A stretch of 64,000 nt of DNA. Source: Polytrichum commune. Its lineage: Eukaryota; Streptophyta; Polytrichopsida; Polytrichales; Polytrichaceae. Below are positions 1 to 64,000 of the stretch, one piece after another; positions within the stretch are counted from its first letter, which is position 1; every line of letters starts with the position of its first letter. Below the pieces are notes generated by a model. It was not told where the DNA came from and ran no database searches. It worked only from the letters and a program-made list of their open reading frames with translations. Location: positions 48,935,554 to 48,999,553 of the forward strand of contig OX485803.1 in NCBI GenBank assembly GCA_950295325.1. Reading direction: 5' to 3'. A program made the translations under genes and the position numbers.

Positions 1-1019
1 TTGTTTGTTGTCACCTATGGGCAACAAGTGAGTGCGCTCCTCCTCCAGTTCCTGGGATAGTTGTGTGCCGGTATCTTAGTGATTCTCTAGAGCGTATGTT
101 ATATCATCAATGGTCATTGTGCGCTTGAGAGATGATGAACCATCTTCTATGGTTAGTTTTGATGTTTTTGGGACATAAAAAATGAACTAGATATGAACAA
201 ATCATAATAAACATGAATACTAAACACACATTAATGGAAAATAATGTAATGATCATCAAGAGAGGAAGTCTTTGTGACGCTTCAGGCTATAGCTTTGTCC
301 TTGTCCTTGCTCCACCAAGTGGATGTTGTCATGTGCCATGTCAACTATGTCAACCGCAAAACGACACATGTCTTCAATAGTAGCAGTTGACTTTGCCCCA
401 TGGTTGATCCACTTATGCGGAGGTGGTGTTGCATGAACATGTGTCATGGAGCATATGCTTGACTGGGCATGAGTTTGCTAGGAGACATGAGGTTCTCCAA
501 TCCGCAATTTGGAGTCCCTATGAAGGATCCGCAATAACGAGCAATGATTCCTCCTGCAATCTCTGGGTGCATCATAGTTGAAATTTGACTTGGTGTTTTA
601 TTGCCTTTCATTGCATGGGGACAAGAACATGGTGCCTACACAGAGTCTAGGTTGTAAACCCTATACTCCTTATCAAGGTGATTCTTGGATTTCACGATAG
701 CTACCTTGTCACCATCATTCGTGCTCAACTTCACACTCAAGGCGGGGATGTTCGTGGCCTTCAAAAGCATGTTGAGAGTGAATTGTTCTTGCTTTTTTGT
801 TGCACACGAACCCATGTGCGTCCTGGAGGGATTGGTACCAATAGTGGGAGCGTACATCCTCTATGAGTTGGTAGATCATCTAATTGATGCAACACCCATA
901 TGCTCTCCCTTTGGACTGCGTCAAGATGGCCTTCAAATTTGAGTGATAAATCTCTATGATAAAATTATTGTCTTGTCCACATAGGAAAGATTTATGTGTC
1001 CCATAACCCACATCTTGGT
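1..1019. other. No intact gene; decayed sequence downstream of a MULE remnant
   Basis: Short minus-strand reading frames at 256-447 and 636-857 are in the orientation of the MULE remnant at 1020-1760 and could be its eroded 3' part. I cannot identify the cysteine and histidine residues of a SWIM zinc finger in them. Nothing else is recognised. Confidence 0.4.
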
Positions 1020-1760
1020 TTAGGGGAGCCACTCTTCCCTAACGTAAACCCTAAATTCGTTGGCCTGCATGGGCATTCCAAGCATAATATTTTGGAGCTC
1101 TTGATGGGCCCATGGGTCCATATCCAACCCATCTGGAGATGTAGTGTTGTACATGATATTTCCAAGAGCCTTCAATGCAACGGCACTGGCGATAGGGTTT
1201 TTAATCTTGACACATGATTGTTTCGGCCATGCTCTTTGGACATGCCAAAAGCACAAGAAGATCTTCAATTCCATCCACACCTCTCTGCAATAATGGATAT
1301 ATGTGGTTAGTGATGCCATGGGACTTGGACTAGAGCATACACAAATTCCAATATAATTAGACGTCGATGCAAAGGGAATTAGACAATTTCATTTACCATT
1401 ATATGCAAAATATGAGGCACAAGAGTTAGGAGCATGTCAAAACATGGACAAGGACATAGACATGTTACAAAAAGAAAATTCATGCTTTAAATACTTAATG
1501 AATGCTATTGATTTTTTCTTGAGCACAGTCAATGATGAAAGCGTTAGTTTTCCAATCTAGCTGGACCACCCGAAATGATCATTGAGAGTTGACATCCATG
1601 GGGAAAGGTCACTTTGACTGCACTTTAATGTAATGTGGTTTGCTACTTGAACACCATTGTACCAGTCATCAAACACCATAATAGTGTAAAGGGGGAACAT
1701 ACCCTTCTCATTGAGCTTCCTCTTTGGATGTAGCAACGTTGAAGCTATGGGTAAACACAA
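1020..1760 (-). pseudogene. MULE (Mutator-like) transposase remnant
   Basis: Two minus-strand blocks lie in the order expected for a MULE transposase. The upstream block (1760-1557) reads PLYTIMVFDDWYNGVQVAN and then DLSPWMSTLND. This resembles the first catalytic aspartate region of MULE transposases, where a conserved F-D-x-x-x-N-G-V-P-V-A stretch is usual. The downstream block (1319-1020) contains KIFLCFWHVQRAWPKQ, like the conserved C-x-W-H-V-x-R-A-W segment, followed by a helical stretch. Stops and a frame change separate the blocks, there is no start, and the zinc-binding N-terminus and SWIM finger are not seen, so it cannot encode an active enzyme. Terminal inverted repeats were not found. 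Assignment is by motif recognition only; a FAR1-like relative is the alternative, since those genes descend from MULEs. Confidence 0.65.
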
Positions 1761-4203
1761 GTGTTCTCAAGGCCATATTGACAATGGTATCTACAATAAA
1801 GAACAAGAATATTTAACATAGTGGTTGTAAGGGATTACAAACACGTTTTTGAAACATGAAAAAAAATTGTAAGAATAACATGAAGTGAATATGTAGGGGA
1901 AGATAAGGACCTGATACAATCATTGAAGTTGTACCACCTAGAGGTGATTTTAGTGAGTTAGGGCCGTTTTTCCAACATGGTGTTCAACAAAACAATATTA
2001 AATGTCTCCACAACCTTGTTGTCCACATATGAAATCATGGACACATACCCATTGATGTATGCTACATCCGCGTTTCTAGTTAGTTGATTGTGTTTACTAG
2101 TGGCTTGACGACTCTTTGGAACCCACTGTAGGGTGGAGCAGTGGAATGGTCCTGGAGGAGGCTCTTGGAGATTGTTGAATGCACATCGCATTCCCTGAAG
2201 ATCATCATGTTCAAAAGCAGGTGGTTTGCCAATCGAATATCACATTTTTGCAATCCTTTGATATCTCCATGCAACTAACAACAACTAAAGTTCACGGGTT
2301 AAAGAACTTAAACAAACCTTGGACAATTGGGAAAAACTTGTTACAACACATGAAAAACTAAATGGTATTTGGTGAACCACCATCTACAATAGCTTGTCGA
2401 GTGGTGGCATCCTCAGTTTGAAAACACTGCACAAAACAAAATGTCAAGAGCAACACCATATGTATGATAGTCCGACCACATAGACCCCACATCTACATTT
2501 GGATAAAGCCAATAACAATAACTCAAACTAGTGCCAAGTAGTTTCATCAAAGAAAAAAATTGAGTCTAGTGGAGGGGTCACATGAATGAGCACAGTGAAT
2601 ACGTAAACATCTTCAAATCGATTATGTGGCAAGTATGGATCTCTCAACATGGGTGTTGCAAGTGCATTGGGTGCAAAGTATGGCCTTAAAAACCGAAAAG
2701 TCCTCACACTAGTGAGCAAGTTTGTGATCGTATCTTAGGCCCAAACCACACGGGAGGAACGGTAGTGAGTTGGATGAATAGCATTGGTTCAAATGAGCAA
2801 GTGGCTGCCACATGAGAGGAAGTATGGGGAGTGGCAACAATGACTTTTTAGCTTTGGATTTTGCTTTGGGTTTAGGGTTGGGATCTACTTGGCAATAAAG
2901 TGGAGTGACATGGCACAATAAATGTAGTTCAATACTACCGGGCACTAGTGCCCGGAATTCCACAGTTTAAGGAGAAAAACAAGGAAAAGGAGACTTTTCA
3001 AAAGCAAAGTGCCATGTTGGAGGAACTTCCTCTGGCTCTCGTGTGACATCCACCTTAGATAACCACCAGATCATGAATTGTTTAAGGTTGCATACTCACT
3101 GCAAGGAACCCCTGAATGGAAATACAAGCAACCTTGCTTAAACTATGAAAGATGTATACAATGCTGGGTATCTAATACAAGGTCCTTGTTTGAAGATATT
3201 TGAGAGCTCATTATATGGAGATTGATGTTTGCAATCAGGGGTGCAGTGTATTATCAACGTCCTAGGGCTTTCAATGAGATCAAAATGGCGTTTTGATGTG
3301 GGCCAGGGGATACACTTGTTATAACACGCATGAGTATACGTGAGTGCACAAAAGGGGTATTAATTTGAACTTTTCCGTACTACACATACGTATGCTACAC
3401 AAATTATAACTCATTATTATGTACATGTATGGAGGACCTTTAGGAAATATATAACATTTGTACTTGTATGGTATGGTCACTAGACTTTATGGGACAAATA
3501 TTTAATATTGGATGAAACTAGGATGATTATTTTTTTCATTTCCTTATCTCAACCATGCACGTATGGGAGAGGCAATACTTGGAAGGGGTGCTTACGAGGT
3601 CACTTCTTGCTTAGGGTTGCAAGAGGAATGGCCAACACTTCTTTGTGGTGCTTCTTTATGGTTGATGCCTTCATTAGATCATGGGCACCACTGAAATTGC
3701 GAAGGTAGCAATTGCCAAATGGATTTTTTCTCTATCATTTTTGTATCATTAGTATACCTTCAATATGTGCAACAAATCGGATCAAGCTTTTAGGAATCAC
3801 ATTGTTGCATAATAAAAGGAACATCAATGTTTTTACACCGATGTGCAATGTCCATTCACTGCTTTTAACCCACGTACGTAGGGACATAGGGCAAGGCTTA
3901 GTTCCTAATTTCATAGGTGGACCGTTGGTTAGTGTCAGTGTGTTTGTAAGTTTTCAATTTAGTCAAGTGGTATTGGGGTTTGTTTCTTTTATAGTTTTTA
4001 TTTGTTTAGGATAATATAGGTTAGGTATCTACTGGCTATTTGTGAGAATATTTCCATTAGTTTGTGGATTTTAGTGGTGGGATGTGAAGATATTGTAGTT
4101 GTTTGGTGATTGTAGTATGTATAGTGCCTCTGATTCAGTTCACACGAATATGACTAAGAGAGGGTAAATGGACGTAGCACGCCCCTATAAGAAACATTGA
4201 TGT
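1761..4203. other. Intergenic, no recognisable gene
   Basis: Only short reading frames with no recognisable motif. The frame at 1958-2191 (minus) lies just upstream of the MULE remnant and may belong to it, but no family signature is visible. The AT-rich composition fits decayed transposon sequence. Confidence 0.5.
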
Positions 4204-4230
4204 TCCTTATTATTATTATTATTATTATTA
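4204..4230. repeat. (TTA)n microsatellite
   Basis: About nine consecutive TTA/ATT triplets. Confidence 0.9.
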
Positions 4231-5019
4231 CCTTTGATTCACGTGGTGAAGATGATGGGTGGGAGTATTGTCCATCCTAGTTGGGTTAGTAATGGTTGTA
4301 GGGTGGCATATTTTGTGAGTTTTCTAGCGGTAGCTTTGGTGGGGAATTTGTTATTATAATAGGTTAATTCATGTTTTTGCACTTTAAGGTTCGGGCTAAG
4401 CAAAAATAATAGTTTGGCCTTTTTTGGGGGGGGGCTCCTAATAACCATAGTATGTATAGTCCTAGGTGGTTAGGGAAGATGCATCATGGTAGGTGGCATG
4501 TGCATGGGAGTAGCCAGGATGTTATGGTATTGTCCAGGGTACATTTGTGTTTTTGCAAACGTTTATTAATGTGAAACATCTTGTTGTGGGGTGGGCTAAC
4601 ATTGTGTTTGCTTTTGTGTTGCTTTTGTTGTGCCAATTGGTCCTTAAATTATTGCCATTTCTAGGATCAAGCATGGACATTGGTTTATGTGCGTATCAAA
4701 AAGGAATCAACAATAAGTGGACTTTGCCATCTTACAAATCATTTGATCGTAGATTTAGAAATAATAATCGCATTAGCTTCTATGTCATAAATTGTAGACT
4801 TAGATACTTTTGAGGTACATCCAAGGTATGAAAAAATCTTAAGCAACTTCATTAATGAATGCTAGGGTTTTACATTATAACATATGATAGGGGCTCATTA
4901 TTATGAAAATAAAACTAACCACTTGGCTATTGGAACACCTTAAAAACAACCTACATTCTAGAATAGCCAAAGCAAGGTTGTAGTTAAGGTTTTTGCTAGG
5001 GCTCAAACTAACCCAAGTA
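4231..5019. other. Intergenic, no recognisable gene
   Basis: AT-rich sequence. The two short reading frames (4239-4448 minus, 4547-4813 plus) resemble nothing I know. Confidence 0.5.
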
Positions 5020-5278
5020 AACAACCCATGAAACTAGGTCTCAAGGAAGACTTAGCTAGTGTCTATAAGGATTAATGTCACATTATTTTAAGGACTCTAA
5101 TAACAATCTAGGTCCTTTTACTCCTTCACTCCTTCTTCATTGAGCTTAATCTCCACTCTTATGGTTCACTATGCTTTCTCAATCGTATGTGATTCTGTCC
5201 TATGTGTGTGTGGACCTCTATCATACTAATTCCATTGTCTAAATTTGTTGTGAAGGTCAAAAGCTTGGCAAATAGTCT
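5020..5278 (+). repeat. Dispersed repeat D, copy 1 (partner at 28180-28450)
   Basis: The sequence around 'gctagtgtctataag' and 'attaatgtcac', the following CT-rich stretch, and 'gtgtgtgattc' down to 'agcttggcaa' recur in the same order at 28180-28450. The two copies are diverged but collinear. Copy 1 is interrupted at its 3' end by the solo LTR that starts at 5284, so the LTR is the younger insertion. The type of element is unknown. Confidence 0.7.
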
Positions 5279-6249
5279 AATATTGTCGCAACCCTTAACA
5301 ATCTTGCCAATTTTCGTTTCTAGCAAAGGTTACGAGCGCTAACCATTCGCATTCCGCCATGCTAATGGATAGCTCCTCTTACCCCGGACCAATAGTTCAT
5401 AGGAGGGAACCAACCCTCCTACTTTGCTTTCGGGACTCACCCCTTAATCGGTAACCCATTTCCCCAATGTGGACTTCCATCCATGGAAGTCCAATCCTAT
5501 GTTGATCATCGCGTTGCCGGAGCAACACTACAACAACCCGAAGCATACTAGGCAACTATGGCCTCACAATAGGCCAAAGCCCATGGAGGCCTTGCCGTTC
5601 GGCCTCGGGTGGGTGAGGCCACACCACCTCACCCATATAAGCCTCTAGGACTCTACACGGAGCCCCTACCCCACCGCCAACCAACCTCTTGTCTCTCTAC
5701 CAAGAGTTGGGGCCAAGTGGACATTTTCCCTTAGCTGCTGGGCCTAGAACCCCCCCAGCAGCTTCAGACCATCATAACTTCCTTGTATGATGTCTGATCA
5801 TAACAACCAACCACTCCATCCTCATCTACGCTTCACGTAGATACCGATGGACTCCTCGCTTGCCCCATTCGGGCAAGTATTGAGGAAGTTATGCCTGTTT
5901 GAACCTTGGCAGTCCCGGGAATCACTCCCAGGCACTGCTGTACCAGGGCGCTGTCCCGGGACAGCACCCCACTCAAATGGCCATAACTCCTAGCTCACAC
6001 CTCCGATTGAGGTGATCTTGAGCATTCTAGAATCACCACGCCATGAGCTACGCATAGCTCATGGCCTCACCCTCATGCCTCCTAGTCTTTGTGGGTGGGA
6101 GGCGTTCCCAACGCCCGGGGCCCTCACCCACACTAGGATCACTTGGGCCCTCTCACCAACGGCGCCACAAGTCCCGGGTGTCACTCCGGGGTCCCCCTTG
6201 TGCCCATGGTGTTTCGGGCACTCCTCATGGAGAGGTGCGCGACAAATAT
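5279..6249 (+). mobile_element. Solo LTR of an LTR retrotransposon (Ty3-type ends) with 5-bp TSD
   Basis: The block 5284-6244 (961 bp) begins TGTCGCAACCC and ends GCGACA, giving matched TGTCGC/GCGACA termini. It is flanked on both sides by the same five bases AATAT (5279-5283 and 6245-6249), the duplication made by integrase. It is more GC-rich than its surroundings. A TATA-like CATATAAG at about 5633 would be the U3 promoter. No reading frame for gag or pol, primer-binding site or second LTR is next to it, so this is what remains after LTR-LTR recombination. The TGTCGC start is common among plant Ty3/gypsy LTRs, but superfamily cannot be proven from an LTR alone. Confidence 0.85.
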
Positions 6250-8218
6250 CCTCCCTTACAGATGCAATAGTCTTATAAATGTCATTTCTCTAATGCAATT
6301 AATCTTTTATAATCTCATGTGTGTATTATTTAATTAAAGCTTGGTTAAATGTGAATTTCCATAAAAGAAAATAGGCTATAGTTAAGTTTACTCACGGTTC
6401 AACGATTTAGTCTCAAAACACTATGGCTACCATTTCCACACGAAAGTAATATGAACTCATCATCAATGATCTCCGTCTCAATTGGTAATCTTAGACAATT
6501 ATCTTCTGATTCAACTGTAATTTGTTGATTTGCTACGCAATCTATCATGATTGTTACTCCTATAGCCTATTGAAGTTTCACTTAGCTCTAGCTATAGCTA
6601 AATTGTTATGTCTCAGTTCAATTTTTGCTTTTATAATCAATTAGGTCATGTCCTAACCTTTTAATCTCTCTTGATCACTTGGTTGCTCTGTGCAGCTAAT
6701 CAACTCATAGTCATTCTTGCTGGTACTTCCAATGATTATAGACTAACCACTTACTTATCAATCATCACGATCATTTCAGTAAAATCTTAGCTTCACTAAT
6801 GTATTAACATTTCGACCACACTCTTGGTATCCTCTCCTTTACTTAACATAATCAATACCAATTCATAGAAACCAACATTTTGATATTGATTGCAATTGTT
6901 CAATGTTTCAAAAGTGCTACTAAGCTATATCATGGTTAGCTTATTGTCTTCCTAAAAAAACATTATTTACAGCCTATGCTCTTGTCACCGGTTTCCATAG
7001 CAATAATCTTACGATCTATCTCTCCCACCCAACCTATAGCCTACGCTTACTCTCACTAGCTCTCAAAGTGATAATCTTATTTTTCTTTTGAGAATGATCT
7101 TCTCTCATCAGAGCGGCCTCCCTTATCGCCAGTCTTCTCTGACAACCGGCAATAGGCTAACAACCGTTGGCAACTGCTTATAGCCTTTGATTTCCATTGG
7201 ATTTAGCTTTGGGATGTCCTTTTGGATCCATTTCTAGAAATTCACTTTCTACTACTAATAGGAATAAGCTATAGCCAAAAAATTCATACTACAAAGGTAT
7301 TTATTTTTTATGATTATATTATTGATTATCTTTGCATGATGCTCTAGTTGGACGTCCTAGCATGTTTTTTTTAAATGATTTTTTTGATTTAAGGGTAGCC
7401 ATGCTTGATATACTAGCATCACCTATGTATGTGTGTTAGAGACCTGTGAAACGTATGTTTGTGCATTGTGACATGAGTATGCTTATGTCAGAGTGCTCAT
7501 GAAATAGCAACCCCCACTCCTTAGGGATGCATTCGGCATCGAAGAATTTTCCCTTTTCCCAAGCTATCCCACAATACCAACCAAACAACTAACACAAACC
7601 TTGGGGGGGTGACTTGTAAAAATTAAATTGGAATGGTGTAGCCAAATATAGGGTGTACTTTATCATTTGTAGCTAAAATTTTGAAAATATCTAAGGTAAT
7701 ATATGATGGATAAAATATGCCATATTGGATTATAACTAATAGAAGGTCCTATATAATATGTCCAATTCAATTATTGTAGATATTATATAGCATGTGGAAA
7801 AAATTAGCGTCATGTTGATAAGGAGTATTTGTATGTTGTTTATGCCATTGAGTGTGTAATGACATCATTATTGAAACGTGAGTTATTAAGTTTAGAATTT
7901 TTGGCCATCAATACAAAAGCAACTGCCATTTGAAACTCCATGGTTCTTGGTGCCATTCCTTGGTAACTCATGTTTAGTTTTGGCACTCAAACTATTGGAA
8001 ATATCTTTGTTTTTAATCTTTGGATTCCACTTTTCTAATTTACTTCCTTATGATAAATTAAGAGGTTGGAAAATAACCCCTTCCACATTGATTTGTAAGT
8101 AATTATACGAACCCTCAGAGCATCATGAATTGGATAATTGAATAGTTCATTTGGACCATTAAATACCCCTTGAAATAATATCCCTTGGTCTCATGTGATA
8201 TACAACCCTTTGCAAGGT
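6250..8218. other. Non-genic block rich in a CTATAGCC motif
   Basis: From about 6370 to 7275 the motif CTATAGCCT or a near variant recurs irregularly (about 6372, 6561, 6588, 7031, 7175, 7267). A similar set of motifs follows repeat D copy 2 at 28.7-29.2 kb. It is probably the continuation of the repeat D element beyond the inserted LTR. 7275-8218 holds nothing recognisable. Confidence 0.45.
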
Positions 8219-9019
8219 ATCACCCCCCCCCCCTCCCCCCGGTGACACAAACACTAAATGACCCAAGGCCATTGGGGCAAATCTATCAAAGACCTGTAAA
8301 ATTCATAGCCACCAAATATAGAGAAGTTGAACACCTCCTAATCCTCTATATCAAACATGCACCGGATCGCCTATCACCAAAACCGTCTTTATAGTGGAAA
8401 ACATTTCATGATCCACATCAACTTGGTAGATACCATATTCCTTACAACAACTCACTATTATATAACAATTGGTATAAAAACCTCTTCTATAATACCCATC
8501 CCCCAACTAAAGTCCAACTCATAAAATTCCTCAAAACATTTGCCACATTTAACATCACTGCCCTAGTCCAACTCCAAGATCCTACCAACGTTTGCATAAT
8601 CGCCTTTCAAGAATTCCAACAAAAACACCAAACCAAATCAAGAATAATAACAATGCACCAAAACAAGCATCAACCATATTCCCACCAATCACCTACTATA
8701 GATCAAACCCCACCAAACCCTTACCTACACGACCACCTTTATCCTAACCTCTCATCCCCCGACAGTAGGAGTAGGCCAAACACCACATGCAGACCGCTAC
8801 GCATTTGATCACAAACAAATGGGGAGAAAAATCACAAACAATCAACCTCAAATACCACTAGATCATACACCAAACCACAAATATAAAAATGGATCCCACA
8901 ATCCCAAATCCTCAACCTACATAATATCCTTCATGACCGAAACCTACTACTCATCACCAAACTCGCACAACAAACAAAACAATATGCCATATTCCTTGAC
9001 ACATTAAAAACCACACAAC
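8219..9019. other. C-tract followed by a strongly G-depleted stretch
   Basis: A run of cytosines with one T interruption (about 8222-8240) is followed by roughly 600 bases in which the plus strand is rich in A and C and has very few G (only 2-4 per 60 bases on several lines between 8581 and 8760). No reading frame longer than about 70 codons and no organellar gene could be recognised. Confidence 0.6.
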
Positions 9020-9279
9020 CTAAAAATTGTTGATACATCCACCCATAGTTTTCACTACATATCCAAGAATGTAATCCATGACCACGCAAGAAACTACCAA
9101 AACAAGCACTAAATTGGAAAGATTGACTTCATTGTGAACAAGATACTTAACCCACATAGCTACAAATACATCCTCTCTCACACCATCAACACAAGACTTT
9201 GCAACAAAAATTTGGACCATAAAAGTCATTTAAAGGTTGTAACATGGGAAATAGAAATCCAATCTTGCAATTGATAGGT

Positions 9280-9740
9280 CCTCAAGCTTAGTATAAAGTG
9301 AAATTAGACCATGTTGAGGGATTGCAACATATCGGTTTGGGTTCAGATCCCACCACGGTTACATAATATTTTTAGAAGTCAATGGCAACTTAATTGATTG
9401 CTATGGCCTCTAGTTTTGAGTTAGACCCACCCCTTTTTTATGGGCCCAACATAATATCCAGTAGATCATGACTTATTCTTCACTTGTTGACATGAATGAA
9501 GCAACACAATAATCCACACCGGTGGCAACATCAAAATTGTCTTTCTTTTCTTTCTTGTTGACATGTAGGATAGGTTGTAGAACTTCCATCTATTCATATT
9601 TCTTTGGTCCCTCCAGCCTTCAAGTGTATGTGAAGTGAACTTGGACCATCTCCAACATCTTGACCAATCATATAATTTGTATATCACAGGTCAAGGGCCC
9701 AAGCCAAGCTCTAGGATAAAGTGCCCTAAGATGCATAGGT
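9280..9740 (+). repeat. Dispersed repeat C, copy 1 (partner at 46858-47345)
   Basis: Two segments recur near 47 kb. The first contains 'agtgaaattagaccatgttg' (copy 2: 'agtgagatggaccatgttg'). The second contains 'gtgaacttggaccatctcc', followed by 'ggtcaagggcc' and 'aagtgccctaag'. Spacing differs between copies. The element type is unknown; a T-arm-like GGTTCAGATCC lies at about 9341. Confidence 0.55.
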
Positions 9741-9764
9741 GATATATAAAAAAAATTATACAAG

Positions 9765-10000
9765 GGGGAGGGCACTTAGAAAATTTAGGAAATGCGGTGG
9801 ATTAAAGCATGGGTCCAATTAGTACATAGGAGGAAAATATTAGAAAACAAGTTACAACTAATATGCATGTCAAGGAGCATGAAATAGCTTACTTAATCAA
9901 AGAAAAATGGCATTCTCAATGAAAAGTGATAGTAACGTGTAACTCCAAATGTTAATCCACATTAACATGATTATTTAGTGGAGTGGTAAAGACCACACGG
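9765..10000 (+). repeat. Dispersed repeat E, longest copy
   Basis: The left half (with 'gtccaattag' and 'gaggaaaat') matches 56810-56930, and the right half (with 'agagcatg'-like sequence and 'agtaacgtgtaactccaaat') matches 11690-11830. This copy therefore links two otherwise separate fragments into one family. Confidence 0.5.
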
Positions 10001-11595
10001 TTCTTATCTATTATACAACAAAACACATGATGGTGGTGGTTGTGGTTGTTCCCCACTATTCCGAACAAGTGTGGGGTCCTTGTTAAAGTGATGTGTTAAT
10101 TGCACGGTGCAAAGGGCCAGGATGGCACATGTCATGCTATCGTGGGTTACTAGCCGGTCTAGCACTTAATAAATCAAAAAATTGATGAGGGGTTAATTTG
10201 GAGAATATAGGCAAGTTTTGTCGAATTTTAATTTAATTACCTTACAAACTTTGTGGTAAAAGACTATGTAGTGTCAGTAGTTCATTAGAAGACATTAGGT
10301 GGAGAAGGGATTCACATTAAATTCAAGGTCATCTTAAGGAATATGGATTAACATGAAATTGCAAGACTATGTAGTAAGAACTCGGTCTATGTCCTCAATA
10401 ATTTTTCAATCCTTCATTACACATAGAACATGCATTCATTTAGAATTGTGTCCAACTAAGAAAATCAACAAAGTACCAGCTCCAAAAAGAATTTTTTGAT
10501 TTGAAATATTTACAAAAAAAAAATATGAGCAAAAATCAGCAAGTATCTTTAAGAGGTGTAGTGTGTAGGAGGTTTTAAGAGAAAATGTGTTCAAAAAATA
10601 TTATCTAAAATATTATCTAAAAATTTAGAAAAAAAAATGGAGCTTGATTGTGCAAAGAAGAAATGTATTTCTAAAGTTGTGTTCAACTAAGAAAACTTAG
10701 ACAATTAAACTCAATACCAACCCCAATAAGAATTTTCAGATTTGAAGTTGTTATGTGGTTGTTATACAAAAGATCCAAATAAATACATACAAGAGGACTA
10801 CTGAGGCTTGATCTCTCAAGTTTACATATTTCACATGGAATAGTGGACACCTAATGCAAAGGGATTGTTTACAAAATCTTACATGTGATTTGATATGCAT
10901 TGTAAACAAAAGGAGGAGAACTATTTTCTTTGGAGAAGCCGACGTGAGTAGAGTGTATGCTCGTAACACATCCTTGGTCATGTCCTAAAGGACAGGGATG
11001 TTAGATGTAAAACTACTTCACACTTTGCAGGGAGTAGACATTGCAATGGTGTCTAGTAACCATTAACAATAACCACTATTTTGCAAACCGAAGCTGCTAG
11101 ATTTTTTGAAATTAAGGTACATTTAGGAAGTCAGATCTAAAGGTGTGATTTGGTACTAAGTGGATTCATTGTGAACACCTACTGCCTATTGATTTAGGGA
11201 TAAAATTTAATTGCTTTCCAGAATGTAGTGTTAGGGAGCCTAAAGTCTTTCTTTCAATTGGACCATGAAGTTGATACTAGCCTCTATCTCATGGAGGCTA
11301 CCGCACTCCGCCACTCTAGGGAATTAGCTAGTTTGACACCATCCTTATATATCCTTTTAGTCCCACAAGCATTTTGACTTCCCCGACTTTAAAACCAATT
11401 TTATTGCATTTCATTGAGCATTGATGAACAAGGTGAAATTGGTTGGGGAGGAAAACTAAAAAAACCCTAAAAAAAGTGTCAATTTTTTTAGAATTATTAT
11501 TTCAAAATGCCAGACCGACTTTTGACAAAATAATTAATTACTCAATGTACAAGTGTGCCAGACAAACAAATAACCTACGTGGTACTCTTTTTTTT
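10001..11595. other. Intergenic, no recognisable gene
   Basis: AT-rich. A segment around 10440-10530 is echoed near 10680-10745 ('gtgtccaactaagaaaa', 'aagaattttt', 'gatttgaa'), suggesting an old local duplication. No protein or RNA gene is recognised. Confidence 0.45.
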
Positions 11596-11797
11596 GTCTA
11601 ATTAGTGTGCGGTACTACTTGGAGTTATGCATTGCTATAACGTTCTACCAAGAGTGTCATTTATTACTCAAATAACATAAACAATCAATGTGCACATCAA
11701 AGAGCATGATATAACTTGACAAAAAAAGGAGGTCAATGTTGGCAAAAAAAGTTATAGCAACACGTAAGTCCATATAGTTTACCCACACTAATTAGAC
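11596..11797. mobile_element. 202-bp inverted-repeat element (repeat E family)
   Basis: It is bounded by a perfect 14-bp inverted repeat, GTCTAATTAGTGTG (11596-11609) and its complement (11784-11797). Pairing continues imperfectly inward (TTGCTATAAC against GTTATAGCAA). There is no coding capacity. It looks like a MITE, but no target-site duplication is evident, so the superfamily is open. Confidence 0.6.
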
Positions 11798-11849
11798 CAC
11801 TTGGTGTAGTGATACAAACACACTGAGGAAACCATGACATAGATTGGTA

Positions 11850-12170
11850 CACTAGATAGGTAGATTAGTGTTAGATGCAATAGTTACCTAAAACACTAAT
11901 TTTCAACTGATATTACAATTAGTGTTTGAATAGGGTTTGAACAAATTATACCTTTTATGAGGTTCTCGTATTCTTCTTCCTTCAATTCTTCATTCCAAGA
12001 TTTACAAAATATCATCTAACACTAAATGCGCTCATGTAAATATTTAAAGTTACTACTTGGTACAAATAGTGTTAGAGTTGACATTTAGTGTTCTAACACT
12101 ATAGAGACAATTTACATTTAGCGTTTTCGTCGACTATTAGTGTTTCCAACACTAATCTACCTATTTAGTG
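11850..12170. mobile_element. MITE-like element with CACTA...TAGTG ends
   Basis: The element is 321 bp. Its ends are CACTAGATAGGTAGATTAG (left) and the complement of CACTAAATAGGTAGATTAG (right), an inverted repeat of about 24 bp with one mismatch in this stretch. TA flanks both sides (11848-11849 and 12171-12172). Extra copies of TTAGTGTT or AACACTAA lie inside in both orientations. It is non-coding and related in its termini to the element at 16635-17009. CACTA ends suggest an EnSpm/CACTA derivative, while TA flanks would also fit Tc1/mariner; undecided. Confidence 0.7.
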
Positions 12171-12172
12171 TA

Positions 12173-12939
12173 GTTTCCTGGCATGCGATTCTTGGATATT
12201 GTTAGAACGTACAAAACATCACAACTCCGTAATCATACTTACTGTGACGAAAATAATAATTCTTCGACGACTTCTAAGTTGTTGCGGACACAAGGCAAAC
12301 TCGGCCCACCACTCCACAATATTGGAGGCATTGGGCCACTTTTGGGCTAGTCAGCCTTTGGAGAACATACATACAGTGATTGCTTCAGAACTGCCAAAGA
12401 TATGATAATAAGCCTCGATCGCGGCCCACTTATTATTTTTATTGTTATTAGTATTATAGGGCCGTGACTACATATATGTCCACCTCCAGCGCCTGCTCAA
12501 TAATGTAGAAAGATCAGAAGACAGTGAAAAATAAGCCTATTCGGCCACAACAGAGTGGCTTGAAGTTTGTGCAATATGTTTCAGAGATGGAGGTGAGGAA
12601 ATGGTGAGGAATGCGAGTTGTTTCGTAAACCAACAACATCATCCCTGTAATATTACATTTAATCACGTTTAATCAAGCTTGATTACTTTGAATGTGTATG
12701 AGTACTTGTGAGAGTAGAAGGCATTACCTAAAGTATTGGAAAGTATACATACTAAAATCATCAAACTAAATTATATGTCATTTTAGAACAACAAAGACCC
12801 CTTCAAATGGTACGTCACCAAAAAATATAATCTCGTTGCTAATGAGGATTTTGTAACCTTTTAGACTTCCACGTTAATTACATGTTTTATTGACGCTTTC
12901 ACTTCCGGAATGAAATCCTTGTTAATAAGTGAAAGTGCA

Positions 12940-12973
<34 letters not shown>

Positions 12974-13676
12974 GGATTTTGAACCTTGAATGTGAAATGC
13001 ACTCAATATGGGAATTGTGGACAAGGCGACCTTCAAGAATGCAAGGGCAATGTTTTTTTCAAAGTCGGGCGGGACAGACAACGATTTTCAGTCGGGTTTG
13101 AAAAATCTCAAAGTGTTTTTTTCGTGGGGGGAAGTTGAACGTCCCCCACCCATATATCTCTGCCAGGCATTGTTCATTCCAAAGATGCACTTTTAAGGCA
13201 TGTTTTTGTTGGGCGTGGTCCAGCTGCTTGCTAGGTGAAAAGTTGTCGGAAACACCTGGGAAGTTGGAAGGAAGAGGCCAAGTGTGAATGGGGTTCGCGG
13301 AGGCCGGAGTCCACATGCTCCATTGACCCCTGGATATCACACGAAAGAGCCTTGTGTCTCATATTCTTACCCCCCAAAAACAATTTAATGTAAAAAAAAA
13401 ACTAGCTAGGTAGCTAGCTAGCGAGGTGGGCCAAAGCAGTTGCTGTATAGCTAGAGATTCTTGTGGCCTTGCTTCAGATTGGGAGACACATTTGTGGCTA
13501 CAGATTTGTTCCACGGATCGGACCACAAGCATAGTACGTGCAGCTTGAAATGAAACTATTCAAAGTCAAGAACCAATTTTTGACTGTGGGTGCGTGGTCT
13601 TCCGAGTCACCTGAACAACACATACAGCCTCACCCCAAACTTCAAAGTATTAAGGCATGTGGGCCTAGTATGCATT
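12173..13676. other. Intergenic with a microsatellite; no gene
   Basis: No recognisable gene. A (GT)9(AT)n microsatellite lies at 12941-12972. A tract at 13403-13420 is built of AGCT repeats. The reading frame at 13059-13340 (minus, 93 codons) shows no known domain and is not supported. Confidence 0.5.
12941..12972. repeat. (GT)n(AT)n microsatellite
   Basis: A pure GT run passes directly into a pure AT run. Confidence 0.95.
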
Positions 13677-14045
13677 GTGGGCACTTCCAACTCCACCGAC
13701 AATTTTGACCGTTGGATTGAACTGAGGAAACTGTAACGCAGTAGACGAACAATCGGAATACACGTGAATTAGCACATCAAGTTTCAAGGATCGGAGTTGA
13801 GATGGAAAAGGATGTAAGAAGTCAAAGCGGAGATTCTCTTTCTTTTCAAGTGATCACATAGCTAGGTCCGTTGTTTGTTGAGCCTAGAAATATGGTAAGT
13901 GTATGTTTTCAATAGTCTCGTCATAGCACACGGCTTGTGGCGGTTTAATTGTGTGTCCGGTCTTATAAAATGTCTTGCCATATACCGCTCAAATATAGGT
14001 GTCCAATCAAGAAGAGTAGCCACATACATACGCCTACGTATCTTA
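13677..14045 (+). repeat. Dispersed repeat A, copy 1
   Basis: This is one of four diverged copies (others at 37464-37760, 58850-59205 and 59893-60222). Shared landmarks in order are 'gggcacttccaac', 'acaattttgaccg', 'gccatataccgctc', 'ataggtgtc' and 'aagaagagt'. The reading frame at 13899-14258 lies mostly inside it and is not a gene. Confidence 0.75.
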
Positions 14046-14590
14046 ATCGTCCAGAATGTTCAAAAACTGCAAACTCAATGGAATCATGCTTTTAACATGG
14101 CCCACCATCGTTTCACACATGTTTGTCTTCCGAGTTGCTTCAATTTTTGTGGGTGTTCTTCAAGTCTTTGCAGCACTCGCAATGAAAGGCAGGTGACAGG
14201 TGGTCATCATAAACCATGGTCTCGATACCGCGATTGCGTGAATAGCTCGTGTAGGTGAATTCTGGGGGCTAGCTTTATAAGGACATGCAATTCGAGTGGA
14301 AATTTCAAGCAGTCAACATGATTAATTGGTCGCACAGTATGCCTTGATCAAGGTGGAATCTAAGATATCGTGCCTCAGTGTGCCTGCTTAGCAAAAGTAG
14401 ACTTATTTCTAATCATTTACTAGTGCAGTCGCAAGCCTAATATGCACACTAAACACCTAATCTAATTAGTTCAGTGTTAGAATTGGTGTGCCATGTTAAT
14501 CAGAGTGTCCTGTCAGACTTGTCATGTAAGTTCATGCGTCATTAGGCACCTTCTCTAGTTGTTATCCACTACTTGCAAGGCAATTAACTA

Positions 14591-14728
14591 TGATATATAT
14601 ATAGATATAGATATATAGATATAGATAGATATAGATATAGATATAGATAGATATAGATAGATATAGATATAGATAGATAGATATATATAGATAGATAGAT
14701 ATAGATAGATATAGATAGATATAGATAG

Positions 14729-14770
<42 letters not shown>
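14591..14770. repeat. Compound microsatellite (ATAGAT)n / (AT)n / (GT)n
   Basis: About 150 bases of ATAGAT and ATAG units pass into AT and then GT dinucleotides. The long Tyr-Ile-rich frames on the minus strand here are artefacts of the repeat. Confidence 0.95.
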
Positions 14771-15893
14771 CTTTTTGTAGTGGAAGCATTTGACAGACAT
14801 GAGTCTTGTCTCCTAAATGCGAGAAGCAACAACTACTGTAGATCAAGCTGCACCTTGAAGAGTTGTGTTACACTTGCTCCTATTCGAAATCATCACCATA
14901 ACCTCAACCCCTAACATAGTCAGCAAGAACTCGAGAAATTTGTATATTAATGACCTTGATGGGGACTTGATATGTAACATGGCTGTTGGTGATATTTTGC
15001 GGTTGATGGTGTTTGCATCTGCTTTGAAAACTTTCCAATCAAAATTATTAAATATTTAAATGAAGGAGAAGAACACCAGTTCGAGGTTGGTGCATATTCA
15101 CTCTCAAAGTGTATACCTGATTGTGGATTTATGTTGGTCTCTTCATAAAACTTGGCACAAGTTTGCATATGACTGGATCCCAAGAGAATGTTCACATTAG
15201 CGCAATCATCAAGCCTAACATTTTTAACGGAGAACTATAATTTTATTTCTAAATTTGACTTTGAAAGGGCCCAAGCCAAACAAGTCCCTCAAAGACAAAT
15301 CCACAAAGATTCAGCCTTTGATACGGTCCAGAACAGATTTTAATTAAAGAGAAGTTTCTCATAACAAACTTGGTATATTTATGGGTCCAAGGACCTAGTT
15401 TGAAAGGCCGAAGGAGGGGGGGCACACAAGTTGTGAAACTGTTGAATACCCCCATCGACGCCACTTCCTAGAATTCCGGAAGCTAAATAAAAAGTTCATT
15501 ATTCACTGAACTAGTAGCTGGGAACGGGGGTTTGCCTTCCCACCAGACTGCCAGCTCTTGAAAAATGGTTGGGAGAAAAATACGGCCCATCATTTTGGGA
15601 GTCAACAAGAACACAACCTCAAGTCTTAGATGTTTAAAATTAATATATATACCACTATTTTATGTAAAGTAGTCATCTTTGAGATGGGGTACTATCATTA
15701 AACTAATAAAAACGACGACTCATTTACACATCCATGGTGGCCCACAGTCTCAAAACATATGATTTCACCTCTCCGGCCCAATACAACTTTTTGGTGAAAA
15801 CCACCGTTCGGCCATGTGCGGCTTCCGCTTGAGTAGTTTTATGAGACTCCACAAGTAGCGAAACATTAAAAAACTCACTTCCTCCGACTGATA
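14771..15893. other. Intergenic, no recognisable gene
   Basis: Several short reading frames and no recognisable domains. Confidence 0.5.
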
Positions 15894-16121
15894 CCAGGGC
15901 CACACCGGTAGGCCCAGCCAAAAACACCAGCCCTACGTATTCTCCGGGAATACAGGGCTGGGATTTCAGATGGCTGGAGCTGCTGGTTGCAGGCTACCCG
16001 CCTTCTTCCAGCCACTCCAGTAGCTCCAGCCATCTGAAATCCCAGACCTGTATTCCCGGAAAATACGTAGGGCTGGTGTTTCTGTCTATTGGAGCTATTG
16101 GGGTTTTTGGTGTGGCCCTGG
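15894..16121. mobile_element. 228-bp foldback element
   Basis: Nearly the whole length is an inverted repeat. The outer ends are CCAGGGCCACACC and its complement. An inner arm of some 60 bases ('acaccagccctacgtatt' through 'tttcagatggctggagct') pairs with one on the right across a short loop near 16000. TA flanks both ends (15892-15893 and 16122-16123). It is GC-richer than its surroundings and non-coding. Arm identity is high, suggesting a fairly young MITE or a stable hairpin; no family name can be given. Confidence 0.75.
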
Positions 16122-16138
16122 TATGAAAAGGATGCGAT

Positions 16139-16163
16139 TCCACTCCCCTCCCCTCCCCTCCCG
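16139..16163. repeat. (CCCCT)n tract
   Basis: Short CTCCC tandem repeats just right of the foldback element. Confidence 0.8.
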
Positions 16164-16634
16164 CTGGCTCCACTGGGATCGGATTGAATCTCTCTCACTA
16201 GAAAGTGTCGAAATCTCTTAAAAGGACCTTTATGTCACACTTTCATTTTCAGTCAGCAGCCAGGGGCTACGGTGTCATTACATCAAAGCTTTTCACTCCA
16301 CATCCATGGTAGATTTATGCCTGCCAGGGCTCAAAAGTCTCCCCCGCATTAATCAACCTCAAAAACAATGTACCCAAGGCTGATGATGGCCTGTGTAGCA
16401 CATCATGAACTTTGCGTACATATATGTGTGTGTGTATATGTGTATGCATTGGGTCGCAATATTATTATTAGTGACTGGTTATAGAGGCGCTTGCAGGGGT
16501 CAATTCATTGTCTAGCTGGTCCTAGCTATGAAGAAGAGACTTTGGAAGCTACTCAGGAATTAGAGACACAAGAGAGAGAGAGCAATTATCACTGCCTTCT
16601 TCACCCCAAGGAGGTGCTCCCCGGTGTCACACTA

Positions 16635-17009
16635 CACTGAATGTTGTATTTAGTGTCACCGATTCTATTTGTCTTGCTCAATACCAATTGTAAACCGCAC
16701 ATGTAGCGTCACCAACGCTAAATGTGAACCTACCATTATTTGTCGTTCCGTGCGGAAAAAAATTGGGCAATATAGATTTTGCAGTGTTATAAGTAGTGTC
16801 ACTCACTCAGTGATTTTTCATCCAGATGTCAATCATTCATGGTAATATCTTATCACAATAATGTTAGGATGCAGAGTAGACCAAAAGTGGATGTACTATT
16901 ATAGTAAGTTGGGATGGCGATATTTGGAAACTTATTTATAAGAAGTGACATTAGAAAAGTTATCACAATGACATAAAATGCCATGTGACACTAAAGACAA
17001 TATTTAGTG
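16635..17009. mobile_element. MITE-like element with CACTGAAT...ATTTAGTG ends
   Basis: The element is 375 bp. The left end CACTGAATGTTGTATTTAG and the complement of the right end, CACTAAATATTGTCTTTAG, differ at four of 19 positions and continue into GTGTCAC in both. TA flanks each side (16633-16634 and 17010-17011). Inner copies of TAGTGTCAC or GTGACACTA occur in both orientations. It belongs to the same loose family as 11850-12170. Confidence 0.7.
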
Positions 17010-17011
17010 TA

Positions 17012-17076
17012 GTCTTTGTGACACACACTAAGGTAGATGGTGCTAAAACCGCCATATTAAATTTTGAGCATTTATA

Positions 17077-17116
<40 letters not shown>

Positions 17117-18364
17117 GAGATTCTCATTAGCAATTGATAAGGGATTTTGACACGCCAAACTTAGGTCTTATTTGAATTACGTATGTAGAAGTTATAAGGG
17201 CTGAAAGTTTTATTATGTAAGATTTTGGGGTGTGAAATTTGGATGGGGTGTTGATTTTATCACCTTCTAATTTAACCACTTATATTAGCATATGCATCCC
17301 AAACCACATGTCCTACGCAATTGAAAACATGAATAGATTTTGGGATGTAATACTAGTCTTAAAAATACTCTAACCACTTATATTAAATACATGTCCCATA
17401 GTACACATCCTACGCAACTAAAGATTCTACAAAATCATCAATAAAATATATTGTAAAATATAATAATCTCAACAACCCACAAAGCCACTTAATATACTAG
17501 CATACACACATCTCAAAAAACACATCCTACATGATGGGGAATTTTGCAAATCTACCACTTGGATAGATTGTGGAATATTTACATTCATCTCGGCCACTTC
17601 CTAACAGAACGTGAGTCCCAAGCACATGTCCTAAGGAACTAAATTTTTTTCACACAACCACAACCATGCACTGATTAGTATGTACCTTCCATAGTTTGGG
17701 TTCCAGTGAGATATCTTGCTTTAGCCATGTCTGATTCATTCTAAGTGCATTGTTTGATGGTATATATGTTGTATGCCAAGAGCCCTAAGTTTAATTAAGA
17801 GCAACTTTACAATACTAATCAGATTTGGCTGTTAGCTAGACTTGGTATTACATGTTATACTCATTGGTTCTGACTTCTTTGGTGTTGCATTTTCCAAAAC
17901 AGTTACATAATCGTTGATTTGCTTTATCAATATATGAGAAGTGTTCAGGTGCAATATCCATATGCTTGTGAGGCTTATGCGGAATAATTTAAACTTCAGG
18001 TTGACAGGACATCCTGATGGTCATCAGAACATGCATGATCAACTCTTTTGGCATTTTTCCATGAAATGTGGGGTAACTAGAAGACTACGGACCTACCGAA
18101 CATGATTGGTAACTTAAATCCTTTATGAGTACTAGCTGTTAATGCAGAAGCGTCATCATGAGTCATAGAAGTCAACTTTTTAAATGATGGATGATGTCCA
18201 TGCAGCATTTCTGAGTTCCTTCCTTGGCCCCCCTTGCCAGTCAAGCGTTGAACTCAACGTGGATTGGTCACTTTGACAGGTAATTAAACTCTCAAAAGAA
18301 CTAGGGTCAGCCTCTGCCTGGGCACCATGTGTCTCCGGTTATAGCACGGCACTACTACTCAATG
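17012..18364. other. Intergenic 3' of the WRKY gene; no gene
   Basis: Contains a (CT)n(AT)n microsatellite at 17076-17116. The rest has no recognisable gene or element. Confidence 0.5.
17076..17116. repeat. (CT)n(AT)n microsatellite
   Basis: A pure CT run is followed by a pure AT run. Confidence 0.95.
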
Positions 18365-18586
18365 AACGGGAGGACCGACCCGTTAGTCACAGATGAACCG
18401 GTTGAATTTGAGAAATAACCAGCAGTTGATGTTCTAGACGTCAAGAAAATTACCTATCCTTTTGGAGGAATTTGGAGAATATACCTCAAACTAATAATAA
18501 AAAATCCGAAAGATCACAACACATAACCAGTTGGACTCTGAAGCACTAGGATCTTGACCAGTTATGCCCAAAAATCTCCCCAGACG
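18365..18586 (-). repeat. Dispersed repeat B, copy 1 (antisense)
   Basis: Read on the minus strand this matches 38290-38504 and 53327-53532. Shared landmarks are 'ggggagatttttgggcata', 'agatcctagt', 'tccaactggtta', 'ttatttctcaaattcaac' and 'ggttcatctgtgactaac'. It lies about 385 bases past the WRKY stop codon in the same reading direction, so it could fall in the 3' UTR or terminator zone of that gene. Confidence 0.75.
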
Positions 18587-18970
18587 CTACTACCAGGGGC
18601 TGGCATGTGCTGGAATATTCTAATTTTAAAAAAGAAAAGAAAAGGAAGTGGTTACAAAACAACTCAAATACACCAACAACAATTTCCCCATGATTTTCAA
18701 GTGCAAGAATATTGAAGAACCTCAATGCAATGATGATCATATCTGGATCATTAGAATTTCCAAGAGGTACTGAAAGAATGTGTACAAGTAAATATCAATC
18801 TGCTAACTTCTCCTTTGACTATATCCGGAATAAGTCAGACGGACGCGGCAGCTAGCTAGCTAGCTACTGTCCGTAGCTAGGGGGAGAAGAAAAAAAATGA
18901 ACAAAATTGGGTTGCCATGATAAAAAAAAGAAAAAAGAAAACTACCCATAAACAATTCATGGCATGTAAC

Positions 18971-20114
18971 TCAAGATCTGGATATGTTGGGGATGATGGG
19001 TTTGAACATATCCTGAAGGAGGCCCTCATCGATGGCTGCTGATGATTCTTGACCACCACTTGCACTAGTGTCTCCTTGACTTCCTCCTCTGAAGCTCTGA
19101 ACTAGCTCATCACCAACTTGGCTACTCATCATAATTCCCATCCCCTCAGCTACTACTTGTCTTGTCCTACTAGTACCGAAACTTTGCGGCTCCGAACTCA
19201 TGGGACCCCCAGCTCGAGCTAAAGAATGCAAGTCAAATGGACTAGACCTAGTGTTAATACCACTATACAATAACCCCCCACCACCACCCTGTGCTGATGA
19301 TGCCCCCATAACCTGGTTCGAAATTAAGCTTTGACCAACACCAGCTTGGCTGCTCATCACACTCACCACACCAGTTGATGACATGGAAGAATTAGCTCCA
19401 AAAGTAGCTGTAATGCCCTGCTCATGTGCGCCAGGATCTTCATGATGATGATGATGAGCTGCACCTGCACCTGATCCACCGGGGCCAACTAATCTAAAGT
19501 TAGGAAGAAGCTCACTTTTGACTAAAAGTTGATGATCTTGTTGATGGTCCTGCCGATGTATATTAACTAACCTCCGAAGCTCACGTTCCCTAAGTATGTC
19601 CAGATCCTCCTGAAGGCCGGAGGAAGAGGAAGAAGCACCACCAAGCTTTGGTGGTTGCTGCTGCTGTGAAATTGGTCCAGCTTCCTGCAGCCATCTTTGT
19701 AATGAGGGTTTCACATTACTAAGACCTTCTGCTGCCAGGCTAGAAAAACTGGTGGGCAGGAGCTGGGTGGTTGTACAAGTACTGAAGTCGTTAATCGGGA
19801 AATTATCATGCGGTGATGAAGGGGGGAGCAGTAGGGTTGGTGAGGGGTTGACGACGCTGTTGCTGTTGTTATTGTTCATGATGTAATTAGTATTGTGGCC
19901 GTGGCTGGAGAAGAAGGTGCCGAAGCTAGGACCACCGAAGAAGCTGAGGTGGCCTGGGGGAGGGCGCATGAGGTGAAGAAGCTGCTGGTGAGAGCTTGGG
20001 GTTTGGTGAGTGTGCTGGCCTTCGTAGGTGGTGACCACCAGGCCAGGATCCTCGCAGGAGCGCTCCACGCGCTTTCGAACTGGACAATTGGGAGTGGTGC
20101 ATCGGTAGTAGTTC
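18971..20114 (-). CDS. WRKY gene exon 3 (zinc finger and C-terminal region)
   Basis: Starts with the G completing the Arg codon, then [19 protein letters not shown] and the TTYEGQHTH zinc-finger end, followed by about 340 residues of low-complexity sequence. The stop is TGA at 18973-18971. Confidence 0.92.
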
Positions 20115-22751
20115 CTGGATGCACACCATTATTATAACATCAATATCATCATTTGTCAACAGTCAGTTAGTTAAGCTATATACCACAACAACATCATCAT
20201 CATCATCAGTCTACGCTAAACTCAACAGCGTCACTACATAAATACATATGGGGAGATAGATATTGCTCGCAGGATAAGTTATAATTTGTGCCATTCGTGT
20301 CAAGGGTTTGGTACAGCTAGCGCTGCCTCATGAGGTACGTGCGCCTAAAATTGTTATAAGACTAACAGTTATAATCTAGGTCGGTTGCATCTAACTTGGA
20401 GGTTAGTTTATGATGGCTAAAAAGGTAGGTTCACACTGCAAAACGCATGTGGGAATGGACCCTCCTACTCAACCGACAATGAAAGGCCTAAAACCTCAAT
20501 TATATATAAGTTCAAGGTTGATTCATCCCTATATAAGCTCACTAGTCTAATTCGGGCTTTCTAATGTGACTTTTGAGGTCAAATCTGCTAAAAAAAGAAA
20601 TACCCAAGCTATAAGGGAATCTCCAAAAAATAAGGGGTTCCGAAAGTTTCACGTTGACCTTGCAAGATGTGAAAATACTAACTTTTCATGAATGAAAATA
20701 AATATGATTTTGTTTTTTTGTGTCTAATGGGGGTTTGAATCCAAGTGACTAATTCATGGTATTATTGAACTATGTCATGTTTGTTGGGTTCCTTATCTAA
20801 ACTTGATTCATCAGCACTAGTATGGTCCCTTGCCCATGCCAAATTAAATTCGGCAAAAGGAAAGAGAAACAAGGGTTCCACATCATGACAATAGCAAATT
20901 ATACTCCCAGCTACAGGGCTCAAGTGCAAACTTGTGATGATTACTCTAGTGCAAACTTGGAGAGATCCTGTGGAAGAAGATTGCTCACGTGATTGTGTGC
21001 ACGCAACCACCTGCCTTCTTTTCTCAAGTATCTAAGTGTAGTGGTGCCTACCTCCTTGGGAGTCCTATGCGCTACAGATAACTGTCCACATGTCGGTTCA
21101 AGTTTACTTGGTAAAGCAAGAAGGATTGTGGTTTTCTCCACTTCTAGTGCCCCAATTTTCAACCACTTTACATTAGGAAGCACTGTGAAAGACCTGAAAT
21201 TAGAGAGACGTGCGTCGAAATACTAGAAATCATGAGTATAACTATGAGACTTTCATTGACAATGTCAATTGCCGACGACCTACATACTGTTAAACATTTG
21301 TCGGCTGATCAGTTTAACTTCAACTGTATCTCCTAAGACCTCTTCCAAACCGTCGAGCATGATTCATCGAATAACTGAGTCTGGTAATACTCTCCCACGT
21401 GGCCACTGCCGATTGCAGAAGTGGCTGCATTCAGTAATTGTAAATAGCATATACTAAGCTTATAAACACCAGTCCAAGCAACTACTCTAATTTCACCGAC
21501 ACGGAAGAGGAATAATCCTGCAGTAGTCGGAGAGCAAATGAAAACCCCCAGAATCTGAGATGGTCTGATCAGATGATGCTTTGACTATATTGCGGTTGTA
21601 ATCAAATCATGCAATCATCTGTGCATATATAGATTCTCGTTCTCTCTCTCTCTCTACGAAGTCAGGGTTAACCATCTATATAGTAGCAGACATCTTGCTG
21701 AAGACGACACCATCCATGATTAACATAATTTGTGAAATTCTAGGTGCAGTCACCCTGAAGCTTCATGAACGATCCGCGAGCTGGCGGCCAGTCTGTATTC
21801 TGGAAGAATCTTATTAACTCGAGGAAGAGTGTTCACCAAGGGTCAGCCTTATGTACTGACTCCAGATTCAGAAGTAATTAATGGTTGATCGTGATCAGCT
21901 CTGGGACTGTACTAGTCGACACTCACGAGATCTGTACGCAACATTATTGATCTCTCATTTTGGAACCCTCTTGGGTGAAAACTGATGACTCAATATAATT
22001 AGTAAGGTGCGAATCAATCAAATGGAAGTTCTAAGAGACGCTAGCTAGTTGCAGGTTATGAATCTGCAAGCTGCGTAACGTCAATAAATCTTTTACATGA
22101 CCTTGCCCAGAACTATGAAGAAATGGCGGACGAGATCTAAAGGCATCACTTTCGAAACCTGTAGCGGATGGATTATTCCACTGTATATCCAGAAACCATG
22201 TTGGATATTACGCATGATAATCGATGGGCATTGTGCTTGTATTGATGATTGGCCTCATGCACTACAAACCCCAGAATCAATATTGCCAGGATACTTGGGC
22301 GTTCTACAGAAGCAATACAACATAATGCACAAATTTTCAAAGAGCGACTGCTTCAATCGTTTTCCTCATTATAGTATCTGCATTTGGGTGACGATCCCAG
22401 CGAGTTCAGTTCTAGTGTAGATGAAGAGGTGCAGATGCAATTTTATACCTGGGATGAGGGCTATTCTTGACAGCTTTCTGGCCATACTTGCGCCACTTGT
22501 ATCCATCGTCCATGACATCGGTGTCGGTCCTTGTTTTAATGGCGTACCGAGGCTCACGCACTCGCTTGGCGCCCCCTTTCTTTCGAACGGGCCGGTTCCT
22601 GCAAAAAATCCGTGCCCTACACTCTCCCAATTAGAAACTTGACCCTCAGACTAGTTTTGATCTACCAAATTAATCCTAAGCGCTCTCAATATTCCTCACA
22701 GATTTTATCTTGTCGTCGACACTCTCTGGAGCTTTCAAACGTTTTATTCAC

Positions 22752-22811
<60 letters not shown>

Positions 22812-24301
22812 TTAAACATAACTTGGTTCAGAACTGTTTCGAGTGGATTGTTCATGCAATGCATCACATTCTGCTCAAATGCAGTCTTACAGTACTGCTC
22901 CTTCCTATTTAATACCATCGGATGAGTATAAGCATAAACTCTGTTGATGATTGCATGGAATGAGTGCATGATTCGTCCATTCAGGTAAGGGACAAACACA
23001 GAACATCATGAATTACATCGACTCCGGGTTTTTTATTGACGGCCTGAACTGAGTTGAAGTTTTTGAATTTTGGAAAAGGTGAGGGTGAGGATGAGGATAT
23101 TGAGGCTCATGAAGTTGGCTGTTGCTTACATTGGCTTCTTAGCGGCCAGTTCATCGCTCTTGGCAGCTGCATCCTCCGTCTCGTCCCGCTCTGGCGATTT
23201 CCTCTTCTTGCTATCCACCGAACCGAGTGAAGGATCGTGCCCAGCAGCTGCGGTAGCTTTTGGCTCCGTCTCCCCATCGCTCAGAGAGGACGACAAGGAT
23301 TGATCAGAGTTCGGAGTCGCCGGGTTAGAAATCGCTCCAACTACACTTTGCAACCGATCAGACAACGGGAAGCTGGGCAAGATCAGCTGGTTGTGATGAT
23401 GTTCTTGGGGAGGCTCATCAAAATCTTCACCATGTTCCCATGTGGATGGAATGTCTGGAAAAGCTTCCGGGCTCTGAATATTACTACTACGAAACTCTGC
23501 TAATTCCGACCCTTGTCCAAATGCATCATCATCAGCAGCAGCAGCAGCGTGTGCGTCAAAACCCTCTATAAGCTCTTCCTCTTGGAAACCAGGTTCTTCC
23601 TGGGCCGAACGAACCCCAAGCCCCTGCACAGTTGATCCCAACATTCTAGAGAACCTGCTGGCTGGAAACATTGCCCTTGCAGCTGTGGACGCAGAAGAAG
23701 ATGGGTTAAGCCTGCTCTGCTGCCGCTGATGAAGATCCTCACCTAACCATGGGAACTCAGTAAGAATCTCTCGCTGTATCGAGCTCGAAATCGTGTTCTG
23801 CGAGATACTTGACCGCCAGTTTGAGGCTCCTAAGTTTGTCATTGCGACCGAATTAGTTGGTTCCAGCGGTGTGCCAGGTTCAGGTGAGGAGACAAGATCG
23901 AAGGACGACCATGGGTATAAAGTAGCGGTAGTACTACTACTGCTTGGGTATTCAGCAGCAGCAGCAGCAGCAACTCGGTGGTCCATTGGCAAGGAGCCGG
24001 AGCTGGGAGATATTGCTGCTGCTCCTTGTGATGAGTGGTCACCGAGTGTGCGAAGGATCCTCTCCATGTAATTATTAGTGTCTGCTTCCCTGTCGGGGTT
24101 TTGCAAAGGTCGAGTGTGCTCTTCCATATTATTGTTACCGCCGATCGAGTCGTCGAGCTGTGCCGGCCCCCAAACAGCGGGGTCGTGCAGCACACGGCAC
24201 TGCGAAAGGACACTCGCTGCAAGTTTGGGTTTCCGCAGATCCAGAGCAACGAATCTCAGTGCTTCTACAGTAGTGCTGGCTCTGATTGCTGTATGCTGCA
24301 T
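18971..24301 (-). CDS. WRKY transcription factor, group IIc, three exons
   Basis: Sequence-specific nuclear DNA-binding protein expected to recognise W-box DNA (TTGACC/T). The proposed coding exons join in frame: 24301 (or 24127)-23130, 22598-22449 and 20114-18971. From the ATG at 24127 the protein is 763 aa; the first in-frame ATG (24301), directly after a TAA, gives 821 aa. Numbering from 24127, the WRKYGQK heptad starts at residue 368. The zinc finger is C388-x4-C393-x23-H417-x-H419, the pattern of group IIc. The second intron splits the arginine codon of P-H-P-R before N-Y-Y-R-C, the conserved R-type WRKY intron position. Basic clusters KKRK (about 307) and [11 protein letters not shown] (about 335) are likely nuclear signals. 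A charged helix (550-585), a five-His run (603-607) and a terminal [10 protein letters not shown] segment follow. The length is far above the usual 150-450 aa of this group. Most of the rest is low-complexity Ser, Gln, Asn and Ala. Confidence 0.9.
20115..22448 (-). other. WRKY gene intron 2
   Basis: 2.33 kb with GT and AG ends, at the conserved phase-2 R-type position. Short reading frames inside have no known motif. One TTGACC W-box core lies at about 20652 (plus strand), a density expected by chance. Confidence 0.85.
22449..22598 (-). CDS. WRKY gene exon 2 (first half of WRKY domain)
   Basis: 150 bp. Encodes the basic [11 protein letters not shown] segment, [20 protein letters not shown] and two bases of the following Arg. 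The acceptor is GCAG at 22602-22599 and the donor GTATAA at 22448. Confidence 0.92.
22599..23129 (-). other. WRKY gene intron 1
   Basis: 531 bp, GTAAGC at the donor and TTTTTTGCAG at the acceptor. Carries a (CA)n(TA)n microsatellite at 22758-22811. Confidence 0.85.
22758..22811. repeat. (CA)n(TA)n microsatellite inside WRKY intron 1
   Basis: About 15 CA units run straight into about 11 TA units. Confidence 0.95.
23130..24301 (-). CDS. WRKY gene exon 1
   Basis: Encodes the long N-terminal region, which has runs of Ala and Ser, acidic patches and, at its end, a KKRK basic cluster. The exon ends CCA AT before GTAAGC (donor at 23129), leaving two bases that join with the G opening exon 2 to make a Met codon. 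The internal ATG at 24127 (MEEHTRP) is a plausible start; the 58 residues above it are also open but have no recognised motif. Confidence 0.75.
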
Positions 24302-25259
24302 TTACAAACTGGTAGCCGGACTTCTGGGGTAAGGCTAGCCTTCTTCCCAGCAGCAGCAGCCGCAGCTCAAAACTGAATGATTTGTACCTCCCGGAGACTA
24401 ATTAATATCCTACAGCCACCTCACGTTGCTGCTAATGCTAACTCTCTAACTTCGCTCGATGTTGACCTCTCCTAATTCCTTTCCTGTCGCCAGGTTATAG
24501 CTGGAGGATACACAGGTTTTACTCTCTACCTGTCAACGAAATCCGGCACCGTTTTCTTAACCCTGTCCAGCTGCTCTTTCAAAGCTGGTGCACATTTCAT
24601 ACGTCGACCAGGAAGACGTAGAAGCGGCGGCACCTGAAGGGCCCCTTAATGAGTACTCTTGCAAGAACTAGCAATATATTCGTAGGAACTAACCAATTCT
24701 ATGCAAGCTTCCACAAACGCCTGCTTCGAAAGATGACACTAATTGCGACGGCTGCACAACACCCAGGCGTAATAGCCTCATCCTCCTTGTGATGCACGGC
24801 AGAAAAAAAACAGCACAAGATATAGATACTCTTTCTACAACACAAGTAGAAACTCTGCAAGAACTATCCTCTTCCTCACACAACCCCACCGATCCTTCCA
24901 CTGTAACTCCAGATTGAACTAGCCAAAACCACCTCACCTCACCTAAACAAAACCAACAAGCTCACACTAGTTCCCCGAATCCTCAAACACTCCACACGCG
25001 ATCAATCTTCTCCTCTTCTACTGCACCGGATTTCTTGACGCTCAATGAATCAATCAATCAACCAACCAACCAACCAACTCCTCTCACACATGAACACTAC
25101 TGCCAGATGGGATTGCATCTTCTGATAACCACTCGCTCTACTTAATTACTTCCACTCGTGCGAGGCAGGGGGAGTTTATTAATTTTTGGTGGATGGTTTG
25201 AAGCAGACAACAAGATGACAAGGAGCTGGGCAGGGAGACGAAGGAATTTGGTCTGTTAG
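24302..25259 (-). promoter_or_regulatory. 5' leader / proximal promoter of the WRKY gene
   Basis: No other gene is visible. Read on the gene strand it contains a tandem GGTTGGTTGGTT/GATTGATT tract (about 25045-25078), common in plant leaders. One W-box core TTGACC (24462-24467, opposite strand) hints at possible auto- or cross-regulation by WRKY proteins, but one site is not above chance. No transcription start can be placed; the leader may contain an intron. Confidence 0.4.
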
Positions 25260-25690
25260 GTCGCAGCATGAATCGAAAGGAAGGAAGGGAAGCATCCTTT
25301 CGATTTTGTCAAACACAACGAGGAGACCGTAAGCAGGACTTCCAACCCCCTTTCTTTCCTTCAGTTCCTTCTTTCCTTCTTTCCTTACTTCCGCCCCTCG
25401 ACGGCCCGCTGGTCCCCGCCCTCCGACCGCTGGTTGGGGCCGAAGCCGCGTGGGTGGATGAATGTGGTCGTGTGGATGGATGGCTTCCTGCGCTCCGAGT
25501 GGATGAGTCCCCGCAGGCTTGCAGCCAGGTGGATGGATGGGGAGGGGGACTCGCGGCTGTCGGATGATGGACAGGTTTGTGGTGGGCCCTCCTGGTCGGT
25601 CGCCGCCGAACCCGGACCGTTCACACTGGTGGAGTTCTGTGCTGTCCTTTTTTGGGCTCACACATGTGGGGCTGTGTGAACAGGGGCTTT
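25260..25690. other. GC-rich block upstream of the WRKY gene
   Basis: Much richer in GC than anything around it, with many CpG dinucleotides. A GGAAA-type purine tract (about 25340-25390, minus strand) adjoins it. It is best read as a distal promoter or CpG-rich control region. The 160-codon minus-strand frame (25179-25661) here is Pro/Gly/His-rich with no domain and probably follows from the base composition. Confidence 0.45.
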
Positions 25691-28179
25691 ATTCAGCTGA
25701 TGAAGGGGGAATTCGATTGGACGTGTTGAGAGGACTGCAGGGACTCTCATTACACAGGGGTATTTTGGAAGAGCTAAATAGTGTTGCCATGTGCTGGTTA
25801 AGTTCAGACTTCAGAGCCATGTATGGTGTATTCATTGACCTTTGTTCGAAATGTGAGAGCTTGAGGGCCCTTGATCCATGATATACAAATTATGTGAACG
25901 GTCAAGATCCCGGAGACGGCCCAAGTTCACTTTATATCACTAGACCCTTTGAAGGCATGAGTGACTGAAGAAGAACTTCGAATGGCTGAAAGATTCAAAG
26001 TAGACATACCCGTTTCCAATAATCTTAATACACAAAGATCCCTAAAGTCGTGAAGTTTCACACATGTAGTTGTTGTTCTCTAACGTGATGGAGAAAAGCA
26101 TGAAGAATCACTCACACATGTAGCCATCGCATAGGGTGCGATGGGAAAAAGTGAGATAAAAAAGGGCACAGACGTGGGCTCCTTGAAAATGGCACTAATT
26201 GTACTCAAATTTTCATCTCCCAGTTATTGGAAATAGGTTGATCTATGCTGTGAATATGAGTTGGGACAAAATCTTGCCTTTGAAAATTTACAATAATTTC
26301 AAAACTTGGGGATAAATTATAAATTTTGTTGGTAAACGTTTGTGATATCAATTTCCAGACTTATGAGAAACCATTCCGGTATCATACTCGTACTACACTT
26401 ATGCGAAATTGCTTAAGTTATCGAGATTGGGTATGTCTACTCCACATGGCATTTTACATGGAAGCAAAGTGGATAACGTTTCATGGTCTACTGGATATTA
26501 CGTTTAGGCTCATTAAGAGGTGGATGGGTCCAACGCAAAAGTAGGGTTGTGCTAGCAATTGATAATATTGTCATTGGCTCCTACAAATATTACATTGCCT
26601 TGGTGAGGATCCAACCCCAAATATATGTTGTGGTCCCTCGGCATGGTCCATTTTCATTTTATGATACTAAGCTTGAGGGCCCATCAATTGCAAATTTTTA
26701 TTTTTATTATTTTATTTTTATTATTTTTTAATCCCACATTACAACCTTTCGATGGTTTTCAAGGGCCATAAGAATTTTTTTTCATGGTCATGGCTCTTGG
26801 TTTGTGTGTTAAGAATCCATGAGTGTCCGAAACAACTTAACCCTTAACTTCCCAAGCCCATCAAAGGGTTGTTTTGAGTGCATTTCACTCAATGTTGAAA
26901 GTGGAATTTTCATGGACAAGTTTTGAGATTACAACGGGATTTGTCCATATGATCTTGAAACATAGAAGATAAGTTATAACGAGGGAGAAAACAAACACGA
27001 ATATTCCTTGGATTTTTTAGATTATAACAATTGAACGAAGTGATGCATGAGAAAATGCCATGTTTTAACCGTTGAAAAGACCTTTGAACAATCAAATTTG
27101 CCTAGAAAACAAGAAAAAGGCTTGTGTGATCCACTAGATGGGAACAACTGAATAGTTGAGCATCTCCACAATTCTCATGCCAAAATGTGCAAATTGCTAT
27201 AGGCTAGCCACCTTGCATTTGGAGTATGTAGTTTGTCCCATATTTCTTACCACATAATTGTAAAGAATTCCTTAAAATTTTAAGGGTATCCAAATGTTGA
27301 ATTGAATGTCAAAGTGATCACAAAGGCCATTTCTACATGAACATCAAAAAATATTTCGCTTTTACCAAAATAAACATTTTTGATGTTCATGCAAAGTTTA
27401 CATTGGAGTGGCAATTATTTATTAGAGTCAACACCCTCACAAGAGCTCCCAACACTACAAAAACATGGCCACCTCCCACTTTGACATGTTTTTACAAATT
27501 ATATTTCAATCGTCTACAAATTGCACAATTCATGTGTCTATGCGTAGATATCCATGTTGGCTTGATGTTTACAGTTATTTGGATTGTGGACGAGCGAGTT
27601 GGGTAGGGCCAATGTAGGGAAGAAACCATCCATCAACCAAAAATTGGTTCCATGGAAAGTTAGGGGTTAATGGTGGATATGAACTCCGACTTCAACACCC
27701 ATGTTGTGTGGGTGGGTATCTTGTCTAATAAGGTTCAAGAGTGCTTATTGTGGACACACATTGGGTTTAGGGTTAATTGCTCAATTGACACTCCAATTGA
27801 CCTTGCAAGAAGAAGAACGTGGGGGCATCTCTTGTTAATCTCAGTGAAATTCTTGAGTTAAGGTACGCATACCCAAAACCATCACCGAACCTAATACCAC
27901 CACTATGTACCACTTGCATACATTTGGATGCAACACACGTAATGCTTAGTGACTTGTGTGTTACATATTTAAGCTTTGTGAAGCCTGTGAATTTGGAATT
28001 GTAAATGAAGAGGGCAAGGGGTACACATTATATAAACAATTTGGAATGATTCCAAGATAAGAACCCCTACATTTGTGTCCAAATTATTTTATGAGTATTA
28101 ATGCTCTAAATAGGGTTGGTTAATATATAATGTTGGATTGTATCCTATAGTTAGGATTTTGCTATCATCAATCAAAGAA
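25691..28179. other. Intergenic, no recognisable gene
   Basis: AT-rich with only short reading frames. A small inverted repeat (about 15 bp, CATGAACATCAAAAA at 27336 with its complement ending at 27391) is the only structure seen. Confidence 0.5.
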
Positions 28180-28450
28180 AACAACCCAGAGAACTAGATC
28201 TCAAAAGAGGATTGAGCTAGTGTCTATAAGCATTAATGTCACGTTGAATTAAGGTTTTAATAACAAATTATGGTTATTTCCGTTTTTTATTCTCTTTTTT
28301 TGTTAGATTAACTCACTCTTAAGGATTCATTCGTGTCTCCTCTGTTGTGTGTGATTCCATCCTATCTTTGGGGACTCTCTATCACTCAAATGATTTGACC
28401 TACTTCAGTCATGAAGCTCAATAACTTGGCAACTAGTCATTAACCCATAG
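28180..28450 (+). repeat. Dispersed repeat D, copy 2
   Basis: Collinear with 5020-5278: 'gctagtgtctataag', 'attaatgtcac', a T-rich stretch, 'gtgtgtgattcc', then 'aacttggcaac'. No LTR interrupts this copy. Confidence 0.7.
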
Positions 28451-31400
28451 TTAGGACAACATGTCCAAGGTATTGTCTTTTGAGTAACCACATTTTCTTT
28501 AATTATTGTGAATTATGCTTGTGGTAATCTCTAATTTAAGTTATTTTAGTACGACCATCATGCAAGTCTTTGGAAACTATAGCAACCACTTTCATCTTCA
28601 ATTAGATCCGGCAGCTCATCTCAAAGACATTCACATAGTCAATACAAAAAAAAGACATAAAGATTAGGCTATACTCTTTAATTTATGCATTAATTTGTTT
28701 GCTCTCCAGATGACTTGCATTGAGTACAATCTTACTTTCATAGGATAAAGTCCTCTTCCTCATATAGTATTGTTTTTGTTGTCTATAGCCTGCACAAAAC
28801 ATCACTAGGCTTTGCCATCACCGTCTACATGCAGTCTCTCTATCTCCTTCTATTATGGTGCAGTGGATCTACTTAAGCCTTTCTCTCTCAATCTTTACCA
28901 CAAGGTAATGCCTTTCACTTATTAAACTATCTCCTGACCTAAACCCTGGCTATGGCCTATCAAACTTATAAAGTCATGATTGTGCCCATCTCAGGCCTCT
29001 CAATCTTATCCCTCCTAGTTAACTCTCAACCAAGTCTCGGCTATAGCCTTCCTTTTCATTGCTCATGACTATGCCCATTTCATGCCCTCTTAGTCTCTTC
29101 ACTTTCTCTCAAGCTATTTGCTTTCTTTGAACTTTTTCAACTCTTAATCTTCAATTACAAAGCCCATTTGCTCTCATTGATATGGGCTATCGCCTTTTCT
29201 AAGATTCTCAATTTTCTCTATCTTTGTCTTACTTGGATATTTGCCTTTTACTTCCCATGCAGAAAATACTTGCCTCTTGACCTTCCACTGGTCACGTACT
29301 TACACAAACTTTCCAAGAGTATTGCCCTTACCTTGGCATTTAATCATTACCTCCTCTCCCATGATAAGTGAAATGATTCACATGCTCATTGCCATCAATT
29401 CTCTTACGACTTGTATAATTTCCCATTGCCTTGTGTCCAATCTTTTTACTCTTAGCTTATCGGTAAGACTCACTCATTCATACCCAATAATACTTCACGT
29501 TGTGCAACCTTTAATCAAATGCTCACTTGCTTCACCAATTGAATCTTTATCCGCATATTATTGCACTTGTGACTTCTCTCATGACATTATTTAGCATATG
29601 GTTTCAACGCTCATGCTTGAAAATAGCCTTCTCGTGACTTCCCTTGCCTCTTCTTATGGTGCCGAGGAAAGGAAGGAGTTGGTTACAAACTATAACTAAT
29701 CCTTAATAACAATTGCCTTGGCTTTCCACTATGGATGACTATCCAAGCGTCGATTGCCGGATGAAAGCCATTCAAACTTTAAAATTGTCTATTTCAGCTA
29801 GACCATGGCCCAAAATTGCCGTTTACATATCCCAAAGAATATGCCGAAAAAGAAGAGAAAAAATGAAAAAGAAAATAAAAGGAACGTTGGTGTTCATGAG
29901 CCGATGTGAATGTGAGCCATATCTTCCTTATACTAATCATGGCTATCCATGATGCACCATAAGGTGTATTGCCATCCTTTCATAAGAGAGGCTTGGTGAG
30001 GTTAGGGGTAGACAAAAAAGGGACTCTATTGGAATATATTAATGAAGTGGAATTTGTCTTCCAACATGCCATCTAGGTTTTTCACAAGTTGGTACCGACT
30101 TCATTACTTTCAAAACTAACTCATGTCGTATGTTGCTCCCATTGACCTATTATATGCACCTAACACTCAATGCCAACGCACGTCTAACGACCTAGTTCAA
30201 GATGGGAGGAAAATGGATGAGACATCGCTATGTTGAATTTAAGTCTAGGCTTGCGCTCAAACGCTTAAGACGTCAAAAATAAAAACCTAAATTGTTTCAT
30301 CTAGTGTTTTGGCTGGGTTGTTTATCAAAACCAACCAAAATAAACAAGAGTCGGAATACATTATAAACTCATGACTTGACCTTGCATCGGACTTTAATGA
30401 ATAACTCTAATATTACATATGAACAATATGAACTTTGTGGGTGGGACAGGACGGGACATGCACCAAGTTGCCCAAACCTCATAGTTTAGTGGCGTATTTT
30501 AGTATGCCTTTGTCTAAAGGTTGCTCGTATTAAATCCATGATCCTTATATGTTTGTAAATGTATGGAAAAGTTGTGGGGGCCATGGATGATTGACCGACC
30601 ACATGGCACATGTGCTAAACGTGCACGTTAGCCACTCTCATGATGTGCATGATCGTACTCAACCACGAACGGATTAAGTCCTTTGTAAGTATAATCCCAA
30701 ACATCACCACTAGAATGAAACATCACAAACCCTTTTTAAAAGTACCGAGACGGTCATGCACGACATTTGTCCTTCCTCAAACTTTAACTTTGAATCACTC
30801 CAAGCTCTTGTCACTTCTAAAGGATGAGTTGCCGCCTGACATGAGTTGCTTGAGCTTTTCTATAAGTGGGTGCATTTCAAGCTAAGTGATTGACCCTTGA
30901 CCCCTCAAAAAAGGGTAATGTCTATGTTGCACAACAATAGCATGATTTATAGAGTCTCCTCACATGCATGTTCAATATTTTCAAATAAGAAGTGATAATG
31001 GACAAATAAGCAATCAAAAAAATGTGATTTTCTTTATCATAAAAATATAAATTAAAGCTTGATGCCTTATTGCAATGGGCATAACTTTGTTTGAAAGGCA
31101 ATAAATTCCAATTATTTTTTGTAATTTGAATTTTTGAAATTCTAGAGCCAAAAATATGTAAATGGAGCCACATAGATCAATTACTACTAGGTGATATGCA
31201 AATCTCCAAGTGCACATCATGCACAACTGAATCATAATAATGTGTTAAAGCTCTAGTTTTATTTAATTTGCGGGGGGGGGGGGGGGGTGCCCACCTTCTT
31301 AAAGGACGGAGATGGGTTCTCATTCGCATCCATGCAGAAACACCGATATGATAATTTTCATGCTCTTTTTATTATGTGACCTCTTTAGTTCCACAAGACG

Positions 31401-31500
31401 TGTGTTTAAGGACTCATATGTGGGTATCAAAAAATAATCCAATTGACATGTCATACACATAGGTGCTCAAAAGAGTCATGATCACGGATTATTACAGCGA
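28451..31500. other. Intergenic; CTATAGCC-motif block then unremarkable sequence
   Basis: Between 28670 and 29190 the motif CTATAGCC or variants recur (28783, 28951, 29040, 29185), as after repeat D copy 1. The block 28.6-29.6 kb is pyrimidine-rich on the plus strand. 29.7-31.2 kb has no recognisable gene. Confidence 0.45.
31272..31287. repeat. G16 homopolymer
   Basis: Sixteen consecutive G residues. Confidence 0.95.
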
Positions 31501-31507
31501 GTTCACA

Positions 31508-31752
31508 TGGGGTCCCAAGTCCCACTCATGTTAGCAAGTCCCAACTTATGAGCCTCAAGAAACCATAAAATATGGTTGATTATCATTAAAGCCGGATCTT
31601 GATTGTTTTATGCAAAAATATTTGCAGGACTTGTGTTGAGGGTTGGGTCTAGCTTTTTGCTCAACCCAACCCTCAACACAAGTCCCAAGCATCACCTCCA
31701 CAAAGTGTTGTCATGTAGGCATTCAAAGTCATTCTTGGGACTTGGGACCTTG
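31508..31752. repeat. Nested inverted repeat
   Basis: The inner hairpin has 22-bp perfect arms at 31627-31648 (starts GGACTTGTGTTGAGG) and 31664-31685 with a 15-bp loop. An outer pair, GGTCCCAAGTCCCA near 31510 and its complement near 31740-31752, encloses it. It is non-coding and the element type is unknown. Confidence 0.75.
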
Positions 31753-31864
31753 TGTGAAATAGTAAGTCCCGACTTCCATGCTCTCAACAGATGAGATTAC
31801 ACGGATTGACCTCAAATGACTTGGGACCCATTTGAACCGTCCCTTAGTGTGTGCACAAGTGTTA

Positions 31865-32644
31865 CAATCTAACCTCATTAATACGACACTCATTTATACG
31901 ACACCCTCGACATTACGACATATTTTTGCGAGACCAAACTTTTTAGTTCAAAACTCCCTCTTTCACACGACTGCGACACTCGATAATGTGACAATTAGAA
32001 TCTTCGTTTTGTCATATTATAAAGGTAGTTAATGCTTTATAAAAATTCATCTATGTTATGTACATCCAAAATACATCCATTTTCACTCGGAAACTACTTG
32101 GGAGCTACTTGGGAACTTCACTCATCAATGGGAACTTAATAATAATTAGGGTTACTAGTGTAGAATGGATATGGTTAGGGTTAGAGTGGCCTCCTGCTTG
32201 GTATGCTGCCTTGTACACGGACGATATAATATCACGAGTATCTTGATGTTAAACGTCATGCATCATTGTTGTTTGGTTTCTTATTAGAGAACTTTTTATA
32301 TTTTGGTGTTAATGAAATTATAGTTCTCAAAAGTTAGTAGGGAATTTAGATGAGATGATAGCTACTAACTAGGGTAGACAACACCAGAGATCTTTGGACT
32401 CCTATTTCAAGAGTTGTTGAGAATTTTTGTATTTGCTTGAACTTATAAGTTATGATTTCATACCATCTATATTGCTTAAACTCGTTGTATATATTTTTAA
32501 GCTCACAATTACTTATGTTTTCGTATTCCCTCAATAATACAACAACTTTACGCCATTTGTCATATTCATGAGAAGACAACACCTCGATAATACAAAAAAA
32601 AAAAAAGTGTTTCCCAAACGTGTCATACTAAAGAGGGAGAAGAA
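31865..32644. mobile_element. Pogo/Tigger-like non-autonomous element, copy 1
   Basis: 780 bp, collinear with 40188-40913 over its full length. The left end reads CAATCTAACCTCATTAATAC and is followed by iterated GACAC-type subterminal motifs ('atacgacac' about every 20 bases). The right end holds the same motifs inverted ('cctcaataatacaac', 'gtgtcatac'). TA flanks both ends (31863-31864, 32645-32646). This terminal design (CAGT-like start, AACCTCGTTAATACGAC iterations, TA target) is typical of pogo/Tigger elements of the Tc1/mariner superfamily. No transposase frame is present. Confidence 0.75.
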
Positions 32645-35339
32645 TAATGCGAGAGAACCTCCGCCATGATGAGCATGAGCATGAGCATGTCTCTATAACC
32701 GAGTTTTGGAGACTTGCTCACACATTCCTTGGACCATTTTAAAGGAACCTTCGAACTCATGCTATCGGATCGGAAGGAGTATTTTTGAAAAGTGACATCT
32801 ACACGAACATATTGGAAATGCCCATGGACTATTTTATGATGCCCAATGCTTTTTCAAAGCATGAGAAGCGAAGAGCAAGAAATACCTTTTGTGTACAAAC
32901 GTACATCTCAACCATCAAGACAACAGTGTTTTGGAATAACATGTAGATCGGAGGCGACTTATTACAAATAATAATTTGACTTCAATAATAACTCCCAAAA
33001 CCCTAAATCGATCCAATGAGACACGTCGGGGGGAAACGTCATCCACACATCCACATGGAAGGAATGAAATCATCCATCAAGGATGGATGAGAGGTATGCT
33101 TGTGGTATATACTACATCATCTTTTTTCCTCTCGCCCACTCGAGCACATTCAATTATCCTTGTCACTCCGTTCATCCCCAAATTGTCTTGGGCCACGCGG
33201 AGTCAAACAACGAATTAATGGTCGGGGTTTGAAGTTCGTGAAGGCGACACTCCAAAGCCGAATGAGTGTAACTTACTTATTAATACCGCCACCGAGCCTT
33301 TGAACTTTTGCTTGGATTGAGTCACCGAGATTCGAGATGGGTGAAAGAAAATGAAGCGAGCCGTTGTGGTAAAACGACACTAGGGTTAAGTAAGTGACGA
33401 TGCCAACAAGGAGCTTTGAACAACCATGACTCGATGGGGCTCACAAAGACTTGATCTAGCTTACTAGGCCAAAGGTCGACTCTCCTTTATTGACTAGTCC
33501 CGTTGAATTTGTATTCTCCGGGAATGGAATTTAAGGGTGTCACTCATACATACTAACGCGGAGCCAAGGAGTGGAAATTACAAATTCATGGCCTCGGCTT
33601 GAAGCACGACTACTCACAAGTATACCCGAATTTTGGAATGTAATAAGCTTACCTCATATTCAACTCCACCTCTACGACTATATTTGGGCCAAACGACGTA
33701 CATTTTTGAACCACTACGTGGGTCCACATCACTAGGTCAACCCAATACGCTTCAGTAATTTATGTTCTATTTTTACTAGACTTACCTTGTTGAAGGGATC
33801 GTTTTATTATCCACATGGGACCACGTTGGCGGCTTCAATAGTAGTGATGAGACTCACTTGTTTTCATAGTGTTAAATTCACGAGATATGGAATATAGTAT
33901 TGGACTTATTTAGGAGTTGACTAGGCACGGTATGTAGAAGTTGAAATGGGCAATGCTAATGTGTGTGGGGTTTAGGTATTCATGGTGTCTACTACATAGA
34001 CTCCTCCATTGGGAACGTGAAAATGTGCTAGGGAAGTTGTCATTCTATAGTCTATAAATGACGATTTTCAAATGATTTGACTATGGGAAGAACATAGGTT
34101 AGACTCCGCGTTAGCTTAGCGCATCGTTTACTAAGTGAGCAACATCATAAGAGTAAACCTTCTCTATTTAGAGAAAACATGGGGCAACTTCTAAAGGTTT
34201 TGGATCATGCATCAAAGAAAATATTATGTAACTAGTTGAATATGGCGGCAATATGGTTAGGAGTAGGCCTAAATGATGGGGTTGCTACTAACAGTCCGGC
34301 CCACATTTACTGGTGTGGGCCGCCAACAAACGGCTCTTACCAGAAGGGGTCATTTTTAGTTCCAATTTGGCCAGTGAGAGCCACGAGATGTAACTAGTGC
34401 TGGTAGAAACCGTTCACTAGTGGCCCACGCCAAAAAGTGCGGTTGAGCTATAAGTTAGCCAACCAAACAACATTGGTGGCGACGCAGTTTGCAAGTGCCG
34501 GTCATACATGGAGCAACAAACTTCACAATACTCCACATGAATGGCTGCAGATCATGGGAGTCCCATGGATAATGGATGGATCATTATGAAGTGATTCCTT
34601 GTCCCACAGTGCAACATCACTAGGTTGAGTAATGTTATGGTGGGATTCAGGTAAATTGAATTGGTCCTCGAATTAATGGGGTTTGTTTTTATTATATGTG
34701 CATGTGATCCCCACGAGGTGCACCTTTCATTATAAACCAAGAACCATGTGCATTCACAACATACTCTAGCAAACCCCCTATATACGAGTAGTTTTGTAAA
34801 ATCGAGTAATATATGTTCAATTTTAATAATAAAAATACAAATGATGTGATGTATATATTCGTAGTGTATATATTCAACCCAACACCCTAGATTCAAGCGT
34901 CCAGTGTCCTCGTCCTCAAAGCCCACTAAACAACCACAAAGCGTTAAAAATTAAGTAATATTATCTAATCCAATAAAGCCTACCATTAAAAGGTGATATG
35001 TCACATACCTCAATCGCTCATAAATAATACAATAAACATTTAAATTCAATACGATGATTGTGAACTTTCAATGGAATATAATATACAAACTTCGCCCTTA
35101 ACAAATACAATGTGATTGACTATAAGCTCGAACCACTCGACCATAAGAGAGAGACAATAGAAAGATCCTCTCTCCTCCCCCGAGCTTCCTCTTAAGCCAA
35201 AGGCACTACTTTTACTTTCTAATTCCAAATATAATAAAAGTTTTATATTCACAGTTCTAAATTTAGTTATGCTATGAATCTTCTATCTTTAGTTCCTCTA
35301 GAATCTTCTCTCATTTTTTGTCTCAATCACATTCTTCTA
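32645..35339. other. Intergenic, no recognisable gene
   Basis: 33.0-34.1 kb is somewhat GC-richer but has no coding pattern. At 34282-34312 GGCCCACA pairs with TGTGGGCC across eight bases, and related ACTAGTGG and GTGGGCC motifs recur to about 34430 in both orientations, which resembles the subterminal region of a CACTA element; this is tentative. Confidence 0.4.
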
Positions 35340-35644
35340 GTTGGAATTGTTTATTTCCAACTTTATTCATTCATCCATTATTCTAGTTGGAACCGTCTAA
35401 TTCTAACTTGATTCATTTATCCATTGAGAGTTGTTTAACTCCAATGAATAACATCCATCCGCTAGGAGTTGTCTAACTCCGATTCATAACTTCTAGTTGG
35501 AATTGTCTAACTCCAACACAAAGATCTTCCACCAGGAGTTGTCTAACTCCTGTGCACAATATGTCCGTGGGTTGTCTAGCCCTTGTGCACATTTCATTGA
35601 TGGGTTGTCTGGCTCATTTCTTCCTCTAGAGTTGTCTGACTCTA
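35340..35644 (+). repeat. Array of nine stem-loop units around a GTCT/GTTT loop
   Basis: Nine short palindromes occur at 35340-35361, 35386-35407, 35424-35444, 35465-35480, 35496-35517, 35533-35552, 35569-35582, 35601-35616 and 35627-35644. Most have the form arm-GTCT-arm. The arms differ between units yet remain complementary, allowing G-T wobble: GGAGTT/AACTCC, CAGGAGTT/AACTCCTG, GGGTT/AGCCC, TAGAGTT/GACTCTA, GTTGGAA/TTCCAAC. Start-to-start spacing is about 25-46 bases. Linkers are AT-rich and partly shared (ATTCATTCATCC, TGTGCACA). No reading frame spans it. Function unknown. Confidence 0.8.
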
Positions 35645-37463
35645 ATCACCATCTGCTCACATGCTAAATACATCAAAGTATGGTTAGTCATCATTTCCCC
35701 CCAATCCATCAATCAATAAACCTCTTATTTAAAGTATCACTAGGATATATCACATGGTAGTACCGTAGTCCCATGGTGAGGTCTACAAATCTTTGCCAAA
35801 TGATCAATCTTTTGTCAAGATCCATTTTGGCAAATGAGATACATGTATTTCTTTACAAAAATGAGGATTTTTGACCCAAGTTCCTAACAAACCCTAAAAT
35901 AAGATAATGAAAGCCAATACCATCCCGAGACTACATGCAAAGAGGCTAGGTATGCTTTCGGTCTTGCTATCTTAATAAAGAATGTCAATTTCAAACAAAT
36001 TATCATTGTCCGAATTCAAATTCATTTTTGAGTTCAACGTGACAACAACTATTTCATAATTGGCTAAACACGGTTGTATCATACTACACATTCAAGGAAA
36101 CATGATTTTGAAAACATGAACTTCACAAACTCTCCCTCTATCTCTCTCTCCACATGTTACATTGACATTTTTTCACAAGGGTTTACAAAGTTGACCATTT
36201 GCATATCAATAACCATCGGTTGTTAAAGCGAACCCCGAATTTCTCCACTCACTAGGGCATACGTAGTGTGGCCACTCAAACTTTCTACAAGGTACTACCG
36301 AATGTGCATGTGAGGGTTTAAATGTCACATCTTTAGGTAGGTATGCCGCCCATACTTCAATCCCCCTCTCACGTATTCAAAGCATTGGCTTGGTTTCGGG
36401 GAAAAACATTAGCCGCCATGTGGCAAGAAGTGGTGCCTTTAAAGCGAATCACTTCAAAATCAAAGTTGGTGAAATTTGGAAATACGATCTTGCAATACGA
36501 TCCGGATGGCCATTCAATCAACTCTTTCCATTCCAAAAGTCATTTCGACATTTGGACCTCCAAAAGCTAGTTGGGCCCCTTTTAGGCCACCCTCTAGATT
36601 GTCTCCTTAAAGTGTCGGCAAGTTTGTTGTGATGATGGCGATGGTGTGTGGTGTCTTGTGGTGAATGGACCATGTGTGTTAGTTTTTATAGATATAAATA
36701 TAGAATATTTATCACTTATGTATTATGCTATGTCATAAAGCAAAGCTCTCAATTTGTTTTTTTGTCTGGCCTGTAAGTTTGTTTTTGAAAGAATGTATGC
36801 AGATGAATGTGAAAACCCGATAATCAATGTGGATTTAACCAAGTTAAAATTCTATCATTTGAAACTCATTTACAAAATTAGATAGAGCTACGTAGAACCT
36901 AAGTTTTCTTCCACTTGAGTCTAGATAACTTTGTTTATTCATCCATGTAAAGAATCATACTAAAAGTAGTTACTGTTTTTTATTATCATACTAGTAATGA
37001 TTCAAAATAAGTGTGGAATGTCAATAAGCGTGGGGCAAACTTAATTGCACATAGGAGTGTGACGATTTGCAATTGCCATACTGCATTCAAGTCACCTTCC
37101 ACTTACATCCAAAAAACCGCTCATGGCCACTCAATAGAAATAGAAGCTCTATACCTAGTTTGTGGATCATTTTTATGATCTGATTCATTGTTTTGCATGT
37201 TATGATTTTTAAAATAGGTGTCTATCACTATAAAATAAGAATTTTTTTTGAAATGATTTTATCATATAGTTAGCTTGCTCTGAAAAAACTGTAGCAGAGA
37301 CTTCTAGTTTACATAAATCGGTCGCAAATCTAGGGTGCAAGATATAGTTGACCATATGGAAACGTTCACATGTTCAAAATCCACAACTTTAAGAAAAATA
37401 AATCAATAAATAAACATGTGAACATATTGATAGGTTTCTCAATAATTTCTAGCATATATAGTC
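35645..37463. other. Intergenic, no recognisable gene
   Basis: AT-rich, with short CT tracts near 36140. Reading frames at 36343-36632 have no known domain. Confidence 0.5.
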
Positions 37464-37760
37464 TTATTGTGGGCACTTCCAACTTCTTACAATTTTGATT
37501 GTTGGACCAAATTAGGAATTGTTACATCTAGTTAGCAATTGCAACTCACGAAGATTGGTATTTCGAGTTCAACATTGGAGCCCATACACACAAAAGTTAT
37601 GAGTGTTCAAAGTGAGTGTTTTTCGCTCTCTTAAAGAGATCGAACATGCCTAAACTTAATTATGTTCATCGTTGAACATAGAATGACTAGCTTATGTATG
37701 TGAGCACATAGTCCAATATCATTATACACATTGATATTTATGATGTCCAATCTCAAATGC
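37464..37760 (+). repeat. Dispersed repeat A, copy 2
   Basis: Shares 'tgtgggcacttccaac', 'aggaattgttac', 'gttagcaattgcaa', 'cacgaagattgg' and 'gagcacatagtccaat' in order with the copies at 58850-59205 and 59893-60222. More diverged at its 3' end. Confidence 0.7.
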
Positions 37761-38289
37761 CTCCAATCTCAACTAATATGTTAAACATCATTTCATTTCA
37801 ATGATGGTCATCATAAGGGGTTTGGAGTTGATGGCTAGTACCCTTGGTTCTACCTTTCATAAAGAAGAGGTAGGCGTTTAAACCCCTATTCTTTGATTCC
37901 GTCTCTCCAGGGAACTCCATTGGGAACTTTGGGAACCTTCAAAAATCCCACAATGCTCTCATACGATGGGATGAAACAATCCCCTTCATCTTGCAAACAT
38001 TGATTTTTCATCCTACGGAATTTCATCCGTCGGACGTTTTTTTCGGATTGCCCCAACAATTTCGTAGACCGTAAAATGAGGCTCTGTGAACGAATGACCT
38101 AGATGTGGTAAGCCCATGACTACAAACCCTCCATTCACAACGCCTCGGTGACTTGGGTAGACACCCCCGGGGGTAATTTGTTGCCAACTCCCAACCCCCA
38201 CTAACATATCAAGTTGGGTCTTGAATGCCCCAACTTGGACCCAACCCGGGCAAGATTGATTACAACCCAAACAACTGCTCGTGGTCAGT
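37761..38289. other. Intergenic, no recognisable gene
   Basis: The minus-strand frame 38013-38270 has no recognised motif. A segment near 38225-38275 resembles 44930-44985 (both contain 'cccaacc' and 'gattgattacaacc'- or 'cgttggttataacc'-like sequence). Confidence 0.4.
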
Positions 38290-38504
38290 GATCGGCAATA
38301 TTTTTGGGCATAATTGGTTGAGATCCTAGTGTTTGCAAGTCCAACCGGTTACATGTTGATATCCTTCGGTTTTCCTTTATTAAAATGAGTTATATTCTAT
38401 AAATTCCTCTAAAATGATCGGTAATTAGTCTGCAGTCTTGAATTTCAACCAATTATTTCTCAAACTCAATTGGTTCATCTGTAACTAACTGCCGGTTCTC
38501 CCCA
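38290..38504 (+). repeat. Dispersed repeat B, copy 2
   Basis: Matches 53327-53532 and the complement of 18365-18586, from 'atttttgggcataattgg' through 'accggttacatgttgat' to 'ggttcatctgtaactaac'. Confidence 0.75.
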
Positions 38505-40187
38505 ATCATAGCTCATGGTTGCAATGAAGAAAGGAATGGCACACAATTGACCCTTCAAGAACCTTCTAAGAACCAAAATTTATATTGTCAATATCAACAT
38601 TTAAAAAAAAAATCATTTATACACGTTGATTTTAAATACCATAATCAACTTCAAAATGAAGTCAAAGATTTGGTAGTCACCTACCTAACCTTACCAAAGT
38701 ATGAAACTACGGTCGTTGGGAAATGAAACAAGTCATTGATATTTGATCTCTACGAGTCCCAAAGTCTTGCCGGCCTTGGATTTTGATGGGGGTACCCGCC
38801 CCTTCCCGCCACTTGTCAATCACTCACTCGTTACAAATAGTTTCCTAAAAGTGTTGGCATGTTTGTTGTGGTGGAGGTGGTGGTGGTGATGGTGGTGATG
38901 GTGATTGATTTTGAAACAATCACTTGGAAACTTAAATTGGGGTTGTGAGAATGCGAACAACTGAATAATCTCGTCAATGTGAAGCGTGTCTAACAACCAT
39001 GTTGTCATCAAGGATATTATTGTCTTTTGGTGGTGGATTCTGTGACAGAGTTTGTGACCTTGTCTTATCGTTCATTTTTTGAAAGCACTCCAACAACATC
39101 ACCAAAGTTCTTGGTACCATTGTCCCGAATCCCTTATGTCCCATGAGACCACAACGTGGTCTAGAGTTCGGGGAAGCATGATTCCCCTTAGCACCAGCTG
39201 GAGGTCCTTTTAGAGTTGAAGAGAATATTATTTTGGGAGGAGTGTGCAAGGTTCAATTCATAACGATGATTTGAAAAGTAGTTTTGGGGTCCCCATACTA
39301 ATTATGTTTCACAATTCAGCTCATAGTCAATCTCCCAACCAATTAATTTTTTCTCCAACGGAATCACTATATTCATGAAAACTACCGACTCGCAATCCCC
39401 AAATAGGGTTTATCTTCAAAGAAAAGTTGTCAAGAATAATATATTCTAATCGCACAAAAAACGAAACACTTAGTTATATAGATATTAATCTTGATAGTGT
39501 TAATGTTAATAATAGATAGAAGTTACCTCTTTTTAAATAACCTTAAAAATAACAGTAAATAGACAAGGATAAGGGTTAGTTAAAGAAGGGGATTATATAA
39601 GGATAAGAGAGAAGGTGCTAAGAAAGAATAACCACTACTGAAGGTGTGATTAGGACTAGAAATAGGGAGTTGAGATAAGAGTGGAAAAAGATATTTAAGT
39701 GAGGAGTGAACAATGACAAGGGTGACCAATTTTGTAAGGAGATTCGGGGGTTTGGATTATCATTTTGAATAAAGGTGTGAAGATGTTTGTTGAAAGTCTG
39801 TAAAGATGGTATGGTAGTGCATAAATTTTAGTTGAGGATTGTTAAAGAGCTAGCACTGTTCTTTAGGTAATCAAGTGTTGGTAGCAGTGTTGAGGACTTT
39901 GAAGATTGGTTTAGGGGATTATGGTCAACACCTAATTATAACAAGGAAATGAAATAGCTCGGAAGAATAACCGAGGTGGTAGAGAGCAATATTTAGTCAA
40001 GAAAAGATTATAAGGGATTGGGTTGGTTCAAAAGCATTGGAATTTTGAGATAGAATTACCGAGATGATTGCATCATGAGTGTTATTGGGACGGTAGAAGG
40101 TGTAGAGGCATCATATGCACCCCTTTAAATAAGACAGAGGTTATATAATGGTAAAATGGGATAAAGCCATGAATAGCAAAGTGTATA
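38505..40187. other. Intergenic, no recognisable gene
   Basis: Contains a GGT/GAT-rich microsatellite at 38867-38905. From 39520 to 40130 the plus strand is purine-rich, without a coding pattern. Confidence 0.5.
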
Positions 40188-40913
40188 CAGTCTAACCTTG
40201 TTAATACAACACTTGTTTATACGACACCCTCGATATTACGACACATTTTTGTGAGACCAAATTTTTTAGTTCAAAACTTCCTCTTTTATACGACTACGAC
40301 ACTCGATAATGCGACATTAAGAATCTATGTTTTGTCATATTAAAGAGGTAGTTAATGCTAAAATTTCTTTCATTTATGTTATGCACATCTAAAATACATC
40401 CATTTTCACTTGGGAACTACTTGGGACCTTCACTTACCATTGGGAACTTAATGAGAAATAGGGTTACTAGTGCATAATGGACATGGTTAGGGTTAGAGTG
40501 GCCTCCTGCCTAGTATGTTGCTATGTGTCATAAATCATTGTTGTCTAGTTCCTTATTAGAGGACTCTTTATATTTTAGTGTTAATGAAATTATTAGTTCT
40601 CAAAAGTTAGTAGGGAATTTAGATAAGATGACAGTTGCTAACTTGGGTAGGCAACACTAAAGATCTTTAGACCTCTATTTCAAGAGTTCTTGAGAATATT
40701 TGTATTTGTTTGGAGTTATAAGTTATTATTTCATACCATCTATATTGCTTAAACTCGTTGTAGATATACTTTAAGCTCACATTACTCATATTTTCATGCT
40801 CCCTCAATAATACGACAACTTTAAGCCATTTATCATATTAATGAGAAGACAACACCTTGATAATACAACTTTTTCGTGTTTCCCAAACGTGTCATACTAA
40901 AGAGGGAGAACAT
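40188..40913. mobile_element. Pogo/Tigger-like non-autonomous element, copy 2
   Basis: 726 bp. The left end is CAGTCTAACCTTGTTAATAC and the right end is an imperfect inverted match (about 16 of 25 positions). TA flanks both ends (40186-40187 and 40914-40915). It aligns along its whole length with copy 1 at 31865-32644 and is shorter by small deletions near 40525. Non-coding; it would need a transposase supplied elsewhere. Confidence 0.78.
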
Positions 40914-41295
40914 TACTACCGGGAAAGAGAGAATTGGCATAACCACTTGGTAACCTCATGACCATATGAGTACATGGTGAGACCATGCACTTAAGGGATG
41001 AGGTCAAACTACTAGTCCAAGTAAGGTAGATAACATCACTTGCTAGTAGGAAAAAGAAGGAACCCATGGAGGGTGGCATAGTACACTAGATTGGTATAGG
41101 GAGAGGGGATCTGATGGGATGTCAAGTAATTAGACAAAACTCGGTAGAGAGTTGTTAGTAGCCATAGGTGGTAGTAGTGGTAATAGCAACCAATACCAAG
41201 GGAACAAGCTTGTAGACACATGATGGAAGCAATAGCCAGTGATAGGTTGAAACCAGTAGAAATTTAGGACATATCATATTAGGTTGTACCCGGTA
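40914..41295. other. Intergenic, no recognisable gene
   Basis: Two short minus-strand frames without recognisable motifs. Confidence 0.5.
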
Positions 41296-41735
41296 TGTCG
41301 TGTAAATAGCGATCGTGTGTCACTGCAGCTTGAGTACTAACCACCACTAACAAACAACACTAAAACATAGCAAAATCCATATAAACAACACACCTCGACA
41401 TAGAAGGAAGAGAGTCAAACACTCATAAGAGCTCTAAATCTCTCTTCAAATGCACCCAATGAGTCAAGCTATCTCTCACTCCACCACAGGAAATTCCAAG
41501 AGTGTAAGTAGGGGGAGAAGAACTCAAGATTTATTGCAAAAACATGCAATCTTCACCTCACACAAGCTCTCTCCATACACTCACTCACAGGACTTGACTT
41601 GGCAAGAATGCCAAGCCAAGGAGGAGGCTCCTCACTTACGAGCCTTCCTCTCCACAACTAAGATTCATCCATCCAAATCTAGATGGATGAAATCCAACGG
41701 ATAAGATGCGGCCGTCGACACCGCATACCGTGACA
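41296..41735 (+). mobile_element. Possible short solo LTR
   Basis: A 440-bp block starts TGTCGTG and ends CGTGACA (imperfect inverted termini). The same four bases GGTA lie outside both ends (41292-41295 and 41736-41739). CATATAAAC at about 41380 could be a TATA box. Four matching bases can occur by chance, so the call is tentative. Confidence 0.4.
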
Positions 41736-41739
41736 GGTA

Positions 41740-44700
41740 GCTTTGTCGAGAACTGAACAAAAATAAATAATGTAATAAGGGACAGCCGGTTCTATTAGGG
41801 ATAGAACGGAAGTATCTTTTAATAATTAAACTTGGAGTATTCATTAAAAATGCTATTTTTATTAGTTTTGTATCAAATTTGGTATGTGTATGACAAAGAT
41901 GATCTTGTATCCTAAACCCTAAAAATTAAAATTAAACATCAATTTGGATGAATTGAATGACAAGTTTTTAATATCATTAACAAGTGTTTGTCACACTCTA
42001 CACATAGGATCATTTTTTCTCACACTCTTACAAAAATAAGTCATAAATTCTTCATAAGATGACCATATCTGCAAATTATTTATAAATTTAATTCCATCTT
42101 CATTTTATGAAATTTTTGCATGGTTTTGCTTTGAAAATGCTTACACAAAACTCATGACCTTATATAAGGTTCATTTGTATAAATGTGATCTTTAGCTTTG
42201 TGTCAACAAGTTTGCTTCATGAATGTTCTATAAAACATGCTTGCAAATCTCACTTTATAACAAATCTTGAAAATACATAAAACCCTAGGGGTAAATGGGT
42301 TACGCTATTGGTTTTTAAGAAACGTTAGCTGATAAATAACACCCCATGTCATGTACATGCTTAGAAAATCGATGTGGCTCACTTTTACAAATAGTATTTC
42401 ATAATTGTTGTGAACTTAAACAAATTTTGAATTAAATTAAATTAAGTTGTTGAGGTTGGATCAAGGCTGCGAATGGTGCAATATGTTCTAATATGAGCTA
42501 AGTACAATGGGTGGTTTAAAACTACATTAACCTTTGATGTCATATCACAAGTAGATCACTCCATTGTCAAGTTGAACACCACGTGCGACCAAAAAAAATC
42601 TTCTTTTGGTAAGTTGCACCACCAAAATGGGTCAAAATTTTATCAAATTTTTTTCATGAGTAGATATACACAGTACCTATGACATAGTCAAAATTAGTAA
42701 CTAAATTTGATGATTTGTTTTTTTCATAAAATATACCATTTCTAACTAGAATGACACATAATTGAACTAAAACAATTACTAAAAAAACAAAGATGACTAA
42801 AAATTTCAAAAAAGTATACAAAAGATACTATTAATGGTTATGTATATGTAGAAAAAATATCATAAATTTTAAATTTATATATGGCATGTAATATAGGGGT
42901 AGCAAACTTTGTCCGCACGTGGTGTCAACTTGACAATGAAGTGACCTCCCCGTGTGTCATATGTGACCATAATTTGGTCGTGAATGGTTCACCCTGACCC
43001 CTTTGATACCAATTTGGATGATTTATGAATTGCTTCAACTACTCCTCTTGGTCATGTACAAGTCTGCTATGTCCTACCACGTGAATAATTTTGATTCAAC
43101 AAAGTTGGATATTTTTGGATCAATTCAAATATGGGAGTTTGTGCATCCTGAACATGTTTTTTGGTTGATCCCTATGTGCATATGATTCCCAATTGATGTG
43201 CAAATTTGCATGACATTCAGAAGCAACATACCTAAACATCTATTATTGGAATCTCTAGTCAAACATGTGTTGGTGGTTGTAAATCCATGTGCAAGGTGTG
43301 CAGTTGTGGCACCGCTACCTCAAATTGCAAAGCTTCCCAAAAAAATCACAAAATAATGGTTTCAATATTGTGAGTTGATTTGAGTATCCCCTCTTTTGCA
43401 TGAGGGTAACGTTTTGTCATTTGGAGTTGATTTGAGTGGAGGTTTAATAAAAAAAAAACCGACCCCAATTTAATTTTTTAAATTGTTGTCCCTCAAGACC
43501 ACTATTGACATTCATATTATAATCTCATGTGTTACAGAAGTTCAACGTTTAAAATTTGAATTGTGAGTAGTCACCTCTAACCTGCAAATATCTATGTAAT
43601 TGGATTTGTTGAAAAAGCTTTAGATCTTCGGCTACAGTCGTTGAAATTGAGGTCACATTTTTTGGATAGATTTGAGGGGAATTGGCATGGGAGTTAGGGG
43701 TTAGCTTGAACCCTCTAGGAATGCCAAGGTTAAGCTGCTCTAGGGTTAGAGTTTAGACAGATAAAGCTACTACGTCATATTTTTCTTAGAATCTACTTTT
43801 AAAAATATGCAATGTACAAATGCATTGCATCCACATTTATGTTTCAAATTCATTACCCACAATTTTACTCATTTGTGCATTTATGCATTTATGCATTACG
43901 GGACATATAACATCTTGGGCATTATGCCTTGCTTATTATGGATTTCCCCCACATTTTGGACGTACTCAACTTGAAAACTATTCAACATCTAACAAGAAAA
44001 CAGTAGAACCGTGAGGCTCTGTTCTTTATTATGAAAAACTACAATTGTAGTTGTCCACTTTGCTCATGCCAATTCATGGCTATTCATTATACCAAACTTT
44101 TCTTGGATTTTGTGCACCTTCTTCTCAAATACGGGTCAAGGATTGAAGCTACTCATTTATCACCCAAAACTTTTAAAATAAATAATGAAGAACTACCGAA
44201 ATAACTATAGTTAACTAGATTTCTTTTAATTCATTTAAGGGAGCACTTATATATAAACTATAGTTAACATCCACATTAAATAGATAAAGTGGACCAAAAA
44301 TAACAAGAACAAGTAACGTCCAAGTGTGAACACAAAGTGGTTAGGAAATTTGCTCTTGAAACGAAGAAGTTGATGCATAGTCTCTGTCCTATAGACAAAG
44401 CCAACAAACTGCACCAATTGCTAGTCCAATGCAAATGGAGGAGGTGGAGTATGGATTTTGTTCGATATATGTACTCCAAGTTGTGTCGGAGTGTGAATGG
44501 TGGCCTTATGATTCTAAAATTTAGGCAAACTTGATAGCCATGTCGTTGTGATATTTCCATGTGTGGCTGAATATTCATTGTGTCAAGTGATTGTTGTCCA
44601 TCAATCTCCTTCTAGAAAGGATGCATGCCATATGGCATGAGCAATGTTATGAATCAAATCAAATACAAATAAACCATTCATGCATAATCACTCCACAACA

Positions 44701-45190
44701 CACAAGGTATTGCTCTCGGAGCTTCTTAAGTTCTCAACAAAGACACCATGATAAAACTAAAAATAATATTTTTTGCTTTTAAATTTTAAAGACTAAATTC
44801 ATATTCCAAAAAAGTTGAGAACATTGTCGTTTGATCAAGTGAACAAATTCATTCCAAATTTGGGCGATGACTTACATAAGGATTGTGTTCCCAACATTAT
44901 CGGGTCCCACCTCTATTGACTTGGATATGAATGCCTCAAACCAATCCCAACCCAGACAACGTTGGTTATAACCAATATTGGTCTAGTACATAGGTGAATG
45001 CATGATATTAATAATCAACACCAACAATGATACCCAAAAACTTACCCATGGTATCAAAATTGTAACACCCATCAAATATTGATATTTGAAGAGTTTGTTA
45101 CGGTGAGAAAATCTTTGTATACTTGAGTTATTATTTGAGTCGATATTGTTAATCATATTAATACTACAATGATCTTGAAGTCTCACTCGT
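41740..45190. other. Intergenic, no recognisable gene
   Basis: AT-rich throughout with short frames only. 42.6-43.3 kb has many A and T homopolymer runs. Nothing with a known motif is seen on either strand. Confidence 0.5.
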
Positions 45191-45253
45191 CTACAAGACA
45201 ACCACATGTTTTGAATACCTTATCATAGAACCTCTATACCGTGGACATTTTTC

Positions 45254-46650
45254 ATGTCGCATCTGCAAGGAATGAAAGTCAATGTAAAGGTACCACAAAC
45301 AATGAGGTTTGTTTTGTGCCATCCAACATCGTCCACTCAGATTGTGTCTAAAAGGCAAAGCTCCATTAGCTTGCAACCTATTACTCGTTCTAGGAAAGGT
45401 ATCCTCAGCTATAACCTTGCATATGGATCTACCTTTAGGATGAAACATGTCATGAACAATCACATTGCTGATATGAAGAAGTATAAAGAAATTGTGGCAA
45501 CCATTAATGCACAAAAAACAACAACAAAAACACAAGCACATGAAGCACAACAAAGATTTTTGAAGGATCTTGCTCTCTATATTGCAAAAAAATACATTGC
45601 ATTTTTTGTTGTGAAGAATCCATGGTTGCGGTGTATAATGCTCCGGCAAAATCCGAAAGACAATGGAATGTTATGTGTTGCCGGCCTTGCCAAGATGTGC
45701 AACAATCTTGGTGACTTTTGATCGCTTGATGATGCGTACTGGAGTGATACTTTCTGTTTAGTTGTCAACTTCATAGATAGCAATCGGGAACCCTAACATA
45801 TTATTGTAGGTATTTTGAAACGTAAGATACCGGGGGTTGCAACTTTAGGAGTTATTTTGAAGAGGTTGCTTTCAAATCTACTACTCATAGACAAAGTAAT
45901 TTCATATGTGAAAGACAAAGGTAGTAATTTGAGAACATTGGCATTGGTTTTAACAGTAGTCGTGTCTTGTAAGCCTTTGAATTTGTTGCAGCCTTATCCT
46001 GGAGTGTGTTTGGGGCACATTATGTCAAATGCATGCAATACTCTACAGACGACACAAAAATGTGTATTGGAATGAAGAAGGTGTCAATCAAAGATTCTCA
46101 AATTAACTTGCAAAGAACAACTTAAAAGTCCGGGAAAGGAAGAGCAAAGTGGGATAAAGCATGCATGGAGGCAAGACTTGCCTCTCAGAAATTAAAGACA
46201 CTTGTTAAAACAAGATTTGCGAATAAAGTTGTATTTTTTCAAGCGAACATCTACACTTGTACATTATTGTCTAATTAAGAATAACAATCTCATAAGGCCC
46301 ACATAACATAATGAATTGTGTCGTTGTGTTGTACGAAACACAAGAATATGCAACTGTGATTATTATATGTTATGGGAGGCATATTGCAGCCTTGCAAGCT
46401 TGAGTCGCAAGTGGGCCGACTTGGGCTATGGGAAAGGCGGTCATAGAGACTTTGCACCTTGTCATGCAACAATGCATTTTAAACCAATCTCGCCGATATT
46501 ACCTTTTGAGCGACATATTGTACAAAACCTTCCATACCAGCATAAAGCTACAAAAGGAATATGATCAGAGAATGCTTGTGATGCCAACACAAATGTGGGC
46601 AGATGGACTCAGAGTTGCACCTACTTTATGGTTGCATGGCTTTTGAATCA
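45254..46650 (+). pseudogene. hAT-superfamily transposase remnant (DUF659-type)
   Basis: Successive blocks on the plus strand match the order of a plant DUF659/hAT transposase. They are a region ending FLKDLALYIAKKYIAFFVVKN (45.54-45.62 kb), then VKDKGSNLRTLALVLTVVVS with PGVCLGHIMSNACN (45.9-46.04 kb), then LKTLVKTRFANKVVFFQ (46.18-46.25 kb), then LHLVMQQCILNQSRRYYLLSD (about 46.45-46.52 kb). The blocks lie in three different reading frames with stops between them, so at least two frameshifts have occurred. A GHFSCRICKE-like segment near 45.25 kb could be the remains of a BED zinc finger. The C-terminal dimerisation domain is not seen here. Family placement rests on recognised motifs, not a search. 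Confidence 0.75.
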
Positions 46651-46857
46651 ATTGAAGTTATCAAATCATGTCTTGCATTTGTACATGATTTCGCTCATGA
46701 GAAAGTACCTAATATAGTGTCTTTGATTGTAGTCCCTAGGTATAAGGGCCACTTCAACATGAGCCAAGAGCCATGACCTTGTATTGGTGAGGACTCTTGA
46801 CTCTCATCCAAATGCCTTACCATGGGTGTTGGGAAAGCCATTTTATGTTGTCTTGGG

Positions 46858-47345
46858 CCCTCAAGCATAGTGTGAAGTGAGATGGACCATGTTGCGGTAC
46901 CATTGCATATTTTGTTGCCGGAAAAAAGAGGAGAGGATTTGGTTTAATATAATGTGTCTCAAAATTTATTACTTTAAGATAATTACTTGGTGGTGTTTGT
47001 CTGTCCTAGAATTTGTTCTGGAATCTGCCATGCACTCTGTCCTAAAATATATCTTAATGGAAAAATATATATTAAAAAGGTCACAGTCTCCTGGAACAAG
47101 CGTCAAACCCAGCTCTTGGAGGTGGGTCTGACGCAAATTCCGGTAGACCATGCACCCTCATCCACAACCTACCATATAAGACTTTATTTAGACTTTTCAT
47201 CCACGGACTTTTCTTTGGGCCTTTAGGCCTTCACCTCCTAGTCTAAAGTGAACTTGGACGGTCTCCGCCTTTTTGGCCAATGAGAGCTCTTACATTGCCA
47301 TGGTCAGGGGCCTTCAACCTTGTGTGTGAAGTGGCCCTAAGGGTT
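46858..47345 (+). repeat. Dispersed repeat C, copy 2
   Basis: Shares 'agtgagatggaccatgttg' and 'gtgaacttggacggtctcc', followed by 'ggtcaggggcc' and 'aagtggccctaag', with 9280-9740. Confidence 0.5.
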
Positions 47346-47668
47346 TGCAAAATACGATTAGCTTGTTTTGGTACCTTTTGTTTGTGAAGGTGTCATGGTT
47401 GTTGAATCCGAACTTGGGGAATAACTTGTCACCCACATTGGACGCTCCAACTGATTATCTTTATGGGCACACGAGTGAAGGCATGTTGAAATTGGAGCTC
47501 ATCTTGTTCCGGAAGCTTTTTGTACAAGTAGAGAAAAATGTTCCTCCACTTGCTTGGTGGAGGGTAATGCCCCTTGATTTTCAAACGGGTTATTTCTTGC
47601 AAGGCATATATAAGCAATACCATGTTCTCATATTGAGACAAAATGAATTTGTAGTGTTGTTGGACTTT
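47346..47668. other. Open frame without a clear family
   Basis: The plus-strand frame 47345-47710 (121 codons) contains EKNVPPLAWWRV, faintly like the W-W-R segment before the hAT dimerisation domain. No further match follows, so it is at best a second hAT scrap. Confidence 0.25.
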
Positions 47669-47815
47669 CATAACATTATTCAAATCCATAACAATGTTAT
47701 GTGGGATTGACATTATTTTACAAAATATTCTCCACATTGAGACTAAATGTGGAGAATATTCCACATAATAATGTCAAACCCACAAAACATTGTTATGGAT
47801 CTGAATAGTGTTATG
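47669..47815. repeat. Long hairpin (69-bp arms, 9-bp loop)
   Basis: Arms at 47669-47737 and 47747-47815 are complementary with about ten mismatches. Non-coding. Confidence 0.85.
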
Positions 47816-50189
47816 TTTGTGTGCCTTGCGTCTTTGTAGGTTGGGCATCCCGAATTTAGATTCTCTCGTCATGATATTCAAAAATTGGCCCATAGATGCT
47901 AGAGATGGTGCGATTATTTTGCAAAATCCGGTGTTGGTGAATTGTATGTTTTCGAGGCTAAATTAATGGATGTTGATGGAGATGAACTAAGGTAGAAATA
48001 CCAGAACCCATGAAATTAAGGTGATTCGCATTATAGTTTTGGTATGACAATCATGAGATAATTTTCCAAGATAGATGAGAAGGATTCATGAAGAATGCAA
48101 GTTGTTTCATATTTTTCTGCCCTATTCAAAATATGCTACAATTCTTCAAAGTGGAAAGTTGTCCAAACCCCTACTCGTTCACTAGATTCTCCCTACACCG
48201 AACATGGTAATCCGCATTTCCATACAAAACATCGCCTAAATCGGTTACCTCGTGAATACATTAACACTTGACTCCCATTGGCTACACTAAGTGTACACGT
48301 ATTGAAGTTGCCGCCAAGCCATGATCGGTTTTAGAAATGGCACTTCACCATTATGACAACGGTGTAGTGCATGGCTAGAGGGTGGTTAACAGATTATGGT
48401 ATTTCTACCTTACAAGTAGCAAGTTGCTTAGAGGAAAACCCTACTTGCTTAAATGACGAGTTGGATGAGTAGAGTCAATAGAACGTCTAGTTCAAGATGC
48501 TAGATAGACAAGATGCGGGTTTTTTTGAGACGAATGAAACGTTTTACTTCATAGCCGTATAACCAAGATGCATCTTTAGCGCTTGTATTTGCATGTTCAC
48601 AATTATAAATTATTTTAGAAGTTTCATTTGTTTCATTCACATGGGTTATTGTGTTTGTCTTGAAATTTTAATCAACAATTGGAGCTTGAAATTTTATTGA
48701 ACTTGGACTTGCATTGAAAAGGAAGACTTGGGGTGCAAGCATGGTAAAGTGGACAACTCTTGATCCTTGCACATGTTTAAGTGAAAGTGATTCAATACAT
48801 TATACTAACTTTGAATTTTGTGAAAAAAGATCATAAACATTTCAAAAATGATTGATCTTCAAAGCCGAGCAATTTTATGTTGACAAAAAAAATCTCAAAA
48901 AAAGTTTACATATTCTAGAAGACGGTGCAAGTGGTGTTTGAGTGGTGATATGGAACAAGTAATTGTCAAGAATTTGTTTGAAATGTGAAAGAACTACATT
49001 GAATTGGTGATTTTCTACAAAATATTTGATGATGACTTCAAGTGTATAATGGAGTCAAGGAATATGATAACAAATAAAGTTCAAAATAGTTAAGATTGTG
49101 AAATCTATGCCCAAAACCAAATCTAGCCATTTGTTTTTTAGCATTATTTTTAATGGGTAAGTTTTAAAGATCTCGTCTTGGTATTCCACATTTGAGTGCT
49201 TAACACAACAATAGAGGTCACCAAGAAAATACATTCAATTTGAACAACAATTTGCTACCACATTTAGGCATTTGACCAAAAATTCTATGGTTCTAGGTTA
49301 CTGGAACATTTTCCTCGTCCACTTTACTATGCTTGCACCCACTTGCTTCTTGAAACCACAACATACCTTTGTTTAAGCTTGGATGTTATCAACAAGAGAC
49401 TTGAAATGGTATTTGATACCATTGCAAAGCAATACATAACATTACTTACCTACATGGTTGTGTTCCATTTTATATTTAGCATCTGACATGGGCCTCCACT
49501 ACCTTACCTTCATGGGAAGAAACTTAGAAAATAAGAAGAAACCAACGTCGGTACAACTAATGAATATTAAGAATAGTGTTAGTGTTTTCAATGATAGCAT
49601 TGCTATAAATAATAATATCATGGAATAATATTGGGATGAATAGTGTTTCCTATGAATATTCATGTGATGAACAATGATTCTTGCACATAATGCCAAGGGT
49701 ATAAGGGAGAGTTTCCATGTAGGTTGCTCGCCCACTAGATTTTAGTGTGTATAAGGGCAAACCCGCCCAAATGTAGAGGGAATATGGCGGGGTAGGGTTT
49801 GTATGTGCTAACTAGCTACTCCCATCTTCTCAAAACCGGGCCCACTTACTGACCTCCTCCTCCTGGTTACCAAGGATGCAGTTTTAGACCAACATTGGTT
49901 TTCTTGAGTTTATAACCAATCTTAATCCTTTGGTGATCAACACTTGTAGGTTAAAGATTCTCGAGTGGGCACATGGAAGTCTAGCGGCCCATGTTCACGG
50001 CCCTCCATATTCTAGCAAACCGCCATTATGTGGTTGGATGGCGGTTGCACTTAACTACATGCAAACACCTATGACCCATTATTATCTAGAATCTAGTGGG
50101 CAAGTGGCTTACCTTAACTCCACTTGAATTTCCAAGTTCAACCTGAATGTATGAATAATAAATGAATATTCCCACTTTGTTTTAGGACG
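47816..50189. other. Intergenic, no recognisable gene
   Basis: AT-rich, short frames only and no motif recognised. Confidence 0.5.
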
Positions 50190-50288
50190 CACATACTGTA
50201 ATTAACATAGTCCAAGGTCATGAAACTGATATTATTGAGTCATGTAGATCAATTTCATGACCTTGGACTATGTTAATTACAGTATGTG
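50190..50288. repeat. Near-perfect hairpin (41-bp arms, 17-bp loop)
   Basis: The left arm 50190-50230 (starts CACATACTGTAATTAACA) and right arm 50248-50288 are complementary except for one position. No target-site duplication is obvious. Confidence 0.92.
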
Positions 50289-51190
50289 GACTGAATAATA
50301 TACTCATTATACTAGGCTCTACATTTCATGACCCCCCTAGTACCGTGATAAGGCTTAATAGCAAGCTACAAAGTCATTGCATACCAGGGCCCCACTTGTA
50401 TCTTGAAATAGTATTACTAGTCCATCTTTGGAGCAAACCCAAGACCTTAGCTTGAATCCCATGAGTTCTCCATGGTTAAGTTGCATAAGGTATGAATATT
50501 GCTTGGGTGGGCGACCTTCCTAGCATTCAGTTTTGGCTGCACCTTATTAATGTGATCCATCCAAATTATAGTTTTTTTTAATATAGTTTTTATATACATA
50601 AGAATTGAGTATTTCAACCAACCATGTGAAACCTAAGGGTTTGAGAATGGAGGAGATAGCTACATGTCAGCTTGCATGCACTTGTTCAAGAAAGACACCT
50701 TTGAAAGTAGGCAATATTTTCAGATTCCCTTTAATTGTGATATTGCCCATTACATTGTAAAATGAATCGAATTGAAGATCAGGCTATATCATCATCCTCA
50801 TTCATGGCAACATCAAAGTCATACTTTCTAGGTAGAAGAAATTGCCAAAAATTAGAGGCTTGAGTGTGAGAGTAAGAGTAGTGAAAGTACTCAAGTGCAC
50901 AACTTATCATACACAATCTTTATTGATTGTTTAACTTCTCAACTTGTGTTGTCATATACAATTTGCCACATTTAGGGTGTGTATATATTGGTTGCAAGTC
51001 CAAAGCATTAAGGAATAAAGTGTTGTTAGTGTAGCACCACTTTCTTGCCAAATCTTGGTGGTTCAAATTGAATAATTGTTTCCTCCTACTATAAGCAATC
51101 AACCTTCAAGTTTAGGTGCAATCTTGAGTCCAAAAGCAAGGTATATTAAGGGGTGTTTTAAACCACAACCTTGTTGCATACCCACCAGAG
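50289..51190. other. Intergenic, no recognisable gene
   Basis: Nothing recognised beyond short frames. Confidence 0.5.
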
Positions 51191-51324
51191 CCCAACATTT
51201 TTCCTTTAAATTGCACCCATACCCACACCATGCCCATCAGCAGCGACCTATGCCCACCCATGCCCACCCATGCTATTTAAATTGCGCCCATGTATTCAAA
51301 AATTATGCAATGTGTATTACCCGC

Positions 51325-51531
51325 CTACACCAAGTCTTGGTTGGATTGGACAAATAAAATGTCGTTCACTATCGTTGGCTTCAGCCCGGAGCGCTTCTTG
51401 ATTAGCGTATTCCCTGCATCCGAGAAGTTTGACTCCGATTTGGAGTTGGATGTAGGGATGCACAAAACCGAACGCGCCACGCACGACATGATGGGGAATG
51501 TGGGGGCTCCTTTCAGCTTCCACCACAAGAG
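51325..51531 (-). pseudogene. hAT transposase C-terminal dimerisation domain fragment
   Basis: A 67-codon uninterrupted minus-strand frame reads CVARSVLCIPTSNSKSESNF, then SDAGNTLIKKRSGLKP and VNDILFVQSNQDLV before a stop. It follows the hAT dimerisation pattern: A-R-x-x-L-x-I-P, a serine-rich S-E-x-x-F-S segment, G-x-x-L-x-x-x-R-x-x-L, and a final L-x-x-x-x-N. Catalytic parts of the transposase are absent. The frame is bordered on both sides by CCCATGCCCACCC repeats, so only this exon-sized piece survives. A different hAT family from the copy at 45-46 kb is likely. Confidence 0.75.
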
Positions 51532-51574
51532 AATAATGAATTTAGCAGTGTATCCAATATGCTTTGCTTTAGCC

Positions 51575-51745
51575 CATGCTCACCCATGAACAATAATATC
51601 GAACCCATGCCCACCCATGAACAATAACATCGCAGCCATGCCCAGTCATGCCCACCCATGAACAACAATATCGCAGCCATGCCCACCCATGCCCACCCAT
51701 GAATAATAACATCGCACCCATGCCCACCCAAAACCCATGGGCATG
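51575..51745. repeat. Minisatellite with CCCATGCCCACCCATG core
   Basis: About five degenerate units of 30-41 bp, each with CCATGCCCACCCATG and AACAATAACATCGCA-like parts. Similar core units also occur on the other side of the hAT fragment (about 51228-51275). Confidence 0.85.
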
Positions 51746-51795
51746 GGTATGGGCACCCAATGTAGGGCTTTGATACCCACCCATCTCCCCTTAAA

Positions 51796-51815
51796 ACACA
51801 CACACACACACACAC
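51796..51815. repeat. (CA)n microsatellite
   Basis: Ten CA units. Confidence 0.9.
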
Positions 51816-52439
51816 ATGTATATCCAAGAGAGAAGTCAATACGAGGCTATTATGGCACACACATGGCAACCTACACAAATATAAGACCATGTCTAAACTA
51901 ATGTTTGATTGGTATTACTATTTCTTGATACCATTGAGAGGTTTTTTATGATGATTTTTGACACCATTAGGATAAGAGTATTTGAAAATATTTTTGTTTT
52001 TGATGCCATTCGGATCTACATACCATGCAAAACCTTCATGTCTAGGTAATTTTACCCTACTATCAATATGGTATTAAAATGGTATTGACGAACCCTATTT
52101 TTTGAAGGTGATAAGGCTGAATTGTAAATCTCAAAAAACAATATTTGAATAAATTTCATTTCTTCATGGATGAAATTGCAAAAAGTAACCTTAAACATCA
52201 TAAATTCTAGATGAATATGTCCATGTTTGGATGAAAATTTTGCCATGTCGTCCACACGTGGTTTCATCACTTCGATAATTGTCACCATTTGGACTTTCTT
52301 GAAACTGAAAAAGAAAAGAAAAGAGGGTGAATATCGACGGGTTTTACAATCTTGACACCAGTCATATAGGATCTTCGGTATTATTATTGATATTGTGTAT
52401 TGATACTGTACACTCATAAATAAATAACCAACGTCAGGT
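51816..52439. other. Intergenic, no recognisable gene
   Basis: The minus-strand frame 52052-52417 (121 codons) has no recognised motif and AT-driven composition. Confidence 0.45.
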
Positions 52440-52690
52440 AACCCAACATGAATTGGAGCCTGTTGGCCCTACCATGTTCAAGAATCCTCTTGATGCAAGG
52501 TGGGGTTCATTGCCTACCTTGCGGTTGGTGGACTCTTGGCTTCCTACCTATCTAGCTAGTTTCTTTCCGTCAAGCAGAGAGAAAATTTCACAGTGGGAAT
52601 CAAACCACCAACCACTTCATCCATAAATGGGTACCTTTCCACTATCATCCAGCAGTCTAGGGTCATCTCATACCTACACTCACCTATATA
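52440..52690 (-). repeat. Possible tRNA-derived SINE
   Basis: On the minus strand GGTTTGATTCC (52606-52596) differs at one position from the pol III B-box GGTTCGANTCC. An A-box-like TGGATGATAGTGG (52651-52639) lies about 45 bases upstream, normal tRNA-like spacing. The sequence between cannot be folded by eye into a tRNA, and no poly-A or poly-T tail or flanking duplication was found. Confidence 0.3.
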
Positions 52691-53239
52691 CCGGTCCAAC
52701 ATTTGTGGAAACGTTCCCAAAGTCAAGCTCCATCAAAACGTCATGTGACTTGTTGTAAGTTACGAATGATAGATTTTTGCAGGTCCATGTGAACCTTATG
52801 TCCATCTTTCTATAAGTTTCTTCAATAACTCATGAGGTTTAGTTGGGGTCACCTACAATGTGCTTGTAGTAGGTTGTTATACTCACAACTGCCAAGCCCC
52901 ATCGTTTCATTATTTTTATTTTTATTTTTTAATGTAGCCGTGCAGGGTTTAGTTGAACTCGGGACACCATATCTCATACTTTTGTATTCTCCCCTCCACG
53001 CTTGTTGGGGAATCCTGCGTTGAATTCAAAGGCTAGCCAACTTCATGAGTCCCCAAGAATTTTGGAGAGGTTCTTGGAAGCACACCTAATATTGTAATTA
53101 AGGTTGTTGAATTCAGTTGCATTTCCACACTTAGCGGTGGACTTAATACTCTAAGGTCAAAATTGTATGTTTTGAGGATTAAGGGTTCAAGAAACTTGAG
53201 GTCCAACTCCTTAAGTGGACTTTACTTTCGGACTTAAGA
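52691..53239. other. Intergenic, no recognisable gene
   Basis: Nothing recognised. Confidence 0.5.
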
Positions 53240-53532
53240 TTGGGCCCAAGTTTGAAGATTAGTTTCTCAAACTAAGGAGGGGTATTTTCTTGAACAGGGT
53301 TTGTCGAGATCTGGTGGGAAAGTGATGTCCGGGGAGATTTTTGGGCATAATTGGTCTAGATCTTAGTATTTTCAAGACCAACCGGTTACATGTTGACATC
53401 TTTAAAAGATGAACCAAAGATTATTCCATAAATTCTTCCAAATGGATTAGTAATTTTCCTAAAGTCTTGAATTTGAACCGGTCATTTCTCACACTCTACC
53501 GATTCATCTGAAATTGGTGCCGGTTCTTCTTG
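53240..53532 (+). repeat. Dispersed repeat B, copy 3, with LTR-like 5' junction
   Basis: 53327-53532 matches repeat B at 18365 and 38290. Its upstream part (53240-53330: 'tttctcaaactaaggagggg', then TGTCGAGATCTGGTGGGAAA at 53302) is shared with 57637-57725. A purine tract followed by TGTC looks like a polypurine tract and LTR start, but no LTR end or TSD was found. Confidence 0.6.
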
Positions 53533-55087
53533 TTCATTGGATGCCACACTAACACCACTTCATTTATTCATACCTTGTGCCCAAATACTCATATAAACTC
53601 CTTGAGTCCAAATTTTATACTCTCCACCATTTGAGAGTTTCGTTAGTCTTGGATCCTAGTGTAAACTCTTGCCCTTAATTAGTCGTCTGGCAAAGTACAA
53701 AGTTGACCGATTCTTTTGGGAAAAGTTGGACCCTTAGTATGACCTAAAAAAACAAAACACAACAAAAAAACTCAACCGCGAACTTGATTTTCATTTCTAA
53801 GAGCTCAAGACACACGTCTCTCTTCACTCGTGAAGGCGCTAGCGTGTTGAATTTGGCACTCGAGGGAGGGAGGGAGGGTGCCCTTCAAGGAGGAGGTGGA
53901 GTCACGGGGTGTGAGAAGTTGACCCCCGAGAAATTTAGAAGCCGGAGTAGCTTAGTAGGTACGTCACTTTTTCAATATGATAATAGCACAAAATTGAGGA
54001 CCGCTTATGGCCAAGGCCGTGGTCATAGAATTGTGAAGGCAAGGCCGTACAATGGAGAATCGGGATTGAGATTTTGTGTGTAAAGACTCGGGCCTTCAAG
54101 CATGTGACTAGGCTCTCCATTAAATGTTGTTCCAACCTCCAACCTCTTAACATGGGGAGTTTTTGACACACAATGAGTTGTTGTTGTTGTATTAATGTTA
54201 ACATTAAATCCTTATTAGTAGATTGAGTATTTTATATCCTTCATATAATATTTTCTCGTATGTTAATCATAATCAACATAATTATTTATATTATGACGTG
54301 TATCGGTTTTATTTGATATCTTATTATTAAAAATCAATATGGAGACATGTATCATATGTGGTGGATTTGCTTTAAGTTACAATGTTGATCTTTTTTTATT
54401 CCTAATGCAGAGAATGCAACATTTACTATTAAAAAAAAATGCATGTCAACAAAGAGTGTCATGTTGATAAACACATTAAAAATATGATTTATAGTGTGGT
54501 TCATACTATTTATCATCAACCCATGTAGATGACCTTGCAATCGCTAGGTGACAATAAGAGAAGGTGGCATGGGACACTTACAACTACATGACAATTATGG
54601 AAGCCACTCTGAGGGCACAAAAGTTCCATGTGTCAACAAAGCTAGTGAGAACCATTGGATGGCAAAATTCTAGACCTCCCTCCACATGGAATTGAGTGTT
54701 ATTTTTCCCCTTTAAAAAAAACTAAAGTCAAGAACCGATATACTTGCAGGGGGGAGGGGGAGGTTGGAGTTTGAGAAGGAGGACTTGACCGCCTCTTTAT
54801 TTCACAACCTAGAAATCAACTTTCATCCTAGGCAAAAATAAAAATAAAAATAATGTTCATAAACATGTCGATGGTGTAAACCCAAGATTGTCATATTTTA
54901 AACTAAGCTTTTTTCTTTTCTTTTCATATCGACATATTCTTATCATTCAAATCACATTATTCATTTATTTTATAAAAATACACTCCACCAATCAATCCAA
55001 TCATGCAACATCCAGAACGAATAAGTGCAAGGACCAACACATTTCAACTTGCATGTTAAACAACAATATAAACCTACTCTTTTCACA
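53533..55087. other. Intergenic with repeat F
   Basis: 54750-54900 (with 'ggaggttggag', 'gacttgaccg', 'gattgtcatat') matches 56650-56780. The frame 53784-54083 is not convincing: it has a GGGA tandem tract and no domain. A (CT)n(C)n tract follows at 55088-55117. Confidence 0.45.
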
Positions 55088-55117
55088 ACTCTCTCTCTCT
55101 CTCCCCCCCCCCCCCCC
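55088..55117. repeat. (CT)n followed by a C tract
   Basis: About seven CT units then about 15 C residues. Confidence 0.9.
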
Positions 55118-55252
55118 AAATCAATCCCCGAAACTCCACATGGAAGTGTTGAGCCAACAAGCTGGTTGAAGATGTCGACAACATCTTTACCGATGTTAGC
55201 AAACTCTATGCACATGAAAATGCGCCCTAACTAACGTATCGCATCAACTTTA

Positions 55253-55832
55253 GGGCCGGTTCACACTATGGCCGTCGAAGTCGAGAGGCCGTGGGATTGA
55301 GTGGCCAAACTTTGTTGAGAGAAATGAGCTGAAAATAGTCAATAAAATATAGTAAGTGGAGCCTTTGGCCGGGCATAGTGTGAAGCCTCCAAAGGCTAAG
55401 CCCAAAGTCCTAACCTTTGGCCATGAACTCGCACGGCCTCTCGACTTCGACGGCCATAGTGTGAAGCCTCCAAAGGCCGAGTCCAAAGTCCAAACCCAAA
55501 GGAGCATCCCACTTTATTCCTTGCTCAAAATAACCCCTCCAATCTAATGGTCAAGATCTTGTCAATGATTGATATTTTAATGAAAAAAAAGTTCGGCCTC
55601 TCGACGGAAGTTTGGGTCGAGCATTTTTCTCGACCCAAACTTTTCTCGAGAGGCCGAACTCTTGGCGCCATAACTTCCTAAAAGTGCTGCCACCTAGGCT
55701 CTTTTGGAGGCGACGTCCTTTGGACTTCGGCCTCTAGTGTGAAGGCCGAGAGGACGGACTTTGGACATTTCTGCATTTTCATTGGTCCAAACGCTTCTCC
55801 TCTCGAAGTTTGGCCATAGTGTGAACCGGCCC
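55253..55832. mobile_element. PIF/Harbinger-type MITE, 580 bp
   Basis: Ends are GGGCCGGTTCACACTATGG and its exact complement; the inverted repeat is about 21 bp. Both ends are flanked by TTA (55250-55252 and 55833-55835), the 3-bp duplication typical of PIF/Harbinger. Inside are further palindromes: GGCCGTCGAAGTCGAGAGGCC near 55270 with its complement near 55436-55458, and a hairpin with roughly 32-bp arms at 55588-55657. No transposase is encoded. The intact termini and TSD suggest a fairly recent insertion. Confidence 0.85.
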
Positions 55833-55835
55833 TTA

Positions 55836-56409
55836 GTACCGCACATCACAAAAATCATAGCGAACGCATAGCTTTAATAACCCTAAAAGCTACAAGATTT
55901 CTAAAATTGTCCACAATTTAGCATAACCTTTGCAAATGCGGACACTAAATACCATAGTGGACTATCCGAGTACCACGACAACTTTGACACCGAGTTATTA
56001 GTTCACTTACATATAACGCCGGCATTTCCACGTGTCACAAAATCATTGACCGAAAGCCCGTTCTAAAAGGTGACGTGGCACCCAAATACAAAAAATCACC
56101 GGTCCGACAATGTGAGCTTGTGCTGACCTCGCCAGGGTAGCTCAATTGTGGCCGCAATTAGTTGACCTTCGAAATTGTAAGACTGACAACTCCATGAAGG
56201 ACACTTCATGCACAAGACTGACTCCTCCTGAACTACAAATAAAATTCCTGTTGAGTGACAGAGGCTAAGTTAGAGCCCGCCTTCGAATTCATAGATTCCT
56301 CCCTTTAAGGCCACACTTCCATGAAGTCAACGGAAACCACTTCCGGACAAAGAGCAAGACCCCTTCCACATGGAAGAGTGCCCTAATTTCACTTCCATGG
56401 GAAACTACA
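55836..56409. other. Intergenic, no recognisable gene
   Basis: Somewhat GC-richer, without a coding pattern. Confidence 0.5.
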
Positions 56410-56632
56410 CTAATTGTCTCGATTAGTGTATGTGTTACTATTTGGAGTTACGTAGTGTTGTAGTTGTTTAATGAGAGTGTAATATTTTACCAAGCAAAGT
56501 CAGCCAATTATGTTTTGTAATGTCCAAATGACTTATTGAATTTTCGTTAGTAAAAGTTGAACTCCAAAGTAAGACGTTATTGCATTTTGTGAGTTCGAAT
56601 AGTAACACACGTTGATTGAGATGATCAATGTA
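56410..56632. repeat. Inverted-repeat element of repeat E family
   Basis: The left end ('attgtctcgattagtg', 'gtgttactatttggagtta') pairs imperfectly with the right end ('gttcgaatagtaacac', 'gattgagatgatcaat'). The left end resembles the 11596-11797 element. Confidence 0.5.
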
Positions 56633-57134
56633 GGATTGACGGTCGTTAGGATTGTAGGGGGGAGGTTGAAGAGGTGGACTTGACCGTCTCTTTTATTTCC
56701 GGTGCTAGAAATTGACCTTCATTCGAGTGGGAAAAACTTGATAGTCGTTAACTTGACGGTGTCGATCGAGATTGTCATATTCTGCACACTATATATATTT
56801 TTTATGGCGGGCATTTAGAAAAGTTAGGAAACTTAGGGGGTTTAAACATAAGGTCCAATTAACTTCTAAAGAGGAAAATGTTAGAAAGGATATGAAGTTT
56901 ACACAAGGTTGATATAAATTGGTTGTATAAAAAAAACATATGTGTGTACTTAATACCTGATGTTATGTAGGCATTAGAAAAAGCATATTATACCACAAAA
57001 AGGGTCAACCTTTTTAAAGAATTTATGCATGATTATTATTAAGGTCTACTTGAGCTTGGATGGAATTTCTTTAATCATCCCTTGTCATTAAAAATGAAAC
57101 CCAATTTCTCTTCATTTTAGGGTTTCCAGATGTA
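56633..57134. other. Repeat fragments F and E
   Basis: 56650-56780 matches 54750-54900, and 56810-56930 matches 9765-9870. No gene. Confidence 0.5.
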
Positions 57135-57137
57135 CAT

Positions 57138-57440
57138 TTGTGCTCGTTTCCACATAGCATGCATTACCTAGGCAATATGGTATTAGTATGCATGAAAATT
57201 TATTCTTTGCATTGCAAGTTGGATCCACTAGAATTCATTGGGAATGTGAAGGTGCAAGTAGGAGGCTTTTATTCTCATTTACGTCAAAAATTTGAGCAAG
57301 TGGGTCTCATTGATTGGTCCTTTGACTTTTGGGATGTCAAAGACAACTACAGGAGTGAAACCAACTTGGAACATCTAAGTACATCCCTAGCAAAAGTTAA
57401 TGTTGTTCACGATCCCACCATTTGCAATGCAATATTTTGA
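57138..57440 (+). CDS. Unidentified 100-codon open frame
   Basis: Reads through GNVKVQVGGFYSHLRQKFEQ and SFDFWDVKDNYRSETNLEHL without a stop and looks more protein-like than its surroundings. I recognise no family. It could be a scrap of a transposase. No splice partners or promoter were identified. Confidence 0.2.
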   Translation: MCSFPHSMHYLGNMVLVCMKIYSLHCKLDPLEFIGNVKVQVGGFYSHLRQKFEQVGLIDWSFDFWDVKDNYRSETNLEHLSTSLAKVNVVHDPTICNAIF

Positions 57441-57635
57441 AATTAAATAATGAAAATTATGTTCTAGTGGGATAAGGTTGCAAGAATGTTTAAAATAATA
57501 TTATCTCTTATGGTTGGATATGCTTGTTGGTTGCTTCATGTGGTATAAGAAGCTTCTCATCTAGTTACAATCTATGCGTGGGAGTTTGGGTGTTAGGGTC
57601 CGGGTCCAAGACACCACTTCATGACCTTAATATTG

Positions 57636-57926
57636 GACCCAAATTGGAAGATTGGTTTCTCAAATTAAGAGGAATACTTTCCAAAGTGGGAACTGTCATG
57701 ATTTGGTGGGAAAGTGATGCCATGTTAGCGCCACTTCATTAGTGTCACTTTTACTTCTCGACCAATTAGATCGCTCAATTTTAAGTTGTTTGATCTTGGG
57801 TTTTAGTGCGAACTCATTTTAAAATGAAGTGACACTAATGTGACATCATTTCCCCATCAAATCTTGACAGTCCTCGCTTAAAATAATATTCATAGTTTAA
57901 GACACCAATTTTAAAGCTTGGGTTCA
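57636..57926. repeat. Inverted pair of LTR-end-like sequences
   Basis: 57636-57747 (with 'gacccaaattgg', 'ggtttctcaaatt', TGTCATGATTTGGTGGGAAA) is repeated in inverted, diverged form at 57823-57926, where the minus strand reads TGTCAAGATTTGATGGGGAAA. The left copy is also related to 53240-53330. Confidence 0.65.
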
Positions 57927-58161
57927 ATCTTGAGTCCAAAGATAAAGTCCCAAGTTTCTTGGACCGGATCCTATTGGGATCCCATCTTACTATGATATGT
58001 ACATACATACTCGAGTTGCAAACTTCATCATAATCGGGTTATTTTTTATTGTGTTGAGTAAGTGAAGTGAGAGAAAAGAAGGAGGTTTCTCTCTCTTACT
58101 TACTAAGTGTTTCTCAAGATCCTCTGCGGTCTTCTTCCTCGCAAGGATCGAGTAAGCTTCC

Positions 58162-58189
58162 AGGGTTTAGGGTTTAGGATTTAGGGTTT
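58162..58189. promoter_or_regulatory. Telo-box cluster (AGGGTTTAGGGTTTAGG...)
   Basis: Four imperfect TTTAGGG units about 75-100 bases before the ELP1 ATG. Telo-boxes (AAACCCTAA) are frequent near start sites of plant translation and growth genes, which fits a tRNA-modification gene. The TTTAGGG unit also matches the common plant telomere repeat. Confidence 0.7.
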
Positions 58190-58194
58190 GCGAA

Positions 58195-58250
58195 GGAGGA
58201 GGAGGAGGAGGAGGAGGAGGAGAGAAGGGAAGGAGAGGAAAGGAGAGGAG
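58195..58250. repeat. (GGA)n purine tract in ELP1 leader
   Basis: About ten GGA/GAG triplets followed by GGAAAGG-type purines. The in-frame Met-Arg10 extension it creates before the true ATG is an artefact. Confidence 0.8.
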
Positions 58251-58262
58251 AGAGGCGATGCG

Positions 58263-58418
58263 ATGCGGAATTTGTTAGTTATCACCGAGGAGCATGGGGT
58301 GGTAGACGACAACACAACACTGCAAGTCGCAGCTGCCGCTGTAGATGTCGACAATGGATTCTTCTTCGTCGCCTCGCAAGCTCCCATGCTCATATGCTAC
58401 TCCCTGCGTTCCTCCAAG
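58263..58418 (+). CDS. ELP1: ELP1 exon 1
   Basis: Residues 1-52. ATG at 58263, chosen because the sequence after it aligns with the ELP1 N-terminus while the upstream in-frame Arg run is repeat-derived. Ends AAG before donor GTGAAC, phase 0. Confidence 0.88.
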
Positions 58419-59841
58419 GTGAACTATCTTCGCACAAATCGCACTTGTGCAATTGGTGGAGAATTAAGTAGTGAAGGGCAATTCTGTTTCTACCGTTAAT
58501 CTCTCACCAATTCATCTACACAAATTCATCATTTTGATATGATTTTTCGATCCCTTAGCTTATTTGGTTGGGCGTGTCCATCGCAAGCAGGTGGAATGGG
58601 TCGTACCTCTGGACGAGGAAGGAGGGCCGGTGGTGGCGATGGAGTGGAGGGTGGAAGTGGAGGCCGTCGTTGTTGGCCGCTCCGGCGGTCAGGTAGAACC
58701 TCGAAGCTCTCTGACCTGCCTTGATTGATTTTGAACTTGATACTGAACAATTTCCAAGGTAGCCACAAAATTAGGGTTTTGAAACACGTCTGGCTTTCGA
58801 ATTCCCACTTCAGGGTTCTTGTCTTTATCTCTCATTGTTTCCGCGTGTCGAAATTGTGGTCCTAGACTCCACAAACAATTTTGACCGCCGGATCGAATCG
58901 AATCAGGAATTGTCTCATGCGGTTAGCAATTGCTATGAATCACACAGATTGTCATCTCAAGTGGCAGAATTCAAATAGAGATGCAAAAGTCATAGGAGGT
59001 CAAAGTGAAGAATCTCTTTCTACTCGAGTTATTACATGGGCCCGCCTAATTGTGATGTTCACTATCGAACCTAAAATGGGTCTATATTTTGAACACATAG
59101 TCCAATTTCAATTAACACGCATCTTTTTGGTGTCCGTTCTTTATTACAAGTTTTGCCATATACCACTCAAGAATTGGTACAAAGAAGAGTGACCACATAT
59201 GGCCCACATTCCTTGATACAAGAATCTGCTTGAGTCTTCCTGTTCATTGAATTTTTACCATCACTTGGCTATAGCTTCATGTGTGATTTGCTTTCTATTC
59301 ATTCTAATTTCTGATTGCTTCCTTTTGATTGCATTGTATTGCGTATATAAACTATGAAGGCACTGGTTTGACTATTTCTCTTGATTCTGATATTATGTTG
59401 TGCTGATTTCCTTTATCTGTAAGCTTTGTTTGAGCATTGAAACTTACACAGACACCTTGATTCTCAATTCCAATTTATCATGTCTGGAAACCCATGTCCA
59501 TATTTTGTGCACCTGAACTGAAGAATTTGGTGTTGCAGGTGGTGGAGGTCAGTGATTCTGGCCTAGAAGTGCAAGAGGTGGGTTCATTGCAAGGAGGCCT
59601 TTTGGCCATGGCTGCTAGCCCGGATGGGGAGCTCCTGCTTTTAGTCACTGGGGCCGGCCAGCTTCTTGTGATGACTCAAGATTGGGATCAGCTATATGAA
59701 GTTTCCCTCGGCAAGGACCTTGACACTTCAGTAAGTACTTGAGCATCTTTTCTCCACATGAGATTTGCCAAGGTTCTGAGCTCATTTGCAATCTGCTCCT
59801 CGGGGTTTAATGGTATCTTTTGTATGATCAGCAGCGATTGA

Positions 59842-59886
<45 letters not shown>

Positions 59887-62800
59887 GAGACATTCTGCCG
59901 CTGGATTTGACTCGGGAATTGTCCCTTCCAGCTAGCAACTGCAAATCACAAAGATTGTCATTTTGAGTTTCAGAATCAGTGTAGAGATGCAAAAGCTAGG
60001 AGAGGCCAAAGTGTAGATTTTTTTTACTCTTTTAAACAATCATAGAGGCCCTCTCAATTGTGATGTTCACTATTGAATGTAGAATGGTATTTGAGCACAT
60101 AGTGCAATCTTATTTAAACACCTGTCTTTTTGGTGTCCATTCTCAACTACAAGTTTTGCCATATACCACTCATATAATATAGGTGTCTGATTAAGAAGAG
60201 TGACCCAATTAAGGCCCGACATACCTTAGAATATGTGTTTGCGTGCCTGTGATTACTGATTCTGATGATTCCATGTAGGGCAGCGTGCAACTCAGCTGGC
60301 GAGGGGACGGAAAATATTTTGCAACACTCATCACTGGATATGGCTCCTCAAACAGTGCAGAGCAGCTGAAGATCTGGGAACGGGAAACTGGAACGGTGTA
60401 TGCGGTTGGGGAGCCGACCCCGTTCATTCAAACGGCACTGTCATGGTGTCCGTCCGGGGCGCGGATTGTCACGTCATGTAGCCAAGCCAACAATCAGAGT
60501 CCTCCCCAAATCATCTCGTTTGAGAAGAACGGTTTGAAGCGAGACAAGTTTCAGCTCGAGGGGCCTCTGGAAACCCAGGTCATTTCCCTCAAGTGGAACA
60601 GCAACTCAGAGCTTCTGGCTATGGTGGTCAAGAACCAAGACTGGATCGGTGTACAAATCTGGAACTGCAACAACTACCACTGGTATTTGAAACAGGAGTT
60701 GCGGTATCCAAGTTCTGAGGAACTGAATGTGGTTTGGGATCCTGAAGATGCGATGAAACTCGTTTGCTGGACAGCGAGCGGAACAGTCCGCACTCTCAAA
60801 CTTGGATGGAAGTCGGCAGTATTGGAGTCGAGCACTGCACTGGTTATCAATGGACATAACCTTCTTGTCTCACCTCTCTCCCTTGCACTCATCCCCCCTC
60901 CCATGTCCCTGTTTACAATCACATTCCAGGCACCTGTGCAGGTGGTGGCTTTCACACAGCAAACAGATGGTTGTAGTTTGATAGCTGCACGGCTTTCGGA
61001 TGGTTCATTAAGTGTCGTTCGATGCCCCAAGCTGGCGGACTGGCTAGATCTCGACAGCGAGAATTACAATGCTCGTTCCCTCTCAGTCCTTTCTGATTTG
61101 AGGCAGAGCATCAGTGAGCTTCGACACCTTACGTGGTTACGCTCCGGGGCCCTGCTTGGTGCTCTCTCTGTTCAGCCCAGTCTGGGCAATGCAGGGAGTA
61201 ACGGCAAATTCTCAGGAACACAGAATGGAGTCTTCTCGAAGACATATCCTGGCAGTCAGGAGATTCTGGTGGAAGTTGATCTTGAAGGAACCGAAGACAA
61301 CTCGAGCCTTGTATCTGATAGTTTCCAGATTCAAGGAGTGCAGGAAACGCCAGTGAAACAGGCGGTTGTGAGCATCATGAAGAACCCGGTACCTTTGTCA
61401 CAGCATGGTGGAGATGCGTTCGTTCAGCTGGACGATGGGGCTGTTGTCATGTACACTGAATCACAGGGAGCCTCAAACTTTGGCAGGACGGTGATTGGGG
61501 CATTCCAAAGTCCCTCACCGTTGATGGAAGTGCTCCGGTTTGGAACAGGGGAAGTCAAGCTCGTGGGGCTCAACGATCGAGGCCGCCTGGAGCTCTTACA
61601 GCACTCGATACTCTGCAACGATTGCACGAGTTTTGCGACGCATTGGGCAGCCGATTCGCGGTCCCACCTGCTGTACACTACGCAGAGAGATTCGCTACAT
61701 GTTGTGGACTTAGCAGACCTGTCGTCTGTGTCAGATGCAGAATCAAAACAAGAGGTGAACATGAGACCAGGATCCAGAGTAGGGCGGAAACCGAAAGCAG
61801 CCGGTGCCCAAGAAGAGGAATTGAAGGTTCGGCCCCTGTGGGAGAGGGGGGCAAAGTTGCTGACTGCGCTGGGTGGTCAGGATGTCGCTGTAGTAATGCA
61901 AACCATTCGTGGGAATCTGGAGACGATCTATCCTCGGAGTCTTGTCTTAGGTGCAATCGCAGAAGCACTCAAACAAGGCCACTACGGTGAAGCTATGGGG
62001 TTGACGAGGAGGCACCATATCAACCTCAACGTGATTGTAGATTATGGAGGTTGGGAGAATTTTTGCACAAAGGCTTCTGAGTTTGTCAAGCAGGTTTGTC
62101 TGCAAACTATTCTTTGTTAGTTGAAGTATGTGGTTGTTCTGTCTTTGTTGTAGATGAGGATGGTAACTGGTAGGATTTTTTCATAGCCAAATAGCACTTG
62201 GTGGTCTCGTACATGTGGACGCCCTTTCACTAATTTTGTGAAAATTGGGATTTCCTTCAGGTGGGTAAGCTGAATCACATCACCGAACTAGTTTATGCAT
62301 TGAATAATGACAACATAGTTGACACAAGCTATAAAAATCTGCTTCCCCCATTCCCAACTGCAGTAGGAGCAAAGGATGCTCGAACAGAGCTGATGAAGTC
62401 TCAACTTCCAGGAAGTAAGGTACAGGGTGTTTTGAAAGCATTGAAAGAGGCCGTTGAGAAGGAGGTTGCTAGCAGTCCGGGGAAAGAGCTATGCATTTTG
62501 GCCATGTTAGCCAAGTCCCAGCCACCGGAACTCAAAGAAGCCCTGCATCGTGTCAAATCCCTGAGGGAGGCTGAGCTGCAAGGGGAGATTGCTGTGGAGC
62601 TTGAGGCTGTTGAGGAAGGAGGAAAGGATTTGAACAAGGCAATATTGAGTGCTGAGGCTGCATTGAAACACTTGTTGTGGCTATCAGATGCAGAAATTGT
62701 GTTCAAGGAGGCACTTGGTTTGTACGATCTACACTTGGCAGCAATGGTAGCCTCTCATGCACAGAGAGACCCAAAAGAATTTCTTCCACTCCTGAAGGAG

Positions 62801-64000
62801 CTAGAGGATATGCCAGAACACATGATGCGGTTCAAGATTGACTTGAGGTAAGGTGACAATGAGCTAAGGAACGAAGTTTTTTTTTCCTGTATTTACTTTT
62901 ATCTTCACGTGTACATGATTTACAGCTAAGTAGAACAGGTCGGGAGTTCTGGGTTTAGTAGCATCACATACTTGATATCTGCAACTCAGCCGTTTTGGCA
63001 GAATATGTGAAGAGGTTCACATTTGATCCACAAGTGCATGGGAACCACATACTGCCCTGAAGTGCCTCATGATTGTTAGCCTGACAAAGATGAGGATTGT
63101 GGTGATGGTAGATTGGGCCGTTACGAAAGTGCCCTGCGCAACCTTGCATTAGGAGGGGAGCCTAATTTCAGTGAGTGTCTCAAGCTGATTGTGGACCATG
63201 CCGAGCTCTTCCCGCTTGGCCTACAGATGTTTAAGGAACCCGGGAACAGGGCAGCTATTCTGGAAGTTTGGGGAGATCATCTTGTGGAACAAGAAAAGTT
63301 TGAAGACGCTGCAGCTGCTTATTGTTCCTGCAACAGGCTCGAGAAGGCGATGGGTGCGTATAGGTCAGGAGGCTTATGGCAAGGCGTGATGACAATGGCT
63401 GGCCAATTACACCTTTCCAGGGAGGAAACAGCTTCACTTGCGAGTGATTTGGGAGAAGAACTACAAGCTATGGGGCGACCAGCCGATGCTGCGTGTGTCG
63501 CCCTGGAGTACAATAACGATGTGGATTCCGGGGTTCGGCTCCTTTTAGAGGCTAGAGAATGGATGGAGGCTGTCCGTGTATCTTCGTTGCATGCACGGAA
63601 CATGCTCATTGGTTCACTTGTGGAACCAGCTGCACTTGAGTGTGCAAGTGCACTGATTGAAGAATTTACAGAGGGGTTAGAGAAGGTGAGGAAGTATCAT
63701 GTGCGTTATCAGACAGTCCGGCAACGGCGGCTATCATTGGCAGCGAAGCTGAAGGCAGAGGAAGATGGAGAGTGGCCGGATGACGATACGATTTCAGAAG
63801 CCAGCAGTCATGTTAGTGGCATGAGTGCTTATACACATGGGTATGTTGATCCCATCTCCCTTTCTCCCCCATGCTATGGCCAACGCTTGTGCTTATGTTT
63901 CCACATAGGTCCATGACAAATGCTCCCTGCATTTGTGAGGTGTCAAATGGGAAGGGTAATACTTATATTAGTGTGCCTGGTGTGATGTTTCTTCAGAACT
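58263..64000 (+). CDS. ELP1: Elongator complex protein 1 (ELP1/IKAP), 3' end outside window
   Basis: Scaffold subunit of the six-subunit Elongator complex, which acts with ELP3 to modify wobble uridine in certain tRNAs; plant mutants have elongated-leaf phenotypes. The exons I place are 58263-58418, 58591-58692, 59539-59730, 60279-62093, 62261-62847, 63112-63840 and 63997 onward. All have GT donors and AG acceptors in compatible phase, giving 1,194 residues so far against about 1,320 in the family. The start MRNLLVITEE matches the family N-terminus (MKNL in Arabidopsis as I recall it). Residues 1 to about 750 are the two WD40 propellers (SWRGDGKYFATL, NNYHWYLKQELRYP, LVSPLSLALIPPPM, MQTIRGNLETIYPRSLVL). 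From 750 on is the TPR solenoid (LGLYDLHLAAMVASHAQRDP). It ends in DDTISEASSHVSGMSAYTHG, just before the basic tRNA-binding stretch. No broken codons were seen. Confidence 0.95.
58591..58692 (+). CDS. ELP1: ELP1 exon 2 (short, lacks its own ATG start)
   Basis: Residues 53-86. The frame GTG GAA TGG reads VEWVVPLDEEGGPVVAMEW, then EVEAVVVGRSGGQ. This fills a gap of about 35-50 residues that the family requires between the first strand and the DSGLEVQEVGSLQGG segment. The acceptor is CAAGCAG, the donor GTAGAA, phase 0 at both ends, 34 codons. The overlapping frame with an ATG at 58539 is in another phase and would miss this exon. Confidence 0.85.
58693..59538 (+). other. ELP1 intron 2 with repeat A copy 3
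   Basis: 846 bp. Its middle (58850-59205) is a copy of dispersed repeat A, so the frame at 58881-59192 is not coding. Confidence 0.8.
58850..59205 (+). repeat. Dispersed repeat A, copy 3 (in ELP1 intron 2)
   Basis: Collinear with copy 4 at 59893-60222: 'aggaattgtc', 'gttagcaattgc', 'cacacagattgtca', 'agatgcaaaag', 'aattgtgatgttcactat', 'gaacacatagtccaat', 'tttttggtgtcc', 'acaagttttgccatatacc'. Confidence 0.85.
59539..59730 (+). CDS. ELP1: ELP1 exon 3
   Basis: Residues 87-150, with LLAMAASPDGELLLLVTGAG and LLVMTQDWDQLYEVSLG, a WD40 blade. The acceptor is GTTGCAG, the donor GTAAGT, phase 0. Confidence 0.92.
59846..59886. repeat. (CT)n microsatellite in ELP1 intron 3
   Basis: About 20 CT units with one TT interruption. 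Confidence 0.95.
59893..60222 (+). repeat. Dispersed repeat A, copy 4 (in ELP1 intron 3)
   Basis: Same landmarks in the same order as copy 3, same orientation, diverged. Fills most of the 548-bp intron 59731-60278. Confidence 0.85.
60279..62093 (+). CDS. ELP1: ELP1 exon 4 (large WD40 exon)
   Basis: Residues 151-755 in one 1,815-bp exon. Spans the rest of the first propeller and the second. The acceptor is CATGTAG, the donor GTTTGT after FVKQ. Confidence 0.95.
62261..62847 (+). CDS. ELP1: ELP1 exon 5
   Basis: Residues 756-950 plus two bases of Arg951. Encodes VGKLNHITELVYALNNDNI through MRFKIDL, the first part of the TPR solenoid. The acceptor is CCTTCAG, the donor GTAAGG. Confidence 0.95.
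63112..63840 (+). CDS. ELP1: ELP1 exon 6
   Basis: Completes Arg951 and covers residues 952-1193 plus two bases of Gly1194. LGRYESALRNLALGG to SGMSAYTHG. The acceptor is GATGGTAG (63111) and the donor GTATGT (63841). Confidence 0.93.
63997..64000 (+). CDS. ELP1: Beginning of ELP1 exon 7
   Basis: After a CTTCAG acceptor (63991-63996) the last four bases AACT complete Gly1194 and add Thr. This agrees with the G-T that follows SGMSAYT in the family. Only four bases are visible, so it is an inference. Confidence 0.55.

Follow-up and report, generated by a model that had tools for sequence, protein, structure and literature searches.

An ordered array of imperfect palindromes with paired arm changes in the putative U3 region of a probable solo LTR

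Introduction

Palindromic motifs clustered in LTRs have been described for Sireviruses, a Ty1/copia group with members such as Osr10, Inga and OPIE-2. An element carries 8-32 palindromic motifs, which mostly cluster in the LTR's upstream half. In the 3' LTR most copies begin 200-400 bp from its start and precede the TATA box, and a function was suggested there on no test, as far as the accessible part of the report goes (PMC2829016). Tandem repeats in U3, presumed to act in transcription, are described for Tnt1 and similar plant LTR retrotransposons (PMC3601003). For the Del/Tekay chromoviruses TG...CA ends and solo LTRs are reported, and the accessible text contains none of the words palindrom, hairpin, stem-loop or tandem repeats (PMC4029996).

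Here, nine imperfect palindromes are analyzed that share a GTCT/GTTT loop and form an array at positions 35339-35647 of the window, by which the whole 64-kb stretch of DNA is meant (G000:C1:48935554-48999553; searched genome of 408 Mb in 64 contigs). A sequence-only reading of the window had held that no such family was described and that part of an uncharacterised transposon would be the simplest alternative. The first statement is not supported, since Sirevirus LTRs are known to bear palindromic arrays before the TATA box (PMC2829016), and the second is borne out by the position of the array in the putative U3 of an LTR. Judged from the listed search results, no report of this array-bearing LTR family was found in the open-access literature, and papers retrieved with a literal 10-mer concerned, among the matches listed, other subjects by title.

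Like the Sirevirus motifs, the units of the array are dyad-symmetric palindromes that cluster in the putative U3 before the TATA box, here a TATA-like site. Unlike them, they lack a CGG-CCG core, which is also missing from the Tnd-1 motif, and the array starts ~108 bp into the LTR as against 200-400 bp, according to the available part of PMC2829016. The comparison covers array palindromes within the LTR. Heterogeneity of the units as such is not unique to the array, as the Citrus motif is given as 66.5% identical in the same part of that report (PMC2829016), whereas ordered unit classes with paired changes set the array apart from the Sirevirus repeats. Compared by description only, the array shares tandem repetition in U3 with Tnt1 but differs in that its units are palindromes (PMC3601003). 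TG...CA ends and solo LTRs are shared with Del/Tekay; the commonest U3 end given there, TGTAACACCC, is in contrast absent here, where the LTR starts with TGTGATATAT on the sense strand (PMC4029996, available part). Thus, the kind of arrangement is known from Sirevirus palindromes, and as judged from the sequence the array would differ in its link to Ty3/gypsy, its non-CGG core and its classes with paired divergence. This points to the presence of palindromic arrays also in the U3 of an LTR linked to a Ty3/gypsy pol, beyond the Ty1/copia Sireviruses for which they are described. With 159 measured units, paired divergence can be separated from later decay, and it becomes testable whether palindromes of this type are maintained as structures, as binding sites for proteins or through template switching.

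The array and its copies in the genome

The nine units could be identified in 24-nt frames at the place given by the sequence-only reading, and their core is GGAGTT/GGAATT-GTCT-AACTCC/AATTCC. On the + strand they are unit 1 (class A, 35339-35362), unit 2 (class A2, 35385-35408), with two C-A mismatches beside the loop, unit 3 (class B, 35423-35446), in which by eye the outer arm is in register only with an extra A in the left arm, unit 4 (class C, 35461-35484), unit 5 (35495-35518), unit 6 (35531-35554), unit 7 (class F, 35564-35587), unit 8 (35597-35620) and unit 9 (class H2, 35624-35647). Units 5, 6 and 8 stand at the places of classes D, E and G and were labelled A, C and F, respectively, by the script, which goes by the left arm.

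The array contained 4 hairpins with at least 7/8 Watson-Crick pairs and a 4-nt loop; dinucleotide shuffles had 0.124 on average, and none of 1000 had more than 2. Folding z-scores were -4.8 for the + strand and -5.0 for the - strand, and equally stable shuffles were obtained in 0/100 cases for either strand. Hairpin density in the window was higher near 14.5 and 22.7 kb, where simple repeats are located. No Rfam match at the gathering score was found in the 64-kb window, and the exact unit pattern had no match in viral contigs. Gene pieces in the window that are consistent with a plant are a WRKY piece at 18971-20128 (minus strand), ~15 kb from the array, and ELP1 pieces from 60279 on, ~25 kb from it.

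A genome search for further arrays, as had been proposed earlier, gave 60 matches to the array query, distributed over 40 places of which the window is one (40 scored of 676 first-look candidates). The copies analyzed are the window and 20 of the 40 matched places; the other 19 places were left out. Two LTR subfamilies were visible, which differ in their ends and have the same array. Over the 21 copies 159 units were collected, of which 128 have a GTCT and 20 a GTTT loop. Units were accepted when the left arm matched a class seed at 8/10 positions and the loop was GT[ACT][CGT], so that badly decayed units are missing from this count, and the class seeds had been picked after inspection of a first listing, in which the pairing shows. 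Three regions of that listing, L010:3758-4699, L024:4171-4399 and L028:4104-4399 (oriented coordinates), stand outside the count of 159 units.

On the + strand, one to several A units, often 46 nt apart, and A2 are followed by B after 38 nt, C after 38, D after 34, E after 36, F after 33, G after 33 and H after 27 nt. This one class order and spacing was observed across the 21 copies with gaps, most copies being without some units or having units otherwise labelled by the script. At L021:4260-4454, additional A-type units were observed at a distance of ~500 bp from that locus's main array; they are either a detached fragment or the trace of another insertion.

In a scan for perfect 8-bp stems in 16 loci bearing a primer-binding site (PBS), scattered hairpins were present in 13/16, and by eye no array-like hairpin repeats were seen among the hairpins listed (up to 12 per locus); this control is small, as most of the loci look like one family. 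None of the 16 loci matched the array-bearing LTR. Another LTR of this genome (L035, L036) ends with GAGATATGTGACA then TTGGTATCAGAGC, an end resembling that of the array-bearing LTR, and neither an array nor a match to the array-bearing LTR was found in these two loci.

Anatomy of the LTR

Homology of the genomic copies to the window copy extends from 34998 to ~35755 and then stops. TG...CA ends are present in the window copy (TGTCACATAC...ATATATCACA on the + strand), and the adjoining 5-mers, TGATA at 34994-34998 and TGGTA at 35755-35759, match at 4/5 positions as expected for the two copies of a target-site duplication. On the homology limits, the TG...CA ends, the 5-mer flanks and the polypurine tract of locus L012, a solo LTR of 756 bp at 34999-35754 is the most plausible reading of the window copy, with the minus strand as the sense strand of the element (TGTGATATAT...GTATGTGACA).

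Both ends could be resolved in 8 of the 9 copies tried, out of 21, with the LTR edges first placed by eye; L024 was tried and gave no call. The flanking 5-mers were equal at 4/5 positions or more in 6/8 of these copies: the duplication was 5/5 in two (L016, L018) and 4/5 in four, among them the window copy, and poor in L012 (1/5, joined to internal sequence) and L013 (3/5). A duplication of 9 or 8 bp, as for a DNA transposon, had been considered from L024 alone and was rejected, as the remaining resolved copies fit 5 bp.

A putative TATA-like site was assigned at 35189-35197 (minus strand) from an alignment of 11 LTRs by eye; it reads TATAAGAG in L018 and L023 and is decayed to GCTTAAGAG in the window copy. 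The array, on the minus strand, occupies LTR positions ~108-416 and ends ~140 bp upstream of this site. By its position, the array would belong to the U3 of the LTR, because in the sense orientation it lies upstream of the TATA-like site. Directly past this site, at 35146-35176 (minus strand), visual inspection of the 11-LTR alignment showed an inverted repeat GGAGAGAG...CTCTCTC in several LTRs; it might form a hairpin where R begins.

We favour, with a probability of roughly 60%, a reading in which the array represents the cis-regulatory part of U3 in an LTR retrotransposon, an old insertion of which survives here as a solo LTR, because the array is located upstream of the TATA-like site, comprises many units at a set spacing and is more similar between copies than the rest of the LTR (see below). 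The solo LTR would be the product of recombination between the two LTRs of that insertion. Eight or more palindromic units, each at a set distance from the TATA-like site and upstream of it, would most likely have worked as an enhancer or repressor with multiple sites, recognized as dyad-symmetric DNA. What the sequence shows is the layout of LTR and array, the number of copies, the divergence of arms in pairs from class to class and the absence of a significant constraint on pairing among copies; the regulatory role and the force that held the arms paired are what we infer.

Probable link to Ty3/gypsy

In Ty3/gypsy elements RNase H is followed by integrase and then by the 3' LTR. On the minus strand of locus L012, a polypurine tract (TTTTAAGGGGGGAGAGAT) abuts the LTR (5272-4502), and upstream of it remnants of SH3_Tf2-1 (5514-5636, E 6e-4, weak and below the Pfam cut-off), of the zinc-binding integrase domain H2C2 (6367-6756, E 2e-7) and of RNase H (7018-7200, E 7e-11) were identified. 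Because RNase H, integrase and 3' LTR stand in this order, L012 as a single locus suggests that the array-bearing LTR is linked to a Ty3/gypsy pol, in contrast to the Ty1/copia pol of Sireviruses. The orientation of the window LTR was taken from L012. A Spore_III_AF Pfam match in this locus (E 6e-4, below the cut-off) was set aside as chance.

Linked pol remnants were present in 1/21 copies, L012 itself, and its three pol pieces had matches in no other fetched locus. A second LTR was absent from the 3 kb beyond L012, and no copy with two LTRs was seen in the 20 fetched 9.9-kb loci, in which the flanks comprise only ~4.5 kb a side. Both the single copy with pol remnants and the lack of a two-LTR copy within the flanks read count against the favoured cis-regulatory reading. 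The pattern GTGACA-N(0-12)-TGGTATCAGAGC occurred at 16 sites in the genome, and for this pattern only, none was located beside an array-bearing LTR; solo LTRs carry no primer-binding site.

Paired change of the arms

In the nine units of the window, own arms formed 44/54 Watson-Crick pairs at arm positions 3-8, compared with a mean of 31.7 when the right arms were permuted, and 48 of 362,880 permutations were as good. For the class majorities 42/48 cells were paired versus a permuted mean of 30.25, with 12 of 40,320 permutations as good, and across all 8 choices of class variants this number was 12 or 24 of 40,320. Thirteen copies have 7 to 9 units; when each was tested alone, own pairs exceeded the permutation mean in all of them, with fractions from 0.0001 to 0.043. 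The permutation test keeps whole arms together and is somewhat liberal, giving p<=0.05 in 148/1600 and p<=0.001 in 1/1600 simulated runs. In simulations of independent arms on trees, the observed excess was reached in 0/1600 runs, and because such trees never gave this excess, relatedness alone is not the source of the paired change. Covariation beyond the relatedness of the units was therefore found both by class-level permutation and by simulation.

The paired arm change described in the sequence-only reading thus exceeds chance. Its statement that the arms are complementary in nearly every unit holds for the 44 inner pairs, whereas 10/54 cells are non-Watson-Crick, unit 2 has its C-A mismatches by the loop, and some of the pairs listed as complementary, e.g. 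GGGTT/AGCCC, need a G-T pair.

Covariation was also scored on 54 units chosen by hand from the 106 that lie in + oriented loci (seven copies; 159 units in total), 52 of the 54 being distinct. Here, 46 double-changed cells were observed versus 18.2 in shuffled sets, and a slid partner gave 2 to 23. Three of five measures (cells paired, double-changed cells and covariation score) ranked above every one of the 500 shuffles and of the six slid controls; the other two were without excess over the shuffles (pairs with double change, 5 vs 5.9; further pair types, 15 vs 16.8).

Changes on both sides of the stem were observed at position 3 (G-C/A-T), 4 (A-T/G-C), 6 (G-C, with few T-A and A-T), 7 (T-A, G-C, A-T) and 8 (T-A, C-G). 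A site read base by base would conserve its bases, and paired change at these positions fits a structure or a copying process better than such a site. Such a structure might have been selected in RNA or single-stranded cDNA: the U3 stretch of the genomic RNA, between polypurine tract and R, would form a row of tetraloop hairpins acting in packaging, reverse transcription or RNA stability. Paired changes at 5/8 pair positions, the constancy of the loop among the 159 units and the folding z-score of about -5 for the sense strand are in line with this. However, classes F (18/21) and B (10/28) have T-G at position 2 of the + strand, and G and H (5/8 each) and H2 (4/4) have it at position 1, which in the sense RNA would be an A-C mismatch; only the C-A in A2 (19/19) favours the sense strand, and the common wobbles do not decide the strand. 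The two covariation measures without excess likewise count against this reading, and selection on RNA or cDNA structure is regarded as unlikely, if worth considering. It can also be proposed, tentatively, that a Ty3/gypsy U3 carried an ordered set of ~eight different hairpins in which pairing and not sequence was selected, a structural code in RNA or cDNA that would be convergent with the Sirevirus palindromes and traceable through many fossil copies.

Conservation and decay in the copies

Within classes, own right arms paired about as well as those of other copies (734 vs 729.9 pairs, 862/5000 shuffles at least as good). The mean number of pairs per unit was 4.616 with the own arm, 4.614 with the arm of another copy of the class and 3.333 with that of another class. 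These values within classes speak against a role of the pairing at present. Since the arms differ in a paired way from class to class and no significant excess is present within classes, it is concluded that the pairing arose in the living element and that the copies are fossils in which it is now decaying. In the active element the units would have been multiplied through tandem duplication, with their arms diverging in pairs, and complementarity could have been held because symmetry or structure was selected, because template switching copied one arm from its partner, or for both reasons. After insertion nothing would hold the pairing, and each copy would decay on its own. Among decayed cells G-T outnumbered A-C (82 vs 37); this excess was dropped as a strand signal, because units were picked by the left arm and left changes are under-counted.

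Between the subfamilies array identity was 0.81 vs 0.56, 0.66 and 0.65 for the other LTR parts, a difference inflated by the use of the array as query in finding the copies. Within the first subfamily, under the same bias, it was 0.86 vs 0.79-0.84. The right arms, the only part of the unit not used in picking units, had an identity between subfamilies of 0.765, hardly better than the 5' spacer (0.733), with 0.640 for the 3' spacer. This slight difference argues against a strong constraint on the arms. Because of the weak conservation of the right arms and the two covariation measures without excess, the cis-regulatory reading becomes slightly weaker, and an explanation by template switching slightly stronger.

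According to the latter, template switching during DNA or reverse-transcriptase synthesis would rewrite one arm from the other, and the paired changes would be purely mutational and without function. The mechanism has been described and can produce multi-base compensatory changes with the loop kept; in the accessible part of that report the authors call the evidence for the maintenance of short stems circumstantial (PMC8794818). Neighbouring pairs do differ together in the array: positions 7 and 8 are A-T (14/21) and C-G (11/21) in class F vs T-A (13/16) and T-A (14/16) in class D. Template switching alone, however, leaves the class order and spacing and the higher conservation of the array, a biased measure, unexplained, and if it were ongoing in the genome, an excess of own-arm pairing within classes would be predicted, where none is significant. 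As the sole explanation it is regarded as quite improbable.

The array could also have been a target of host silencing, with transcribed palindromes being diced and guiding methylation, and with the array persisting as its regulatory function is indispensable. Single stems of 8-10 bp, such as those observed here, are short for Dicer, and silencing would be an effect on the element that gives no reason for paired arms. On the other side, according to the available part of PMC10760457, small RNAs accumulate where palindromes cluster in maize Sireviruses. Overall, silencing is considered a very improbable explanation of the array.

Other repeats in the window

Two direct copies at 31853-32641 and 40176-40910, 8.3 kb apart and flanking the array, are identical in 643/792 aligned columns and contain AATACGACACTCATTTATACGACACC near one end. 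At first they resembled LTRs; the separate boundary at 34999-35754 and their own ends point instead to a different dispersed repeat, present in two copies that lie around the array by chance. They look like derivatives of a DNA transposon. A dispersed repeat of ~220 bp is located at 38286-38514, 18368-18585 (reverse) and 53327-53527, and was matched also in 9/20 fetched loci. Three long near-perfect inverted repeats at 15916-16087, 47669-47815 and 50190-50288, with arms of 71, 73 and 41 nt and gaps of 30, 1 and 17 nt, respectively, are perhaps MITE-like or small-RNA precursors. At 51573-51730 a tandem repeat was observed, whose units of 31/41 nt are rich in CCCATGCCCA and ~88-90% alike. Immediately before the ELP1 pieces, two direct copies at 58900-59214 and 59909-60227 are 75% identical and ~1 kb apart.
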